From Egicoccus halophilus (GTDB lineage Bacteria; Actinomycetota; Nitriliruptoria; Nitriliruptorales; Nitriliruptoraceae): a stretch of DNA of 64,000 bases. The DNA lies in the NCBI RefSeq assembly GCF_004300825.1, contig NZ_CP036250.1, forward strand, positions 1,984,001 through 2,048,000, written 5' to 3'. Shown piece by piece: positions 1 to 64,000 of the stretch; within the stretch, counting starts at the first letter, position 1; the number at the start of each line of letters is the position of its first letter. The notes under the pieces are model-generated. The model was not told where the DNA came from. It ran no database searches and saw nothing but the letters and a program-made list of their open reading frames with translations. A program made the position numbers and the translations under genes.

Positions 1-938
1 GCTGCCGCGTTGAGGCGCTGCTCGTCGAAGTCCTCCCACACCTCGACCATCACGAAGTCGGCACGCTCGGCGTAGCGGTCGGCCAGGTCCTCGATGGTCT
101 CCACGAGCGGGCCGCAGAACCGGCTGACGCAGTAGACCGGGGTGGAGAAGATCGCGACGACCGGCCGTCCCTGCTCGACGGCCTCGGCGATGGTGGTCCG
201 GTGCAGCTGTGGGGAGGGGACCTCGCCGTCCTCGATCGCCCGTGAGTCGAGGGACTCGGGCTCGGCGGTGCCGGCCTCGACGTCGGCCAGCGTCAGGTTC
301 TCGATGGCCGGTGCCTCGTCGCCGACCGCGGGGACCCCGGGCTCCTCGTGGACCTCGAACGTCGCCTGGCCCTCGTGCACGGAGCCGTCGGCCAACTGCG
401 CGGTCACCCGCAGGCCCCAGTACCCCGGCTGGTCCAGGTCCACCTCGGCGGCGTACACACCGGTGCCGTCCTGGGCCGACATCACGGTCGGCTGTGCGGC
501 GTCGCCCTCCGGCTCGGCGCCCGGCACCGGCAGGAACGCGGCCGTGGCGCGCTGGGTCAGCTCCGTCTCGCCACCGGCCGCGTCCCCGAGGTGGCCGAGG
601 TCGAACGTGACCTCACCGAACCCGAGCAGTTGCCGCTCCTGGGTGTACAGGCCAGCCAGCAGCCGCTGCGACTCGCCGACCGCGAGGTCGAAGCTGGCGA
701 CGGCGACGGCCAGCTGCAGGTCGTCACCGTCGGCGGCGGTCGCGTCCGGCTCGGCCTCGGCTGGCGCGCCCGCAGGGTCGTCCTCGGTGTCGCCGGTGTC
801 GCCGGTGTCGCCGGCCCCGCCGTTGCAGGCGGCGACGAGCGCGGCGGTCAGCAGTGCGGCGACGAGGGAGCGGCCGCGTCGTCGGCGACCTGCCGTCGAC
901 ACCGGCGCGGACGGGAGCGGAGCGGAGAAGGTCTGCAT
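1..938 (-). CDS. Thioredoxin-like lipoprotein (3' end outside window)
   Basis: The gene reads leftward from an ATG at 938 and runs off the window, so 312 residues are visible and the C-terminus is missing. After an Arg-rich start there is a hydrophobic stretch (about 25-37) ending in a VAAC lipobox with the lipidated Cys at about residue 38. An acidic Gly-Asp-Thr linker (three GDT units) follows. The middle resembles a beta-sandwich module, and the end is thioredoxin-like, with the cysteine pair in a VYCVSRFCGP motif. An extracytoplasmic redox role is an inference from lipobox plus cysteine pair; I do not recognise a specific family name. A TACACT -10 element lies 7 nt before the ATG, which suggests a leaderless transcript. 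Confidence 0.75.
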   Translation of the reverse strand, partial: MQTFSAPLPSAPVSTAGRRRRGRSLVAALLTAALVAACNGGAGDTGDTGDTEDDPAGAPAEAEPDATAADGDDLQLAVAVASFDLAVGESQRLLAGLYTQERQLLGFGEVTFDLGHLGDAAGGETELTQRATAAFLPVPGAEPEGDAAQPTVMSAQDGTGVYAAEVDLDQPGYWGLRVTAQLADGSVHEGQATFEVHEEPGVPAVGDEAPAIENLTLADVEAGTAEPESLDSRAIEDGEVPSPQLHRTTIAEAVEQGRPVVAIFSTPVYCVSRFCGPLVETIEDLADRYAERADFVMVEVWEDFDEQRLNAA

Positions 939-945
939 GGCGGGC

Positions 946-951
946 AGTGTA
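946..951 (-). promoter_or_regulatory. -10 element (TACACT) of the thioredoxin-like lipoprotein gene
   Basis: Reading the minus strand, TACACT is followed by 7 nt and then the ATG at 938. That spacing places transcription start at or next to the start codon, as in actinobacterial leaderless genes. No convincing -35 or Shine-Dalgarno sequence was seen. Confidence 0.45.
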
Positions 952-1009
952 CGACGGCACGGGGGTGGCATCGCACGCACGCCGGGCGTCGTCGGCGGGA
1001 CCCGGGGCG

Positions 1010-2002
1010 ATGTGGCAGCCTGGGCGGGTGCGTCGCTGGCTGTGTCTGCTCCTGATCCTGTTCGCCTGCACCTCGCAGGTGGACACCGGCGTGCCGGCGG
1101 GCAGCGACGACGTCGCCACCGGGGATCTGTCGCCACTGCGCATCGCCAGTGGCCCCGAACTCGAGACCCGCGTGCTGGCACACACCGTCCAGCGGCTGCT
1201 GGAGCTGGCGGGACAGCCGACCCGGATCGTGGTGTTCGGCGACGGTCGGGACGCGCGGCAGGCGATGGAACTCGGGGACGTCGACGTGCAGGCCGGCTAC
1301 ACCGGCGAGACGTGGCTCGAGACCCTGGGCCGCGCCGACCCGCCGGGGGACCCGCGCGCGAGCTTCGTGGCGGTGCGCGACCACGACGAGCCCGAGGACC
1401 TGGTCTGGCTGCGGCCGCGGTTCGGGGACGGCAGCCTCGACCAGCCGCCCGCGAACGCCACGTTCGCCTTCGTGGTGCAGGGCGCGGCGGGACCGGGCGC
1501 CGACCTGCGCACGCTGTCGGACCTGGCCCGTCGTCTGTCCGAGCAGCCCGACGCGCTGGTGTGCGTCGACCGGGAGTTCGGCACCCGGGTCGACGGCCTG
1601 CGGGCGGTGCTCGAGGCGTACAGCGTCCGCAGCGACCGGGCGTTCCTGGCCGCTGATCCCGAGGAGGCGGTCCGGGGGGTCGCGGCGGGGGACTGCCTGG
1701 CGGGGTTGACGACCACGACCGACGGGGCGGCGTGGGGCGCGGGACTGCGGCCCCTGGTCGACGACCTGCGGGTGTTCCCGGCGTTCGTGCCGCTGCCGCA
1801 GATCCGGGCCGAGGTGATCGAGGAGCGACCGACCGTGCGGGTCGCACTGGGCCCGATGGCGGCCCAGCTGACCACGGCACTGCTCGGCAGCGCCAACGCC
1901 CGTGTCACGGCGGGTGAACCGGTCGAGCAGGTCGCCGACGAACTGGCCCGTGAACTGCTCGTGCTCGCCCGGCGCACGCTGCCCGAGGACGTCGAGGGCT
2001 GA
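1010..2002 (+). CDS. Glycine betaine/choline-type ABC transporter substrate-binding lipoprotein (OpuAC-like)
   Basis: This is a 330-residue protein. The N-terminus WQPGRVRRW followed by a Leu-rich segment ends in LFAC, a lipobox with Cys at residue 20, so the protein is probably anchored on the outer face of the membrane. The body (SPLRIASGPELETRVLAHTV..., then the VDVQAGYTGETW segment) has the pattern of OpuAC-type periplasmic binding proteins, which bind quaternary amines such as glycine betaine or choline. The reading frame is open further upstream (to 854), but the ATG at 1010 is chosen because it puts the lipobox at a normal distance. No permease or ATPase gene adjoins it in the window, so the rest of the transporter must be elsewhere. 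Ligand specificity is not determined. Confidence 0.7.
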   Translation: MWQPGRVRRWLCLLLILFACTSQVDTGVPAGSDDVATGDLSPLRIASGPELETRVLAHTVQRLLELAGQPTRIVVFGDGRDARQAMELGDVDVQAGYTGETWLETLGRADPPGDPRASFVAVRDHDEPEDLVWLRPRFGDGSLDQPPANATFAFVVQGAAGPGADLRTLSDLARRLSEQPDALVCVDREFGTRVDGLRAVLEAYSVRSDRAFLAADPEEAVRGVAAGDCLAGLTTTTDGAAWGAGLRPLVDDLRVFPAFVPLPQIRAEVIEERPTVRVALGPMAAQLTTALLGSANARVTAGEPVEQVADELARELLVLARRTLPEDVEG

Positions 2003-2123
2003 CGTCCTCGGCCCGCTCGGGGCGAGCGCGACGAGTCCGGTGCGCAGGGTCGCGCGCGGCGCGGGCGGCGGGGGTCGTTCGCTGGCGGGTGTCGCAGTCG
2101 ACTCGTACGGTGCCGTCGTTCAC

Positions 2124-2139
2124 TCGAACGTGTGTTCGA
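2124..2139 (+). promoter_or_regulatory. LexA (SOS) box upstream of the DUF6504-dnaE2 operon
   Basis: The sequence TCGAACGTGTGTTCGA is a perfect 16-bp palindrome (TCGAAC-N4-GTTCGA) that matches the mycobacterial/Bacillus-type LexA operator. It lies 99 bp before the ATG at 2238. The rest of the 2003-2237 intergenic region shows no gene. Confidence 0.88.
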
Positions 2140-2237
2140 TCCCTGGCCTGATCGTCGAGTCGCCGGGCCGGGTTCGAGCAGGCAACCACCCCCGGGGAGG
2201 CCGGGGGTGGCCGACAGACGACGACGGCGGACGAGCC

Positions 2238-2531
2238 ATGACCAAGCGTTACCGCGAGACCCTCGAGGAGGTCGAACTCCCTTCCACGCAGACGACCGGC
2301 GACACCGCCCCCACCGGATTCACCTGGCGGGGCCACCGCTACCAGGTGCTGCAGGTGCTCGGGCACTGGCGCGAGGATCCGGGCTGGTGGCGCCGACCCG
2401 ACGGCGAACCGGTCCAGATCGAGCAGACCGACCTGTGGCGGGTGGAGGCCAGGAACGGCAAGCCGACCCGCGGGGTGTACGAACTGGTCCGGCGCGGCGA
2501 GTCCTGGCGGCTCGACCGCGTCTGGGACTGA
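2238..2531 (+). CDS. DUF6504 family protein, partner gene of dnaE2
   Basis: This is a 97-residue soluble protein rich in Trp, Arg and Glu (FTWRGHRYQVLQVLGHWRED, PGWWRRPDGEP, then WRVEARNGKPTRGVYELVRR). The pattern fits DUF6504, a small actinobacterial family commonly found beside error-prone polymerase genes; that association is from memory. It starts at ATG 2238, and its TGA overlaps the dnaE2 ATG by one base (TGATG), so the two are translationally coupled. Its position directly downstream of a perfect LexA box implies DNA-damage induction. Molecular function is unknown; an accessory role in translesion synthesis is inferred from context only. Confidence 0.75.
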   Translation: MTKRYRETLEEVELPSTQTTGDTAPTGFTWRGHRYQVLQVLGHWREDPGWWRRPDGEPVQIEQTDLWRVEARNGKPTRGVYELVRRGESWRLDRVWD

Positions 2532-5500
2532 TGGCGTCCCCCCGCCGCTGGTCCCCGCCCGGTGGGTCGGCCCCGGGGGGCCGAACGGAGCACGGGGCGT
2601 CGGTCGCCGACCACGAGGTCGACGTCCGGCGGGCGGCGGAGGCGGCCGAGGCGCTGTACCGGGCGGGCCGGTCCCGCCCGGCACCCCCCGGCACGCCGCC
2701 GTTCGCGCACCTCAGCGCCCGCACGTCCTACTCGCTGCGCGACGGGGCGATCCGCCCGCGTGAGCTGGCCGCGGCCGCGGCGGCCGCCGGGATGACGCAC
2801 GTCGCGGTCACCGACCGTGACGGGCTGTACGGCGCCGTGCGTTTCGCCCAGGCCTGTGCGGCCGAGGGCGTCACGCCGGTGTTCGGCAGCGACCTCGCCC
2901 TCGTGCCGCGCGACGACCGCCCCGGTTGGGAGCGCACCCGGGGTGGTCGCGTCCGCGAGGACGGTGAGGCACGGCCCGGCCGTGGGGCGGGATGGCTCGA
3001 GGACGACGCCGCGCGGGTGACGTTGCTGGCCCGGACCCAGGACGGCTACGGCGAGCTGTGCCGCACGGTCAGCGCCGCCCACGCCGAGGTCCGCAGCGAC
3101 CCCCACCTGCCGGCCGACGCGCTGGGCACGGCGGCCACCTCGGACGGGGTGGTCGCACTGCTCGGGGTCGACTCGCCGGTCGGGCGGCTGCTCGCCGCCG
3201 GCCGTGCCGACGCCGCCGAGGCCGAGCTGCGTCGCTGGTTGGAGGTGTTCGGCCGCGACGGCGTGGTGCTCGGCGTGCGCAACCACCGGGTCGCGCCCGG
3301 TGGCCGACGCTCGCTGGCCGGCGGCAGCGGAGGACACGACCTCGCCGAACCCGGCGACGACGCCCGGATCCGTCGCACCCTGGAGCTCGCCGAGCGGCTG
3401 CAGGTCCGCGCCGCCGCGGTCAACGACGTGCGCTACCTGACCACCGACGACGCCGCGGTCGCCGACGTGCTGCGCTGCGTGCGCCACCAGGTCCCGCTCG
3501 GCCGCCGTCACCTCGGCCGCACCACCGCCGAGGCATGGTTCACCACCGCCGCCGACCAGCACGAACGCTTCCGGGAACGTCCCGACCTGCTCGTCGCCGC
3601 GCACGAGCTCGCGACGTCGTGCGCGGTCGACCTCGGGATCGGCGGGCTGCAGGTCCCGCGCCTGTCGGGGCTCGCACCCGAGACCGCGGCGGGCGAGCTG
3701 CACCAGCGCTGCTGGTCCGGCGCCGCCGAGCGGTTCACCCGCATCACCCCGGCGGTGCGCGAACGGCTCGAGCACGAACTGGGGATGATCGACCAGCTCG
3801 GCCTGCACGACCTCTTCCTCGCGGTCGCCGCGATCGTCGCCGACGTCCGCGAGCTCGGGATCCTGGTCGCCTGCCGCGGGTCGGCCGCCGGCAGCCTGGT
3901 CTGCTACGTCCTGCGGATCAGCGACGTCGACCCGATCGCGAACGGTCTCGCGTTCGAACGCTTCCTCAACCCCTATCGCGACGAACTGCCCGACATCGAC
4001 CTCGACGTCGAGTCCCACCGACGCGAGGACGTCTACGACCTGGTGATGGCCCGCTTCGGCGAGGACCGCACCGCGTGCGTGGCGATGGTGGAGACCTTCC
4101 AGGCCCGCATGGCCGTCCGCGAGGTCGGCAAGGTGCTCGGCCTGCCGCCCGAGGAGATCGACCTGATCGCCAAGGGCTTCCACCATGCCCGCGCCCGCGA
4201 CGTGCGCACCGCCCTGGAGCAGCTGCCCGAGCTGCGGGGCAGCCGCCTCGACGCCGGGCAGCTCACCCGCCTGTTCGACCTCGTCGAGCGGATCGACGGC
4301 TTCCCGCGTCACCTGGCGATGCACCCGTGCGGGATCCTGCTCGGCGACCGCGACCTGACCACCCGCACGCCGCTGGAGCGCTCCGCCCACGGCTACTCGA
4401 TGAGCCAGTTCGACAAGGACGACGTCGCCGCGCTGGGCCTGCTCAAGCTCGACGTGCTGGGGGTGAGGATGCTCTCGGCGATGTCGCACGCGCTGGGGCT
4501 GGTCAACGGGACGTTGCAGCGTTTCCCCCCATCGGCCACGGACGGCCCCGTTCCCGGGGTCCAGGCGTCGGCGCCCACCCGGGACGCCGACCCGTCGCTG
4601 CCAGGTCGCGACGCGCGCGGGCGGTTGTCGGTGGACGCGATCCCCGACGGCGACGAGGACACCTACGCGCTGATCCGCTCGACCCACTCGGTCGGGATCT
4701 TCCAGATCGAGTCGCCCGGCCAGCGCGAGCTGCTCGGCCGACTGCAACCCGACCGGTTCGGGGACCTGATCACTGAGATCTCGCTGTTCCGGCCCGGGCC
4801 GGTCAAGGCCGACATGGTCAGCCCGTACGTCTCGCGGCGGCACGGCGAGGAGGAGACCCGCTACCTGCACCCGTGCCTGGAACCGGTGCTGGCCGAGACC
4901 CACGGCGTGATCGTCTACCACGAGCAGGTCATGGGGGTGCTGGCGGCGTTGACCGGCTGCGACCTCGCCTACGCCGACCTGTTGCGGCGGCAGCTGTCCG
5001 ACCCGCGCAGGGTCGGGTCGATCCGCGGCTGGGTGATCGCCCGGGCACGCGACCGGGGACTGACCCGCGAGCACGCCCAGCAGGTGTGGGACCAACTGGC
5101 GTCGTTCGCGTCGTTCGGGTTCTGCAAGGCCCACGCGGCGGCGTTCGCGGTGCCGACCTACCGCTCGGCGTTCCTGAAGGCACACGTGTTCCCGGAGTTC
5201 GCCGCCGGCCTGCTCACCCACGACCCGGGCATGTACCCACGCCGGATGATCCTCGACGAGTGCCGACTGTTCGGCATCGCGGTGCTGCCCGCGGACGTCA
5301 ACCGCTCGATCGGGCCGTACACCGTCGAGGTGGTCGACCGCGGCCTGGCCGACCACCTGCTCGGGTTGACCGCGGCCGTGCGGGCGCGCCAGCGTGGCGA
5401 GGATCCGGCCCCGCACCTGCCCCCGGGTTGGACCTGGCCCTGCGAGGTGCCCGACGGGCGCGTGCCGCGACCCAGGGCCGGCGCACCCGCGACGGCGGTG

Positions 5501-6421
5501 CGGGTGGCCCGGCCGGTGCCGCCCACCGGGTTCGACAGCGGCGAGGCCGGCAACGGCTACCGCTATGCCGTGCGGATCGGGCTCCAGGACGTCAAGGGTG
5601 CCACCGACGCCGAGGTGGCCGCGCTGATCGACGGTCGGCCGTTCCCGACACTGGCCGACCTGCGCGAACGTGGCGGGCTGTCCCGGCCGACCGCGGAGGC
5701 GTTGGTCGACATCGGTGCGCTCGACCAGCTCGCCGGCGTCGGCCGCAAGGGCGGACCGGCCAACCGGCGGGCGCTGCGCCTCGCGGTCGAGGAGCTGTGG
5801 GGCACCGCGGGGCGCCGGCGCCGGGCACGTCCCGACGGGCGGCGCGTCGAGCAGACCGCCCTGGACCTGCACGCCGACCACACCCCGGAGCTGCCCGAGG
5901 ACCGGGCGTCCGACCGCGTCCGCGCCGAGCTGGCCGTCTCCGGGATGGACGTGTCCCGGCACGTGCTCAGCTTCTACGAGCCGCTGCTGGAGGTGCTCGG
6001 GGTGGTGCGGGCCTGTGAGCTGGCGGACCTGCCGACCCAGACCACCGTACGGGTCGCGGGGGTGAAGGTGGCGGTGCAGTCACCCGCGCAGCGCTCCGGA
6101 CAGCGGGTGCTGTTCCTGTCGCTCGACGACCGCACCGGCCAGACCCAGACCACCTACTTCGAGCGCAACCTCGACGACTGCGCGTGGACGGTGCTGCACG
6201 CCTGGCTGCTGGTGGCCGAGGGGCGGGTGTCCCGGCGGGGGCGGATGGGGGCGACGGTGACGGGCACGCGGGCCTGGGACCTGTCGCGGTTGTGGCGGGC
6301 CTGGCAGGAGGGGTGGCTGGACGCCGCCCTGGCCGAACGCGGCACCCCGGCCCCGCACGAGCGTGCGGTCGCCCGACCCGCCGGCCTCACCGCCGCCGAG
6401 TTCGGCCGCGGCAGCACATGA
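2531..6421 (+). CDS. dnaE2: Error-prone DNA polymerase III alpha subunit DnaE2 (ImuC)
   Basis: This is a 1296-residue C-family polymerase, longer than the roughly 1050-1100 usual for DnaE2 because of an N-terminal extension of about 55 residues and several linker insertions. Domain order is PHP (about 58-330), polymerase palm/fingers with catalytic PDIDLD (D488, D490) and LKLD (D641), a helix-hairpin-helix region, and a C-terminal OB-fold (about 1155-1230). The ESHRR segment after the first aspartates is the DnaE2 signature; the replicative DnaE1 in this window has DDRRR there. The PHP metal ligands are lost: against DnaE1's HLHVHT this protein reads HLSART (S62 and R64 replace His), and TDHG becomes TDRD (R96). 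No proofreading by this domain is expected. It is co-transcribed with the DUF6504 gene behind a LexA box. No imuA or imuB lies nearby. Confidence 0.93.
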   Translation: MASPRRWSPPGGSAPGGRTEHGASVADHEVDVRRAAEAAEALYRAGRSRPAPPGTPPFAHLSARTSYSLRDGAIRPRELAAAAAAAGMTHVAVTDRDGLYGAVRFAQACAAEGVTPVFGSDLALVPRDDRPGWERTRGGRVREDGEARPGRGAGWLEDDAARVTLLARTQDGYGELCRTVSAAHAEVRSDPHLPADALGTAATSDGVVALLGVDSPVGRLLAAGRADAAEAELRRWLEVFGRDGVVLGVRNHRVAPGGRRSLAGGSGGHDLAEPGDDARIRRTLELAERLQVRAAAVNDVRYLTTDDAAVADVLRCVRHQVPLGRRHLGRTTAEAWFTTAADQHERFRERPDLLVAAHELATSCAVDLGIGGLQVPRLSGLAPETAAGELHQRCWSGAAERFTRITPAVRERLEHELGMIDQLGLHDLFLAVAAIVADVRELGILVACRGSAAGSLVCYVLRISDVDPIANGLAFERFLNPYRDELPDIDLDVESHRREDVYDLVMARFGEDRTACVAMVETFQARMAVREVGKVLGLPPEEIDLIAKGFHHARARDVRTALEQLPELRGSRLDAGQLTRLFDLVERIDGFPRHLAMHPCGILLGDRDLTTRTPLERSAHGYSMSQFDKDDVAALGLLKLDVLGVRMLSAMSHALGLVNGTLQRFPPSATDGPVPGVQASAPTRDADPSLPGRDARGRLSVDAIPDGDEDTYALIRSTHSVGIFQIESPGQRELLGRLQPDRFGDLITEISLFRPGPVKADMVSPYVSRRHGEEETRYLHPCLEPVLAETHGVIVYHEQVMGVLAALTGCDLAYADLLRRQLSDPRRVGSIRGWVIARARDRGLTREHAQQVWDQLASFASFGFCKAHAAAFAVPTYRSAFLKAHVFPEFAAGLLTHDPGMYPRRMILDECRLFGIAVLPADVNRSIGPYTVEVVDRGLADHLLGLTAAVRARQRGEDPAPHLPPGWTWPCEVPDGRVPRPRAGAPATAVRVARPVPPTGFDSGEAGNGYRYAVRIGLQDVKGATDAEVAALIDGRPFPTLADLRERGGLSRPTAEALVDIGALDQLAGVGRKGGPANRRALRLAVEELWGTAGRRRRARPDGRRVEQTALDLHADHTPELPEDRASDRVRAELAVSGMDVSRHVLSFYEPLLEVLGVVRACELADLPTQTTVRVAGVKVAVQSPAQRSGQRVLFLSLDDRTGQTQTTYFERNLDDCAWTVLHAWLLVAEGRVSRRGRMGATVTGTRAWDLSRLWRAWQEGWLDAALAERGTPAPHERAVARPAGLTAAEFGRGST

Positions 6422-6440
6422 CCCGCTGGAGCCGGCCCGC

Positions 6441-6446
6441 TACCGT
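6441..6446 (+). promoter_or_regulatory. -10 element (TACCGT) of the HAD hydrolase gene
   Basis: TACCGT lies 8 nt before the ATG at 6455, in the 33-nt gap after dnaE2, with no Shine-Dalgarno sequence between. The spacing predicts a leaderless transcript independent of the SOS operon. Confidence 0.4.
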
Positions 6447-6454
6447 CCCGCCAC

Positions 6455-7120
6455 ATGAGACACGTGGTGTGGGACTGGAACGGCACGCTGCTCGACGACC
6501 AGCTGCTGGTCGTCGAGGCGCTCAACGCGGTGCTCGCCGACCGGGGGCTGCCGCCGACCGACCTCGCGACCTACCAGCGGCTCTACACCCGGCCGGTGCG
6601 GACCTTCTACGAGCGGCTCTTCGGTCGGCCCATCGGGGCCGAGGAGTGGGAGCACCTCGACGAGGTCTACCACCACGGCTACGCGTCGGCGCTCGAGCGG
6701 GCCAGGCTGGCGATCGACGCCGAGGTCGCCCTCGACCGGGTCGCCGCGCTCGGCCGCTCGCAGTCGCTGCTGTCGATGTACCGCCACGACCAGTTGGTCC
6801 CACTGGTGCGGCGGCTCGGGATCGACGACCGGTTCGTCCGCGTGGACGGCCTGCGTGGCCCCGGTGGCGGACCGAAGGCGCCCCACCTCGAAGCGCACCT
6901 GGCCGTGGTCCTGCCCGCGACCGGGGCGGCACCCGACGAGGTCCTCGTGATCGGCGACGCGCTCGACGACGCCGCGGCGGCCGCCCACGTCGGCGCCGCG
7001 TGCGTGCTCTACGACGGCGGTTCCCACCCGCGCGCCCAGCTCGAGGCGGTGGGTGTCCCGGTCGTGGACACCCTCACCGACGCCCTCGCGGTGGCCGGAC
7101 TCGACGCCTCCGCGGCCTGA
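6455..7120 (+). CDS. HAD-superfamily hydrolase (phosphoglycolate phosphatase-like)
   Basis: This is a 221-residue protein. Motif I is DWNGT at residues 7-11, with the nucleophile Asp7 and Asn in place of the usual second Asp of DxDGT. A helical cap follows (about 15-85). The conserved Lys is in the GGGPKAPHL segment, and motif IV is VIGDALDDAAAA, supplying the Mg-binding acidic residues. The family hydrolyses small phosphoesters in the cytosol; the substrate cannot be read from sequence, and the D-to-N change in motif I makes normal activity less certain. The ATG at 6455 sits 33 nt after dnaE2 with its own -10 element. The last 20 bp of the gene are tandemly duplicated across the stop codon. 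Confidence 0.8.
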   Translation: MRHVVWDWNGTLLDDQLLVVEALNAVLADRGLPPTDLATYQRLYTRPVRTFYERLFGRPIGAEEWEHLDEVYHHGYASALERARLAIDAEVALDRVAALGRSQSLLSMYRHDQLVPLVRRLGIDDRFVRVDGLRGPGGGPKAPHLEAHLAVVLPATGAAPDEVLVIGDALDDAAAAAHVGAACVLYDGGSHPRAQLEAVGVPVVDTLTDALAVAGLDASAA

Positions 7121-7141
7121 CCGACGCCTCCGCGGCCTGAC
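7102..7141 (+). repeat. Perfect 20-bp tandem duplication spanning the HAD gene stop codon
   Basis: The unit CGACGCCTCCGCGGCCTGAC occurs twice head to tail, at 7102-7121 and 7122-7141, with one further matching base after it. The first copy carries the real stop (7118-7120); the second repeats it outside the gene. Confidence 0.95.
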
Positions 7142-7170
7142 CCGCGCGACCCGCCGACCGCGGTCCGACG

Positions 7171-7896
7171 TCACTCGGCCCCGGCGCGGGTGACGGCCAG
7201 CGTCCTCGCGCCCACGACCGCGTCGCCCGGCCGCGCCTCGGCGTCGGTGAACCGCAGGCCGAGCGGACCGGCCTGCGGGCCGGGGACCACCACGACGTCG
7301 AGCGGCGCGTCGGCCCAGCGCACGCGGATCCCGTCGTCGTCTCCCTCCACCTCGGCACCGAGCCGGCGCCAGACCTCACCCGCGGACCGGGGCGCCGGGT
7401 GCTGCAGCGTGGGACCGAGCAGGCGCGGCCCGTCCGGCGACGGAACCTCCGGGTCGACGCCGGCCAGCGCCGCCCACTCGTCGTCGCTGCGGCCGGCCCA
7501 GGCGACCTGCACGATCAACCCGCCGACCTGGGACGGCCGCAGGAATGCCTCGTGCCAGACCTCGCCCTCGGCGAACACGTCGATCACGTCGAGGCCCTCC
7601 TCGCGCAGCCGTTCCACCGCGGCCAGCAGCGCCGGCACCTTGAGCGTCACGTGATGGATCCGCGCGCCGAAACGGTCCAGGAACCGGGCCGCGAACCCGT
7701 CGGGTGCCACCGGTTCGAGCAGTTCGAGCTTGGCGCCGCCGGGGTAGCGCAGCTGCCGGGTCGCGAACCCGGCCTCGTCGGCGGCGAACCGGGGGCCGAC
7801 CCAGCCGCCGCCGAGCCGGTCGCGCCAGTACGTCGCGGCGTCGTCGATGGCGGGCACGGCCACGGCGACGTGGTCGGAGACGCTGGCGATCGGCAC
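7171..7896 (-). CDS. VOC (glyoxalase/bleomycin-resistance fold) family protein
   Basis: This is a 241-residue protein. The N-terminal half resembles methylmalonyl-CoA epimerase-type VOC proteins: SDHVAVAVPAIDDAATYW supplies the first metal His (H9), LELLEP supplies a Glu, and the second beta-alpha-beta unit opens with RIHHVTLKVP, giving a second His. The last third (about 150-241) is a more divergent domain. The epimerase active-site arrangement is plausible, but the substrate is not identifiable. It converges with the HAD gene and diverges from dinB; the 150-bp gap to dinB carries a TAACCT -10 element for this gene at 7927-7932 (minus). Confidence 0.72.
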   Translation of the reverse strand: MPIASVSDHVAVAVPAIDDAATYWRDRLGGGWVGPRFAADEAGFATRQLRYPGGAKLELLEPVAPDGFAARFLDRFGARIHHVTLKVPALLAAVERLREEGLDVIDVFAEGEVWHEAFLRPSQVGGLIVQVAWAGRSDDEWAALAGVDPEVPSPDGPRLLGPTLQHPAPRSAGEVWRRLGAEVEGDDDGIRVRWADAPLDVVVVPGPQAGPLGLRFTDAEARPGDAVVGARTLAVTRAGAE

Positions 7897-7982
7897 ACGG
7901 ACCTCACGGGGGCGAGCGGAGTGTCGAGGTTAGTGATCGTTCACACGCGGGTGGTGGTCCACCGCTCGCACCGGCACCCCGG

Positions 7983-8008
7983 TACGCTCGCGGGCGAACA
8001 CCCGTTCG
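7983..8008 (+). promoter_or_regulatory. dinB promoter (-10 TACGCT) with overlapping LexA box
   Basis: TACGCT at 7983-7988 is followed 6 nt later by CGAACACCCGTTCG (7995-8008), a perfect CGAAC-N4-GTTCG LexA operator. Transcription should start inside or at the left edge of the operator, so bound LexA would block initiation. The dinB GTG is at 8047. Confidence 0.83.
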
Positions 8009-8046
8009 GTCGCCCCGCCGGCGACCGCCCGCCCGAGGTCGCACGC

Positions 8047-9312
8047 GTGTCCGGAGTCGCCGAGCCGATCCTGCACGTGGACATGGACGCCTTCTTCGCC
8101 TCCGTCGAGCAGCGCGACGACCCGGCACTGCGCGGGCTCCCGGTGGTGGTGGGCGGTGCCGGCGGTCGCGGCGTGGTCGCCGCGGCCTCCTACGAGGCCC
8201 GCCGGTTCGGGGTCCGCAGCGCCATGCCGATGGTGCGCGCGCGTCGGCTGTGCCCGCACCTGGTGGTGGCACCCCACCGCTTCGAGGCCTACCGCGAGGC
8301 GTCCCGCCAGGTGATGGAGATCCTGCAGGGCTACACGCCGCTGGTCGAGCCGCTGTCGATCGACGAGGCGTTCCTCGACGTCTCGGGCGCGGTGCGGCTG
8401 TTCGGCCCACCCGTCGAGATCGCCCGCCGCATCCGCCTCGAGGTCCGCGAGCAGGTCGCACTGCCGTGCTCGATCGGGGTCGGGTCGACCAAGTCGGTCG
8501 CCAAGCTGCTCTCGGCGAAGGCGAAACCGGACGGACTGCTGCACTGGCCGGCCGACGAGGTGGGAGCGCGCCTGCGTCCGCTGCACGTCTCGGAGCTGTG
8601 GGGTGCCGGACCGAAGACGGTCGAGCGGCTCACCGCCTACGGCTTCCGCACCGTCGGGCAGCTCGCGGACGCCGACCTGCGGACCCTGCAGCGGGTGGTC
8701 GGGGAGGTCACCGGCAACCATCTGCACCATCTCGCGCACGGGCGCGACCCCCGCTCGGTGACCCCGACCAACCCGACCAAGTCCGTCTCGGCCGAACAGA
8801 CCTACGACGAGGACATCGACGACCCCGACGTGCTGCGCCGGCAGCTGCTGCGACTGTGCGAGAAGGTGGGTCGCCGACTGCGTACGGCCGGCCTGGCGGG
8901 ACGCACCATCACGTTGAAGGTGCGCTTCGCCTCGTTCGAGACGGTGACCCGCTCGTCGACCCTGCCGGCCCCCACCGACCGCACGCACGACCTGGTCACG
9001 GTCGCGACCGGACTGCTCGACGGGTTGCGCCTGGAGCGGGCACGGGTGCGGTTGCTCGGCGTGGGCGTGTCCAACGTCGGTGACGGTGACACGGCCCGGC
9101 AGCTGTCCCTGGACGCCCCCGCCGAGCTGTTCCCGCTCGAAGCCACCGGGGACGCGACCGGCTGGAGCGACCGTCGGTGGGAGGACGTCGACCGGGTGGC
9201 GGACACCGTCGCCGAACGCTTCGGCGGACTCGGCGTGTCCTTCGCTGCGCTGCTCGACGACGACGACGACGAGGCGAGACCGGGCCGCGACGGCCGGCAC
9301 GACGACGGCTGA
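8047..9312 (+). CDS. dinB: DNA polymerase IV (Y-family translesion polymerase)
   Basis: This is a 421-residue protein starting at GTG 8047, which places the first catalytic motif ILHVDMDAFFASVEQ at the N-terminus. The palm carries SIDEAFLDVSG with the two catalytic acidic residues, followed by CSIGVGSTKSVAKLLSAKAKPDG, a helix-hairpin-helix thumb (LWGAGPKTVERLTAYGF) and a little-finger domain (SAEQTYDEDIDD..., ITLKVRF). QLSLD near residue 355 is a possible degenerate clamp-binding peptide. It is an error-prone, exonuclease-free polymerase for lesion bypass. Its promoter has a LexA box, so it belongs to the same SOS regulon as dnaE2, 1.6 kb upstream. The acidic C-terminal tail (DDDDDE) is unusual but short. 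Confidence 0.93.
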   Translation: MSGVAEPILHVDMDAFFASVEQRDDPALRGLPVVVGGAGGRGVVAAASYEARRFGVRSAMPMVRARRLCPHLVVAPHRFEAYREASRQVMEILQGYTPLVEPLSIDEAFLDVSGAVRLFGPPVEIARRIRLEVREQVALPCSIGVGSTKSVAKLLSAKAKPDGLLHWPADEVGARLRPLHVSELWGAGPKTVERLTAYGFRTVGQLADADLRTLQRVVGEVTGNHLHHLAHGRDPRSVTPTNPTKSVSAEQTYDEDIDDPDVLRRQLLRLCEKVGRRLRTAGLAGRTITLKVRFASFETVTRSSTLPAPTDRTHDLVTVATGLLDGLRLERARVRLLGVGVSNVGDGDTARQLSLDAPAELFPLEATGDATGWSDRRWEDVDRVADTVAERFGGLGVSFAALLDDDDDEARPGRDGRHDDG

Positions 9313-9315
9313 TCC

Positions 9316-9354
9316 CCGGTCGGTCGGCCTCCGGGGCCTAGGCTCCCCGACCGG
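9316..9354 (+). promoter_or_regulatory. Inverted repeat enclosing a -10-like TAGGCT before the enoyl-CoA hydratase gene
   Basis: CCGGTCGG (9316-9323) and CCGACCGG (9347-9354) are perfect inverted arms 23 nt apart, just after the dinB stop. TAGGCT at 9339-9344 lies between them, 44 nt before the ATG at 9389. It could be a dinB terminator, an operator around a promoter, or both. Confidence 0.35.
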
Positions 9355-9388
9355 CGGCAGGTGTCGCCCGCGCGGCAGGAGGCGCAGC

Positions 9389-10165
9389 ATGACCGACGTG
9401 GTCGGCTACGAGGTGCAGGACGCGGTGGCGCACGTCACCATCCGGCGGCCCGACAAGCGCAACGCGATGAGCCTCGAGGTGTTCGCCGGACTCGGCGCGT
9501 GCGCCCGGCGGGCCGGTCAGGACCCGGCCGTCGGTGCGGTCGTGGTGGCGGGGGAGGGCGGCACCTTCTCGGCCGGGATCGACCTCGCGGTGTTCGGTGA
9601 GCAGTTGCAGGGCGGCGTCGACCCCGGGTTCGTCGCCGAACTGCAGGCGGCGTTCACCGCGTTCGAGGAGCTCGACAAGCCGACGCTGGCCGCGATCGAG
9701 GGTCACTGCCTCGGTGCCGGTATCCAACTGGCGCTCGCCTGTCACCTGCGGGCCGTGGCCCCCGACGCGGCCCTGGCGGTCAAGGAGGCCGACTGGGGCC
9801 TGGTTCCCGATCTCGGCGGGTCGTGGCGGCTGCCCCGGCTGGTCGGGCTCGGTCGCGCCACCGAGCTGACCATGACCGCACGCACCGTCGGGGCGGACGA
9901 GGCGCTGGCCATGGGACTGGTGGAGCTGGCACTGGGCAGCGGCGACCCGCGGGCCGAGGCGCACGCCGTCGCCGCGAAGCTGGCCGCAGGTCCGGGGGCA
10001 CTGCGGCGGGCACCGCGACTGCTGCGCGAGAACCTCGACCGGGGACGGGAATCGGCCCTGGCCGCCGAGGCCCGCACCCAGGTGGCCTGCGTCGAGGGGC
10101 ACGACTTCCGCGAGGCCGTGAGCGCGCGGCTCGAGGGTCGCGCGCCGGCCTTCCGTGGGACCTGA
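9389..10165 (+). CDS. Enoyl-CoA hydratase/isomerase (crotonase) family protein
   Basis: This is a 258-residue protein of normal crotonase length. The CoA-binding signature RRPDKRNAMSLEV is near residue 20; the first oxyanion-hole segment is GTFSAGIDLAVF; the second is IEGHCLGAGIQLALACHLR, followed by KEADWGLVPDLGGSWRLPRL. One of the two hydratase glutamates appears retained (KEAD), but the position corresponding to the GGxxELA glutamate is Gln, so hydration activity is uncertain and isomerase or another crotonase activity is possible. The substrate is unknown. Start ATG 9389 follows GGAGG at about 9377-9382. Confidence 0.78.
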   Translation: MTDVVGYEVQDAVAHVTIRRPDKRNAMSLEVFAGLGACARRAGQDPAVGAVVVAGEGGTFSAGIDLAVFGEQLQGGVDPGFVAELQAAFTAFEELDKPTLAAIEGHCLGAGIQLALACHLRAVAPDAALAVKEADWGLVPDLGGSWRLPRLVGLGRATELTMTARTVGADEALAMGLVELALGSGDPRAEAHAVAAKLAAGPGALRRAPRLLRENLDRGRESALAAEARTQVACVEGHDFREAVSARLEGRAPAFRGT

Positions 10166-10333
10166 CCGGGGCGCGCGGACACGGGTGAGCGTCGGAGCCG
10201 GCGACCGGCCGGATCGGCGGGTCGGCGCGCTCGGTGGCCGACCGTGGACGGGGCGCGCATCGGCCACTCGGCGGGGTGCATCGTCGGGGGGTGCTGGATA
10301 CGCTTCCCGCACTGTCGGCCACGTGGAACCCAC

Positions 10334-10643
10334 ATGCCGTTGTCCGAGCACGAGGAGCGGATCCTCGCCGAGATCGAGCGTCAGCTCGCGGCCGAGGATC
10401 CCCGGTTCGTCGCCCGCGCGCGACGAAATCGCACCGCCGCATCCCGAACACTGCGCCTGCGACTCGCGGTCGCGCTGGCGGTCCTGGGGGGTGCTCTCGC
10501 TGCTCGGGTTGACGTTCAGCATCGGTTTCGGTGTGGCGGGGATGGTGCTCCTGCTCGGCGCGATCCTGCTCGGCGCCACCGCGTTGCGCGAGCGTCCGGA
10601 GCAACCGACGCCGGCCGCCGTGCCGCCCGACGAGGTCAGCTGA
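10334..10643 (+). pseudogene. DUF3040 membrane protein gene with a +1 frameshift in a G6 run
   Basis: From ATG 10334 the frame reads MPLSEHEERILAEIERQLAAED, the typical DUF3040 opening, up to LAVALAVLG. The second half of the family (VLSLLGLTFSIGFGVAGMVLLLGAILL, two membrane segments) continues in another frame to the TGA at 10641-10643. Removing one G from the run GGGGGG at 10486-10491 joins the two halves into one 102-residue protein (LAVLG-VLSLLG). Read literally, the gene is broken; a sequencing error in the homopolymer or programmed slippage would each restore it. DUF3040 proteins are small actinobacterial membrane proteins of unknown function. A possible -10 TACGCT lies at 10299-10304. 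Confidence 0.85.
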
Positions 10644-10645
10644 CC

Positions 10646-10702
10646 GGCGCGGCTCCGCCGCCGCGCCAGCCGACGACGCGGTCCGTCCCCGACGGACCGC
10701 GT
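10646..10702. terminator. Bidirectional terminator between convergent genes
   Basis: ACGCGGTCCGTC (10676-10687), loop CCC, then GACGGACCGCGT (10691-10702) is a perfect 12-bp stem. A second hairpin, GGCGCGG (10646-10652) with CCGCGCC (10661-10667), precedes it. Together they fill the 90-bp gap between the DUF3040 gene (+) and the transglutaminase gene (-). There is no U-tract, as is usual in high-GC actinobacteria. Confidence 0.75.
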
Positions 10703-10733
10703 TCGTGCGTCCGCCACCACCGGCGCCGAGGCA

Positions 10734-13067
10734 TCACGGCCCCAGGCGGTCCCGCACGCTGCCCACGAGCGTGCGCGTGCGCGCCAGGCCCTGGTCCATC
10801 GGCACGCGCACCGGTGCGAGGAGCCGGTCACGGGTGTCCACCGAGGCGCGGACGCGGTCCTCGAGGTCCGCCGCCAGGGTCTCGGCCGCCGCAGCGTCCG
10901 CTTCGTCGACGGCACCGCCGAACGCCGCCTGCTGTGCCAGTCGGGCGAAGCTGGCGCCGTGGGTGGGATCGACACGCCCCTCGGCGGCCCATCGCGCGAG
11001 CACCTGCGGTGTGGTCTCCGCCGGCCGCCGCCCGATCCCGAACGCGGCCCCGGTGGCCAGCAGCCGTCGCTGGGCGGTGATCACGCGAGCGGCGGGGTCC
11101 GTGCCCGCGCTACGGGTGCGCGTCCGTTGCGAGCGCAGCGTCAGCAGGGCGACGGCGCCGAGCCCCAACCCCACCAGCGCCAGCGGCCAGCGGGCGCGCT
11201 GGTCGCCCTGCGTGCCGGCCTCCGGCGCCTGCGCCTGCGGGGGCGCCGCGTCCTGCTCGGGCAGCGGTGGCTGCTGCGTGGGCAGCTGCGGGTTGGACGA
11301 GGGCCCGTCGTCGTCGGTGTCGGCCTCCTCGCGCTCACGCGCCGCCCGCTCGCGTTCGTTCTCCAGCGGGGAGAGGTCGTCCTCGCGCGGGACCATCTGC
11401 GTGCTGTCGTCGCGGGGCGTCGGCTCGAAGGTGATCCAGCCGTACCCGGGGAAGAGCACCTCGACCCAGGCGTGGGCGTCGCGGGTGGAGACGGTGTACT
11501 CGTCGACGTCGCGCCCGAGTGCGGGATCGGCGGGGGCGGACACCCGGCCGGGCAGGAAGCCCACCGCGACGCGCGCCGGGATGCCCGTCTCGCGCAGCAT
11601 CACCGCCATGGCGGTCGCGAAGTACTCGCAGTAGCCGACCTTGTCCTCCAGGACGAAGCGCTCGAGGGCCTGGTCGCCCCGCAGCGGGGGCACGTCGAGG
11701 TCGTAGGCGAATCCGCCCTCATCACCGATGAACCAGCGCTGGAGGGCGAGGGCGCGGTCGACGGTGCTCGTGGCGTCGGCGGCCGCGTAGACCTGCTCGG
11801 CCTGCTCACGCAGCCCGGGGTACGAGCGTGGCAGCCGCGTGAAGCGTTCGCGGGTCGCGGCGTCGGGTTCCGCGTCCAGCAGCTGCTCGTAGGCCGGCGT
11901 CGGCCGGGAGGCCTGCACGCGGTAGTTGACGCCCTCGCGCACGCCCACGCGCGGCTGGCCCGACAACTCGCCGTCCACGGTGTCCCACGTGGCCAGGAAG
12001 CCACCCTCGGTGGACCACACCATCTCGTTGCGTTGCGGACCGAGCACCTGCACCGGCTGATAGGGCACCGGGACGTAGATGTTCTCGAGGGCGAGCACCT
12101 CGACGTCGACGAACAGCGGCTCGCTGGCGGCCGCCTCCTGTTCGGGGGGAAGCACGTCCGAGGCCGCGTGCAGCGAGGCCGGGTCCGGACGGTAGGACCC
12201 CTGATCGCTCGGCCCGAGCCGCCAGGTGTGGCCGTCGAAGCTGTCGAGCCCGGCCAGCCGCAGGTAGGTGCGGCGTTCGCTGGAGACGCGCAGCACGTCG
12301 CGCTCGGTCGGCAGCTGCAGGCGCTCGGCGACGTCCACGATCGGCTGGTAGCCACGGGGGTCGTTGCCGCGACCGACGTCCACCCAGGCCGGCTCGCCGT
12401 AGCCGGGAAGCACGCCCGGTGCGAGGACCGCGACGGTGACGGCCAGGGCGCCGACGGCGAGGCCACCGGCCGGGGCGCGCGGCAGCCGTCGCGCCGGCCC
12501 GGGCAGCGTGTCGGGAGCCGAGAACAGCAGCAACAGCCCCGCCGCGGCCAGGAACGGCACGGCCGTGATCCAGGCCCGGGCGTCGTCGGAGCGGATCGCC
12601 AGCGGTACGGCCCACAGCACGAGCACCGGAACCATCCCGAGACCGCTGCGTCGCCACCGCACGACGACGTCGTGGGCGACGTGGGCGACGGTCCAGAAGC
12701 CGGTGGTGACCAGCAACAACAGACCCGGAAGCACGGGTGCGGGCGACGGTGTCTCGCGCACCTCGGTGCGGGCGACGGCGAACAGCTCCCGGACCCGGTG
12801 CCACTGCTCCGTCCCCGGCAGCAGCGGGGCGTCGGGCAGGTGCAGGACGGACGTGAGCACCGCAAGGCCAGCCACCGAGGCGGCCAGCGCCGCCCACCAC
12901 GGCAGCCGTAGGGCCCGCAGCACGGCCGCCAGCACCAGGGCGAGCACGCCGGCCGCCATCGCCGGGCCGCGCCAGGACGGTTCGGCGAAGACCCGGTCGT
13001 AGGCCGGAACGGTGGCCAGCAGCAGCACCAACGTGGCCAGGGCGAGCAGCGCGTCGCGTCGCCTCAT
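10734..13067 (-). CDS. Transglutaminase-like membrane protein (DUF3488/TgpA type)
   Basis: This is a 777-residue protein from ATG 13067 that overlaps the upstream DUF58 stop by 4 nt. The N-terminal 210 residues contain about six membrane segments. An extracytoplasmic transglutaminase core follows, with catalytic Cys480 in KVGYCEYFATAMAVMLR, His532 in RDAHAWVEV and an acidic residue in ITFEPTP (E548; many superfamily members have Asp here). A Pro/Gln-rich acidic linker, one more membrane segment (about 625-645) and a cytoplasmic DUF4129-like C-terminal domain complete it. It belongs to the MoxR-DUF58-transglutaminase operon type. The real substrate is not known for most of these; a cell-envelope function is likely. 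Confidence 0.85.
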   Translation of the reverse strand: MRRRDALLALATLVLLLATVPAYDRVFAEPSWRGPAMAAGVLALVLAAVLRALRLPWWAALAASVAGLAVLTSVLHLPDAPLLPGTEQWHRVRELFAVARTEVRETPSPAPVLPGLLLLVTTGFWTVAHVAHDVVVRWRRSGLGMVPVLVLWAVPLAIRSDDARAWITAVPFLAAAGLLLLFSAPDTLPGPARRLPRAPAGGLAVGALAVTVAVLAPGVLPGYGEPAWVDVGRGNDPRGYQPIVDVAERLQLPTERDVLRVSSERRTYLRLAGLDSFDGHTWRLGPSDQGSYRPDPASLHAASDVLPPEQEAAASEPLFVDVEVLALENIYVPVPYQPVQVLGPQRNEMVWSTEGGFLATWDTVDGELSGQPRVGVREGVNYRVQASRPTPAYEQLLDAEPDAATRERFTRLPRSYPGLREQAEQVYAAADATSTVDRALALQRWFIGDEGGFAYDLDVPPLRGDQALERFVLEDKVGYCEYFATAMAVMLRETGIPARVAVGFLPGRVSAPADPALGRDVDEYTVSTRDAHAWVEVLFPGYGWITFEPTPRDDSTQMVPREDDLSPLENERERAAREREEADTDDDGPSSNPQLPTQQPPLPEQDAAPPQAQAPEAGTQGDQRARWPLALVGLGLGAVALLTLRSQRTRTRSAGTDPAARVITAQRRLLATGAAFGIGRRPAETTPQVLARWAAEGRVDPTHGASFARLAQQAAFGGAVDEADAAAAETLAADLEDRVRASVDTRDRLLAPVRVPMDQGLARTRTLVGSVRDRLGP

Positions 13068-14331
13068 GCGCCGGCTCCCAGGCGGGGGCGGCGGAGCAGT
13101 TCCTGCCAGCGGTCGTCGAACCGGTCGCCGGCGGCGACCACGGTCACCCGCCAGCCGGCCGCCCGCAACGCGGCCGCGCTCGCGGCGACGGCGCGGGCGA
13201 CCTCGACGTCGGGGCGTCCGGCATGACTGGCGGCGTCGACGAGGACCGCGATGCGGGTCGAGAACCCGCGGCCCGCCCGCACCAGCAGTCGGAGCTCGGC
13301 CGGCTCGGGCACCGTGGACACCACGACGAGCGTGCCGTCCCCGGCCGTGCCACGCGCGACCTGTTGCAGCAGGGCCGTGAGGTCGACCTCGTCGGGTTCC
13401 GCGTCGGCGAGGCGTTCCAGCCACTGCTGCCACGGCAGCACGAGCGGACCGGCCAGCAGCGGCCGGTCGACGAGAGCGACCTGTCGTCCACGTGCGGACA
13501 CGTGGTAGGTGATGCTCGCGGCGGCCGAGACCGCCGTCTCGAAGCTCGACGAGGGGCCCTGTCCCCGGTGACGGGCGCGCCGGACGTCGAGGAGCAGCAC
13601 CACCCGCGGATCCTGGGGCGACTCGGCCTGGCGCACCATCAGCTTGCCGCGGTGGGCGGTGCTGGCCCAGTGCACCGTCCGCAGGTCGTCGCCGCGCACG
13701 TACTCCCGCACGTTGGCGAGGTCCTCCCCGCTGGGTTGGGGGCGCGGGCGGCCCTCGCCTCCCGAGCTGGTGGCCCCGCCGATGGGCACACCGTCCGGCA
13801 GCCGCCACACCGGCGGGTAGACCGTCAGCGTCGCCGGATCCCCGATCACCCGACGTCGGGCGACCACACCGAACGGGTCGCGCAGGGAGACGGTGAGCGG
13901 GCCGACGTCGAAGCGTCCGCGCTGCAGCCCACGCACCGGATAACGCACGGTGGTCCGCGCGCCACCGCGCAACGGCCCGACGACCGTGGTCGTCTGCGAG
14001 CTGAGCGTCGCCGGTACCCGGTCGCGCAGCGCCAGCGTGGCGGTCGGCAGCCGGCTGGTGTTGGTCACGGTCAGCTCCACCTCGCCGGTCGCGTCGTGGA
14101 ACAGCCGCCCCGGGCGCACGAGGCGCTCGACGCGCAGGCGGGTGGAGCCCAGCAGGAGGAACGACAGGGCGAGCACCAGCAGGGCGAACACGCCGACGGC
14201 GGCCATCTGCAGCTCCGGGATCCCGAAGGTGCGCGCGGCCACCCACAGCACGATCCCGGCGCCGGACAGGCCGAGACCCCGCTCGGTCAACGGGCCGAGG
14301 GTGGTGCGCACCGATCGCGGCGGCACGCCCG

Positions 14332-14335
<4 letters not shown>
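13064..14335 (-). CDS. DUF58 domain protein of a MoxR operon
   Basis: This is a 423-residue protein. The GTG at 14335 overlaps the moxR stop (GTGA) and puts two N-terminal membrane segments (about 22-66) at the start; the frame is open further upstream, but that part reads as antisense to moxR. The DUF58 signature is REYVRGDDLRTVHWASTAHRGKLMVRQ, followed by a von Willebrand A-like fold (VVLLLDVRR...). Such proteins are thought to be clients or partners of MoxR AAA+ ATPases. The middle gene of a three-gene operon, it overlaps both neighbours by 4 nt. Confidence 0.82.
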
Positions 14336-15309
<974 letters not shown>

Positions 15310-15420
15310 AGCCGCCTCCCCGTCCCGCTCGTGCCTGCCCGTGCCCGCGACCGGCGGTCACGGCGGGACGGCGACGTGCCGCGACACGGACGCGTCCCGG
15401 CCCGGCGAGGACGGTGGTCG

Positions 15421-15474
15421 ATGGTACCGACGCGGGCCGTCGCCTCGCGGCCGGGTGGCGTGGCCCACTACGGT
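15421..15474. promoter_or_regulatory. Divergent promoter region between moxR and tetR genes
   Basis: The 210-bp region 15310-15519 has TACCAT on the minus strand (15421-15426) toward moxR and TACGGT on the plus strand (15469-15474), 45 nt before the tetR-type GTG. No clear palindromic operator was seen. Confidence 0.35.
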
Positions 15475-15519
15475 GAGCGCTCCGCCCACCGCTCTTTGTC
15501 GAGCCCGAGGAGGACGGAC

Positions 15520-16134
15520 GTGTCTGCTGACCCGGGCGTGCCCGCGCGCACGACGCGGGGCGAGCGCACCGCCGCCCGGCTGCGCGCGGCTGCGCGCGCC
15601 GTGTTCGCGGACCGCGGCTACGCCGCCGCCCGCGTGGAGGACGTCGTCGCCGAGGCCGGGGTGAGCCACGGCACGTTCTACACCTACTTCGAGAACAAGG
15701 CCGGTGCCCTCGACGCCCTCATCGACGAGACGGCCGGCCAGCTGCAGGCGGTGGTCGACGAGCCCTGGGAGGGCACGGACGTCCTGACCACGATCGCGGC
15801 CGTCATCGACCGCTTCGTCGACGTGTTCTCGCAACACGGCGACGTCGTCCGCACCTGGCTGGAGGCCAGTGCGCACGACCAGCACTTCCGCGACCGCCTC
15901 CGCGAGGTGCGCACCGGGTACGTCGAACGGGTGGCGCAGAACCTCGGTCCGGCGCTCGACAGCACGCCCCACGACCCGCAGGTGGCCGCGGCGGCGCTCG
16001 TGGCGATGGTCGAGGGGTACGCGACGCAGGGCATGACCAGCGACGACGAGGAGCAGCGCGCCTCGGTCGTGCGCACGCTGGCGTCGATCTGGTTCGGTGG
16101 ACTGCTGCGGCTCATGGACCCGTCCACCTCGTAG
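15520..16134 (+). CDS. TetR/AcrR family transcriptional regulator
   Basis: This is a 204-residue protein from GTG 15520, preceded by GAGGAGG at about 15507-15513. The N-terminal helix-turn-helix region (GERTAARLRAAARAVFADRGYAAARVEDVVAEAGVSHGTFYTYF, residues about 13-56) is typical TetR. The C-terminal ligand/dimerisation domain ends in LASIWFGGLLRLMD, as in TetR_C domains of the fatty-acid/polyketide-type regulators. The ligand is unknown. It is divergent from the moxR operon and followed by a hairpin terminator. Confidence 0.85.
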   Translation: MSADPGVPARTTRGERTAARLRAAARAVFADRGYAAARVEDVVAEAGVSHGTFYTYFENKAGALDALIDETAGQLQAVVDEPWEGTDVLTTIAAVIDRFVDVFSQHGDVVRTWLEASAHDQHFRDRLREVRTGYVERVAQNLGPALDSTPHDPQVAAAALVAMVEGYATQGMTSDDEEQRASVVRTLASIWFGGLLRLMDPSTS

Positions 16135-16152
16135 GCACCGTCGGCAGCCGCG

Positions 16153-16195
16153 GTGGTGACCGGGCGGGCAGCGTCCGGACCGCCCCGGCCACCAC
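16153..16195 (+). terminator. Imperfect hairpin after the tetR gene
   Basis: GTGGTG (16153-16158) pairs with CACCAC (16190-16195), and the inner CCGGGCGG region pairs with CCGCCCCGG with one bulge and one mismatch. It lies 19 nt after the stop, with a short TTCCC tail. The remainder of 16196-16350 holds no gene. Confidence 0.45.
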
Positions 16196-16351
16196 TTCCC
16201 ACCACCGCGCCCACGCCCGCCGTACCGGGGACGGACCGCCGGCGGTGACGCGCCGGTCCGGTCGGTCGCGCCCGCGTCCGCGCCGCAACGGCGGAGCTTG
16301 CCGCTTTTGGCGAGAACACGGAATTAGCCTGCGCTTTCGGGGGGAGGATCG

Positions 16352-16381
16352 TTGCCGATGTGGGAGGGGGTGTCGTAGAGT
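16352..16381 (+). promoter_or_regulatory. Candidate promoter of the dcw cluster (mraZ)
   Basis: TTGCCG (16352-16357) and TAGAGT (16376-16381) are separated by 18 nt and match four of six bases at each hexamer. The MraZ-type repeats lie on top of this promoter. A second TTGCCG at 16298-16303 with GAATTA 17 nt downstream is an alternative start further up. Confidence 0.45.
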
Positions 16382-16395
16382 GGTGCGAAGTGGAG
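16361..16395 (+). promoter_or_regulatory. MraZ operator: four TGG-type repeats at 10-bp spacing
   Basis: TGGGA (16361), TGTCG (16371), TGGTG (16381) and TGGAG (16391) are spaced exactly 10 bp apart, each preceded by G. Direct TGGGN repeats separated by 5 bp are the known binding sites of the ring-shaped MraZ repressor in Escherichia coli. The array overlaps the promoter and ends about 50 nt before the mraZ start. Confidence 0.7.
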
Positions 16396-16444
16396 GGCGT
16401 TCCCGTCAGGGGGAGCACCCGGTACCCGACAGAGCAGGTCGCGG

Positions 16445-16867
16445 TTGTTCCTCGGAGAGCACCAGCACACGCTGGACGCCAAGGGGCGCGTGATCCTGCC
16501 TGCACGCTTCCGCGAGCGGCTGTCCGGTGGCCTGGTGTTCGCCCCCTCCCAGGACCGCTGCATCGACGTCTACCCCGCCACCGCGTTCGAACGCCGGGTC
16601 GAGGAACTCCGGGCGGTACCGCGCGAGGACCAGCGCGCGCGGGCCTACCTGCGCGTGTTCCTCGCCGGCGCCCATCAGGAGACCCCCGACGCCCAGGGGC
16701 GCGTGACCATCCCGCCGCGGCTGCGTGCCTACGCGGGGCTCGACAAGGACCTCACCGTCAACGGTGCGGACGAGAAGGTCGAGATCTGGGACCGCAGCAC
16801 CTGGGAGCAGTACCGCGACGCCGCCGAGGAGGCCTTCGCCAACCTCGACGCCCCGTTCACCGTCTGA
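16445..16867 (+). CDS. mraZ: Transcriptional regulator MraZ
   Basis: This is a 140-residue protein with a TTG start at 16445, chosen because MFLGEHQHTLDAKGRVILPARFRERL is the family N-terminus. It contains two SpoVT-AbrB half-domains, each with a DAKGR/DAQGR motif (about residues 11-15 and 81-85), that build a double-psi barrel forming a ring-shaped oligomer. MraZ represses its own dcw operon by binding TGG-type direct repeats; four such repeats lie just upstream. It is the first gene of the cluster and ends 1 nt before the rsmH ATG. Confidence 0.95.
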   Translation: MFLGEHQHTLDAKGRVILPARFRERLSGGLVFAPSQDRCIDVYPATAFERRVEELRAVPREDQRARAYLRVFLAGAHQETPDAQGRVTIPPRLRAYAGLDKDLTVNGADEKVEIWDRSTWEQYRDAAEEAFANLDAPFTV

Positions 16868-16868
16868 C

Positions 16869-17870
16869 ATGGCGAGCACCATGACCCTGCCCGAGCAGCA
16901 CGGCGCCCCCGGTTCCTCCGGGCCGCCGCACGTCCCGGTCCTGCTGGACCGGGTCGTCGCGCTGTTCGCCGACGCACCCGAGGGGGTGTACCTGGACGGC
17001 ACGCTCGGGGCGGCGGGACACGCGGCGGCCGTGCTCGAGGCCCGGGCGCGGCGCCACGGCCGTGCGTCCCTGGTCGGCCTCGACCGCGACCCGCACGCGC
17101 TGGCGCTGGCCGAGACCCGCCTGGCGCGCGTCGGTGACGCGGTGGAGACCACCCTGGTGCGCACCCGGTTCGACGCGCTCGGCGAGGTCCTCGACGGGCT
17201 CGGGATCGAGCGGGTCGCCGGGATCTTCCTCGACCTGGGCATCTCGTCGATGCACGTCGACGAGGCCGCCCGGGGGTTCAGCTACCGCCAGGACGGTCCG
17301 CTCGACATGCGCATGGACCCGGACCTGCCGCGCTCGGCGGCCGATCTGGTCAACCAGCTCGAGCCACGGGAGCTGGCCCGCATCCTGCGCCGGTTCGGGG
17401 ACGAACGGTTCGCGGACCGCATCGCACGGGCCGTCGTGGCCGCACGACCGCTGACACGCACGACCGAGCTGGCCGAGGTCGTGCGCAACGCCATCCCGGC
17501 GGCTGCCCGCCGGACCGGTGGGCACCCGGCAACCCGCACCTTCCAGGCCCTGCGCATCGCCGTGAACGGCGAGCTCGAGGCCCTCGAGCAGGTCCTGCCG
17601 GCCGCCCTCGAGCGGCTCGCCACGGGCGGTGTCCTGGCGGTCCTGAGCTACCACTCCCTGGAGGACCGGCCGGTCAAGCGGGCGTTCGCCGCCGCGGCGA
17701 CCGGCTGTGTCTGTCCGCCGAACCTGCCGGTGTGCGCCTGCGGCCGCACGCCACTGGTCGAGCACGTCATCCGCAAGCCCGAGCGGCCCGACGCCGACGA
17801 GGTCGCCGTCAACCCCCGTGCCACCGCGGCCCGCCTGCGTGCGGTCCGCCGCCTGGAGTCCCACCCGTGA
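16869..17870 (+). CDS. rsmH: 16S rRNA (cytosine(1402)-N(4))-methyltransferase RsmH (MraW)
   Basis: This is a 333-residue protein. HVPVLLDRVV opens the domain, the SAM-binding motif is VYLDGTLGAAGHA with GLDRDPHAL, and GIFLDLGISSMHVDEAARGFSYRQDGPLDMRMD is the family hallmark. It ends with LSYHSLEDRPVKRAF and a Cys-rich segment. The enzyme methylates N4 of C1402 in 16S rRNA. Start ATG 16869 lies directly after mraZ; an in-frame ATG at 16881 is possible. Its TGA overlaps the ftsL GTG (GTGA). Confidence 0.95.
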   Translation: MASTMTLPEQHGAPGSSGPPHVPVLLDRVVALFADAPEGVYLDGTLGAAGHAAAVLEARARRHGRASLVGLDRDPHALALAETRLARVGDAVETTLVRTRFDALGEVLDGLGIERVAGIFLDLGISSMHVDEAARGFSYRQDGPLDMRMDPDLPRSAADLVNQLEPRELARILRRFGDERFADRIARAVVAARPLTRTTELAEVVRNAIPAAARRTGGHPATRTFQALRIAVNGELEALEQVLPAALERLATGGVLAVLSYHSLEDRPVKRAFAAAATGCVCPPNLPVCACGRTPLVEHVIRKPERPDADEVAVNPRATAARLRAVRRLESHP

Positions 17871-18301
17871 GCGCCGTTCCCGTCCCGAAGAAGACGACCG
17901 CACCCCAGGACGCCTCCCGCCACCTCGAGGTGGTCGGCGCGTCGCGTCGGCGTCACACGTTGGCCTACGCGCTGGTCGTCATCGTCGTGCTCGGTGCCGC
18001 CGTGTTCGGCACCGTGACGCTCAACGCCCTCGCGGCCGCCGGTGCCGTCGAGGCCCGCGCGCTCGACGCCCGGGTGGCGGAGGCCGAGCGCTCCTACGCG
18101 CAGTTGGTCGCCGACGTGGCGGCCCTGGAGGACCCCGCGCGCATCCGCGAGGCGGCCCTCGAGCTCGGCCTGGTCCCGGGTGGTGCCGGCCGGCACGTGC
18201 AGTTGCAGCGCAACCTGCCGGCCGACGGTGCCGTCAACGAGCTGTACACGGGTGAGCGTGCTGCCGACCCGCTCAAGCCCGTCCTCTCCCTGGAGCGCTA
18301 G
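17867..18301 (+). CDS. ftsL: FtsL-like septum formation protein
   Basis: This is a 144-residue single-pass protein: a basic cytoplasmic tail (1-30), a membrane segment (about 31-52), then a coiled-coil-like region (VEARALDARVAEAERSYAQLVADVAALEDPARIREAALELGLV) typical of FtsL/DivIC septum proteins. Sequence conservation in this family is low; the call rests on topology, size and position between rsmH and the division transpeptidase gene. GTG 17867 overlaps the rsmH stop. It would act with FtsQ and the FtsI/FtsW synthase at the septum. Confidence 0.8.
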   Translation: MSAVPVPKKTTAPQDASRHLEVVGASRRRHTLAYALVVIVVLGAAVFGTVTLNALAAAGAVEARALDARVAEAERSYAQLVADVAALEDPARIREAALELGLVPGGAGRHVQLQRNLPADGAVNELYTGERAADPLKPVLSLER

Positions 18302-20215
18302 ATGACCGAGCAGCCGCGTCGGCTCCGCGCCCTGGCCGCCTCCCGCGTCCAGCGGTCCGCGCGGGAGACCGGGACCCGCCGGATCCGCTGGATGCTGCTC
18401 ATCTACGGGTTGCTGTTCGCGTTGACCTTCGGTCAACTGATCAACGTCCAGGTCGTGCAGGGCCCCGACTACGCCGATCGTGGCGTTCGTCAGCGGGCGC
18501 GGATCGTCGACCTGGCGGCGACGCGCGGGCGCATCTACGACCGTGAGGGGGACGTGCTCGCGACCAGCGTGCAGTCGGCCTCGGTGTACGTCGACCCGCG
18601 CGCCTACCGGCCGGGGGAGACCCCCGACGGACAGGTCGTCCCGGCGGCCGGGGACAGCCGCGAGGTCGCCGAGGCGCTCGCGCCGCTGCTCGACCTGCGG
18701 GCCGACGACGTGCGCGACCGCCTCGAGCGCGACGCCCACTTCGTCTACCTCGGCCGTCAGCTGGACTGGGAGGTCGGCGAGCGCATCCGCGAGCTGGAGC
18801 TGCCGGGCGTCGGCGTGCTCGCCGAGCCGCAGCGGGTCTACCCGGCCGGACCGCTGGCCGGGCAGATCGTCGGGTTCACCGGCATCGACGGCGAGGGACT
18901 GCAGGGGCTCGAGGAGCAGTACGACCAGGTCCTCAGGGGCCGATCGGGGGTACTGACCTTCGATCAGGCACCGGGCGGGCTCGGGATCACCTCGGGCACC
19001 CGCGAGCTCCAGCCGTCCGAGCCGGGGACCGATCTGGTCCTGACCCTCGACCGGGACGTGCAGTACGCCGCGGAGCAGGCGGCGGCCAACGCCGTGGAGG
19101 AGCACGACGCCGCCGCCGCCAGCGTGGTCGTGCTCGACGTCGACACCTTCGAGGTGCTCGGCATGGCCTCGAGCCCCGGCTTCGACCCCAACGACCGCGG
19201 CAACAGCGACCCCGAGACGTGGCGCAACCGCGCCGTCACCGACGTGTTCGAGCCTGGATCGGTGCAGAAGGCGCTGACCGTCGCGGCGGCGCTCGAGGAA
19301 GGGCTGGTGTCGGCGACGTCCGCGAGGCCCACGAGCCGCAGCGTGCAGGCCGGAGGCCGGACCTTCCGCGACCCGCACCCGTTTCCCGGGGCGCAGTGGA
19401 CGCTCGGTGACATGGTCGAGCGCTCCAGCAACGTCGGCACCATCGAACTCGCCCAGCAGCTGGGCCCGGAGCGGCTGTACGACTACCTGCGGGAGTTCGG
19501 GTACGCGCAGCCGACCGGCGTGGGATTCCCGGGGGAGTCCAGCGGGCTGCTCATGCCGACCGAGAACTGGTGGGGGACCTCGCTGCCCACCATCTCCATC
19601 GGCCAGGGCGTGGCCGTGACGCTGATGCAGTTGGCCACCTCCTACGCCACGTTGGCCAACGACGGCGTGGCCAGGACCCCGCGCATCGTGCGCGGCACGG
19701 TCGGCGAGGACGGTCGTCTGACGCCGACGGCGTCGGGCGGCGAGCGACGCGTGGTCTCTCCCGACACCGCCGGGCAGGTCCGTTCGCTGCTCGAGCGCGC
19801 CGTGAGCGGCGAGCACGGCACGGGCGGACGGGCGGCCGTCGAGGGCTACAGCGTGGCCGGCAAGACCGGCACCGCCCGCAAGCCCAGCGTCGACGCGCGC
19901 GGCTACTCCGGCGAGTACGTCGCGACCTTCGTCGGGTTCGCACCGGTCGAGGACCCCGAGGTCGTGGTGGCCGTGATGGTCGACGAACCCGGACCGGTGT
20001 TCTACGGCGGCCTGGTCGCGGCTCCGGTCTTCAGCGAGGTCATGGCGGCCACGCTCGCCGCCCGGAGGGTCGCGCCCGACGGGGGGTCCCCGAGTCTGGA
20101 CGTGGTGATGGACGAGGCCCGGCTCGTGGCCGCGGAGACGGCCGCGCTCGAGTCCGAGGCGCTGCCCGCCGACGACCCGGGTTCACCGCCGGTCGGCGAC
20201 CCGGTGGGTGACTAG
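18302..20215 (+). CDS. ftsI: Division-specific peptidoglycan D,D-transpeptidase FtsI (class B PBP)
   Basis: This is a 637-residue protein with one N-terminal membrane segment (about 30-50), a PBP dimerisation domain, then the transpeptidase domain with SxxK as SVQK (S320-K323, in FEPGSVQK), SxN as SSN (375-377) and KTGT (521-524). The acidic, Pro-rich tail after about 600 is extra. It cross-links septal peptidoglycan together with FtsW. ATG 18302 immediately follows the ftsL stop. The gene is followed by a 232-nt gap containing a promoter-like element before murE. Confidence 0.94.
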   Translation: MTEQPRRLRALAASRVQRSARETGTRRIRWMLLIYGLLFALTFGQLINVQVVQGPDYADRGVRQRARIVDLAATRGRIYDREGDVLATSVQSASVYVDPRAYRPGETPDGQVVPAAGDSREVAEALAPLLDLRADDVRDRLERDAHFVYLGRQLDWEVGERIRELELPGVGVLAEPQRVYPAGPLAGQIVGFTGIDGEGLQGLEEQYDQVLRGRSGVLTFDQAPGGLGITSGTRELQPSEPGTDLVLTLDRDVQYAAEQAAANAVEEHDAAAASVVVLDVDTFEVLGMASSPGFDPNDRGNSDPETWRNRAVTDVFEPGSVQKALTVAAALEEGLVSATSARPTSRSVQAGGRTFRDPHPFPGAQWTLGDMVERSSNVGTIELAQQLGPERLYDYLREFGYAQPTGVGFPGESSGLLMPTENWWGTSLPTISIGQGVAVTLMQLATSYATLANDGVARTPRIVRGTVGEDGRLTPTASGGERRVVSPDTAGQVRSLLERAVSGEHGTGGRAAVEGYSVAGKTGTARKPSVDARGYSGEYVATFVGFAPVEDPEVVVAVMVDEPGPVFYGGLVAAPVFSEVMAATLAARRVAPDGGSPSLDVVMDEARLVAAETAALESEALPADDPGSPPVGDPVGD

Positions 20216-20266
20216 CACCGGGGGTCGCCGTGTCCACGCAGGCCCGGCTCGTCCGAGCGACCGTCC

Positions 20267-20302
20267 GGGGTGCGCTGGAGCGCACCCCCGCGGCGTTAGG
20301 CT
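20267..20302 (+). promoter_or_regulatory. Palindrome and -10 element upstream of murE
   Basis: GGGGTGCGC (20267-20275), loop TGGA, then GCGCACCCC (20280-20288) is a perfect 9-bp stem. TAGGCT, a common actinobacterial -10, follows at 20297-20302, so the palindrome covers the -35 region of a murE promoter. It may act as an operator or as the ftsI terminator. It sits in the only sizeable gap between ftsI and ftsQ (20216-20447). Confidence 0.5.
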
Positions 20303-20447
20303 CGGGCGGCACCGTGCCGTCCCGTCCGCCCGCCGCGAGGATCGCGCACGGCGGGCGGCCCCGAGCCACCACGAGCGCCCCTTGTGGCGCACCGGCGTCG
20401 GTTCCACCGACGTCTCACCGACATCCGACGGCCCGAGGAACTCGTCC

Positions 20448-21920
20448 GTGACGGCGTACCTGTCCGAAGTCGCTGCCGCCCTGCCCGGGGCGCGGCAGCG
20501 GGGCGACGACGTCGTGGTCGTCGACGCGACCCACGACAGCCGCCAGGTGGTGCAGGACGGCCTGTTCTGCGCGATCCGGGGGGCCACGGTGGACGGCCAC
20601 GACCACGCCGCCCAGGCCGTGGCCGACGGGGCCCGCGCGCTGCTGGTCGATCACTGGCTCGACCTGCCCGTCGCCCAGGTGCTGGTGTCGGACGTGCGCG
20701 CGGCGGCCGGTCCGGCGGCGGCCGTCGTCCACGGCCGCCCGACCGACCAGTTGTGCGTGGTGGGCGTGACCGGCACCAACGGCAAGACCACCACGGCCTA
20801 CCTGCTGGAGGCGGCGTTCGCGGCCCACGGGACGGGGGTCGGCGTCATCGGCACGGTCGAGACCCGGGTGCACGGTGAGGCCCAACCGGGCGTGCGCACC
20901 ACACCGGAGGGCACCGACCTGCAGCGGCTGCTGCGGCACATGCGCGACCGCGGCGCCGACGCGGTCGCGATGGAGGTCTCCTCGCACGGTCTGGACCTGC
21001 ACCGGGTCGACGGGACCCGCTTCGCGGTCGCCGCCTGGACCAACCTGACCCAGGACCACCTCGACTGGCACGGCACGATGGAGGCGTACTTCGCCGCCAA
21101 GGCCCGGTTGTTCACCTCCGCGTTCGCCGGACGGGGCGTCGTCCACCTCGATGGCCCGTGGGCCCGGCGGCTGCTCGAGGTCAGCGAGATCCCGGTCGTG
21201 ACGGTCGGGCGCGACGAGGCCGCCGACGTGCGCATCGTCGACGAGGTCGCCGACGTGACCGGCTCGCGGGCCCGCCTGGTCGGGAGGGAGATCGACCTGC
21301 CGATCGCCACCCGCCTGCCCGGGCGCTTCAACACGACCAACGCCGCGCTGGCCGTGCTGAGCGCGATCGAGGCCGGCGTGCCCGCTGCGGTGGCGGCCGA
21401 GGGCGTCGCTGCCTGTCCGGGCGCCCCGGGTCGGCTCGAGCGGGTCGAGGCCGGGCAGCCCTTCACGGTGCTGGTCGACTACGCACACACCGCCGACGCC
21501 GTGGAACAGGCCCTGGAAACGGTGCGTGACCTGCTCGAGCCCGACCGTCGGGTCGTGGTCGTGTTGGGTGCCGGCGGCGACCGTGACCGCGCCAAGCGCG
21601 CTCCCATGGGCGCAGCCGCCGCGCGCGCCGACGTGGCCGTGCTGACCTCGGACAACCCACGGAGCGAGGACCCCGGGGCGATCCTCGCGGCGGTCGCCGA
21701 CGGTGCCCGTGCCGCGGTCGCCGCCGGGGCACCAGCCAGCGTGCACACCGAACTCGACCGACGCCGAGCCATCGCGCTCGCGCTCGCGCTCGCGGCGCCC
21801 GGTGACGTCGTCGTGATCGCCGGCAAGGGACACGAGACCGGTCAGCAGTTCGCCGATCGGACCCTGCCGTTCGACGACCGGCTCGTCGCCCGCGAGCTGC
21901 TGGAGGGAAGCCAGGAATGA
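20448..21920 (+). CDS. murE: UDP-MurNAc-tripeptide synthetase MurE (meso-diaminopimelate type)
   Basis: This is a 490-residue protein from GTG 20448, preceded by GAGGAA. The Mur ligase ATP loop VTGTNGKTTT is at 107-116, followed by the central domain (EVSSHGLDLHRVDGTRFAVAAWTNLTQDHLDWHGTMEAY) and the C-terminal domain, whose DNPRSEDP (402-409) is the motif that binds meso-diaminopimelate. It adds the third stem-peptide residue in the cytosol. The TGA overlaps the murF ATG by 4 nt. It heads a gap-free run of nine genes. Confidence 0.95.
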   Translation: MTAYLSEVAAALPGARQRGDDVVVVDATHDSRQVVQDGLFCAIRGATVDGHDHAAQAVADGARALLVDHWLDLPVAQVLVSDVRAAAGPAAAVVHGRPTDQLCVVGVTGTNGKTTTAYLLEAAFAAHGTGVGVIGTVETRVHGEAQPGVRTTPEGTDLQRLLRHMRDRGADAVAMEVSSHGLDLHRVDGTRFAVAAWTNLTQDHLDWHGTMEAYFAAKARLFTSAFAGRGVVHLDGPWARRLLEVSEIPVVTVGRDEAADVRIVDEVADVTGSRARLVGREIDLPIATRLPGRFNTTNAALAVLSAIEAGVPAAVAAEGVAACPGAPGRLERVEAGQPFTVLVDYAHTADAVEQALETVRDLLEPDRRVVVVLGAGGDRDRAKRAPMGAAAARADVAVLTSDNPRSEDPGAILAAVADGARAAVAAGAPASVHTELDRRRAIALALALAAPGDVVVIAGKGHETGQQFADRTLPFDDRLVARELLEGSQE

Positions 21921-23341
21921 TCCCGCTCGCACTGCAGGAGGTCGCCGCGGCCGTCGGGGGCGAGCTCGTCGGGGACGCCCGGACCGAGATCCGCACCGTC
22001 AGCACCGACTCGCGCACCGTGGCCGACGGGGCGTTGTTCGTCGCGCTGCCGGGGGAACGGGCCGACGGTCACGACCACGTCGCGGCCGCCGTCACCGCCG
22101 GCGCCGCCGCGGTGCTGGTGTCGCGACCGATGGACGCCGGCGTTCCCGAGGTCCGGGTCGCCGACACCTGGCTCGCCGTCCGCGCCCTGGCGGCGGACGT
22201 CCGACGCCGGGTCGACCCGGCGACGGTCGCCGTCACCGGGTCGGTCGGCAAGACCACCGTCAAGGACCTCACCGCGGCGGCGTTGGGATCGCAGCGCCGG
22301 ACCGTCGCGGCCAGGGGTTCGTTCAACAACGAACTCGGCGTGCCGCTGACCCTGCTGGAGCTGACCGCGGACACGCAGGCGCTCGTCACCGAGATCGGCG
22401 CCCGGCATGTCGGCGACATCGCGACCCTGGCGCCGGTGGCGGCACCCGACGTGGCGGTCGTCACGGCCGTCGCCGGGGTCCATCTCGAGATCTTCGGCAG
22501 CATCGAACGGGTCGCCGTGGCCAAGCGTGAGCTGGTGGAGTCGCTGGGCCCGTCCGGTGTCGCCGTGCTCAACGTCGCCGACCCGCGGGTGGCGGCCATG
22601 GCCACGGCCGCACCCGCGGTGATCTCGGTGGCCCTCGACGACCCGCGTGCCGACGTCCACGCCCGCGACGTCGTCCTCGACCGCCACGCGCGGGCGAGCG
22701 CCACGGCGGTGACGCCCTGGGGGCGGGTGCCGTTGACGCTGCCGATCGCGGGGCGCCACCACGTCGGCAACGCGCTGCTGGCGCTGGCGGTCGCCGGTCA
22801 CCTGGAGGTCGACCTCCACGCGGCCGCGGCCGCGCTGGCGGGCGCGCCGGTGAGCCGCTGGCGGGGCGAGGTCGTCGAAGCCGGCGACGTGGTGGTGGTC
22901 AACGACGCCTACAACGCCAATCCCACCTCCGTCGGTGCGGCGCTCGACACGCTCGTCGCCGTCGAGCGCACCGGTCGGACCCACGCGGTCCTCGGTGTCA
23001 TGGCCGAGATCGGTGACGACCACCACCGCGAGCACGTCGCGGTCGGCGCGCGCTGTGCCGAACTCGGCGTCGACGAACTCGTCGTGGTCGGCGACCTGGC
23101 CGTCGGGATGGCGGAGGGGGCCCGAGCGGCCGGACTCGCGCACGTCGTCGAGGTGCCCGACGCCGACACGGCACTCGAGCACCTGCTCGCCAGCGTCGCC
23201 CCGGGTGACGTCGTGCTGGTCAAGGCGTCGCGGGTCGGCGGACTCGAACGCGTCGCCGACGGACTGGTCGAGGCACGGGGCGAGCGCGACACCGCGGGCA
23301 CCCCCCGGGACGCACGGAACTCGGAGGCCCCACTGCCGTGA
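21917..23341 (+). CDS. murF: UDP-MurNAc-tripeptide-D-alanyl-D-alanine ligase MurF
   Basis: This is a 474-residue protein. The N-terminal substrate domain reads IRTVSTDSRTVADGALFVAL, the ATP loop is VTGSVGKTTVKD (about 110-121), then GSFNNELGVPLTLLE, and the C-terminal domain contains NDAYNANPTSV. MurF adds D-Ala-D-Ala to complete the pentapeptide. The start overlaps murE by 4 nt and its stop overlaps the mraY GTG by 4 nt. The tail after about 450 is longer and less conserved than usual. Confidence 0.95.
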   Translation: MIPLALQEVAAAVGGELVGDARTEIRTVSTDSRTVADGALFVALPGERADGHDHVAAAVTAGAAAVLVSRPMDAGVPEVRVADTWLAVRALAADVRRRVDPATVAVTGSVGKTTVKDLTAAALGSQRRTVAARGSFNNELGVPLTLLELTADTQALVTEIGARHVGDIATLAPVAAPDVAVVTAVAGVHLEIFGSIERVAVAKRELVESLGPSGVAVLNVADPRVAAMATAAPAVISVALDDPRADVHARDVVLDRHARASATAVTPWGRVPLTLPIAGRHHVGNALLALAVAGHLEVDLHAAAAALAGAPVSRWRGEVVEAGDVVVVNDAYNANPTSVGAALDTLVAVERTGRTHAVLGVMAEIGDDHHREHVAVGARCAELGVDELVVVGDLAVGMAEGARAAGLAHVVEVPDADTALEHLLASVAPGDVVLVKASRVGGLERVADGLVEARGERDTAGTPRDARNSEAPLP

Positions 23342-24372
23342 TCGCCATCCTCATCTCCGGCACGGTCGCGCTGGTGGCCGCGCTGGCCGGCACGCCGCTG
23401 GTCATCACCTACTTCCGTGAGCGGGGGTTCGGGCAGTTCATCCGCGAGGAGGGTCCCGAGGCGCACCACGCCAAGGCCGGCACCCCCACCATGGGCGGCA
23501 CGGCGATCGTGCTGGCCGCCGTGCTCGCCTTCCTGACCGCGCACCTGACCTCGGTCACCTTCACGCCGGTCGGCTGGCTGGTCGTGTTCGTGTTCGTCGG
23601 CATGGCGGCCGTCGGGTTCGCCGACGACTTCATCAAGTTGCGGATGCAGCGCAACCTCGGCCTGAACAAGACCGCCAAGTTCCTGGGCCAGGCGGTCATC
23701 GCCGCGGTGTTCGCCTTCGCCGGTCCGGCCCTGGCCGACCTGCCGACCAACATCTCGATCGTCGGCGCGCTCGAGATCCAGCTGCCCAACTGGGCCTTCT
23801 TCCTGTGGATCTTCCTGCTGCTCGCGGGCGCCTCCAACGCCGTCAACCTCACCGACGGCCTCGACGGCCTCGCCGCCGGGTCGGGTGCGCTGGTGTTCGG
23901 CGCCTACACGCTGATCGCGTTCTGGCAGTTCCGCAACCCGTTCGCCTACCCGATGGAGAGCGGTGAGGCGCTCGACGTGGCCATCATCGTCGCGGCCGTC
24001 ATGGCCGCCTGCGCCGGGTTCCTGTGGCACAACGCGCCGCCGGCCCGCATCTTCATGGGCGACACCGGTTCGCTCGCGTTGGGTGGGTTGCTGGCCGCGG
24101 TGTCGGTGGTCACCAACACCCAGGTGCTGCTGGTGCTGCTCGGCGGCCTGTACGTCCTCGAGACGCTGTCGGTGATCATCCAGGTGGCGGTGTTCCGCAG
24201 CACCGGCAGGCGGGTGTTCCGCATGGCGCCGATGCACCACCACTTCGAGCTGCTCGGGTGGCAGGAGACCACCATCATCGTGCGGTTCTGGATCATCGCC
24301 GGGATCGGCGTCGCCCTGGGTCTGGGCACGTTCTACGCCGAGTACCTGTCGCGGTTCGGACCGCTCGGATGA
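23338..24372 (+). CDS. mraY: Phospho-MurNAc-pentapeptide-transferase MraY
   Basis: This is a 344-residue polytopic protein with about ten membrane segments. Conserved catalytic pieces are GFADDFIKL (the DDxxK motif), NAVNLTDGLDGLAAG, NAPPARIFMGDTGSLALGG and the C-terminal MAPMHHHFELLGW. It transfers phospho-MurNAc-pentapeptide to undecaprenyl phosphate, making lipid I on the inner membrane face. The GTG start at 23338 overlaps murF, and the TGA overlaps the murD ATG. Confidence 0.97.
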   Translation: MIAILISGTVALVAALAGTPLVITYFRERGFGQFIREEGPEAHHAKAGTPTMGGTAIVLAAVLAFLTAHLTSVTFTPVGWLVVFVFVGMAAVGFADDFIKLRMQRNLGLNKTAKFLGQAVIAAVFAFAGPALADLPTNISIVGALEIQLPNWAFFLWIFLLLAGASNAVNLTDGLDGLAAGSGALVFGAYTLIAFWQFRNPFAYPMESGEALDVAIIVAAVMAACAGFLWHNAPPARIFMGDTGSLALGGLLAAVSVVTNTQVLLVLLGGLYVLETLSVIIQVAVFRSTGRRVFRMAPMHHHFELLGWQETTIIVRFWIIAGIGVALGLGTFYAEYLSRFGPLG

Positions 24373-25775
24373 GCGAGCTGTCTGCCCCCCGGCCCCTCGA
24401 GGGCGTCACCCGGGTGCTGGTCGTCGGGCTCGGGGCGTCCGGCGTCGCCGCCGCGGACGCGCTGCTCGACGCCGGGGTCGCGGTCACGATGGTCGACGAC
24501 CGCGACGACCACCCGGCTGTCGCGGACCTGCGTGCCCGCGGCATCGAGGTCGCCACCGGCGTGGCGCCGGTCGAGCGCCTCGACGGCCACGACCTCGTGG
24601 TGCCCTCGCCCGGCGTGCCCGAGCATGCACCCGTCCTGCGGGCCGCGGCCGAGCGCGGCATCCCGGTGTGGTCGGAACCCGAGCTCGGGGCCCGCCGCCA
24701 CCCCCGGCGGCTGCTCGCCGTGACCGGTACCAACGGCAAGACGTCGGTCACCGAGCTGCTCGCGGCCATGCTCGCCACCGGTGGGCTCGACGCGCGTCCC
24801 TGCGGCAACATCGGGACGCCGTTCACGACGGCGGCGGCCGCAGCGCCCGGGGATGCCGTGCTCGTCGCCGAGCTGTCGTCGTTCCAGCTCCGCTTCGTCG
24901 AACGTCTGCGACCCGAGGTCGGCGTGCTGCTCAACCTGGCGGCCGACCACCTCGACTGGCACCCGACGATGGCCGCCTACGGCGAGGCCAAGGCGCGCCT
25001 GTGGCACGCCCAGCAGCCCGGTGACTGGGCGGTCGTCAACGCCGCCGACGCGACGACCCGGTCGCTGGCCAGCCGATTCGCCCCGGCCGGTCGGGCCGCC
25101 TTCGACGGCACCGGCGCGGTCGTCGGCGTCGGCGTCGGCGTGGCCGGTCCGGCGCTCGTCGCCGCGACGCCGGCGTTCGAGGGACCGCTCGTGCGGCTCG
25201 ACGAACTCGCGCTGGCGGCGCCCCACCACCGGGCCAACGTCGCCGCGGCCGCGACGGCCGCGCTGCTGGCCGGCGTCGATCCGGCCGCCGTGGCGGAGGC
25301 CGCCCGCCGCTTCCACCCCGGCCGTCACCGACTCGAGCTGGTGGCCGAGCGCGGCGGGGTGCGCTTCGTCGACGACTCGAAGGCCACCAACGTCCACGCC
25401 GCGGCGGCCGCGCTGCGCTCCGCCGAACGCATCGTGTGGATCGCGGGGGGACTGGCCAAGGGCGTCGACCTCGGCGCGCTCGGCGCGCACCTCGACGCGG
25501 TCCGTGCCGCGGTGCTGATCGGGACCGCGGCCGAGGAGTTGGCCGAGGTGTGCGCCGCCGCCGGTGTCCCCGCCAGGATCGCTGCCAGCATCGAGGACGC
25601 CGTCACGTCGGCCGCGGCGCTCGCCCGGCCGGGGGACACGGTGCTGCTCGCGCCGGCGTGCGCGTCGTTCGACCAGTTCTCGGGGTATGCACAACGTGGC
25701 GAGCGATTCGCCGCGGCCGTGCGAGCCTTGCCGCCCGCGACCGCAACGACCGGCGGAACAGGAGCGAGCCGATGA
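24369..25775 (+). CDS. murD: UDP-MurNAc-L-alanine-D-glutamate ligase MurD
   Basis: This is a 468-residue protein with an N-terminal Rossmann-like domain (VLVVGLGASGVAAADALLDAG), ATP loop VTGTNGKTSVTELLA, ELSSFQL and NLAADHLDWHPTM in the central domain, and VDDSKATNVHAAAAAL with LLAPACASFDQF in the C-terminal domain. It adds D-Glu as the second stem residue. A short run of GVGVGVAG near residue 253 comes from a 6-bp microsatellite (GTCGGC) at about 25123. It overlaps mraY and ftsW by 4 nt each. Confidence 0.96.
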   Translation: MSELSAPRPLEGVTRVLVVGLGASGVAAADALLDAGVAVTMVDDRDDHPAVADLRARGIEVATGVAPVERLDGHDLVVPSPGVPEHAPVLRAAAERGIPVWSEPELGARRHPRRLLAVTGTNGKTSVTELLAAMLATGGLDARPCGNIGTPFTTAAAAAPGDAVLVAELSSFQLRFVERLRPEVGVLLNLAADHLDWHPTMAAYGEAKARLWHAQQPGDWAVVNAADATTRSLASRFAPAGRAAFDGTGAVVGVGVGVAGPALVAATPAFEGPLVRLDELALAAPHHRANVAAAATAALLAGVDPAAVAEAARRFHPGRHRLELVAERGGVRFVDDSKATNVHAAAAALRSAERIVWIAGGLAKGVDLGALGAHLDAVRAAVLIGTAAEELAEVCAAAGVPARIAASIEDAVTSAAALARPGDTVLLAPACASFDQFSGYAQRGERFAAAVRALPPATATTGGTGASR

Positions 25776-27019
25776 GCGTGCAGCAGACCCGGCCACGGAA
25801 CCGCGGCGCACAGCGCGTCGACGGTGGCCGCCTCGCCCGGCTGCACGAGCGGTGGCGGCCCGGCGCGTGGAACGGTGACGCCACCGCCATCACGGTCGTC
25901 ACGGCCGGACTGTTGCTCATCGGCCTGGTGATGACCTACTCGGCGAGCATCGTCGATGCCGCCGAGGCCGGGGACCCCTTCGGCGTGTTCCGCCGACAGC
26001 TGCTCTGGGCCGTCCTCGGCGTGCCCGCCTTCGCCCTGGTCGCCAACCTCGACCCGCGGGTGTGGCGTCGGCTCGCCTGGCCCCTGCTGGCGGTCTCGCT
26101 CGTGGGGCTCGTGCTGGTGCTGGTCCCCGGCGTGGGCATCACGCGCTTCGGCTCCACCCGATGGCTCGGATTCGGCCCGATGGTCGTGCAGCCCTCGGAG
26201 ATCGCCAAGCTCGCGGCCCTGCTGTGGCTGGCCGACGTCCTGGAACGCAAACGTCCCAAGGACGGCTCGCTGCACACCCCGGCGCACCTCAACGTGCCGG
26301 CGTTGCCGCTGCTGGGCGTGCTCGGGACGCTGGTGCTGTTCCAGCCCGACCTCGGTACCACGATCCTGCTCGCGCTCATCATCGGCGCGGTGCTGTGGGT
26401 CGAGGGGCTGCCCGGTCGCTACGTCGGGATGGCGGCACTCGGCGGCCTGGCCGCGATCGCGGTGCTCGCGGTCATCGCGCCCTACCGCCTGGCACGGATC
26501 ACCGGTTGGTTGCACGCGGAGGACGACCCGCTGGGCACCGGCTACCAGTTGATGCAGTCGCGCTACGCGCTGGGCGAGGGAGGCTGGTTCGGGGTCGGCC
26601 TGGGCTCCTCGCGCGCGAAGTGGAACTTCGTCCCCAACCCCGAGACCGACTTCATCTTCGCCATCATCGGCGAGGAGCTCGGGCTCGTCGGTGCCGCCGT
26701 GGTGCTCGCGCTGCTCGGTGCGATGTTCTTCGTCGGCCTGCGCATCGCGTACGCCGCCGAGGGCTTCCAGCGCACCGCGGCGTTCGGGCTCACGGCCTGG
26801 ATCGTCGGGCAGGCGCTGATCAACGTCGCGATGGTCATCGGTCTGTTGCCGATCACCGGTGTCACCCTGCCGCTGGTCTCGGTGGGCGGGTCGTCGCTGG
26901 TCTCGACGCTGGTCGCCCTGGGGATCCTGGTGGCCATCGCGCGGGCGACACCACCCACGGTCACCCGTCTGCGTCCGGGGGGCCCCCGCCTCGTCCACTC
27001 GACCGGAGACGACTCGTGA
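25772..27019 (+). CDS. ftsW: Septal peptidoglycan glycosyltransferase FtsW (SEDS family)
   Basis: This is a 415-residue polytopic protein with about ten membrane segments. SEDS landmarks are MTYSAS at the end of the first segment, WLGFGPMVVQPSEIAKLA, LLFQPDLGTTI-type sequence (LFQPDLGTTILLAL), the extracellular loop GTGYQLMQSRYALGEGGWFGVGLGSSRAKWNFVPNPETDFIFAIIGEELG, and LPLVSVGGSSLVSTL near the end. It polymerises lipid II at the septum together with FtsI. It overlaps murD and murG by 4 nt each. Confidence 0.94.
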   Translation: MSVQQTRPRNRGAQRVDGGRLARLHERWRPGAWNGDATAITVVTAGLLLIGLVMTYSASIVDAAEAGDPFGVFRRQLLWAVLGVPAFALVANLDPRVWRRLAWPLLAVSLVGLVLVLVPGVGITRFGSTRWLGFGPMVVQPSEIAKLAALLWLADVLERKRPKDGSLHTPAHLNVPALPLLGVLGTLVLFQPDLGTTILLALIIGAVLWVEGLPGRYVGMAALGGLAAIAVLAVIAPYRLARITGWLHAEDDPLGTGYQLMQSRYALGEGGWFGVGLGSSRAKWNFVPNPETDFIFAIIGEELGLVGAAVVLALLGAMFFVGLRIAYAAEGFQRTAAFGLTAWIVGQALINVAMVIGLLPITGVTLPLVSVGGSSLVSTLVALGILVAIARATPPTVTRLRPGGPRLVHSTGDDS

Positions 27020-28176
27020 CGACCAAGGTCCTCGTCGCCGGCGGTGGCACCGCCGGACACGTGTTCCCCGCGATCGCCGTCGCCAAGGAACTGCAGCGGC
27101 AGGCCGACGTCGAACCGGTCTTCGTCGGGGTCCCGGACCGTCTGGAGGCACGCCTGGTCCCGCCGGAGGGGTTCCGGCTGCACGAGATCGCCGCCGTGTC
27201 GGTCCCGCGACGGCCGTCGGCCGCGCTGCTGCGGTTGCCGTTCGCGCTGCGCGCCTCGATCCGGGCCTGCGAGCGCATCGCCCGGGCGGAGCGGGCCGCC
27301 GCCGTGGTCACGTTCGGCGGCTACGTCTCGTTCCCGCTCGACCGGGCCGCCAAGCGCCTGGGACTGCCGCTGGTCGTCCACGAGCAGAACGCGGTGCCCG
27401 GGCTCACCAACCGCGTCGCCGCGCGCTGGGCGGACCGGGTGGCCGTCACCTTCCCCGGGTCCGCCGACCGGTTCCCGCAACCCGAGCGCGTCGCCGTCAC
27501 CGGTGACCCGGTGCGTGAGGACATCCTGCGCCTCGACCGTGACGCCGAGCGTCCCGCGGCGCGCGAGGCGTTCGGCCTCGAGCCGGACGTGCCCACCCTG
27601 CTGGTCTTCGGCGGCAGTCAGGGCGCGGCCTCGCTGAATCGGGCGATCGTGGACGCCCACGCCCGCTGGGGCACGGACGCGCTGCAGGTGCTGCACGCCG
27701 CCGGCCGCTCCCAGCACGCCGACGCGACGGCGGCCTGGGACCGCGTCCGCGAGGGCCGGCCCGGCCTGCGGGTGCAGGTGGTCGACTTCATCGACGACAT
27801 GGCCCGTGCGTACGCCGCCGCCGACCTCGTGGTGTGCCGTGCCGGTGCCACCTCGATCGCCGAGCTGACCGTGCTGGGACTGCCCGCGGTCCTGGTTCCC
27901 TATCCTTCGGCGACCGGCGACCACCAGACCGCCAACGCCCGCGCCCTGGAGCAGACCGGCGGCGCGCTCGTCGTGGCGGACGCCGACCTCGACGGTGCCT
28001 CGCTGGTCGCGGCTGCCGAACCACTGTTGACCGACCCCGACCACCACGCCCGCATGGCGGCCGCCTCGCGCGCGTTCGGGCGCCCCGACGCCGCCGCCAA
28101 CGTCGCGCGGCTGGTGCTCGAACAGCTCGACCGTGCGCCCGCGGGCGGCCACAACGACCTGGAGGACCCCGCATGA
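27016..28176 (+). CDS. murG: UDP-GlcNAc:lipid I N-acetylglucosaminyltransferase MurG
   Basis: This is a 386-residue GT28-family enzyme. The N-terminal glycine-rich loop is VAGGGTAGHVFPAIAVA, followed by VVTFGGYVSFP and HEQNAVPGLTNR. The C-terminal donor-binding half has FGGSQGAASLN, RAGATSIAELTVLGLPAVLVPYP and DHQTANA. It attaches GlcNAc to lipid I, making lipid II, at the cytosolic membrane face. GTG 27016 overlaps ftsW, and the TGA overlaps the murC ATG. Confidence 0.96.
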   Translation: MTTKVLVAGGGTAGHVFPAIAVAKELQRQADVEPVFVGVPDRLEARLVPPEGFRLHEIAAVSVPRRPSAALLRLPFALRASIRACERIARAERAAAVVTFGGYVSFPLDRAAKRLGLPLVVHEQNAVPGLTNRVAARWADRVAVTFPGSADRFPQPERVAVTGDPVREDILRLDRDAERPAAREAFGLEPDVPTLLVFGGSQGAASLNRAIVDAHARWGTDALQVLHAAGRSQHADATAAWDRVREGRPGLRVQVVDFIDDMARAYAAADLVVCRAGATSIAELTVLGLPAVLVPYPSATGDHQTANARALEQTGGALVVADADLDGASLVAAAEPLLTDPDHHARMAAASRAFGRPDAAANVARLVLEQLDRAPAGGHNDLEDPA

Positions 28177-29537
28177 CGCTGTTGGACACGCCACGACGGG
28201 TCCACCTGGTGGGCATCGGCGGTGCCGGCATGTCCGGCATCGCCCGCATCCTGTTGCAGCGTGGGCACGCGGTGTCCGGGTCGGACCTGCAGGCGGGCCG
28301 CTCCGTGGCCGAGCTCCAGGTGCTCGGTGCCCGGGTGGAGATCGGGCACGATGCCGCCAACCTCCGCGACGCCGAGATCGTGGTGATCTCCTCGGCGGTC
28401 CCGGCCGACAACCCCGAGCTCGTCGCCGCCGCCGACACCGGGCTGATCGTGCTGCGCCGGGCGCAGATGCTCGCCGCGCTGATGGCCGACGAGCGGGCCG
28501 TGCTCATCGCCGGCACGCACGGCAAGACCACGACGACGTCGATGACGGTGGTCGCGTTGCAGGCCGCCGGTCAGGATCCGAGCTTCGCGATCGGGGGGTC
28601 GCTCAACGAGAGCGGCACGAACGCGCACGGTGGAACCGACGGGGTGTTCGTGGCCGAGGCCGACGAGTCGGACCGGTCGTTCCTGTACTACGTCCCCGAC
28701 ATCGCCGTCGTCACCAACCTCGAGCTCGACCACCCCGACGAGTTCGCCGACGAGGCCGACGTCGTGCGGGCGTTCCACGAGTTCCTCGCCCGACGCCCGC
28801 AGGGCGCGCCGGTGCTGTTGTGCGCCGACGACCCCGGCAGCCGGGCGCTCGCCGACGACGTCGCCGGCCCGATCGTGACCTACGGCACCGACGCCCGCGC
28901 CGATCTGCGCCTGTTGCTCGGCGACGACGGCGTCCACGAGCTGCGACGGGGTGGCGAGGCGGTCTGCCAGCTGCGCCTGGCCGTCCCGGGACGTCACAAC
29001 GCCCTCAACGCGGCGGCAGCGCTGGCCGTGTGCGACCTCGTCGGTGTCGACCTGCAGTCCGCCGCCGACGGCCTGGCGCGCTTCACCGGCGCAGCGCGAC
29101 GCTTCCAGCGTCTCGGCCGTGCCGCCGAGGTCGAGGTGGTCGACGACTACGCGCACCACCCGACCGAGTTGCGCGCGACGCTCTCCGCGGCGCGCTCCAC
29201 CGACGCCCAACGGATCGTGGTGGTCGTCCAGCCGCACCGGTACTCCCGAACCCAGGTGCTGGGTGCCGAACTCGGTCGTGCGGCGGCTGCCGCGGACCTG
29301 GTGGTCGTGACCGACGTCTACGCGTCCAGCGAAGCCCCGGTCCCGGGCGTGACCGGCCGCCTGGTCGCCGACGCCGCCGAGGCCGCCGGTGCCAAGGTCG
29401 TCTACCAGGCGCACCTGGGCGACGTGGTCGACGCCCTGGTCGAACACGTCCGTCCCGGTGACCTGGTGCTCACCACGGGCGCCGGGGACGTGACCCAGGT
29501 CGGTCCGGCGCTGCTCGCCCGCCTCGGACGACACTGA
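28173..29537 (+). CDS. murC: UDP-N-acetylmuramate-L-alanine ligase MurC
   Basis: This is a 454-residue Mur ligase. HLVGIGGAGMSGIARILLQRG forms the N-terminal UDP-binding fold, AGTHGKTTTTSM is the ATP loop, and EADESDRSFLYYVPDIAVVTNLELDHPDEF and DDYAHHPTELRATL are MurC-specific motifs. It adds the first residue, L-Ala, to UDP-MurNAc. The ATG at 28173 overlaps murG by 4 nt, and its final TGA shares one base with the murB ATG (TGATG). Confidence 0.96.
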   Translation: MTLLDTPRRVHLVGIGGAGMSGIARILLQRGHAVSGSDLQAGRSVAELQVLGARVEIGHDAANLRDAEIVVISSAVPADNPELVAAADTGLIVLRRAQMLAALMADERAVLIAGTHGKTTTTSMTVVALQAAGQDPSFAIGGSLNESGTNAHGGTDGVFVAEADESDRSFLYYVPDIAVVTNLELDHPDEFADEADVVRAFHEFLARRPQGAPVLLCADDPGSRALADDVAGPIVTYGTDARADLRLLLGDDGVHELRRGGEAVCQLRLAVPGRHNALNAAAALAVCDLVGVDLQSAADGLARFTGAARRFQRLGRAAEVEVVDDYAHHPTELRATLSAARSTDAQRIVVVVQPHRYSRTQVLGAELGRAAAAADLVVVTDVYASSEAPVPGVTGRLVADAAEAAGAKVVYQAHLGDVVDALVEHVRPGDLVLTTGAGDVTQVGPALLARLGRH

Positions 29538-30508
29538 TGGCCGAGCAGCGAACGGACCTGACGCGTTCGACGGCGACGACCACCGACGCGCTCGTCGCCG
29601 AGTTGCGCGACGGTGTGGTCGGTGAGGTACGCGCGCAGGCCTCGCTCGCCGAGCTGACGACCCTGCGGGTCGGTGGCGCCGCGCGGGTGCTGGTGGTCGC
29701 CGAGCGTGACCAGGACCTGGCCGCCGTCGGGGCCGCCTGCCGCCGCCACGGCGTGCCGTGGACGGTGGTGGGACGAGGCTCCAACCTGCTGGTGGCCGAC
29801 GCCGGCTGGCCCGGGGTGGCGATCCAGCTGGGCCGAGGATTCCGCTCGCTGGAGGTCACCGACGGTCGGGTGCGGGCAGGCGCGGCCGAACCGTTGCCCG
29901 CGCTCGCCATGCGCGTTGCCGACGCGGGCCTCGGCGGGTTCGCCTGGGCGTGCGCCGTGCCCGGGACACTGGGCGGTGCCGTGCGCATGAACGCCGGGGC
30001 GCACGGCGGGCAGATGGCCGACCACCTGGTCGAGGTCGACGTCGTGCGTCTGCACTCGGGGACCCGGGAGACCTGGCCGGTCGAGGCGCTGGGTCTGACC
30101 TACCGCCATTCGTCGTTGCCCGACGACGCCGTCGTGGTCGATGCGACCCTGCAGTTGCGCGCGGGGGAGCCCGAGGCCGTGAAGGCCGAGATCCGGGAGA
30201 TCCGTGGCTGGCGGCGCGAGCACCAGCCGCTCAACGAGCCCAACTGTGGGTCGGTGTTCACCAACCCGCCGGACGACAGTGCGGGACGGCTGGTCGAGGC
30301 GGTCGGTGGCAAGGACCTCGTGGTCGGCGGGGCCCGGATCAGTGACCGGCACGCCAACTTCATCGTCACCTCGCCCGGCGCCAGCGCGGCGGACGTACGG
30401 ACGTTGATCCGGCAGGTCCGTACGCGGGTGCAGGCGCGTTTCGGTGTCCGTCTGCGTCCCGAGGTCGCCATGCTGGGCGACTTCGACGACGGGGGGCTGG
30501 ACCCGTGA
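29537..30508 (+). CDS. murB: UDP-N-acetylenolpyruvoylglucosamine reductase MurB
   Basis: This is a 323-residue FAD enzyme. The FAD-binding part contains VVGRGSNLLVADAGW and GGFAWACAVPGTLGGAVRMNAGAHGGQM; the catalytic Ser is in NCGSVFTNP, and ISDRHANFIV is near the C-terminus. It reduces UDP-GlcNAc-enolpyruvate to UDP-MurNAc with NADPH. It sits in the dcw cluster next to ftsQ, as in several actinobacterial lineages. It overlaps ftsQ by 4 nt. Confidence 0.95.
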   Translation: MAEQRTDLTRSTATTTDALVAELRDGVVGEVRAQASLAELTTLRVGGAARVLVVAERDQDLAAVGAACRRHGVPWTVVGRGSNLLVADAGWPGVAIQLGRGFRSLEVTDGRVRAGAAEPLPALAMRVADAGLGGFAWACAVPGTLGGAVRMNAGAHGGQMADHLVEVDVVRLHSGTRETWPVEALGLTYRHSSLPDDAVVVDATLQLRAGEPEAVKAEIREIRGWRREHQPLNEPNCGSVFTNPPDDSAGRLVEAVGGKDLVVGGARISDRHANFIVTSPGASAADVRTLIRQVRTRVQARFGVRLRPEVAMLGDFDDGGLDP

Positions 30509-31254
30509 TCGACGAGCGGATCGCCGAGCGTCGGCGGCAGGTCCGCGAGCAGCGTCGGCGTTCCCGGCTGCGGCGGACGGTGGCGACGATGCTCGGGGTG
30601 CTGGTCGTGGTGGCCCTCGTGCTGGTCGAGCGGTCGGACCTCGTCGGCCTCGAGGAGGTCCGCGTGGTCGGCGCCGAGCGCCTGGGCGAGCAGCGGGTGC
30701 TCGAGGCCGCGGACCTGGCGCTGGGCACCTCCACGCTGCGGCTCGGACTCGCCGACGCCGAACAGCGGGTGGAGGCGTTGCCGTTGGTGCGCGATGCCGA
30801 GGCCCGCCGGCTGGATCCCCTCACGGTGCAGATCGCGGTCGTCGAACGCGAGCCGGTCCTCGTCGCCCGGGGCGACGGTCAGGAGGTGCTGCTCGATCGC
30901 GAGGGGGTGGTGATCGCGCAGGGTTCGCTCGACGGACTCGCGGTGGTGGAGTTGCCCGGAGCTCCTCCCGCGCCGGGGGAGCGGACGGACGCCGACGCCG
31001 CGCTGGCCAACGCCCATCAGGCGTGGCGGGGGCTGTCCGGGCCGTTGCGGGCCGAGGTGGTCCGCTATGTCGCGGGCAGCGCCGACGACCTCCGGCTGCG
31101 ACTGGCATCGGGCACGGAGGTGCGCTTCGGCCGCGCCGAGCGGATGGACGAGAAGGTTCGTGCGCTGGGCGCGGTGCTCGAGGACCTCGACGGAACGGAG
31201 GTCGCGAGCATCGACGTCCGTGCGCCCTCGCGCCCCGTGGTCACGCCGCCCTGA
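30505..31254 (+). CDS. ftsQ: Cell division protein FtsQ/DivIB
   Basis: This is a 249-residue bitopic protein with a basic cytoplasmic tail (about 1-28), one membrane segment (about 29-48), a POTRA domain (LVGLEEVRVVGAERLGEQRVLEAADLALGTSTLRL) and a beta-rich FtsQ domain (VERVE-type pattern AVVEREPVLVARG). It scaffolds FtsL and the septal synthase outside the membrane. GTG 30505 overlaps murB. It ends the gap-free run begun by murE and is followed by a 349-nt gap before ftsZ. Confidence 0.9.
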   Translation: MIDERIAERRRQVREQRRRSRLRRTVATMLGVLVVVALVLVERSDLVGLEEVRVVGAERLGEQRVLEAADLALGTSTLRLGLADAEQRVEALPLVRDAEARRLDPLTVQIAVVEREPVLVARGDGQEVLLDREGVVIAQGSLDGLAVVELPGAPPAPGERTDADAALANAHQAWRGLSGPLRAEVVRYVAGSADDLRLRLASGTEVRFGRAERMDEKVRALGAVLEDLDGTEVASIDVRAPSRPVVTPP

Positions 31255-31333
31255 TCCGGTGGATCCGGGCGCGCACGGGGGGTTCCGGGTGTGCGGAGGC
31301 CGAGCGGTGGCCGACCGGTCGGCGGATCGAGCC

Positions 31334-31368
31334 CCCGCCCGGGGGGCGGGTGCTTGCTCCGGCGGGGG
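31334..31368 (+). terminator. Alternative G/C hairpins after ftsQ
   Basis: CCCGCCC (31334-31340), loop GGG, GGGCGGG (31344-31350) forms a perfect stem 80 nt past the ftsQ stop. The same left arm can instead pair with CCGGCGGGGG (31359-31368) with one bulge. The two pairings exclude each other. It could be a terminator or attenuator ahead of the ftsZ promoter. Confidence 0.4.
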
Positions 31369-31394
31369 CAGGGACGTTACGGTCACCCGCCACC

Positions 31395-31440
31395 AGAGGT
31401 TGACATAACGATAGACCTCTACTTGAGGTCGAGGCTTGAG
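31395..31440 (+). promoter_or_regulatory. ftsZ promoter/operator region with nested repeats
   Basis: AGAGGT (31395-31400) and ACCTCT (31415-31420) are inverted arms; GACCTC (31414-31419) and GAGGTC (31425-31430) are a second pair; and TTGAGG / TCGAGG / TTGAGG repeat directly from 31423 to 31441. A consensus-like TTGACA is at 31400-31405. This AT-richer island stands out from its GC-rich surroundings and leaves a leader of about 170 nt before the ftsZ ATG. Confidence 0.6.
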
Positions 31441-31603
31441 GCGTCCGCCGTGCGCCCACCGTGTCCGGTTCCCCGGAGCGGAGGACGGCGCCGACGACGC
31501 CTTTCGCCGCGACCGACGCTGGACCGCCGGTCCGGTGTGCCCGTCGGCATCACCCGGGGAACCGTCCCCGGTGCTGCCCGGTCGAGAAACGCAGGAGGAG
31601 CCC

Positions 31604-32911
31604 ATGGGGGCGAACCCCTCGAACTACCTGGCCGTCATCAAGGTCGTCGGGATCGGCGGCGGTGGGGTCAACGCCGTCAACCGGATGATCGACGCCGGCC
31701 TGCGCGGCGTCGAGTTCATCGCGATCAACACCGACGCCCAGGCGCTGCTGATGTCCGACGCGGACGTCAAGCTCGACATCGGCCGCGAGTTGACGCGCGG
31801 GCTCGGCGCCGGCGCGGACCCCTCGGTCGGCCACCAGGCGGCCGAGGACCACCGCGACGAGATCACCGAGGTCCTCAAGGGCGCCGACATGGTGTTCGTG
31901 ACCGCGGGTGAGGGCGGCGGGACCGGAACCGGCGCGGCGCCGCTGGTCGCGCAGGTCGCCAAGGAGCTCGGTGCGCTGACGATCGGTGTCGTCACCCGCC
32001 CGTTCGCCTTCGAGGGTCGGCGGCGGTCGAACCAGGCCGAGCAGGGCATCGCCCGGCTCAAGGACGAGGTCGACACGCTCATCGTCATCCCCAACGACCG
32101 CCTCCTGCAGATCGCCGACGGGCAGACCTCGGTCGTGCAGGCGTTCGGTCTCGCGGACGAGGTGCTGCTCCAGGGTGTCCAGGGCATCACCGACCTGATC
32201 ACCACGCCGGGCCTGATCAACCTCGACTTCGCCGACGTCCGCACCGTGATGAAGGACGCCGGCAGCGCCCTGATGGGCATCGGCAAGGCCCGTGGCGACG
32301 CGCGGTCGCTCGAGGCGGCACAGCTGGCCATCAGCTCGCCGCTGCTCGAGGCGTCCATCGACGGCGCGCAGGGGGTGCTGCTGATGCTGGCGGGTGGCAG
32401 CGACCTCGGGTTGTTCGAGGTGAACGAGGCCGCCGACGTGATCACCAAGGCCGCGCACCCGGAGGCCAACATCATCTTCGGTGCGGTCATCGACGACTCG
32501 CTCGGTGACGAGGTGAAGGTCACCGTCATCGCGGCCGGTTTCGACAAGTTCCCCGCGGACGACGAGCCCGACCACGCGGCACCGGGTGCCGCGGCGGCGG
32601 GTTCCCGCGGTGCCCTCGGGGGCCCGGCGGGTGGAGCGCCACAGGGCGCCGCGGGTGTCGGCGCCCCTGCGGCGACCCAGGCGGGCGCGGCGAGCACCCC
32701 CGTGGCGGCCGAGGCGAGCGCCGGTGCGGCGCCTGCCGCGGTCGAGGAGGTCGTGACCACCTCGGCGCCGGCGGACAGCGCGTCGTCGCCGCTGGCCGAG
32801 GACGATGACGAGCCCGACGAGGTCTTCCGCCCCGCACAAGCGGGCTCGACGACGAGCGACGACGAGCGCGGGGGCGACGACGACCTCGACGTCCCGTCGT
32901 TCCTGCGCTGA
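31604..32911 (+). CDS. ftsZ: Cell division GTPase FtsZ
   Basis: This is a 435-residue tubulin homologue from ATG 31604, with a strong AGGAGG at 31593-31598. [18 protein letters not shown] opens the GTPase domain, the tubulin signature GGGTGTG is at 104-110, and the T7 loop NLDFADV is near 207. After about 320 comes a long Ala/Gly/Pro-rich linker, ending in the conserved C-terminal peptide [10 protein letters not shown] that binds partners such as SepF. It forms the Z-ring. It has its own leader and regulatory region. Confidence 0.98.
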
Positions 32912-32924
32912 GACGCTGACCGAG

Positions 32925-33674
32925 GTGTCCGTGCTCCTGCTCGACGTCGAGCTCGCCGACGGGGCGCGTGCCTGGTTCACCGGCCGCGACCCCGCCGCGC
33001 CGCCGCGCGCGGTCGGCGCGCCCGGCAACCTGTCGCACCGACGCCCCCACCACCCGGCCGAGCTGGCGCGCGACCGGGCCGAGGTCGCGGACCGGATCGG
33101 GCACGCGGCCGGGACCTGGCACACCATGCGTCAGGTCCACGGCGCCGAGGTGGCCGTGGTCGACGACGCGACCCCGGTCGGTGCGGAGCTGCGCGACGTC
33201 GACGCGGTGGTCACCGATCGGCCCGGACGGCCGCTCGCGGTCGCGGTCGCGGACTGCGTGCCCGTCCTGCTGGCGGGCCACCGGTCGGTGGCAGCGGTCC
33301 ATGCCGGTCGTCGTGGCGTCGAGACCGGCGTGGTGGATGCCACCCTGCGGGCGATGACGAGCCTCGGTGACCCGCCCGAACGGGTGCGTGCCGTGACGGG
33401 ACCGGCCATCGGCGGCTGCTGCTACGAAGTGCCCGGCGAGTTGCGTGACGCGGTCGGTGCCGAACATCCGCGGGCCGTCGGGCGGACCAGCTGGGGCACG
33501 CCCTCGCTGGACCTGCCGGCTGCGGTGCACGCGCGGCTGCGCGCCACCGGGGTGTGCAGCGTCGACGCCGTGGGTGGCTGCACCGCCTGCGACCCGCAGC
33601 AGCGGTGGTTCAGCCACCGCGCCGACGCGGCGACCGGACGGCAGCTGGGCATCGTCGTGCGGTTGCCGGCATGA
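32925..33674 (+). CDS. pgeF: Peptidoglycan editing factor / polyphenol oxidase-like protein PgeF (YfiH, DUF152)
   Basis: This is a 249-residue protein of the multicopper-oxidase-like DUF152 family. The hallmarks are GNLSHRRPHHP near the N-terminus, MRQVHGAEVAVVD, DAVVTDRPGRPLAVAVADCVPVLL, AAVHAGRRGVETGVV and GPAIGGCCYEV, which carry the conserved His/Cys metal site. Members have been linked to removing mis-incorporated residues from murein precursors and to purine nucleosidase activity. GTG 32925 is chosen, with GTG 32931 an alternative. It lies 13 nt after ftsZ, the usual actinobacterial place. Confidence 0.88.
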   Translation: MSVLLLDVELADGARAWFTGRDPAAPPRAVGAPGNLSHRRPHHPAELARDRAEVADRIGHAAGTWHTMRQVHGAEVAVVDDATPVGAELRDVDAVVTDRPGRPLAVAVADCVPVLLAGHRSVAAVHAGRRGVETGVVDATLRAMTSLGDPPERVRAVTGPAIGGCCYEVPGELRDAVGAEHPRAVGRTSWGTPSLDLPAAVHARLRATGVCSVDAVGGCTACDPQQRWFSHRADAATGRQLGIVVRLPA

Positions 33675-34411
33675 CCGGCCAGCCACCCGCCGTCGACCTC
33701 GAGGCACGCCTGACGCGGGTCCGCGCCCGCATCGCCGAGGCCGCGGCCGCAGCGGGACGGGCACCCGCGGACGTTCGGCTGATCGGGGTGACCAAGACGC
33801 ATCCGCCCGAGCTCGGTCGGGCCGCCGTGGCCGCCGGGCTGGTGTCGCTGGGGGAGAACCGGGTGCAGGAGCTGCTCGCCAAGCTCCCGCAGGTCCCGGG
33901 GGCCCAGTGGCACCTGGTCGGGAACCTGCAGCGCAACAAGGTCAAGGACGTCGTGGGCCGGGCGGTGCTGGTCCACACGCTCGACCGTCGCTCGCTGGCC
34001 GACGCGCTGTCGCGTCGGGCGGAGCAGCAGGGCACGGTCCAGCGGGTGCTCGTGCAGGTCAACGTCGCCGACGACCCGGCCAAGCACGGTTGCCCCTGCG
34101 ACGAGACGCTGGCGTTGGTCGCGTACGCTCGCGACCTGCCGCACCTGGTGGTCGAAGGACTGATGACCGTTCCTCCGCTCCCCGCGGGGGACGACGATCC
34201 GTCCGAGGCCGCCCGGCCGCACTTCGCCACGTTGCGCCGGTTGCGCGACGACGCACGCAAACGGTTCCCGGAGGTGGTCCACCTCTCCATGGGCATGTCC
34301 GCCGATCTCGAGGCGGCGGTGTCCGAGGGAGCGACGATGATCCGGATCGGTACGGCGCTGTTCGGGCCCCGCCAAGCGGGACCGTGGCGCCCACAGGAGG
34401 TTGGGACGTGA
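33671..34411 (+). CDS. yggS: YggS family pyridoxal-phosphate homeostasis protein
   Basis: This is a 246-residue single-domain TIM-barrel protein like the N-terminal domain of alanine racemase. The PLP-binding Lys is in LIGVTKTHP, and GENRVQELLAK, WHLVGNLQRNK, QVNVADDPAKHGC, GLMTVPP, LSMGMSADLEAAV and IRIGTALFGPR are the family motifs. It helps control free PLP and amino-acid pools. It overlaps pgeF (ATGA) and sepF (GTGA). Confidence 0.93.
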   Translation: MTGQPPAVDLEARLTRVRARIAEAAAAAGRAPADVRLIGVTKTHPPELGRAAVAAGLVSLGENRVQELLAKLPQVPGAQWHLVGNLQRNKVKDVVGRAVLVHTLDRRSLADALSRRAEQQGTVQRVLVQVNVADDPAKHGCPCDETLALVAYARDLPHLVVEGLMTVPPLPAGDDDPSEAARPHFATLRRLRDDARKRFPEVVHLSMGMSADLEAAVSEGATMIRIGTALFGPRQAGPWRPQEVGT

Positions 34412-34992
34412 GCAGCGGCATGTGGAACCGCACCATGATCTACCTCGGGCTGAAGGAAGAGCCCGAGGAAGACTTCGACGGCAGCGCCGAGCAGTTCGTC
34501 CCCGAGGACGATCCGCACGCCGAGCACGCCGAGCCGCGTCCCGCGCAGAGCCGGCGGCGCGAACCGGCGTCGGTCGCGGCCGGCGACAGCGCAGGCGCGG
34601 GGCGGCTGCGTGAGGTGGAGGCCGACGAGGCCACGGTGCGACCGCTGCGCCAGTCCGCCGGCAGCAGCGAGGTCCACGTGCGCGCCGTGCCCAAGGTGCC
34701 GGTCGCCCGTGCTGCCGTGGTCGAGTTGTCGAGTTTCGACGACGTCCCGGCGGTCGGCTCGCGCTACCGGACCGGCCAGGCGGTGCTGTTCGACCTGACG
34801 CGGGCCAGCGCCGGGGACGCACGACGCATCGTCGACTTCGTCTCGGGGCTGACCTACGCCCTGCACGGGCGCTTGACCAAGGTCGGCACACGCGCCTTCC
34901 TGCTCGTTCCCGAGGGTGTCCATCTGCCTGTCGAGGAGCGACGCCGGCTCGGCGACCTGGGCTACCGCGTCTCCGCCGGCGCCGAAGGCTGA
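34408..34992 (+). CDS. sepF: Cell division protein SepF
   Basis: This is a 194-residue protein. GTG 34408 follows AGGAGG (34395-34400) at a good distance; MWNRTMIYLGLKEE from 34420 is the membrane-binding amphipathic helix. A variable acidic linker (about 18-90) precedes the SepF core (VHVRAVPKVPVARAAVVELSSFDDV... then IVDFVSGLTYALHGRLTKVGTRAFLLVPEGV). It anchors FtsZ to the membrane in place of FtsA, which is absent from the cluster. Confidence 0.94.
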   Translation: MSSGMWNRTMIYLGLKEEPEEDFDGSAEQFVPEDDPHAEHAEPRPAQSRRREPASVAAGDSAGAGRLREVEADEATVRPLRQSAGSSEVHVRAVPKVPVARAAVVELSSFDDVPAVGSRYRTGQAVLFDLTRASAGDARRIVDFVSGLTYALHGRLTKVGTRAFLLVPEGVHLPVEERRRLGDLGYRVSAGAEG

Positions 34993-34994
34993 CC

Positions 34995-35249
34995 GTGATC
35001 ACCCTGTTGTTGCAGATCTACCTCTACGTGCTGCTCGCGCACGTGATCTTCTCGTGGGTGCCCCGACCGCCGGAACCGCTCATGCCGTTCGTGCTGGGCG
35101 TGCGGCGGCTGGTCGAACCGGTCGTCGCGCCGCTGCGCCGGGTCATCCCGCCCGTGCGCCTGGGCGGCATCGCCCTGGACCTGTCGATCATCGTGCTGTT
35201 CATCGGCATCCGACTGCTCATGGGCGTGACGTCGCGAATCGGCCTGTAG
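34995..35249 (+). CDS. YggT family membrane protein
   Basis: This is an 84-residue protein from GTG 34995, 2 nt after sepF. It has two hydrophobic segments (about 2-22 and 56-78) flanking the conserved amphipathic piece RRLVEPVVAPLRRVIPPVRLGGIALDLS. The YggT family occurs next to sepF in many bacteria; its function is poorly defined (membrane-associated, osmotic-stress links in some species). Confidence 0.88.
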   Translation: MITLLLQIYLYVLLAHVIFSWVPRPPEPLMPFVLGVRRLVEPVVAPLRRVIPPVRLGGIALDLSIIVLFIGIRLLMGVTSRIGL

Positions 35250-35275
35250 GCGCCGACCGAGCCCGAGGAACCACC

Positions 35276-35866
35276 ATGACCCTGCGTCCGCAGGACCTGG
35301 TCGACCACGGCCTGCGCCGGGCCTTCCGCGGCTATGCGGCCGCCGAGGTCGACGCGTTGCTCGGTCGGCTCGCCCAGCAGCTGGCGCAGACCGAGGCGGA
35401 GGCCGACCACCTGCGACGACGCGTGCGTGATGCCGAGGCGCGGCTCGCCGCGACCCTGGAGCGCGAGGGAGCGGCCAAGCGCAACGTGGCCGTCGCCGAC
35501 GGGGCGGTGCAGCGCGCCATGGAGGACGCCCGCGAGCAGGCCGACGAACTGCGGGCGGCCTGCGAGCGCGAGGTCCTCGCGCAGCTCGAGGCGGCCGAGC
35601 GCCGCGCCGCCGCGATCGTCGCGCAGGCCGAGCAACAGGCCGCTCGGCAGTGGCCGGCGTCCGACGCGCGAGCTCCGGGGGCGGCGCCGACGGCCGCCGG
35701 TCCCGTGCCGTCGCTCGACGCGGTGGCGACCGACGGGCTCGTGGCCGGTCCAGCGCCGGGCGCTGGCCACCGTCCGTCGGGCTCGGCCGGTCCGTCGTCC
35801 GTCCCGACGCCGTCGGTAGGGTCGATCACGCCGCGGGCCGAGCCCCAGGGCGATGCCACGGCCTGA
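35276..35866 (+). CDS. DivIVA-domain coiled-coil protein
   Basis: This is a 196-residue protein. The N-terminus TLRPQDLVDHGLRRAFRGYAAAEVDALLGRLAQQL is the DivIVA lipid-binding motif, followed by a continuous coiled coil (about 25-125) and a low-complexity Pro/Ala/Gly tail. Actinobacterial DivIVA/Wag31 organises polar growth; whether this shorter protein is the main Wag31 or a paralogue cannot be decided here. The core is shorter than typical Wag31 and the tail is not conserved. Confidence 0.83.
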   Translation: MTLRPQDLVDHGLRRAFRGYAAAEVDALLGRLAQQLAQTEAEADHLRRRVRDAEARLAATLEREGAAKRNVAVADGAVQRAMEDAREQADELRAACEREVLAQLEAAERRAAAIVAQAEQQAARQWPASDARAPGAAPTAAGPVPSLDAVATDGLVAGPAPGAGHRPSGSAGPSSVPTPSVGSITPRAEPQGDATA

Positions 35867-35988
35867 ACGGGCCGGGGGATCGGTCGGGATCTCCGCCGGG
35901 CGGCGTGCTGTCCGCCGGAGGAGATCGTGCCCGTGGTTGTCGGGGTGCGACGCCGTCCTCCGCGATGACGAGGTCCGAGAGGTCGACC

Positions 35989-36201
35989 ATGATCGTGCTG
36001 AGCCTGCTGCTCGTCGTGACGGCCGTCGCGTTGATCGCCGCCAACCCGTTCGTCGACGGACTGACGTTGGCCTACCTGGCGATCGGTTCGTCACTGGCGT
36101 CGCTCGTCTCCCTCGCGGCAGCGGTGCTGCTGCGCCGGGGCGCCGACCCCGTGCCGGTGCGGGTCGACCGCCCGGGTAACGACGCCACCGGCCGGCCCTG
36201 A
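35989..36201 (+). CDS. Small two-span membrane protein, unknown function
   Basis: This is a 70-residue protein. ATG 35989 is preceded by GAGAGG, though an in-frame ATG at 35965 would add eight residues. Two hydrophobic segments (about 2-20 and 27-46) are separated by NPFVDGLT, and a short cytoplasmic-like tail ends RRGADPVPVRVDRPGNDATGRP. I do not recognise a family. It ends the plus-strand run after divIVA and converges with the HEXXH membrane protein gene. Confidence 0.6.
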   Translation: MIVLSLLLVVTAVALIAANPFVDGLTLAYLAIGSSLASLVSLAAAVLLRRGADPVPVRVDRPGNDATGRP

Positions 36202-36208
36202 GCCGGTG
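36186..36208. terminator. Hairpin spanning a stop codon between convergent genes
   Basis: CACCGGC (36186-36192) pairs with GCCGGTG (36202-36208) around a 9-nt loop. It overlaps the stop of the small membrane protein and lies 8 nt from the end of the convergent HEXXH gene, so it could serve both strands. Confidence 0.45.
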
Positions 36209-36216
36209 CGGGTGCG

Positions 36217-36818
36217 TCAACCCGTCGGTGCGTCGTCGATCGCCTGCCTGGCCCCCCGACGTGCCGCCTGCTCCATCGGATGGTGGCGGTAGCCGTAGCG
36301 GGCCGACAGCCACAGATAGACCGGGAACAACAGCGGGCCGAGCCGTTCCGCCTGACGGACGTGCACCGCTTCGTGGGCGAGCAGCGCCGGGGAGGCCGTG
36401 GCCTGCCGCGAGAGCACGACGTGGCCGATCGCGTTGGCCTCGGCACCGACGAGTCGCAGCGCGAACGCCGACGCTCCCTGCACCTGTTCGGTGACGAAGC
36501 AGCCGAGGTCGTCGCGCCAACGCGGTCGGCCGCCGGACACCACGGCGACCAGGAGCCCGACGGCCGTCAGCGGCGAGGCCCACGCGAGCGCGGCGAGCTG
36601 CCCGGCCCGGGTCCGTGGCTGCGCTGGGACCCAGCCGGCCAGGCGGCGCCCGAGGGGGCCCTGGCGTGGCGGGGTGGTGGCGGGCGCTGCCGTGGCCGTG
36701 CCCGCCACCGGCCGGGACCGGGCGCGGGTGGCGAGCACGACCTCCCGCCGCTGACGGAGCGCGCCGACGACCCCGGCGCCCAACGTGGCGAGCACCGCCG
36801 CCCACAGCAGTCGGCGGA

Positions 36819-36822
<4 letters not shown>
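36217..36822 (-). CDS. Putative HEXXH membrane metalloprotein coupled to ileS
   Basis: This is a 201-residue protein. A hydrophobic N-terminus (about 3-20) and a second hydrophobic stretch (about 75-97) suggest membrane attachment. The key motif is LLAHEAVHVRQAERLG: HEAVH at 150-154 is a zincin HEXXH site, and Glu184 in HHPMEQAARRGARQA could be the third ligand, as in DUF4157-like proteins. YLWLSARYGYRHHPMEQAA completes a compact domain. I cannot name a family with certainty and protease activity is untested. Its ATG overlaps the ileS stop by 4 nt, so it is translated from the ileS mRNA under T-box control. Confidence 0.65.
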
Positions 36823-40022
<3,200 letters not shown>

Positions 40023-40026
40023 CTTC

Positions 40027-40340
40027 GTCCTCGGGAGGCAGACGGTGTGCGACCCGAGGGACGACGCCGCACGGCGCCGCGGTACCACCCTCGTTGCCGG
40101 CCCCGCCCGTGTCCCGGGCGCCGTGACCGACCGCTTCGTTGGGGCTTTCCGCCGGCACCCCGAGGGGTTCCGGTCGGCCCGCGTCTCGTGCGGGACCCGT
40201 CCGCGCCTACGCGTCCGGGCGGGCCCGGACGTTCGGCGCGGCCGCTCGGCGGTGATGACGGCGGGGCCGCACCACCGGCTCCCACCGTCCCGGCTCGCTC
40301 CTGGTGCGACCGACCCGCCGCCGCGTCCGCGTCACAGCGT
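40027..40340 (-). promoter_or_regulatory. T-box riboswitch of ileS (translational type)
   Basis: On the minus strand GAGGGTGGTACCGCGG (rightmost base 40092, leftmost 40077) is the T-box core that pairs with the tRNA acceptor end. Upstream, AGCGAGCCGGGACGGTGGGAGCCGG resembles distal Stem I elements (shown here only as a pattern), and an ATC at 40254-40256 in GTCATCACC is a candidate Ile specifier codon. Next to the start codon CCCGAGG, which contains the Shine-Dalgarno (40029-40035), can pair with CCTCGGG (40053-40059). Hiding the ribosome site until uncharged tRNA-Ile binds fits translational control. A TATCGT-like -10 (TATGCT) lies at 40357-40362 (minus). Confidence 0.88.
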
Positions 40341-40402
40341 TGGATCGTGCCCGGGCAGCATAGGTCGTCGTGCAACCGGCCGTGGCACACCGAGCGGTCT
40401 GG

Positions 40403-40408
40403 TACCTT
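40403..40408 (+). promoter_or_regulatory. -10 element (TACCTT) of the DksA-like gene
   Basis: TACCTT with an upstream TGG lies 8 nt before the ATG at 40417, and no Shine-Dalgarno intervenes, so a leaderless transcript is likely. It diverges from the ileS T-box leader. Confidence 0.45.
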
Positions 40409-40416
40409 CCGGCGCC

Positions 40417-40794
40417 ATGGCATCCGAGAACCCGTACCCACAGGACCAGCTCGACGAGCGTCGTCGGGAGCTGCTCGCCGAACGACAGTCGCTGATCGGC
40501 CAGGTCGAGGGGCTCGACGCCGAAGCCGACGTCAAGAACTGGCGCGAGGGCGGCTTCGACGACGACCCGGCCGACGCCGGCTCCGCCAGCTTCGAGCGCG
40601 AGACCGCGCAGTCGCTGTCGAATCACGCCCGTCGGCTGCTGTCCCAGATCGACGACGCCCTGCGCCGCATGGACGCCGGTACGTACGGCACCTGCGAACG
40701 CTGCGGGAACGAGATCGAGCCCGCCCGTCTCGAGGCGCTGCCCTACGCCACGCTGTGCATGGACTGCAAGCGCCGGGACGAGACCGGACGTTGA
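40417..40794 (+). CDS. TraR/DksA-type zinc-finger protein
   Basis: This is a 125-residue protein. A long N-terminal helical region (LDERRRELLAERQSLIGQVEGLDAEADVKNW) is followed by SNHARRLLSQIDDALRRMDAGTYGTCERCGNEI and a four-Cys zinc finger (C93, C96, C114, C117). The C-terminal motif TYGTCxxCGxxIxxxRLEALPYATLCxxC is the DksA/TraR signature. Such proteins bind the RNA polymerase secondary channel; the actinobacterial versions (RbpA-independent, YteA/DksA-like) are poorly studied. Its TGA overlaps the lspA TTG start. Confidence 0.85.
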   Translation: MASENPYPQDQLDERRRELLAERQSLIGQVEGLDAEADVKNWREGGFDDDPADAGSASFERETAQSLSNHARRLLSQIDDALRRMDAGTYGTCERCGNEIEPARLEALPYATLCMDCKRRDETGR

Positions 40795-41423
40795 CCGACG
40801 CTCCGCCCGCCGCCGACGCAACGTCGCGGCCGGCGTCGCGACTGCCCACCCAGGTCGCGCTGCTGCTCGCCGCTGCGGTCGTGGTCCTCGACCAGGCCAC
40901 CAAGGAGATCGCCGAGGCGGCATTGGGGATGGGGGAGTACGCCCCGCTGTTCGGCGACGCCGTCGGTTGGCAACTGGTCTACAACCCTGGGGCCGCCTTC
41001 GGGCTGCCGGCGCCGGCCTGGCTGTTCCTCGTGGTCACCGTGCTGGTCACGGTCATCGTGGCGCGCGCCCTGCCGCGTACCACGAGCCTGCTGCCGGCCT
41101 GCGCCTACGGTCTGCTGCTGGCGGGGGCACTGGGCAACGCCATCGACCGGCTCGTGCGTCCCAACGTCGTGGGTGAACGCAGCGGCTTCTTCCAGGGTGA
41201 CGTGGTGGACTTCGTCGCCTGGGGCAACTTCCCCCGCTTCAACGTGGCCGACGCGGCGATCACGGTCGGTTTCGTGCTGCTGGCACTGGCGCTGTGGCGC
41301 GAGGAACAGGAGGCGAAGGCGGCCGACGAAGCGGCGCCCGCGACCGAGGCGCGGCAGGCGGGCTCCACGGCCGTCGACGCCGACGGGTCGGCCGGCGCGC
41401 CGTCGTCGCCGGAGCGTCCGTGA
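40791..41423 (+). CDS. lspA: Lipoprotein signal peptidase LspA
   Basis: This is a 210-residue protein with four membrane segments. The TTG at 40791 overlaps the preceding stop (TTGA) and gives MTDAPPAADATS. Conserved motifs are VVLDQATKEI, VYNPGAAFGLP, GALGNAIDRL with catalytic Asp119, and FNVADAAITVG with catalytic Asp154. It removes signal peptides from prolipoproteins, such as the two lipoproteins at the left end of the window. An acidic tail of about 40 residues is extra. Its stop overlaps the rluD GTG. Confidence 0.94.
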   Translation: MTDAPPAADATSRPASRLPTQVALLLAAAVVVLDQATKEIAEAALGMGEYAPLFGDAVGWQLVYNPGAAFGLPAPAWLFLVVTVLVTVIVARALPRTTSLLPACAYGLLLAGALGNAIDRLVRPNVVGERSGFFQGDVVDFVAWGNFPRFNVADAAITVGFVLLALALWREEQEAKAADEAAPATEARQAGSTAVDADGSAGAPSSPERP

Positions 41424-42421
41424 GCGTCGAGCGCGTCCCCGACGCGCTCGACGGCGAACGACTCGACGTCGTGGTGGCGGAGCTGTTCGAGATCTCGCGG
41501 TCCCGGGCGGCCGCCCGCATCGTCGGGGGCGAGGTGCAGCTCGACGGCCGGCCGGTGAGCAAGCAGCAGCGGGTGCGCGCCGGCCAGGCGGTGCGGTTCA
41601 CGGCGACCGCCACGGCGCCACCCGGCGTCCCGGCTCCGCCGCTGCCGCCGGTGCGCTTCGAGGACGACCACCTGATCGTGCTGGTCAAGCCCGCCGGGCT
41701 GGTCGTCCATCCCGGACACGGTCAGCCCGACGGCACGCTGGTGGACGCGCTGGCCGCCGCGGGCGTCGCGCTGGCACCCGCCGGCGGGAAGGGGCGGCCC
41801 GGCATCGTGCACCGGCTCGACCGCGACACGTCCGGCCTGCTGATGGTGGCCAAGACCGACGCCGCCCACGCCGGGTTGGTCGAGGCGCTCCAGCAGCGCC
41901 GCGTCGCCCGTCGTTACCTCGCACTGGTCGAGGGCGTGCCCCAGGCGCCACGTGGACGCATCGAGGGGGCGCTCGGCCGCGACCCGGGCGACCGCACGCG
42001 CTTCACCGTCCGGGACGACGGCAAGGCGGCCGTGACCCGCTACCGGGTCCTCGACCAGGCCCCGGTCGGCGAGGGGCGCTCGGTGGCACTGTTGGCCTGC
42101 GCGCTCGAGACCGGCCGGACCCACCAGATCCGGGTCCACCTGTCGGCGCTCGGGCACCCGTTGCTCGCCGATCCCACCTACCGGGCCTCGGCCTCGCTGG
42201 CCGCGTCGCTCGACGTGCCACGCGTCGCGTTGCACGCCGGGCGGCTGGCCCTCGTGCACCCCGTGACCGGCGAGACGGTGGAGGTGACCGAGCCACTGCC
42301 CGACGACCTCGACGTCGTGCTCGCCCGGGCCGGTCTGCACCTGCCCGTGGACTGGTGGCAGGCCCTGGACACCCCGACCCTGGACACCCCGACGCCCGCC
42401 ACGGCACAGGACGACGCGTGA
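41420..42421 (+). CDS. rluD: RluD-type 23S rRNA pseudouridine synthase
   Basis: This is a 333-residue protein with an N-terminal S4 RNA-binding domain (RLDVVVAELFEISRSRAAARIVGGEVQLDGRPVSKQQRV) and then the pseudouridine synthase domain with catalytic Asp in GIVHRLDRDTSGLLMVAKT, plus ALETGRTHQIRVHLSALGHPLLADPTY. It isomerises uridines in 23S rRNA; exact target sites are inferred from family membership. It follows lspA, as in many bacteria, with 4-nt overlaps on both sides. A short DTPTLDTPTP repeat ends the protein. Confidence 0.92.
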   Translation: MSVERVPDALDGERLDVVVAELFEISRSRAAARIVGGEVQLDGRPVSKQQRVRAGQAVRFTATATAPPGVPAPPLPPVRFEDDHLIVLVKPAGLVVHPGHGQPDGTLVDALAAAGVALAPAGGKGRPGIVHRLDRDTSGLLMVAKTDAAHAGLVEALQQRRVARRYLALVEGVPQAPRGRIEGALGRDPGDRTRFTVRDDGKAAVTRYRVLDQAPVGEGRSVALLACALETGRTHQIRVHLSALGHPLLADPTYRASASLAASLDVPRVALHAGRLALVHPVTGETVEVTEPLPDDLDVVLARAGLHLPVDWWQALDTPTLDTPTPATAQDDA

Positions 42422-43185
42422 TCCTCCGAAAATCCCGCAAGGACGTGGCCGGACTCCGCGAGGCCGGCAGGGTCGTCGCGCTCGCCCACCGGGCGATGCG
42501 CGCGGCCGCCGACGTCGGGGTGAGCCTGCGCGACCTCGACGAGGTCGCCCGCGACGTGCTGCGCGAGCACGGCGCCACCTCGGCGTTCCTCGGCTACCAC
42601 CCGCACTTCGCCCCGACGCCGTTCCCCGGGGTCATCTGCGCGTCGAAGAACGACGTCATCGTGCACGGCATCCCCGACGACGAACCGCTCGCCGACGGTG
42701 ACCTGCTGAGCATCGACTTCGGTGCTGTCCTCGACGGCTGGGTCGGTGACGCGGCCGTCACCTTCAGCGTCGGTACCGTCCGCGAGGACGACGACCGGCT
42801 CCGCCAGGCCGCCGAGGACGCGCTCGCGGCCGGCATCGCCGCGGCCGTGCCGGGCAACCGTCTCGGCGACGTCGGGGCGGCCATCGGCGCGATCGGCCGT
42901 GGACACGGCTACGGCATCCCACAGGGGTGGGGCGGCCACGGCGTGGGCCGGCAGATGCACGAGGACCCCTCCGTTCCCAACGAGGGCGAGCCGGGCCGCG
43001 GGCTGCGGATCCGTCCCGGCCTGGTGATCGCGATCGAGCCGATGTTCATGGCCGGGGGACGCGACGACTACCGCATCGACGACGACGGCTGGACCATCCG
43101 CACCGTCGACGGCTCGCGCGCCTCCCACGCCGAACACACGATCGCGGTCACCGACGACGGCCCGCAGCTGCTGACCGTCGTCTGA
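42418..43185 (+). CDS. map: Methionine aminopeptidase, type I
   Basis: This is a 255-residue protein from GTG 42418, overlapping rluD. The five metal ligands are visible in order: Asp in IDFGAVLDGWVGDAAVTF (two), His in GGHGVGRQMHEDP, Glu in VIAIEPMF and Glu in HAEHTIAV. It removes the N-terminal Met from nascent proteins. Location with lspA-rluD rather than the secY-adk ribosomal cluster suggests this may be one of two map genes in the genome. Confidence 0.94.
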   Translation: MILRKSRKDVAGLREAGRVVALAHRAMRAAADVGVSLRDLDEVARDVLREHGATSAFLGYHPHFAPTPFPGVICASKNDVIVHGIPDDEPLADGDLLSIDFGAVLDGWVGDAAVTFSVGTVREDDDRLRQAAEDALAAGIAAAVPGNRLGDVGAAIGAIGRGHGYGIPQGWGGHGVGRQMHEDPSVPNEGEPGRGLRIRPGLVIAIEPMFMAGGRDDYRIDDDGWTIRTVDGSRASHAEHTIAVTDDGPQLLTVV

Positions 43186-43270
43186 CCGTGAGACGCGCGC
43201 GAGGGCCGGGCGCTCGCTGCGCGCAGGCCCCACCCGCAGCCCCGCCCACCGGGCCACCTCGGCCCAGGAG

Positions 43271-43395
43271 TGGTAGCGTCGCGAACCACAGGCGTGTGGT
43301 TCTGGCACACCGGCTCGCGGCCCCTCGGCTGCGGTGCCGGGTGCACCTTCCCGCAGAATCCCGTCTGGTCCGGCGCTGCCCGTCATCCGACGGGC
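43271..43395 (+). promoter_or_regulatory. dnaE1 promoter and structured leader
   Basis: TGGTAGCGT (43271-43279) is an extended -10-like element. Just downstream GAACCACA (43283-43290), loop GGCG, TGTGGTTC (43295-43302) is a perfect 8-bp palindrome at the expected transcript start. GCCCGTC (43378-43384), loop ATCC, GACGGGC (43389-43395) is a second perfect hairpin. The untranslated leader to the GTG at 43477 would be about 190 nt and holds no gene. Confidence 0.5.
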
Positions 43396-43476
43396 GGGGT
43401 CCGGTCCGACGTTCCCGGGATCGGCCGGGACACGACGAGCAGGCGAGTGGCCCAGGTGGCCAGGGGAGCGCGAGCA

Positions 43477-46400
43477 GTGGGTAGTGGCGACCGCGACAGC
43501 TTCGTCCACCTCCACGTGCACACCGAGTACTCGATGCTCGACGGGGCGTCGCGGCTCGGGCAGCTGTTCGACAAGGTCGCCCGCGACGGGCAGCCCGGTG
43601 TCGCCATCACCGACCACGGGGTGTTGTTCGGACTGGCCGACTTCTACAAGCAGGGCACCGCGGCCGGGGTGAATCCGATCCTCGGCTCGGAGCTGTACCA
43701 GGCGGTCGGGTCCCGGCACGACCAGCGGCTCGGCGGCTCCGACGGTCGCCAGCGCTACTTCCACCTGACCACGCTGGCGCAGGACGACGTCGGGTACCGC
43801 AACCTCGTCAAGCTCTCCACCAAGGCCTACCTCGACGGCTACTGGTACAAGCCGCGCGTCGACAAGGAGCTGCTCGCCGCGCACAGCGAGGGCATGGTCG
43901 TGCTCTCGGGCTGTCTCGGCTCGGAGGTGAACCAGGCCCTGCTCAAGGGCGACGAGGACGAGGCGCGCCAGGTCCTGAGCGACTTCAAGGACATCTACAC
44001 CGCCGAGCGCTTCTTCGTCGAGCTCCAGGACCACGGCATCGAGGAACAGCGGCGCACCTGGCCGCTGCTCGAGAAGCTGGCCGGCCAACTCGGCCTGCGC
44101 ACGGTCCTCACCAACGACTCGCACTACACCGACGCCGAGGACGCGCAGGCCCACGACGTGCTGCTGTGCATCCAGACCGGCTCGAAGCTCTCCGACACGG
44201 ACCGGTTCAAGTTCTCCGGCGACCAGTTCTACGTCAAGACCGCCCGGGAGATGCGCCAGGAGTACGCCCAGTACCGCGACGCGCTCGATGCCACGCTCGA
44301 CATCGCCGAGATGTGCGACGCGAAGATCGAGTTCGACCTCGACCTGCTGCCGGCCTTCCCCTGCCCGCCGGGCATGTCCGAGGCCGAGTTCCTGCGCCAC
44401 AAGGTGTGGGAGGGTGCCCGCGAGCGCTACGGCGACCCGGTTCCCGACGCCGTCGCCCAGCGCATCGAGTACGAGCTCGGCGTCATCCAGGACATGGGCT
44501 TCCCCGCCTACTTCCTGATCGTCGCCGACCTGTGCGAGTACGCCCGCAGTGCCGGCATCCGCGTCGGTCCCGGTCGTGGTTCGGCCGGCGGTTCGGTCGT
44601 CGCCTTCTGCACCGACATCACGCGGGTCGACCCGATCAAGTACGGCCTGATCTTCGAGCGGTTCCTCAACCCGGCCCGTATCCAGATGCCGGACATCGAC
44701 ATCGACTTCGACGACCGTCGACGCGGGGAGATGATCCGCTACGCCGCCTCGCGCTACGGCGACGACCACGTGGCCCAGGTGGTCACCTTCGGGACCATCA
44801 AGGCGAAGTCGGCCATCCGCGACGCCGCCCGGGTGCTCGACGAGCCGTTCAGCGTCGGCGACACGCTGTGCAAGATGATGCCGCCCCCGCAGCAGGGCAA
44901 GGAGGCCCCGCTCGCCGAGGCCTACGACAAGTCGGTCGAGTTGCGGGAGGCCCGCAACGACCCGACCTACCGCCGGGTGCTCGAGACCGCCGAGAAGCTC
45001 GAGGGCCTGATCCGCCAGCACGGCATCCATGCCGCCGCGGTCATCATCGGCGCTTCACCGCTCGACGAGATCGTCCCGCTGCTCAAGACCGACCGTGGCG
45101 AGATCGTCACCCAGTACGAGATGGGCGCGGCCGAAGCCATCGGCCTGCTCAAGATGGACTTCCTCGGGCTGCGCAACCTCACGGTGATCTCGGACGCCGA
45201 ACGGCACATCCGCGCCAACCGGGGCGTCGAGGTCGACCTCGACGACGCCGAACTGCTCGGCGACATGGACGACCCCACCACCTACGAGATGCTCTCGACC
45301 GGCTTCACGTTGGGCGTCTTCCAACTCGACTCGACCGGCATGCAGGCGCTGGTGCGCAAGCTCAGGCCGACCCGCTTCGAGGACATCTCGGCCCTGCTGG
45401 CGCTGTACCGCCCGGGCCCGTTGTCGATGGACATGCACGTCGCCTACGCCAACCGCAAGAACGGCCTCGAGGAGGTCACCTACGACCACCCGGACCTCGA
45501 GCCCGTGCTGGGCGAGAGCTACGGCGTGATCGTCTACCAAGAGCAGGTCATGAAGATCGCGACCGACCTCGCGGGCTTCACGATGTCCGACGCGGACGGG
45601 TTGCGCAAGGCGGTCGGCAAGAAGAAGCGCGACCTGATGGAGTCCTTCAAGGACCAGTTCATCAGCGGTGGCGTCGACAACGGCTACGACAAGTCCCTGA
45701 TGAGCTCGTTGTGGGGCCTCATCGAGAAGTTCGCCGAGTACGGGTTCAACAAGTCCCACACGGTCGCCTACGGCGTGGTGAGCTACCAGACCGCCTGGCT
45801 CAAGGCCCACTACCCGGTCGAGTACATGGCGGCACTGCTCACCAGCGTCAAGAACCACAAGGACAACAAGCCGCTCTACCTCAACGAGTGCCGGCGCATG
45901 GGCATCCCCGTGCTGCCGCCCGACATCAACACCTCGGGCAGCGACTTCACCCCGCGAGGGGACGAGGTCCTGTTCGGGCTGTCGGCCGTACGCGGCGTGG
46001 GGGAGGGGATCGTCGAACAGATCGTCCGCGCCCGCACCGAGAAGGGCGCGTTCGCCGACTTCCAGGACTTCTGCGCCAAGGTCGACGCCAGTGTGCTCAA
46101 CAAGCGCACGCTGGAGAACCTGATCCTGGCCGGCGCGTTCTCCTCGCTGGGTCACACGCGCAAGGGCCTGCTGGCCGTCTACGAACTGATGGTCGACACG
46201 GCCCAGAAGGCCAAGAAGGACGAGGCGGCCGGCTTCCTGTCGTTGTTCGGCGACGACGGCGGCGGTGCGGACGGGGTCGAGCTCGACGATGCCCCCGAGA
46301 TCCCCACCGAGGAGTTCGACAAGTCCCAGCTGCTGAAGTTCGAGCGCGAGATGCTCGGGCTGTACGTCTCGGACCACCCACTGTTCGGCACCGAGCGGGT

Positions 46401-47028
46401 CCTCGAGCGTCACATCGACACCAGCTGCGCCGGCCTGCGCGAGCGCAAGGACAACGACAACGTCACGGTCGGCGGCGTGCTCACCGGCCTGACCAAGAAG
46501 TTCACCAAGAAGGGCGACACCTACCTCGTGGCCACCCTCGAGGACCTCACCGGCAACGTCGAGGTCGTCTTCTGGCCCAACACCTACCGCGCCGCGCACG
46601 AGGTGCTGGTCGAGGACGCCGTGCTGGTCGTGACCGGTCGACTCGAGGTGCGCGACGAGGCGCTCAAGCTGCAGGCCAACCGCGTCTCCGCACCGGACCT
46701 CTCCGAGGCGCTCGGCGCGCCGATCGTGGTGCGCTTCGCCACCGAACAGTGCACGGCGGACGCCGTACGGCGGCTCAAGGACATCCTCGTCCACCACCAG
46801 GGACCCGTCCCGGTGCACCTGCAGGTCGACGCGCCCGACGGCGCCTGTCGGACCTACCGTCTCGGCGACGAGCTGCGCGTCGAGCGGCACTCGGGACTCT
46901 TCGGCGAGATCAAGTCGGCGTTCGGTCCGCAGGCCATCGACGACGAGGCCGGCGACCGGACCTTCGGTGGTGACGAGGAGGAACCGCGCTGGCGGCGGGC
47001 CAGGGAACGCGAACCCGCGCTGACCTGA
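43477..47028 (+). CDS. dnaE: Replicative DNA polymerase III alpha subunit DnaE1
   Basis: This is a 1183-residue protein. GTG 43477, with AGGGGAG eight bases before it, gives MGSGDRDSFVHLHVHTEYS. The PHP domain keeps its metal ligands (H13, H15 in HLHVHT, and TDHG). The polymerase domain has PDIDIDFDDRRR (D406, D408) and LLKMDFLGL (D561); helix-hairpin-helix and OB-fold domains (NVTVGGVLTGLTKKFTKKGDTYLVATLEDLTG) follow. It is the main chromosomal replicase and, having an intact PHP site, may carry proofreading in this domain, as in mycobacterial DnaE1. It provides the internal comparison that shows the PHP domain of the DnaE2 at 2531 is degenerate. Confidence 0.96.
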   Translation: MGSGDRDSFVHLHVHTEYSMLDGASRLGQLFDKVARDGQPGVAITDHGVLFGLADFYKQGTAAGVNPILGSELYQAVGSRHDQRLGGSDGRQRYFHLTTLAQDDVGYRNLVKLSTKAYLDGYWYKPRVDKELLAAHSEGMVVLSGCLGSEVNQALLKGDEDEARQVLSDFKDIYTAERFFVELQDHGIEEQRRTWPLLEKLAGQLGLRTVLTNDSHYTDAEDAQAHDVLLCIQTGSKLSDTDRFKFSGDQFYVKTAREMRQEYAQYRDALDATLDIAEMCDAKIEFDLDLLPAFPCPPGMSEAEFLRHKVWEGARERYGDPVPDAVAQRIEYELGVIQDMGFPAYFLIVADLCEYARSAGIRVGPGRGSAGGSVVAFCTDITRVDPIKYGLIFERFLNPARIQMPDIDIDFDDRRRGEMIRYAASRYGDDHVAQVVTFGTIKAKSAIRDAARVLDEPFSVGDTLCKMMPPPQQGKEAPLAEAYDKSVELREARNDPTYRRVLETAEKLEGLIRQHGIHAAAVIIGASPLDEIVPLLKTDRGEIVTQYEMGAAEAIGLLKMDFLGLRNLTVISDAERHIRANRGVEVDLDDAELLGDMDDPTTYEMLSTGFTLGVFQLDSTGMQALVRKLRPTRFEDISALLALYRPGPLSMDMHVAYANRKNGLEEVTYDHPDLEPVLGESYGVIVYQEQVMKIATDLAGFTMSDADGLRKAVGKKKRDLMESFKDQFISGGVDNGYDKSLMSSLWGLIEKFAEYGFNKSHTVAYGVVSYQTAWLKAHYPVEYMAALLTSVKNHKDNKPLYLNECRRMGIPVLPPDINTSGSDFTPRGDEVLFGLSAVRGVGEGIVEQIVRARTEKGAFADFQDFCAKVDASVLNKRTLENLILAGAFSSLGHTRKGLLAVYELMVDTAQKAKKDEAAGFLSLFGDDGGGADGVELDDAPEIPTEEFDKSQLLKFEREMLGLYVSDHPLFGTERVLERHIDTSCAGLRERKDNDNVTVGGVLTGLTKKFTKKGDTYLVATLEDLTGNVEVVFWPNTYRAAHEVLVEDAVLVVTGRLEVRDEALKLQANRVSAPDLSEALGAPIVVRFATEQCTADAVRRLKDILVHHQGPVPVHLQVDAPDGACRTYRLGDELRVERHSGLFGEIKSAFGPQAIDDEAGDRTFGGDEEEPRWRRAREREPALT

Positions 47029-47127
47029 CGAGCGCCGCGTGACGACGCACGAGGCGGCCATTGGGTTGCCTCCACCATCCCGCGCTCCCGTACACCGCGC
47101 AGGGGCTGCGCAGTCGCACGATCCCGT

Positions 47128-47133
47128 TACCCT
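47128..47133 (+). promoter_or_regulatory. -10-like element (TACCCT) before the L,D-transpeptidase gene
   Basis: TACCCT lies 78 nt before the ATG at 47212 in the 183-nt gap after dnaE1. No good -35 was found. Confidence 0.3.
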
Positions 47134-47211
47134 CGAAGGTCGCGGAGGGGCCTGATCGAGCGCCTTCGCGGCCACCTGGCACATCGATCACGCGACCTGT
47201 AGGGACCGGAC

Positions 47212-48735
47212 ATGAGCACCACCACGACCGACCGTCGACGTCCGAGCACCCGACTGCTCGTGCTGGCCGGCGTGGTCGTGGTGCTCGTCGGGGTGCTCGG
47301 GGCGTTGGGGGTCGCCACCGTCGCCTGGGGCGATCAGTTGCGCGACGAGGGACGTCTGCTGCCGGGGACCACCATTGCGAGCGTGGCCGTCGGTGGCAGC
47401 ACCACCGAGGAGGCGGTCGAGGCGGTCCGCGACCACCTCGACGCCCGACTCGACCGCGAGATCGATCTCACCGACGGCACGAGTACCTGGACCACCTCCG
47501 CCCGCGACCTCGGGGGCGTCGCCGATGTCGAGGCCGCCGTCGCCGCCGCCCGCAGCCACACCGAGCAGGCCGGGTTCGGCGAACTCGCCCGCGTGCGCTG
47601 GACCAACGGCAGCGCCGACTTCTCCACCGACGTCGGGATCGACGTCCCCGACGAGGGCATCGAGGACTTCGTCGCGACCGTGGCGGGCGACATCGACCGC
47701 GACCCCGTCGACGCCACCGCCTCCTGGGGCGACGGGCACGTCGTCGTGAGCGAGGCCATCACCGGTCGTACGCTGGAACGTGACGCGGCCGCGCAGACCG
47801 TCCGCGAGCTGCTCGACGGGGACGGCGACACCGCCGAACTCACCGTTGCCACCATCGATCCGCAGGTCTCCACCGGCCTGGTCCAGCAGGTGGCCGACGC
47901 CGTCGACGAGGCGGCCGTCACCGCCACCGGCCACGCGGTCACGGTGAGCCTCGACGGTGAGACCCGCACCGTCACCCCCGCCGAGCTCGGCGCCGAGACC
48001 GACGTGCAACGTGTCCTCGCCGACGCCCTGGCCACCGCGACCCGCTCCGGCACGGTCGCCGTCGACCCCGTCGGAATCGAGCTCGACGACGAGGCGCTGA
48101 CCGGTGTCGTCGACGACCTCGCGGAGGGCAAGGAGGTCGCCGGCCGCGACGCGGAGATCACCTATGCGGACGGTGCGCTGCGGGTCGTCGCGGAACGCAC
48201 CGGGGTCAGCGTCAACCGTTCCGAGGCGCGCGAGCGGCTCCGCGCCGCGCTGGCCGGTGACGGCGAGGCGGTCGAACTCGAGTTCGTCACCACCGCGCCG
48301 AGCGTCACGGCCGACAGCTTCGGGACCGTCCTGCTGCTCGACCAGTCGGCCCGAAAGCTGCACCTGTACAACGGTGCCGATCGCCAACGGACCTGGACCG
48401 TCGCCGTCGGGACGAACAACAGCCCGACGCCGACCGGGACCTACGTCGTCGGCGCCAAGCGGTTCGAGCCCACCTGGGTCAACCCCGCCCCCGACCGGTG
48501 GGGCGCCGACATGCCCGAGCGCATCGGTCCCGGCCCCAGCAACCCGCTCGGGCTCCGCGCGTTGAACTGGAACACGCGCAGCGGCCGCGACACCCTGATC
48601 CGCTTCCATGGCACGCCCAACGAATCGTCCATCGGCAGCGCGTCCTCCAACGGGTGCGTCCGGATGTACAACTCGGACGTCATCGATCTCTACGACCTGG
48701 TGCCCTCCGGGACCACCATCGTGTCGGTCGCCTGA
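47212..48735 (+). CDS. L,D-transpeptidase (YkuD) with tandem peptidoglycan-binding-like domains
   Basis: This is a 507-residue protein with one N-terminal membrane anchor (about 15-38). Two repeated beta-rich PG_binding_4-like modules (about 50-180 and 185-350; both contain the pattern of repeated acidic Thr/Ala segments) precede the catalytic YkuD domain. Its active site is HGTPNESSIGSASSNGCVRM, with His466 and nucleophile Cys482; Asn480 stands where many members have His (SHGC). It would form 3-3 cross-links in, or anchor proteins to, peptidoglycan outside the membrane. It lies alone between dnaE1 and a small membrane protein gene. Confidence 0.88.
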   Translation: MSTTTTDRRRPSTRLLVLAGVVVVLVGVLGALGVATVAWGDQLRDEGRLLPGTTIASVAVGGSTTEEAVEAVRDHLDARLDREIDLTDGTSTWTTSARDLGGVADVEAAVAAARSHTEQAGFGELARVRWTNGSADFSTDVGIDVPDEGIEDFVATVAGDIDRDPVDATASWGDGHVVVSEAITGRTLERDAAAQTVRELLDGDGDTAELTVATIDPQVSTGLVQQVADAVDEAAVTATGHAVTVSLDGETRTVTPAELGAETDVQRVLADALATATRSGTVAVDPVGIELDDEALTGVVDDLAEGKEVAGRDAEITYADGALRVVAERTGVSVNRSEARERLRAALAGDGEAVELEFVTTAPSVTADSFGTVLLLDQSARKLHLYNGADRQRTWTVAVGTNNSPTPTGTYVVGAKRFEPTWVNPAPDRWGADMPERIGPGPSNPLGLRALNWNTRSGRDTLIRFHGTPNESSIGSASSNGCVRMYNSDVIDLYDLVPSGTTIVSVA

Positions 48736-48828
48736 CCGCGTCCCTGGCCCAACGGCGGCGCCGACGGTGCGCCGACGGCCCGCCACGTGCGGTTGGCTGG
48801 CTGGCCGACGACGCCGAAAGGTTCGGAT

Positions 48829-49047
48829 GTGAGCACTCCCCACCAGGACCAGCCCGAGGACGGCCGCAGCAACGGGCCCAAGGACCATCCCGAGAACCGC
48901 GACGACGCCGGCCGACGTCCGGGCATGCACCCGGAGGCCCAACGCTCCGGGACCGCCGGCCCCGGGACCCTCGTCTACGTCGTCGGTGCGCTCGTCCTCG
49001 GCCTGCTCGTCTACCTGCTGGTCGGCGCCGGCATCATCGGCAACTGA
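48829..49047 (+). CDS. Small single-pass membrane protein, unknown function
   Basis: This is a 72-residue protein from GTG 48829, with AAAGG eight bases upstream. The first 48 residues are hydrophilic and rich in Asp, Pro and His (STPHQDQPEDGRSNGPKDHPENRDD); then TLVYVVGALVLGLLVYLLVGAGIIG forms one C-terminal membrane segment, so the topology is tail-anchored. I do not recognise a family. It stands between the L,D-transpeptidase gene and the his operon. Confidence 0.6.
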   Translation: MSTPHQDQPEDGRSNGPKDHPENRDDAGRRPGMHPEAQRSGTAGPGTLVYVVGALVLGLLVYLLVGAGIIGN

Positions 49048-49089
49048 CCCGCGCCTGCGGTCGGCCCCAGGCGAGATCTCGCCGGAGCC

Positions 49090-49170
49090 ATCCGTGCGCC
49101 CTGGTCCGCACTGCCCGACGTGCGGACGCACGGATCGCGCCCAGCGCCGCCGTGACCGTCGATCCGTGCG
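49090..49170 (+). terminator. Three-arm inverted repeat after the small membrane protein gene
   Basis: CGCACGGATCG (49127-49137) pairs perfectly with CGATCCGTGCG (49160-49170), and also with ATCCGTGCG (49090-49098) over nine bases, so two mutually exclusive stems are possible. It lies in the 349-nt gap 49048-49396 between the small gene and hisD. The rest of the gap shows only the hisD promoter. Confidence 0.45.
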
Positions 49171-49348
49171 GGCTCATCTGCACAGGGCCGGCTTTCGACG
49201 CACGTGCGTCGCACCGAGTGCCCGCTGATGATCCCGGAGCGCCGCGGCGCCGGTGACGAACGCCCGCGGGAACCTGCGGGAATCGCACCCATGGTCGGCG
49301 ACACGCGAGGTGGAGCCGCTCCACGGGGGTGGGCGTTCCTCGCGCGTG

Positions 49349-49361
49349 GGTACGCTCGCGG
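49349..49361 (+). promoter_or_regulatory. hisD promoter (-10 TACGCT)
   Basis: TGGGTACGCT is an extended -10 with TACGCT at 49351-49356, 40 nt before the ATG at 49397. The 13-mer GGTACGCTCGCGG here is identical to that at the dinB promoter (7981-7993). No T-box or His-rich leader peptide was found for the his operon. Confidence 0.5.
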
Positions 49362-49396
49362 TTCCCGTCCGTCCTGCCTGCGCGAGGTCCGTCGAC

Positions 49397-50746
49397 ATGG
49401 CCCGACTCTCCGTCCTCGACCTGCGCGGCGACCGGTCCGACCCGCGCGACCGGCTGCCGCGCCCACGGACCGACCTCGCGGCCGCGCGTGAGGCCGTCGA
49501 CGCCACGCTGGGCGCCGTCCGTGACCGCGGGGACGCAGCGCTGCGCGAGCTGACGGCCCGTTTCGACGGCCAGGACGTCGACGATCTCGTGGTCCCGCGC
49601 GAGGTCCTGCACGAGTCGCTCGAGCGCCTCGACCCCCGGCTGCGCGCCGCGCTCGAACGGTCGATCGCCCAGGTCCGCTGGTACCACGAGCGTTGCCGCC
49701 CGCTGGACTGGGAGGACCACCTCGACGGCGTGCGCATGGGGGTGTGGCACCGACCGGTGTCGCGCGCCGGCGTGTACGTCCCGGGCGGCAAGGCCGTGTA
49801 CCCGTCGACGGTCATCATGACGGTCGTCCCGGCGCAGGTCGCCGGCGTCGACGAGATCGTGCTGTGCACGCCACCGACCGGCACCGGCTTCACCGGCATC
49901 ACCTCGGGGGAGCACGACGGCTGGCCCAACCGCACCATCCTTGCCACGGCGGCGCTGCTCGGCGTCGACCGCGTCGTCCGCGTCGGTGGCGCCCAGGCCG
50001 TCGCCGCGATGGCGTACGGCACCGACGCCGTCCCGGCCTGCGACATGGTGGTCGGCCCCGGCAACCTGTACGTCTCGCTGGCCAAGCAGCAGCTGGCCGC
50101 GCAGGGCCTGATCGGCATCGACGGCTACGCCGGACCGACCGAGGTCGCGATCGTGGCCGACCACACCGCCGACCCGCGCATCGTGGCGGCGGACCTGGTC
50201 GGGCAGGCCGAGCACGACGAGCTGGTCGTCGCCCTGCTCATCACCACCGAGGCCGCCCTCGTCGACCCGGTCGAGGCCGCGCTGGAGCGCGAGGTTCCCC
50301 GGGCCCGCCACGCCGAGCGCATCGAGACCGCGCTGCGCAACCAGGGCACCGTCGCGCTGGTCGACGACCTCGACCAGGCCGTCGCGGTGGCCGAGGCGTT
50401 CGCCGCCGAACACCTCGAGATCCACACCGAGGACGCCGGCAAGGTCGCCGAGCGGGTCCGCTACGCCGGTACCACCTTCATCGGCCCGTGGACGCCGGTC
50501 TCGGTCGGCGACTACGGCGCCGGACCGAACCACACCCTGCCGACCTCCGGCACGGCCCGGTTCACCGGCGGGCTGACCACCTCGTCGTTCCTCGTGCCGG
50601 TCAACTACGTCGAGTACACCGAGGAGCAGCTGCGCGACTTCGCCGACGCCGTCGGCGCCCTCGCACACAGCGAGGACCTACCCGCCCACGCCCGCGCCGT
50701 CGATGTGCGTTTCGAGCCGCCGCTGGCCGAGGACCGGTCGCGATGA
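49397..50746 (+). CDS. hisD: Histidinol dehydrogenase HisD
   Basis: This is a 449-residue protein. Family motifs are GVWHRPVSRAGVYVPGGKAVYPSTVIMTVVPAQVAGV, VGGAQAVAAMAYGT, VGPGNLYVSLAKQQL, GYAGPTEVAIVAD, QAEHDELVVALLIT and the C-terminal GDYGAGPNHTLPTSGTARF. It oxidises histidinol to histidine in two NAD-dependent steps with a zinc ion. It is the first gene of hisDCBHAF; its TGA overlaps the hisC ATG by 4 nt. Confidence 0.96.
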   Translation: MARLSVLDLRGDRSDPRDRLPRPRTDLAAAREAVDATLGAVRDRGDAALRELTARFDGQDVDDLVVPREVLHESLERLDPRLRAALERSIAQVRWYHERCRPLDWEDHLDGVRMGVWHRPVSRAGVYVPGGKAVYPSTVIMTVVPAQVAGVDEIVLCTPPTGTGFTGITSGEHDGWPNRTILATAALLGVDRVVRVGGAQAVAAMAYGTDAVPACDMVVGPGNLYVSLAKQQLAAQGLIGIDGYAGPTEVAIVADHTADPRIVAADLVGQAEHDELVVALLITTEAALVDPVEAALEREVPRARHAERIETALRNQGTVALVDDLDQAVAVAEAFAAEHLEIHTEDAGKVAERVRYAGTTFIGPWTPVSVGDYGAGPNHTLPTSGTARFTGGLTTSSFLVPVNYVEYTEEQLRDFADAVGALAHSEDLPAHARAVDVRFEPPLAEDRSR

Positions 50747-51831
50747 CGACCAGTGACGCCCCGTGCGCCGTGGCCGACCGGCTGCCGGTGCGGCCCGACC
50801 TCGCCGCCGTCGAGCCCTACGGCGCGCCGCAGCTGGACGTGCCCGTCCGGCTCAACACCAACGAGACCGCCGAGCCGCCGCCGCCCGGGTTCCTGCCGGC
50901 GGTCGCCGAGCGGATCGTCTCGCTCGAGCTCAACCGGTACCCGGACCGGCCCCACCGGGCCCTGCGCGAGGCGCTGGCGGCCCGGCTCGGGCTGGACGCC
51001 GAGCAGGTGTGGGCCGCCAACGGCTCGAACGAGATCCTGCTGCAGCTGCTGCAGGCCTACGGCGGGCCGGAGCGACGTGTCGCCTACGTGCGGCCCGGCT
51101 ACTCGATGTACCCGGAACTGTGCCGCACCGCCCTCACCCCGGCCGTCGAGGTCGATCTCGACGACGACTTCGCGCTCACGGCCGACGTCGTCACCACCAT
51201 CGCGGCCACGGACCCCGACCTGGTGCTGGTGCCGAGCCCGAACAACCCGGTCGGCACGCCGGTCGGTCGCGACGCGGTCCGTCAGTTGCACGCGCGCACC
51301 CGGGCGCTGGTCGTCGTCGACGAGGCCTACGTCGAGTTCGGCGACGCGGACGCGTCCGTGCTGCCGCTGCTCGACGAGCTCACGCGGCTGGTGGTCGTGC
51401 GCACCTTCTCGAAGGCGTTCCGGCTGGCCGGGCTGCGGCTCGGCTACCTCGCCGCCGCCGACTGGGTGGTGCAGGACGTGCAGAAGGTCCGCCTGCCCTA
51501 CCACCTCGACGCGGTCAAGCAGGTGACCGGCCTGGTCGCGCTCGAGCAGGAGGAGGCGTTCCTCGGCCACCGCCAGCGCGTCGCCGACGAGCGCGACCGC
51601 GTCGCCGCGGCGCTGCGACAGCTGCCCGGCGTGCAGGTGTGGCCGTCCGCCGCCAACTTCCTGCTGCTGCGCACCGGCGTCGACGACCTGTTCGCGCGGC
51701 TGCTCGAGCGTGGGGTGCTGGTGCGCGACTTCTCGCGCCGTCCCCGGCTCGTCGGCTGCGTCCGCGTCACCATCGGCACCGCCGACGAGAACGACGCGTT
51801 CCTCACCGCGCTGCGCGACGTCCTCGCCTGA
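50743..51831 (+). CDS. hisC: Histidinol-phosphate aminotransferase HisC
   Basis: This is a 362-residue class I/II PLP aminotransferase. It opens with LNTNETAEPPPPGFLPAV, the substrate-side motif, then ANGSNEILLQLLQAYGG, PNNPVGTPVGRD and VVDEAYVEFGD, and the PLP Lys is in RTFSKAFRLAGLRLGYL. It transaminates imidazole-acetol phosphate to histidinol phosphate. It overlaps hisD by 4 nt and is followed by 49 nt before hisB. Confidence 0.94.
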   Translation: MTTSDAPCAVADRLPVRPDLAAVEPYGAPQLDVPVRLNTNETAEPPPPGFLPAVAERIVSLELNRYPDRPHRALREALAARLGLDAEQVWAANGSNEILLQLLQAYGGPERRVAYVRPGYSMYPELCRTALTPAVEVDLDDDFALTADVVTTIAATDPDLVLVPSPNNPVGTPVGRDAVRQLHARTRALVVVDEAYVEFGDADASVLPLLDELTRLVVVRTFSKAFRLAGLRLGYLAAADWVVQDVQKVRLPYHLDAVKQVTGLVALEQEEAFLGHRQRVADERDRVAAALRQLPGVQVWPSAANFLLLRTGVDDLFARLLERGVLVRDFSRRPRLVGCVRVTIGTADENDAFLTALRDVLA

Positions 51832-51880
51832 CCCACCCCGCCTGCTTCCCGTCCTTCCCGTCCCCGCAAGGAGCCTGCCC

Positions 51881-52471
51881 GTGAGCACCCGCGTCGGTCG
51901 CGTCGCCCGCGACACCAAGGAGACCAAGATCGAGGTCGAGGTCGACCTCGACGGTTCGGGCACGGTCGACGTCACCACCGGCGTGCCGTTCTTCGACCAC
52001 ATGCTCGACCAGCTCGGCCGGCACGGCCGGCTCGACCTGACCGTCCACGCGCAGGGCGACCTCGAGATCGACGAGCACCACACCACCGAGGACGTCGGGA
52101 TCGCGCTGGGCCAGGCGCTGGCCGAGGCGTGGGGCGACCGCGCCGGCGTCGAGCGGTTCGGGGACTCGCAGGTCCCGATCGACGAGGCCCTCACCCGCGT
52201 CGCCGTCGACCTGTCGGGTCGGCCCTTCCTCGTGTGGGACGTCACCCCGCCGGTCAAGACCATCGGCACGTTCGAGGTCCACCTGCTCAAGCACTTCTTC
52301 GAGGCGCTGGTCGCCAACGCCCGCATCACGGTGCACGTGCACAACGTCTCGGGCGAGAACACCCACCACGTCTACGAGTCGGTGTTCAAGGCCTTCGCCG
52401 TCGCGTTGCGGCGTGCGGTCGCGGTCACCGGTTCGGGCGCGGTGCCGTCCACCAAGGGTGTGCTGCAGTGA
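51881..52471 (+). CDS. hisB: Imidazoleglycerol-phosphate dehydratase HisB
   Basis: This is a 196-residue monofunctional dehydratase from GTG 51881, with AAGGAG (51868-51873). The His-rich metal motifs are VPFFDHMLDQLGRHG, DEHHTTEDVGIALG, HLLKHFFEAL and ENTHHVYESVFKAFA. It dehydrates imidazole-glycerol phosphate and lacks the phosphatase domain found in enterobacterial HisB. Its TGA overlaps the hisH GTG. Confidence 0.96.
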   Translation: MSTRVGRVARDTKETKIEVEVDLDGSGTVDVTTGVPFFDHMLDQLGRHGRLDLTVHAQGDLEIDEHHTTEDVGIALGQALAEAWGDRAGVERFGDSQVPIDEALTRVAVDLSGRPFLVWDVTPPVKTIGTFEVHLLKHFFEALVANARITVHVHNVSGENTHHVYESVFKAFAVALRRAVAVTGSGAVPSTKGVLQ

Positions 52472-53127
52472 CCGCCCCCGGTGGTGGGCCGGGCACGACC
52501 GACCGTCGCCCGCGCCTGGCCGTGCTCGACTACGACGCCGGCAACGTCCGCTCCGCCAAGCGTGGCTTCGACGCGGCCGGCGCCGACGCGTTCGTGACCG
52601 GCGACCCGGAGCAGGCCGCGGCGGCCGACGCGCTGGTCGTGCCCGGCGTCGGCCACTTCGCGTCCTGCCTGGCCTCGCTGCGACGGTCCGGCCTGCACGC
52701 GCTGCTCGAGGACTGGATCGCCTCCGGCCGCCCGGTGTTCGGCATCTGCGTCGGGATGCAGTTGCTCTACGAGGCGTCCGACGAGGGCGACGAACCCGGC
52801 CTCGGACTGCTCACCGGTCGGGTCGAACGCTTCCCCGCCGGCGCGGTGGTGCCCCACATGGGTTGGGACCTGCTGCACGCCGCCGACGCCCACGACGGCG
52901 ACCCGCTGCTGGCCGGGGTGGCCGGCGAGCGGGTCTACTACGTCCACTCCTACTACGCGGTGCCGACCGACGAGGAACCGGTCGTCGGTCGCACCGCCTA
53001 CGGTGGGGTCGACTTCCCCAGCCTGGTCCGCCAGGCCAGCGTGGTCGGCACCCAGTTCCACCCGGAGAAGTCCGGCGAGATCGGCCGGCGACTGCTGGCC
53101 AACTGGGTCGCGACCCTGCCGACCTGA
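52468..53127 (+). CDS. hisH: Imidazole glycerol phosphate synthase subunit HisH
   Basis: This is a 219-residue class I glutamine amidotransferase. The catalytic Cys is in VFGICVGMQLLYEAS, and the His/Glu pair in GTQFHPEKSGEIG. It supplies ammonia from glutamine to HisF. The start GTG 52468 overlaps hisB. The first 15 residues (TAPGGGPGTTDRRPR) are an extra tail before the conserved LAVLDYDAGNVRS. Confidence 0.95.
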   Translation: MTAPGGGPGTTDRRPRLAVLDYDAGNVRSAKRGFDAAGADAFVTGDPEQAAAADALVVPGVGHFASCLASLRRSGLHALLEDWIASGRPVFGICVGMQLLYEASDEGDEPGLGLLTGRVERFPAGAVVPHMGWDLLHAADAHDGDPLLAGVAGERVYYVHSYYAVPTDEEPVVGRTAYGGVDFPSLVRQASVVGTQFHPEKSGEIGRRLLANWVATLPT

Positions 53128-53158
53128 GCCACCACCTCACGAGGAGCCCCCGAACACC

Positions 53159-53890
53159 GTGCTGACCCTGTATCCGGCCGTCGACATCAAGGACGGCCGC
53201 GCCGTCCGCCTCACCCAGGGCCGCGCCGACGAGGAGACCGTCTACGACGCCGACCCCGTCGCGGCCGCCCGCCGGTTCGCCGACGCCGGCACGCCGTGGC
53301 TGCACGTGGTCGACCTCGACGCCGCGTTCACCGGCGAGCCGCGCAACCGCTCCCTGATCGAGGGCATCGTCGAGGCGACGGGCTGCAAGGTGCAGGCGTC
53401 GGGAGGCGTGCGCACGCTCGCCGACGTCGAGGCGTCGCTGGCCTACGGCGCGGAGCGGGTCGTGATCGGCACGATGGCCCTGTCGCGACCCGAGTTCGTC
53501 GCCGAGGTGCTCGACGCGGTCGGGCCCCGCATCGCGGTGGGGCTCGACGCGCGCGGCACCACGCTGCAGGCACGCGGCTGGACCGAGGAGGCGGGCGACC
53601 TGTTCGCCGCCATCGAGCGGTTCTCCGCCATGGGCGTGCCGCGCTTCGTCTACACCGACGTCGCCAAGGACGGGATGCTGCAGGGCCCCAACGTCGAGAT
53701 GCTGACGAAGGTGGCCGACGCGACCGACGCCTCGGTCACCGCGTCGGGTGGCGTGAGCACCCTCGACGACCTGCGGGTCCTGGCCGACTGCCACCCGCGG
53801 GTCGACGCCGCGATCGTCGGCAAGGCGCTCTACAGCGGCGCGTTCACCCTCGAGGAGGCCCTGGCCGCCGTCGGTGGGGGAGCGGCGTGA
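53159..53890 (+). CDS. hisA: HisA isomerase, possibly bifunctional PriA type
   Basis: This is a 243-residue TIM barrel from GTG 53159. The first catalytic Asp is in [18 protein letters not shown], and the second in [15 protein letters not shown]. Phosphate-binding loops QASGGVR and [12 protein letters not shown] close each half. It isomerises ProFAR in histidine synthesis. The ARGW segment and AVRLTQG match the actinobacterial PriA proteins I recall, which also act as TrpF on phosphoribosyl-anthranilate; no trpF is seen near trpE-trpC-trpB in this window. Dual function is an inference. RBS GAGGAG at 53141-53146. Confidence 0.9.
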
Positions 53891-54699
53891 CCGTTCCGGC
53901 CGCCCCGACCCCGGACACGCTCGCCGCCCGGGTCGTGCCCTGCCTCGACGTCACCGCCGGTCGGGTCGTCAAGGGCGTCAACTTCGTCGACCTGCGTGAC
54001 GCCGGTGATCCCGTCGAGCTCGCGCGTCTGTACGACGAGGAGGGCGCGGACGAGCTGGTGTTCCTCGACATCACCGCGTCCAGCGACGACCGCGACATCC
54101 TCATCGACGTCGTCCACCGGGTGGCCGAGCAGGTGTCGATCCCGTTCGCCGTCGGAGGGGGGATGCGCTCGGTCGCCGACGCCCGCCGCATGTTGCATGC
54201 CGGCGCCGACAAGATCGCGTTCAACACCGCGGCCGTGCAACGCCCGCAGCTGCTGACCGAGTGCGCCGACGCCGTCGGTTCCCAGTCGGTCGTCGCTGCC
54301 GTCGACGCCCGCCGCGTGAGCGCAGCGGACGGGACGGGGGCTCCGGAACGCATGTCGTGGGAGCTGTTCATCCACGGGGGGCGGACGCCGACCGGGACGG
54401 ACGCGGTGGCCTGGTGCCAGCAGGTCACCGAACGCGGTGCGGGGGAGATCCTGTTGACCTCGATGGACCGGGACGGGACCAAGCTCGGGTTCGACCTCGA
54501 GCTGCTGCGGGCGGTCACCGCCGTCGTCGACGTGCCGGTCATCGCCTCGGGTGGCGCCGGCACCGCCGACCATCTCGCGGACGGCGTCCTCGACGGACGT
54601 GCGTCCGCGGTGCTGGCCGCGTCCATCTTCCATTTCGGCGAGCTGCGCATCCGCGACGTCAAGGCGCACATGGCCGCCCGCGGCGTCGTCGTCCGCTGA
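53887..54699 (+). CDS. hisF: Imidazole glycerol phosphate synthase subunit HisF
   Basis: This is a 270-residue TIM barrel. [32 protein letters not shown] carries the first catalytic Asp, and [20 protein letters not shown] the second. FAVGGGMRS and [12 protein letters not shown] bind phosphate. With HisH it forms imidazole glycerol phosphate and AICAR. GTG 53887 overlaps hisA. It is the last gene of this his block; hisI, commonly next to it in actinobacteria, is 6.4 kb away beyond a minus-strand gene block. Confidence 0.96.
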
Positions 54700-54723
54700 G
54701 CGGTCACCGACGCGGCTCCCGGG

Positions 54724-55749
54724 TCACGCCGGCCGCGCCAGGGAGTTGACCGCCGCCGAGAACAGCCCCGGCAGTCGCTCGGCGGTCGGGACCAGCGCGC
54801 GCCGGACCGGGTGCCACCGCGTGGCGCCCAGCAGGGAGGCCGTCAGCACGCGGTAGCGCCGCGTGATGGTGAACCAGTCGCGTTCGTAGCGCATCGGCTC
54901 GTCGCGGGCGATCGCGGCCACGGCCGCGCGGGCCTGTGCCACGGCCATGGCGACGCCTTCACCGGTGAGGGCGTCGACGTACCCGCCGGCGTCCCCGACG
55001 AGCAGCACTCGCCCGGCCACGCGGGACCGGGCGCGTTGCCGCAGTGGCCCGGCGCCGAGGACGTCACCGAGGGGCGCGGCGTCCCGCAGCCGCGCCCGCA
55101 GGGACGGGAACCGCGTCAGCTGGTCGTCGAACCCGCCGCGGACGGACGTCAGCAGGGCGACGCCGACGACGTCGGCGGCCACCGGGGTGACGTAGGCCTC
55201 GACCGCCTCGGCCCAGTGCACCTCCACGAACGACGTCCAGGGCGCGAGCCGGTAGTGCCGTCGCAGGCCGTAGCGCCGCCGCGGCGCCGGTCGCCCGTCG
55301 AGCCCGAGGTGACGCCGGACCGGCGAGTGGAGCCCGTCGGCGGCGACGACGTACCGGAACCGCTGGTCGTCCACCACCACGCCGTTCGGGCCCGGTCGGA
55401 CCTGCCGCGCACACCGTTGCTCGAGCGAGATCCCGGCGTCCTCGGCGGCGGACCGCAGCGCCGCGTGGAGGCTCGTGCGACGGACGCCACGACCGAGCCC
55501 ACCGTGGAAGCCCGCCTCGACCGATCGGCGTCCGGCGAGATAGCGGATCCCGACGAGGTCCCTCCCGACCGGCGCGACCCCGATCTCCGCGAGCGCGGTG
55601 AGTGCACCGGGCATCAGGCCCTCCCCGCACGCCTTGTCGACGATGCCGGCGCGCTTGTCCCACACGGTCACGTCCAGGCCCGCTCGGGCGGCGTGGAGCG
55701 CGCTGGTCAGCCCGGCGGGTCCGCCACCGATCACGAGGAGATCCCTCAC
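54724..55749 (-). CDS. FAD-dependent oxidoreductase, geranylgeranyl-reductase-like (SrsC-position flavoprotein)
   Basis: This is a 341-residue flavoprotein. The GTG at 55749 overlaps the upstream gene and puts the FAD-binding GxGxxG (LLVIGGGPAGLTSALHAARAG) at the N-terminus; DKACGEGLMPGAL is the geranylgeranyl-reductase-family CG motif, and GRVLLVGDAGGYVDALTGEGVAMAV is the second FAD site. It is the last gene of the five-gene operon, after the type III PKS and methyltransferase genes, the place of the flavoprotein hydroxylase SrsC in the srs operon. Either ring hydroxylation or reduction of an isoprenoid is plausible. Confidence 0.8.
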   Translation of the reverse strand: MRDLLVIGGGPAGLTSALHAARAGLDVTVWDKRAGIVDKACGEGLMPGALTALAEIGVAPVGRDLVGIRYLAGRRSVEAGFHGGLGRGVRRTSLHAALRSAAEDAGISLEQRCARQVRPGPNGVVVDDQRFRYVVAADGLHSPVRRHLGLDGRPAPRRRYGLRRHYRLAPWTSFVEVHWAEAVEAYVTPVAADVVGVALLTSVRGGFDDQLTRFPSLRARLRDAAPLGDVLGAGPLRQRARSRVAGRVLLVGDAGGYVDALTGEGVAMAVAQARAAVAAIARDEPMRYERDWFTITRRYRVLTASLLGATRWHPVRRALVPTAERLPGLFSAAVNSLARPA

Positions 55750-56297
55750 GGCGTCGCCTCCGCGGACGGCGGCCCGGCGGGCGCGGTCACGGGGAGCGAG
55801 GCCAGCGCCCGGTTCTCGACCCGGATCCGCACCGTCAGCAGGACGGCGTTGAGGATCGTGAACACGATCGCGGTGATCCAGGCGGAGTGGACCAGCGGCA
55901 GGGCGAATCCCTCGACCACGACGGCGACGTAGTTGGGATGGGACAGGAAGCGGTACGGCCCGCCGGTGACCCGCGGCAGCCCGGGGACGACGATCACCCG
56001 GGTGTTCCACTGGCGGCCGAGCGTGGCGATGCACCACCACCGCAGCGCCTGGGCGGCCACCACCAGCGCGAGCATCGTCCAACCGAGGGCGGGGACGAAC
56101 GTCGGCCGCCGCAGCCACACCTCGAGCAGCGCGCCGACCAGCAGACCGGTGTGGAGCACCACCATCACGACGTAGTGCCGTTGGCCCGACTCCACACCGC
56201 CGCGCGCGAAGCTCCACGCCGCGTTGCGCTTGGACACCACCAGTTCGGCGAGCCGCTCCAGACCGACGGCGCCGATCAGCAGGGTGAACCACGTCAT
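55746..56297 (-). CDS. Isoprenylcysteine carboxyl methyltransferase (ICMT)-family membrane methyltransferase
   Basis: This is a 183-residue protein with about four membrane segments. The C-terminal SAM-binding signature is [52 protein letters not shown], with RFLSHPNY as the hallmark of the ICMT/PEMT-like group. In srs-type operons such an enzyme (SrsB) O- or C-methylates alkylresorcinols. The ATG at 56297 overlaps the type III PKS stop, and its own stop overlaps the next flavoprotein start, so the three genes are translationally coupled. Confidence 0.85.
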
Positions 56298-57382
56298 GCG
56301 GCCTCCTCCGGCATCCGGAGCAGCACGAGCTCGGAGCAGAAGCCGGGTCCCATGGCGAGCATCAGGCCGTAGGAACCGGGTCGCGGCGGCCGCTCGGCGA
56401 GGGTGTCGGCCAGCACGTGCAGCACCGATGCCGAGGACAGGTTGCCGATCGCCGCCAGGGAGTCCCAGGTGACCTGCAACGCCTCGCGTTCGAGGTCGAG
56501 CGTCTCCTGCAGCGCCTCGAGCACCTTCGGGCCCCCAGGGTGTGAGACGTACCACGCGATGTCGTCCTGCGTCAGGCCGGAGTCGGCGAGGAACGCCCGG
56601 ACGTCCTCGCCGACGTACCGGTGCACGAGCGCCGGCACGCTGGCGTCCAGCACGATCTTCAGCCCCGTCGTGCCGACGTCCCAGCCCATCGTTCGTTCGG
56701 AGTCGGGGTAGAGCCGGCTGCGTGCGCCGAGCACGTCGGGCTGGGGCACGGCTGGCGCGTCGTCGAGCGCCCGGACCCGGTCGGCACCGACCGCGACGAC
56801 GGCTGCCGCACCGTCACCGAACAGCCCGCTGGCGACCAGGTTCGGCATCGAGGTGTCGTCGCGCTGCAGGGTCAGCGAGCACAGCTCGACGGCCATCAGC
56901 ACCGCCACACCGTCGGGTCGTCCGCGCAGGTAGTCGTGCAGTCGTGCCACTCCCGAGGCGCCGGCGACGCACCCGAGTCCGACCAGTGGGAGGCGGACCA
57001 CGTCGGGGCGCATCCCGATCAGCGCGGCGACGCGCGCCTCGAGCGAGGGAACGGCGAGGCCGGTGACCGTCGCGGAGACGATCAGGTCGACGTCCTGCGG
57101 CGTGAGGCCGGCGGCCTTCAGCGCGTCGCTGACGGCCCGGGCGCCCAGCTCGACGGCGGCGTCGATGAACGCGTCGTTGGACGCGGTGAAGTCGGCCAGT
57201 TCGCCGTACCGCTCCAGCGGCAGTGCCAGGTGCCGCGTCCGGACCCGGGCGTTGTCGTGCAGACGCTGCACGACCCGCTCCTCCACGGCACCGCGCAGCA
57301 GCGTGTGCGTGACGGCACGGGTGATCTCGGCCTGGGTGTAGCGGTGCTCGGGGAGGACCCCCTGGACGCTGACGATTCGCAT
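56294..57382 (-). CDS. Type III polyketide synthase (chalcone-synthase-like)
   Basis: This is a 362-residue homodimeric-type ketosynthase. The catalytic triad is visible: Cys138 ([12 protein letters not shown]), His281 ([15 protein letters not shown]) and Asn314 ([10 protein letters not shown]). The C-terminal GPGF loop ([12 protein letters not shown]) is present. These enzymes condense an acyl-CoA starter with malonyl-CoA and cyclise the chain to pyrones, resorcinols or similar. Followed by ICMT and flavoprotein genes as in srsABC, so a long-chain alkylresorcinol/quinone product is the leading guess; the starter cannot be read from sequence. It begins 21 nt after the geranylgeranyl-reductase-like gene. 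Confidence 0.93.
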
Positions 57383-57403
57383 GCTGGTGTCTCCTCGATG
57401 TCG

Positions 57404-58567
57404 TTACCGGCGGCGACGGACGGGCCGGCGCCGGGCGGCGCCCGCGAGCTCGCGGGCGAGGCCACGGGCCATGGTGGGCGTGATGCGACCGCGAGCCAGG
57501 CCGAGTTCGACCAGGTCGTCGAAGACCCGTTGGTCGGCGGCCGACGCGCGCAGGCCGGCGTCGATCACGCGGTGGTGCCGGCTGAGCCCCGCGGCGGCCG
57601 CGACGTGGCGCAGGTGACCGGCGAGCAGGCGCCTGGTGGCCCTGGCGTAGCGTGCCCCGGCGGATGCGGGGGCACCCGCGATCAGGGCCTCCGCGGCGGC
57701 TCGGCCTGCAGCGAACCCCGTCGCGACGGCGTAGTAGATGCCCTCGCCGGTCATCGGGTTCACCAGCCCGGCGGCGTCGCCGGCCAGCAGGATCCGTCCG
57801 GTGGGTGGACGCCAGCGTCCCGACGAGAGGGGCAGCTGGTGGCCCTTCCAGCCGGTGCCTCCGTCGCTCGCGCCGGGCAGCAGGACGTCGAGCCGCTCCC
57901 GCAACTGCGCCTTGGTCGGTCGGTCGTGCCGGTGGCCGAGCAGCTCGCCGTACCCGACGTTGGCGAGCCCGTCGCCGCGGTCGAAGGACCAGGCGTACGC
58001 CGGCTGCCCTGCCGTGCCGAAGGCGATGACCTGCGCGTTGGCACGGTTCGCCGGGGTCGGGGCGTAGCCGCGGAGCGCGACCGCCATCGGCCCCGGCATC
58101 AGGCCGAGCGCCCGTCGGACGGTGGAATACGCGCCGTCCGCGCCGACGACGGTGCGCGCCTCCACCTCGCCGTCGAGCACGACCGAGGACGGTTGGGCGA
58201 GTTCGCGGACGCGGTGTCGGCGCAGTGTCGCGCCCGCAGCCTGCGCCGCTTCGACCAGCCGCTGGTCGAAGACCGTCCGGGGGATCACCCAGGCCGGCCG
58301 CGCCATCGTCCGGTCGACGCCGAAGGCACCTCGGTCCAGCCGCAGCCGAGGCACCGGCACGTGACCGTCGACGACTCCCCGGACACCGGCGTCCTCGAGG
58401 AGGTCGACGACCTGTGGCGCGATGCCGTCGCCACAGGCCTTGTCGCGGGGGAACTCGGCCCGGTCGAGCAGAACCACCCGCAGCGTGGGGTCGACGCGCA
58501 GCGCGCCCATGGCGGTGGCGGACCCGGCAGGTCCGCAGCCCACGACCGCGAGATCCCAGGTCGTCAT
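57404..58567 (-). CDS. Geranylgeranyl reductase family FAD-dependent oxidoreductase
   Basis: This is a 387-residue flavoprotein from ATG 58567, which overlaps the upstream UbiA-type gene by 4 nt. FAD site LAVVGCGPAGSATAMGAL, family motif EFPRDKACGDGIAPQVVDLLE, RTVVGADGAYSTVRR and GRILLAGDAAGLVNPMTGEGIYYAV. The family reduces double bonds of geranylgeranyl chains on lipids, chlorophyll or quinones, or acts as a flavin monooxygenase. Next to a UbiA prenyltransferase gene, reduction of an attached prenyl chain is the natural inference. Confidence 0.88.
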   Translation of the reverse strand: MTTWDLAVVGCGPAGSATAMGALRVDPTLRVVLLDRAEFPRDKACGDGIAPQVVDLLEDAGVRGVVDGHVPVPRLRLDRGAFGVDRTMARPAWVIPRTVFDQRLVEAAQAAGATLRRHRVRELAQPSSVVLDGEVEARTVVGADGAYSTVRRALGLMPGPMAVALRGYAPTPANRANAQVIAFGTAGQPAYAWSFDRGDGLANVGYGELLGHRHDRPTKAQLRERLDVLLPGASDGGTGWKGHQLPLSSGRWRPPTGRILLAGDAAGLVNPMTGEGIYYAVATGFAAGRAAAEALIAGAPASAGARYARATRRLLAGHLRHVAAAAGLSRHHRVIDAGLRASAADQRVFDDLVELGLARGRITPTMARGLARELAGAARRRPVRRRR

Positions 58568-59397
58568 GCGGCCACCACGGCGAGCAGCGCGACGTCGACC
58601 AGAGCGATCGCGACCGCGGCGTGGAACGGTCTCCTGCCGGTGCCGACGAGCGCGATCGCGGCGAGCGCGCCCACGACGCCCAGGACCGCCCAGGCCCACG
58701 TGGCCGGCGCGCCGGCGGGGCCGAGCACCGCGACCACCGAGGCCAGGACCAGCAACGCCGTGGCGACGAGGCGACTGCGGGCCGCGCCGAGCCGGTGCGG
58801 GAGTCCGCGTACCCCGGTGGCCGCGTCGTCGGCGAGGTCGGGCAGGGCGTTGAGGAAGTGGGCGGCGATGCCGAGCATGGCGGCGGCGGCGACCATCCAC
58901 GTCGCCGGCCACTGGGACGGGCGGTCCGCCAGGCCGACGATGGCGGGGAGCGAGCCGAACGCGACCGCGTACGGCAGCCAGGACCACGGCGTCGCCTTGA
59001 AGTAGTAGTTGTACGGGTGCGCGAAGGCGACGAGGACCACCAGGTGCACGGCCCCGCTGCGCCAGCCCGCGAGCAACGACAGCACCACGCAGGCGACCGC
59101 CGCGACGACCAGGCAGCGCCGCACGACGGACGGCGCCAGCTCGCCGTTCGCCAGCGGTTTGTCCGCTCGGCCGGCTACGCGGTCGCGTTCGACGTCGAGC
59201 AGGTCGTTGCCCCAGCCGACGGTCAACTGGCCGGTGAACACGGCCGAGGTGACGGCGACGGCCCTCGCGCCGGGCAGGTCCAGGGCGAGGGCCAGCAGTG
59301 CCACGACGGTCGTGACCGCGACCGACGGTCCGATGTGCGCGGTGCGCAGGAGCGGGAGCACGGCGCCGGGGCGGGTGGTTCCTGCGCGTGTGGTCAC
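58564..59397 (-). CDS. UbiA family prenyltransferase
   Basis: This is a 277-residue polytopic protein with about eight membrane segments. The GTG at 59397, preceded by GAGGA, is preferred over an upstream in-frame ATG at 59490 because the extra 31 residues are unlike the family. The first Asp-rich motif is NDLLDVERD (N64, D65, D68, D72), and the second is PDLADDAATG (D187, D190, D191); both bind Mg-diphosphate of the prenyl donor. It transfers a prenyl chain to an aromatic or other acceptor in the membrane. First gene of the operon with a geranylgeranyl-reductase-like protein, type III PKS, ICMT and flavoprotein. Confidence 0.9.
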   Translation of the reverse strand: MTTRAGTTRPGAVLPLLRTAHIGPSVAVTTVVALLALALDLPGARAVAVTSAVFTGQLTVGWGNDLLDVERDRVAGRADKPLANGELAPSVVRRCLVVAAVACVVLSLLAGWRSGAVHLVVLVAFAHPYNYYFKATPWSWLPYAVAFGSLPAIVGLADRPSQWPATWMVAAAAMLGIAAHFLNALPDLADDAATGVRGLPHRLGAARSRLVATALLVLASVVAVLGPAGAPATWAWAVLGVVGALAAIALVGTGRRPFHAAVAIALVDVALLAVVAA

Positions 59398-59470
59398 CGT
59401 GCCGTCCTCGCAACGCTCGGAGCCGGTTCCGTCGGCCGACCGGGCCGCGGGTGCCGAGGTCGCGCTGGCT

Positions 59471-59476
59471 ACATTA
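59471..59476 (-). promoter_or_regulatory. -10-like element (TAATGT) upstream of the UbiA-PKS operon
   Basis: On the minus strand TAATGT lies about 74 nt before the GTG at 59397 and is the most AT-rich stretch in the gap to the zinc-ribbon gene. No clear -35 or operator was seen. Confidence 0.35.
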
Positions 59477-59583
59477 CGGCGCCGAGGCACGGACGTATGG
59501 CGACGGCCGGCCGATCACGCGGCGCACCATCCGGCGATGGCCGGCCCTTCCGTACCTGACCAGCGCCCCTGGGCGCGCGGTGC

Positions 59584-60009
59584 TCAGCCGTCGGCGAAGA
59601 GCCGTTCGGTGGTGGTGAGGACGTCGTCCACCGAACGTGCGGGCACCTGGTCGCGGCCGCAGTCGGGGCAGCGGGTGGCGGGCAGGTCGAGGGTCAAGGT
59701 CACGGCCACGGTGCCGTCGGGATCGGTCAGCGTGAGCGGCCAGACCGTGCGCCGGGCCGGCATCGTCAGCGCCGCGCCGCAGTTCGCGCAACGGTCGTCG
59801 CCCCGGAGCCGTCGGCGACGGGCCATCGCGACCAGCGCGACGACCTCGTCGTGCACGCGCGCGGCGGTCAGGACCGGACCGGCGTCGTGCCCGTGCCGAC
59901 ATCGCCAGCGCGGGCGCTGCTCGACGACCGCCGCGACGGTGCCGACGGTGCACTCGTCGCCGGGCGCGGGTGCGGGGGCCAACGGCGCTGCGCACTGCGG
60001 ACACATCAC
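59584..60009 (-). CDS. Zinc-ribbon protein of unknown function
   Basis: This is a 141-residue protein starting MMCPQCAAPLAP. Three CxxC knuckles are visible (CPQC near the start, CANC about residue 74, CPDC about 117) plus a CRHGH segment, so one or two zinc ribbons can form. Between them is a beta-rich stretch (WPLTLTDPDGTVAVTLTLDLPATRC). I do not recognise the family. Downstream of, and on the same strand as, the DUF2510 gene, 18 nt apart, it may be co-transcribed with it. Confidence 0.65.
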   Translation of the reverse strand: MMCPQCAAPLAPAPAPGDECTVGTVAAVVEQRPRWRCRHGHDAGPVLTAARVHDEVVALVAMARRRRLRGDDRCANCGAALTMPARRTVWPLTLTDPDGTVAVTLTLDLPATRCPDCGRDQVPARSVDDVLTTTERLFADG

Positions 60010-60027
60010 GGCAGGTCCGACGGTCGG

Positions 60028-60825
60028 CTACTGCCCGAAGCGATCGAGCAGTCCGTCCTCGAGCCGCTGGTCGCAGACCTCCTGCGGGTTCTCCTCGAGG
60101 CACTGCTCGTAGTCGCCCAGGAACTCCCCGAACAGACTGCCGCCGATCACCACCACCAGGACGGCGATCACGATGGCCAGCACGCCGGTGACGATGCCGG
60201 TGATCGCCATGCCGCGGCCCTTGGTGCGGTTGCGCTTGATGCGACCGAGGGCGACGATCCCCAGCACCAGCGCGATGATCCCGCCGAGACCACCGATCAG
60301 GATCACCGAGGTGAGCAGCGACAGCAGACCGATGACGAGCGCGGCGATCGCGACCCCGTCGGTGCCCTGCGGTTGCTGCTGGCCGTAGCCGCCTCCCTGG
60401 TCCCACGCGGGCTGCTGCCCGTACTGGCCCTGCTGCCCGTACTGGCCCTGCTGCCCGTACTGACCCGACGAACCGGCGCCACCCTGGCTCTGGTCCCAGG
60501 TCGGCTGCGGCTGTGTCTGGCCGCCTCCGGGCTGCTGCCAGCCGGCTCCGCCGGCGCCGGCCGTGCCCTCCCACGCTCCGCCGGCCTGCTGGTCGCCGCC
60601 ACCGCCGAGGGCCCGGCTGCCACCGCCGGTCTCGCCACCGCCGGTGTCGCCGCCGCCGCCGGTCGCCGGGTCGCCCGCCGGGGCCGCGGGGGACTCGCCG
60701 GGCGCGAGGTGGTCGACCTTGGCCTCGCCTGCGTCGGCGACGTGCTCGGTCCAGGTGGTGCCGTCCCACCAACGGTGGTCGTGCTTGCCGGTCGGATCCG
60801 GGTGCCAGGCGGCCGGGCTGCTCAT
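60028..60825 (-). CDS. DUF2510/DUF4190 membrane protein with GQYGQQ repeats
   Basis: This is a 265-residue protein. The N-terminus [25 protein letters not shown] is DUF2510, a small Trp-rich module common in actinobacteria. A low-complexity Gly/Gln linker includes three GQYGQQ units. A DUF4190 membrane domain with two spans (about 155-235: [19 protein letters not shown]..., [22 protein letters not shown]) follows, and the tail has two Cys ([15 protein letters not shown]). Its role is unknown, with envelope-associated function likely. The start ATG 60825 follows GAAGGAACGAG. Confidence 0.78.
60412..60465 (-). repeat. Three 18-bp repeats encoding GQYGQQ
   Basis: On the plus strand CTGCTGCCCGTACTGGCC occurs at 60412-60429 and 60430-60447, and with one change at 60448-60465. 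It codes for the Gly-Gln-Tyr repeats of the DUF2510 protein linker. Confidence 0.9.
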
Positions 60826-60915
60826 CGTCTCGTTCCTTCGGTGCGGTGACGTGTCCCGCCACGGGCACGTCGGCTGCGGGTCCCGGCCCGAGGGCCACGG
60901 GGACGCTGGTCGGGC

Positions 60916-60979
60916 ACGGTAGACGACGCACCCGCCGCCCGAGGTCAGGCGGGGCCGCTCGGTCGTGCGGGGGTAGGCT
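60916..60979. promoter_or_regulatory. Divergent promoters of the DUF2510 gene and hisI-trp operon
   Basis: TACCGT reads leftward at 60916-60921 (minus) toward the DUF2510 gene, and TAGGCT rightward at 60974-60979, 76 nt before the hisI ATG. The 230-bp gap 60826-61055 has no gene and no clear attenuator. Confidence 0.45.
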
Positions 60980-61055
60980 CGGCGGACCGTCGGGCGGGCG
61001 CTCGTCCTCGCGTCCGACGACGTGCCCTGCCCGCGAAGGACGCGAAGGAACCGTC

Positions 61056-61412
61056 ATGCTGCCCGACGTCGCCGTCGAGGACCTGCGCTTCGACGTGCGT
61101 GGGCTGCTGCCCGCCGTCGTCCAGCAGCACGACACCGGCGAGGTGCTCATGGTGGCCTGGATGGACGCCGAGTCGCTGCAGCGCACCCGCGAGCTCGGGG
61201 AGACGGTGTTCTACAGCCGCTCCCGCGACGAGCTGTGGCACAAGGGTGCGACCTCGGGCAACACCCAACGGGTCGTCGACCTGCGGGTCGACTGTGACGC
61301 CGACACCGTGCTGGTCCTCGTCGACCAGGGCGGGGACGGTGTCGCGTGCCACACCGGTGAACGCAGCTGCTTCCACCGTCGTCTTCCCCTCCGCAGGAGT
61401 GCCCCGTCGTGA
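61056..61412 (+). CDS. hisI: Phosphoribosyl-AMP cyclohydrolase HisI
   Basis: This is a 118-residue protein with [41 protein letters not shown], then [30 protein letters not shown]. The conserved Asp/Cys residues bind Mg and Zn. It opens the adenine ring in the third step of histidine synthesis; no HisE domain is fused. ATG 61056 follows GAAGGA. The GTG of trpE overlaps its stop by 4 nt. Confidence 0.95.
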
Positions 61413-62944
61413 CCGTGCGCCCCGACCGAGCCGAGTTCGTCCGTCTGGCCGCCGAGCACGGGGTGGTGCCGGTGTACCGGGAGGTGCTCAGCGACCTGCA
61501 CACGCCACTGTCGGTCTACGCCCGGCTCGCCGGGCAGGGACCGAGCTTCCTGCTCGAGTCGGCCGAGCACGGCGAGCGGTGGGGTCGCTACTCGTTCGTG
61601 GGCATCGACCCCTTCCTGGTGCTCCACGGGCGCGACGGCCAGGTCACCTGGGAGGGCACCCCACCGGCCGCCGCAGCCGACGCGTCCGGTCCCCTCGACG
61701 CCCTGGCGAAGGTGACCGAGGCCCTCTCGGCGCCGTCGCTGCTCGACGTGCCGTTGCACGGTGGCGCGGTCGGCTACCTCGGCTACGACGCGGTCCGCGA
61801 GGTCGAACGGATCCCGGACACGGGGCGGGACGAGCTCGGTCTGCCCGACGTCACGATGCTCTTCCCCCGGCACGTGGTGGCGCTCGACCACCTGCGCCAG
61901 GTGCTGACGGTCGTCACCAACGTGGTCGTCGACGCCGTCGACGCCGCCGACCTCGAGGCGGCCTACGACGCGGCCGTGCAGGCGACCGACGCCGTCGTGG
62001 CGCAGCTGTCGGACGCACCGACGGCCCTGCCCGCCGCCGAACCGCCGGACGCCGACGTGCGGCCGGCCGACGTGCCGAGCAACCTCGAGCTCGGCGGCTA
62101 CCAGCGCATGGTCGAGGCGGTCAAGGAGTACGTCGCCGCGGGCGACACCTTCCAGACGGTCGTCAGCCAGCGCTTCAGCGTGCCGACGGAGGCGAGTGCC
62201 TTCGACGTCTACCGCGTCCTACGGGTGATCAACCCGTCGCCGTACCTGTACCTGCTGGACCTCGGGCCGGTGGGTGGGCCGGACCGGGACGTCCCGACCC
62301 AGATCGTGGGTTCCTCGCCCGAGGCGTTGGTACAGGTGCAGGGACGTCACGTCGAGACCTGGCCCATCGCCGGAACCCGGCCCCGTGGCGAGACCCCGGC
62401 GGAGGACCGGCAGCACGAGCAGGACCTGCTCGCCGACGCCAAGGAACGCGCCGAACACGTCATGCTCGTCGACCTGGCGCGCAACGATCTCGGTCGCGTC
62501 TGCGACGTCGGCAGCGTCCGGGTCGACGACCTGATGCACGTCGAGCGCTACAGCCACGTCATGCACCTGGTCAGTTCCGTCACCGGGACGCTCGAGGACG
62601 GGCTCGGTCCCGTGGACGTGCTGCGGGCGGTGTTCCCCGCCGGCACGGTCAGCGGTGCCCCGAAGGTCCGGGCGATGGAGATCATCGACGAGCTCGAGCC
62701 GACCCGGCGCGGGCCGTACGCGGGGGCGATCGGCTACGTCGACTTCGCCGGCAACCTCGACACCTGCATCACCATCCGTACCGTCGTGCTGCAGGCCGGC
62801 CAGGCACACGTGCAGGCGGGAGCGGGCATCGTCGCCGACTCCCGCCCCGACGCCGAGGAACGCGAGACCCGCAGCAAGGCGGGCGCCGTGCTGGCGGCGG
62901 TCCGCGCCGCCGAGGCGTTGACGGCGCCAGGGCAGGAGGACTGA
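61409..62944 (+). CDS. trpE: Anthranilate synthase component I TrpE
   Basis: This is a 511-residue chorismate-binding enzyme. The N-terminal Trp-feedback region includes [16 protein letters not shown]; the catalytic domain has [46 protein letters not shown] and [23 protein letters not shown]. It converts chorismate and ammonia to anthranilate with a TrpG subunit, whose gene is not in the window. It overlaps hisI and is 1 nt before trpC. Linkage of hisI and trpE is typical of actinobacteria. Confidence 0.95.
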
Positions 62945-62945
62945 C

Positions 62946-63794
62946 GTGGCGACCTACCTCGACGACCTGCTGCTCGGTGCCCGTCGCCGGGTCGAGGCCG
63001 CCGTCGCCCGTGAACCGCTGGCGGCGTTGCGGGAACGCGCCGTCGACGCGCCCGTCGGTCCGGCCTTCGCCGCAGCGCTCGCCGGTGCTGGCGTGTCGGT
63101 GATCGCGGAGGTCAAGCGTGCCTCGCCGTCGAAGGGGCCGATCGCTCCCGACCTCAACGCCCCGACACAGGCGGCCGCCTACGTCGAGGGCGGCGCCGCG
63201 GCCGTGTCGGTGCTCACGGAACCCGACCGGTTCGGGGGCAGCCTCGCCGACCTCGCCGACGTCGCGGCCCTGGGCGTCCCGGCGTTGCGCAAGGACTTCC
63301 TGGTCGACCCGTATCAGGTCTGGGAGGCGCGGGCAGCCGGCGCCGGCGCCGTGCTGTTGATCGCCGCGGCCCTGGACGAGCCGACGCTGGCCCGGCTGCA
63401 CGACGAGGCCCGCAGCGCCGGGCTCGACGTCCTCGTCGAGATCCACGACGAGGCCGAGGCCGCCGCCGCCGGCCGGATCGGGGCGGAGCTCGTCGGGGTC
63501 AACGCCCGGGACCTGCGCACCTTCGTGCTCGATCGCGACGGCTTCGCGCGTCTGCGGCCGCACCTGCCGGAGCGGGCACTGGCCGTCGCCGAGTCCGGCG
63601 TCCGTGACGCCGACGACGTGCGCCGGGCGGCCGCCGAGGGCGCCGACGCGGTGCTCGTCGGCGAAGCACTGGTGCGGGCTGCCGACCCGCGCGCCACCGT
63701 CGCGGCGCTGCTCGCCGCCGGTGGGGACGCCACCGCCGGACCGGCGACCGCTCCCGCCGTCGACCACCGTCCCACCGGATCGGAAGCCCGATGA
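62946..63794 (+). CDS. trpC: Indole-3-glycerol-phosphate synthase TrpC
   Basis: This is a 282-residue TIM barrel from GTG 62946. Key segments are VIAEVKRASPSKGPIAPDLN, SVLTEPDRFGGSLADL, LRKDFLVDPYQVWEARAAGAGAVLLIAA, VGVNARDLRTF and AVAESGVRDADDV. It closes the indole ring from CdRP. It is monofunctional (no TrpF domain). The TGA overlaps the trpB ATG by 4 nt. Confidence 0.95.
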   Translation: MATYLDDLLLGARRRVEAAVAREPLAALRERAVDAPVGPAFAAALAGAGVSVIAEVKRASPSKGPIAPDLNAPTQAAAYVEGGAAAVSVLTEPDRFGGSLADLADVAALGVPALRKDFLVDPYQVWEARAAGAGAVLLIAAALDEPTLARLHDEARSAGLDVLVEIHDEAEAAAAGRIGAELVGVNARDLRTFVLDRDGFARLRPHLPERALAVAESGVRDADDVRRAAAEGADAVLVGEALVRAADPRATVAALLAAGGDATAGPATAPAVDHRPTGSEAR

Positions 63795-64000
63795 CCGCGA
63801 CCGACGCCAGCACCGAGCTCCGTGAGGGCTACTTCGGTGCCTTCGGGGGCCAGTTCGTCCCCGAGTCCCTCTCCGACGCGCTCGCGCAGCTCGTCGACGC
63901 CTGGGCCGACGCAGAAGCCGACGCGGCGTTCGGCGCGCAGCTCGACGCGTTGCGGCGCGACTACGGCGGCCGCCCCACGCCGCTCTACCACGCCGCCCGT
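63791..64000 (+). CDS. trpB: Tryptophan synthase beta subunit TrpB (5' part)
   Basis: Seventy residues are visible before the window ends. GYFGAFGGQFVPESLSDALAQLVDAWADAEADAAFGAQLDALRRDYGGRPTPLYHA is the conserved TrpB N-terminus. The PLP Lys and the rest lie beyond the window. It follows trpC with a 4-nt overlap, with no trpF, trpD or trpG between. Confidence 0.93.
   Translation, partial: MTATDASTELREGYFGAFGGQFVPESLSDALAQLVDAWADAEADAAFGAQLDALRRDYGGRPTPLYHAAR

Follow-up and report, generated by a model that had tools for sequence, protein, structure and literature searches.

A candidate distal inverted MraZ operator accompanies the phased repeats of the mraZ/dcw promoter in Egicoccus halophilus and related Actinomycetota

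The MraZ-type repeats over the mraZ/dcw promoter of Egicoccus halophilus probably form the primary operator (O1) of a promoter under autoregulation, working together with an inverted two-box site further upstream that would serve as an auxiliary MraZ operator; judged from the sequence, MraZ is expected to bind the two sites, to repress the promoter and to loop the DNA between them. Both sites lie in the window, the whole stretch of 64,000 nucleotides of contig NZ_CP036250.1 that was analysed (Table 1). The inverted site has counterparts in most loci of the window's class, where the pairs run almost exclusively on the strand opposite to mraZ, and those nearest to O1 tend to lie at whole helical turns from it. 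A limited, non-exhaustive search of the open-access literature found no description of a distal MraZ operator.

The operator at the mraZ promoter

The array precedes the genome's sole mraZ, whose product scores 128.7 bits against a curated cut-off of 23, has two domains and carries the DxKGR motif; residues D11, K13, G14 and R15 are invariant in an alignment of 25 MraZ proteins that includes the Escherichia coli protein. The predicted model (pLDDT 90.9) matches the fold of the DNA-bound Mycoplasma MraZ 9sz7 with Z 19.6 (138 aligned, 1.7 A), and the high-Z matches of the fold search were MraZ entries only. MraZ was near-universal in a draw of genomes across the phylum (141 of 148), and none of the six genomes drawn from family f22 (G081, G144, G159, G179, G185 and G191; 7-10 Mb) gave an MraZ match. 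Exact GTGG triplets were also sought across the genome as signs of further MraZ targets; two matches lie elsewhere, as against three in the control, and a wider regulon was therefore rejected.

Table 1. Features at the mraZ/dcw promoter, in window positions. The term close loci denotes those 30, out of 76 distinct mraZ loci, whose MraZ identity is 70% or more.
Feature	Position	Strand	Remarks
Distal inverted two-box MraZ-type site, GTGGTGGGAAGTGG	16192-16205	-	overlapping register 16189-16202
-35 element, TTGCCG	16352-16357	+	TTG[AC]C in 29/30 close loci
Unit 1, GTGGGAGGGG	16360-16369	+	shortly 3' of -35
Unit 2, GTGTCGTAGA	16370-16379	+	degenerate (GTGT); 3' half holds start of -10
-10 element, TAGAGT	16376-16381	+	TANNNT in 30/30 close loci
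Unit 3, GTGGTGCGAA	16380-16389	+	GT overlaps end of -10 hexamer
Unit 4, GTGGAGGGCG	16390-16399	+	near the expected transcription start
TTCCCG, possible inverted TGGG-like element (TTCCC[A/G])	16400-16405		12 bp after unit 4 start
mraZ	16445-16867	+	TTG start, 140 aa, two PF02381 domains
rsmH/mraW	16869-17870	+	next dcw gene; PF01795, 1.6e-103
ftsI-type penicillin-binding protein, dcw cluster	18302-20215	+	PF00905 and PF03717

The initial annotation had read four repeats here, TGGGA at 16361, TGTCG at 16371, TGGTG at 16381 and TGGAG at 16391, and all of them are found at those positions, with the 10-bp period that it had likened to the E. coli array (GTGGGAAATT, GTGGGGCAAA, GTGGGAATAA). The conserved repeat unit is GTGG-N6 and begins one base earlier, placing the four units at 16360-16399. 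Such an array is rare: four consecutive GTGK-N6 units match once in the 3.98-Mb genome, at this array, against two matches for the backwards-pattern control, and when the 300 bp upstream were shuffled 20,000 times with dinucleotides preserved, 5 shuffles contained four TG at 10 bp of which three or more were TGG.

The promoter hexamers TTGCCG and TAGAGT are also present as annotated, with an 18-bp spacer, and the array overlaps them, unit 1 abutting the -35 element and unit 3 overlapping the -10 element; the spacer of the close loci is 17 bp in 20 loci and 18 bp in nine. At its own threshold a promoter scanner reported no promoter here, the hexamers scoring below that threshold, and no Rfam element was matched within 16100-16600. 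A conserved hairpin in the 5'-UTR was considered and rejected (z -1.53; 14 of 200 shuffles fold equally well). At the offset of the inverted TGGG-like element, CCC occurs in 24 of the 30 close loci and CCCA in 17; the element is rare elsewhere.

Boxes of the GTGG type phased at 10 bp stand upstream of nearly every mraZ examined. In the 76 distinct mraZ-upstream regions, 123 GTGG pairs at 10 bp were observed against 1.8 expected, with further spacing peaks at 20 bp (58) and 21 bp (46), and exact chains of three or four boxes occur in 48 of the 80 loci of the phylum draw. Among the close loci GTGG at unit 3 and GTGGAG at unit 4 are kept in 30 of 30, these two units being the anchor of the alignment, whose pattern had been adjusted to admit a locus already inspected (L049). 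The annotated reading, that the mraZ/dcw promoter is overlain by an operator of the MraZ type, thus agrees with GTG-core direct repeats at a 10-bp period, with their location at the promoter that precedes mraZ and the dcw cluster, and with their retention, as units 3 and 4, upstream of orthologous mraZ.

The two upstream units behave differently. Unit 2 is mostly degenerate (GTGG in 2/30 close loci, GTG in 9/30), and a GTGG for unit 1 stands at -20 in seven loci and at -21 in 14, being absent from all three congeners (L003/L072, L052 and L056). Conserved four-unit arrays in relatives, for which the initial annotation had proposed to look, were not found among the close loci: of these 30, the window alone has all four units in exact register, and its unit 2 reads GTGT, so that four strong boxes in exact register are not a lineage-wide feature. 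Its suggestion that four faces of the MraZ ring are used is accordingly possible for the window, but it is neither new nor conserved in the lineage, since units 1 and 2 vary or are absent in relatives. In L033, L035 and similar Coriobacteriia-type loci the main array starts GTGTTGCAAA, preceded by TCCCAT or GCCCAT, so that their operators are laid out otherwise than in the class of the window.

Direct-repeat operators of this kind are known elsewhere. The accessible part of the work on Burkholderia cenocepacia describes PmraBc as four GTG-type repeats with a 10-bp period (7 nt plus a 3-nt spacer), placed like those of the window at the mraZ promoter, beside or over the transcription start; that array lies downstream of the -10 element, whereas the window's spans from -35 to about +10, and no distal inverted site figures in that part of the description (PMC7761207). 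In Mycoplasma genitalium, MraZ is a repressor and the operator repeat is AAAGTG[T/G] (PMC8475190). The M. genitalium protein is homologous to the window's MraZ (its two chain sequences in 9sz7 and 9r4j match with E 7.4e-15 and 7.5e-15), and PDB entry 9sz7, alongside 9r4j, is by its title a cryo-EM structure of it on a four-box promoter, a direct-repeat operator as here; the entry titles mention no distal site. E. coli K-12 (L125) has GTGG boxes at 10 bp as well, but three exact ones, and no distal pair within 300 bp upstream of mraZ. Since B. cenocepacia has four units, 9sz7 holds a four-box promoter and exact chains of four or five boxes occur in 32 of 64 loci drawn from the class of genome G129, the four-box array in itself is ordinary and already known. 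The greater interest lies in the candidate distal inverted operator.

The distal inverted pair and its distribution

The distal site of the window, which the initial annotation does not mention, is a single site in the far zone, readable in two overlapping registers, and lies 188 bp from units 3-4, centre to centre, which is 17.9 turns at 10.5 bp. By its sequence alone it qualifies as a second operator for MraZ. Its linker is similar to the one in the main array, (A/T)G(C/G)GAA, and across the mraZ-upstream regions the distal pairs very often read CCACTTCGCTCCAC, which is what units 3-4 of the relatives give when reverse-complemented. In the whole genome GTGGNGSGAAGTGG is found only at the distal site and at units 3-4, and the five other genome matches of the search pattern GTGGNGSGARGTGG each have GAG instead of GAA. 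By chance, each strand of the window would hold about 0.02 pairs in 230 nt. In each of the three congeners there are two distal pairs, 22-23 bp apart.

The pair was discovered post hoc, through a strand control in which GTGG pairs at 10 bp numbered 52 on the minus strand (CCAC-N6-CCAC), upstream of the main array, and was then followed up on new genomes. Pairs were counted from -290 to -60 relative to the last GTGG. The first set comprised 99 loci (L001-L099), of which two were too short, leaving 97 usable and 76 distinct; one of these lacked two exact boxes and was dropped, and the remaining 75 consist of 57 loci of the window's class (all rows except L023-L040 and L042) and 18 others. A minus-strand pair is present in 52 of the 57 class loci, against two with a plus-strand pair, and in none of the 18 loci outside the class. 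All four fresh class genomes have it as well, bringing the class to 56/61 on the minus and 2/61 on the plus strand, although related genomes in this and the other distal-pair counts are not independent. Of the five class loci without an exact pair, one is cut by a contig end and one carries a pair that has a single mismatch; 24 of the 61 carry near-zone and far-zone pairs together.

Beyond the class the distribution becomes uneven. Two families are rich in the pair, f38 (28/30 minus, 1/30 plus) and f28 (27/30 minus, 0/30 plus; one of its 31 genomes, G236, gave no locus); both were picked because members showed the pair, and therefore only their other members test it. The draw from the class of G129 yielded MraZ in 64 of 69 genomes, and the 64 loci, less five without two exact boxes and one that was short, left 58, nine of them seen before (seven from f28 and f38); here the pair occurs on the minus strand in 23 and on the plus strand in one, patchily by family. 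The phylum draw contributed 80 upstream regions; of its other genomes with MraZ, 17 had been part of the first set and 44 were left out. In this draw 67 loci, E. coli included, had a usable array and sufficient length; nine carry minus-strand and six plus-strand pairs, and the distal trait is therefore not general in the phylum. Many actinobacterial families are without it, and with its absence from 5/61 class loci this means that the pair is not needed for MraZ regulation generally. In the three main groups no minus-strand pair was counted beyond -350 or nearer than about -85.

Helical spacing and the competing explanations

The near-zone pairs (-140 to -60) cluster at -85, -95, -105, -115, -126 and -137. 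Across 121 loci, one lies at -85, 25 at -93 to -96, 25 at -103 to -107, 10 at -113 to -116, two at -119 (off phase), four at -126/-127 and one at -137. The 18 distinct near-zone positions give R 0.68 at 10.5 bp, which none of 100,000 random sets reached, and the seven cluster centres give R 0.75, a value reached by 10 of 100,000; for the 31 distinct nearest distances of the class, R is 0.54 at 10.5 bp, again a value that no random draw reached (0/20,000). The phasing of the far sites is mixed: R is 0.58 in the class and 0.59 in f38, with no phasing among the far sites of f28 (R 0.29) or in the 12 class-draw loci whose sites are all far (R 0.13).

This unevenness favours the explanation that O1 alone matters, its two strong and two weak boxes occluding the promoter while distal pairs only concentrate MraZ and form no loop. 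The invariance of units 3 and 4 and their overlap with the promoter would suffice for repression. Mere titration, however, leads one to expect neither the whole-turn distances of the near zone nor the strict strand bias, and we hold this explanation to be unlikely.

Every pair counted as distal runs opposite to mraZ, as would an operator that belongs to an antisense or divergent promoter. A -10-like TANN precedes the box in 0 of 193 distal pairs as against 96 of 121 main arrays, which makes such a promoter very improbable; moreover, the TetR-type gene upstream of mraZ in the window is co-directional with mraZ and ends at 16134.

It is similarly improbable, and highly so, that the pair serves a different protein whose site is similar, such as an architectural protein or an activator. 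A second conserved element, TGACC[TA]GC, does lie between the two sites in 17 of the 57 class loci, and other factors therefore probably act here; the distal sequence, however, is the MraZ box pair including its linker, with GTGGNGSGAAGTGG confined to two places in the genome. The TGACC[TA]GC element, which is possibly a site for an activator or a bending protein, stands upstream of the promoter and, counted from the last GTGG, at -64/-65, -76, -84 to -87 and -96, in steps of about 10.5 bp (L052, L061, L094 and others), and the window keeps only its CCTGCG part, at 16328-16333. Finally, chance or the compositional bias of G-rich DNA is scarcely credible, for single GTGG words are common in a GC-rich genome but shuffles, strand controls and other-spacing controls contradict it and fresh genomes behave alike.

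Bridging by the MraZ ring

Under the favoured reading, in which MraZ bridges O1 and the distal site, ring subunits of MraZ would touch the GTGG boxes of O1 once per helical turn across the -35 and -10 elements, and MraZ bound there would block RNA polymerase; that it binds O1 and represses its own operon here is what established MraZ biology leads one to expect. Units 3 and 4 would form the core of O1, units 1 and 2 being weak or lineage-specific. In many actinobacteria one or two inverted pairs, about 85-290 bp from O1 and the nearer ones at whole turns, would then offer further binding sites, and one ring, or two dyad-related rings, could join O1 to the distal site while the DNA between them loops out. 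The likely role of the distal site would be cooperative repression by such bridging.

Both the phase and the inversion would reflect bridging, a dyad (two rings, or one ring with two antiparallel arcs) being its natural geometry. Same-face distances are common in the relatives, which suggests that ring-shaped MraZ may tie this DNA into a loop. The broader proposition that, widely in Actinomycetota, one or more octameric rings loop the promoter boxes together with one or two inverted operators at whole turns is quite possible, though tentative.

Looping through auxiliary operators at helically phased distances is familiar from LacI, GalR, AraC and DeoR. These looped repressors are dimers or tetramers (an octamer in DeoR) with palindromic half-sites, whereas MraZ is a ring that reads direct repeats, and its distal array is inverted.

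MraZ is among the most widespread bacterial regulators, and it is an eight-membered ring, yet its known operators take up three or four subunits. If true, looping in much of the Actinomycetota would give the otherwise idle ring faces a purpose, and an inverted, helically phased second operator across many actinobacterial mraZ genes would offer a possible reason for the eight-membered ring. The idea of bridging or looping is testable with short DNA constructs. Additionally, actinobacterial dcw promoters trimmed to the last 100 bp could lose part of their control.
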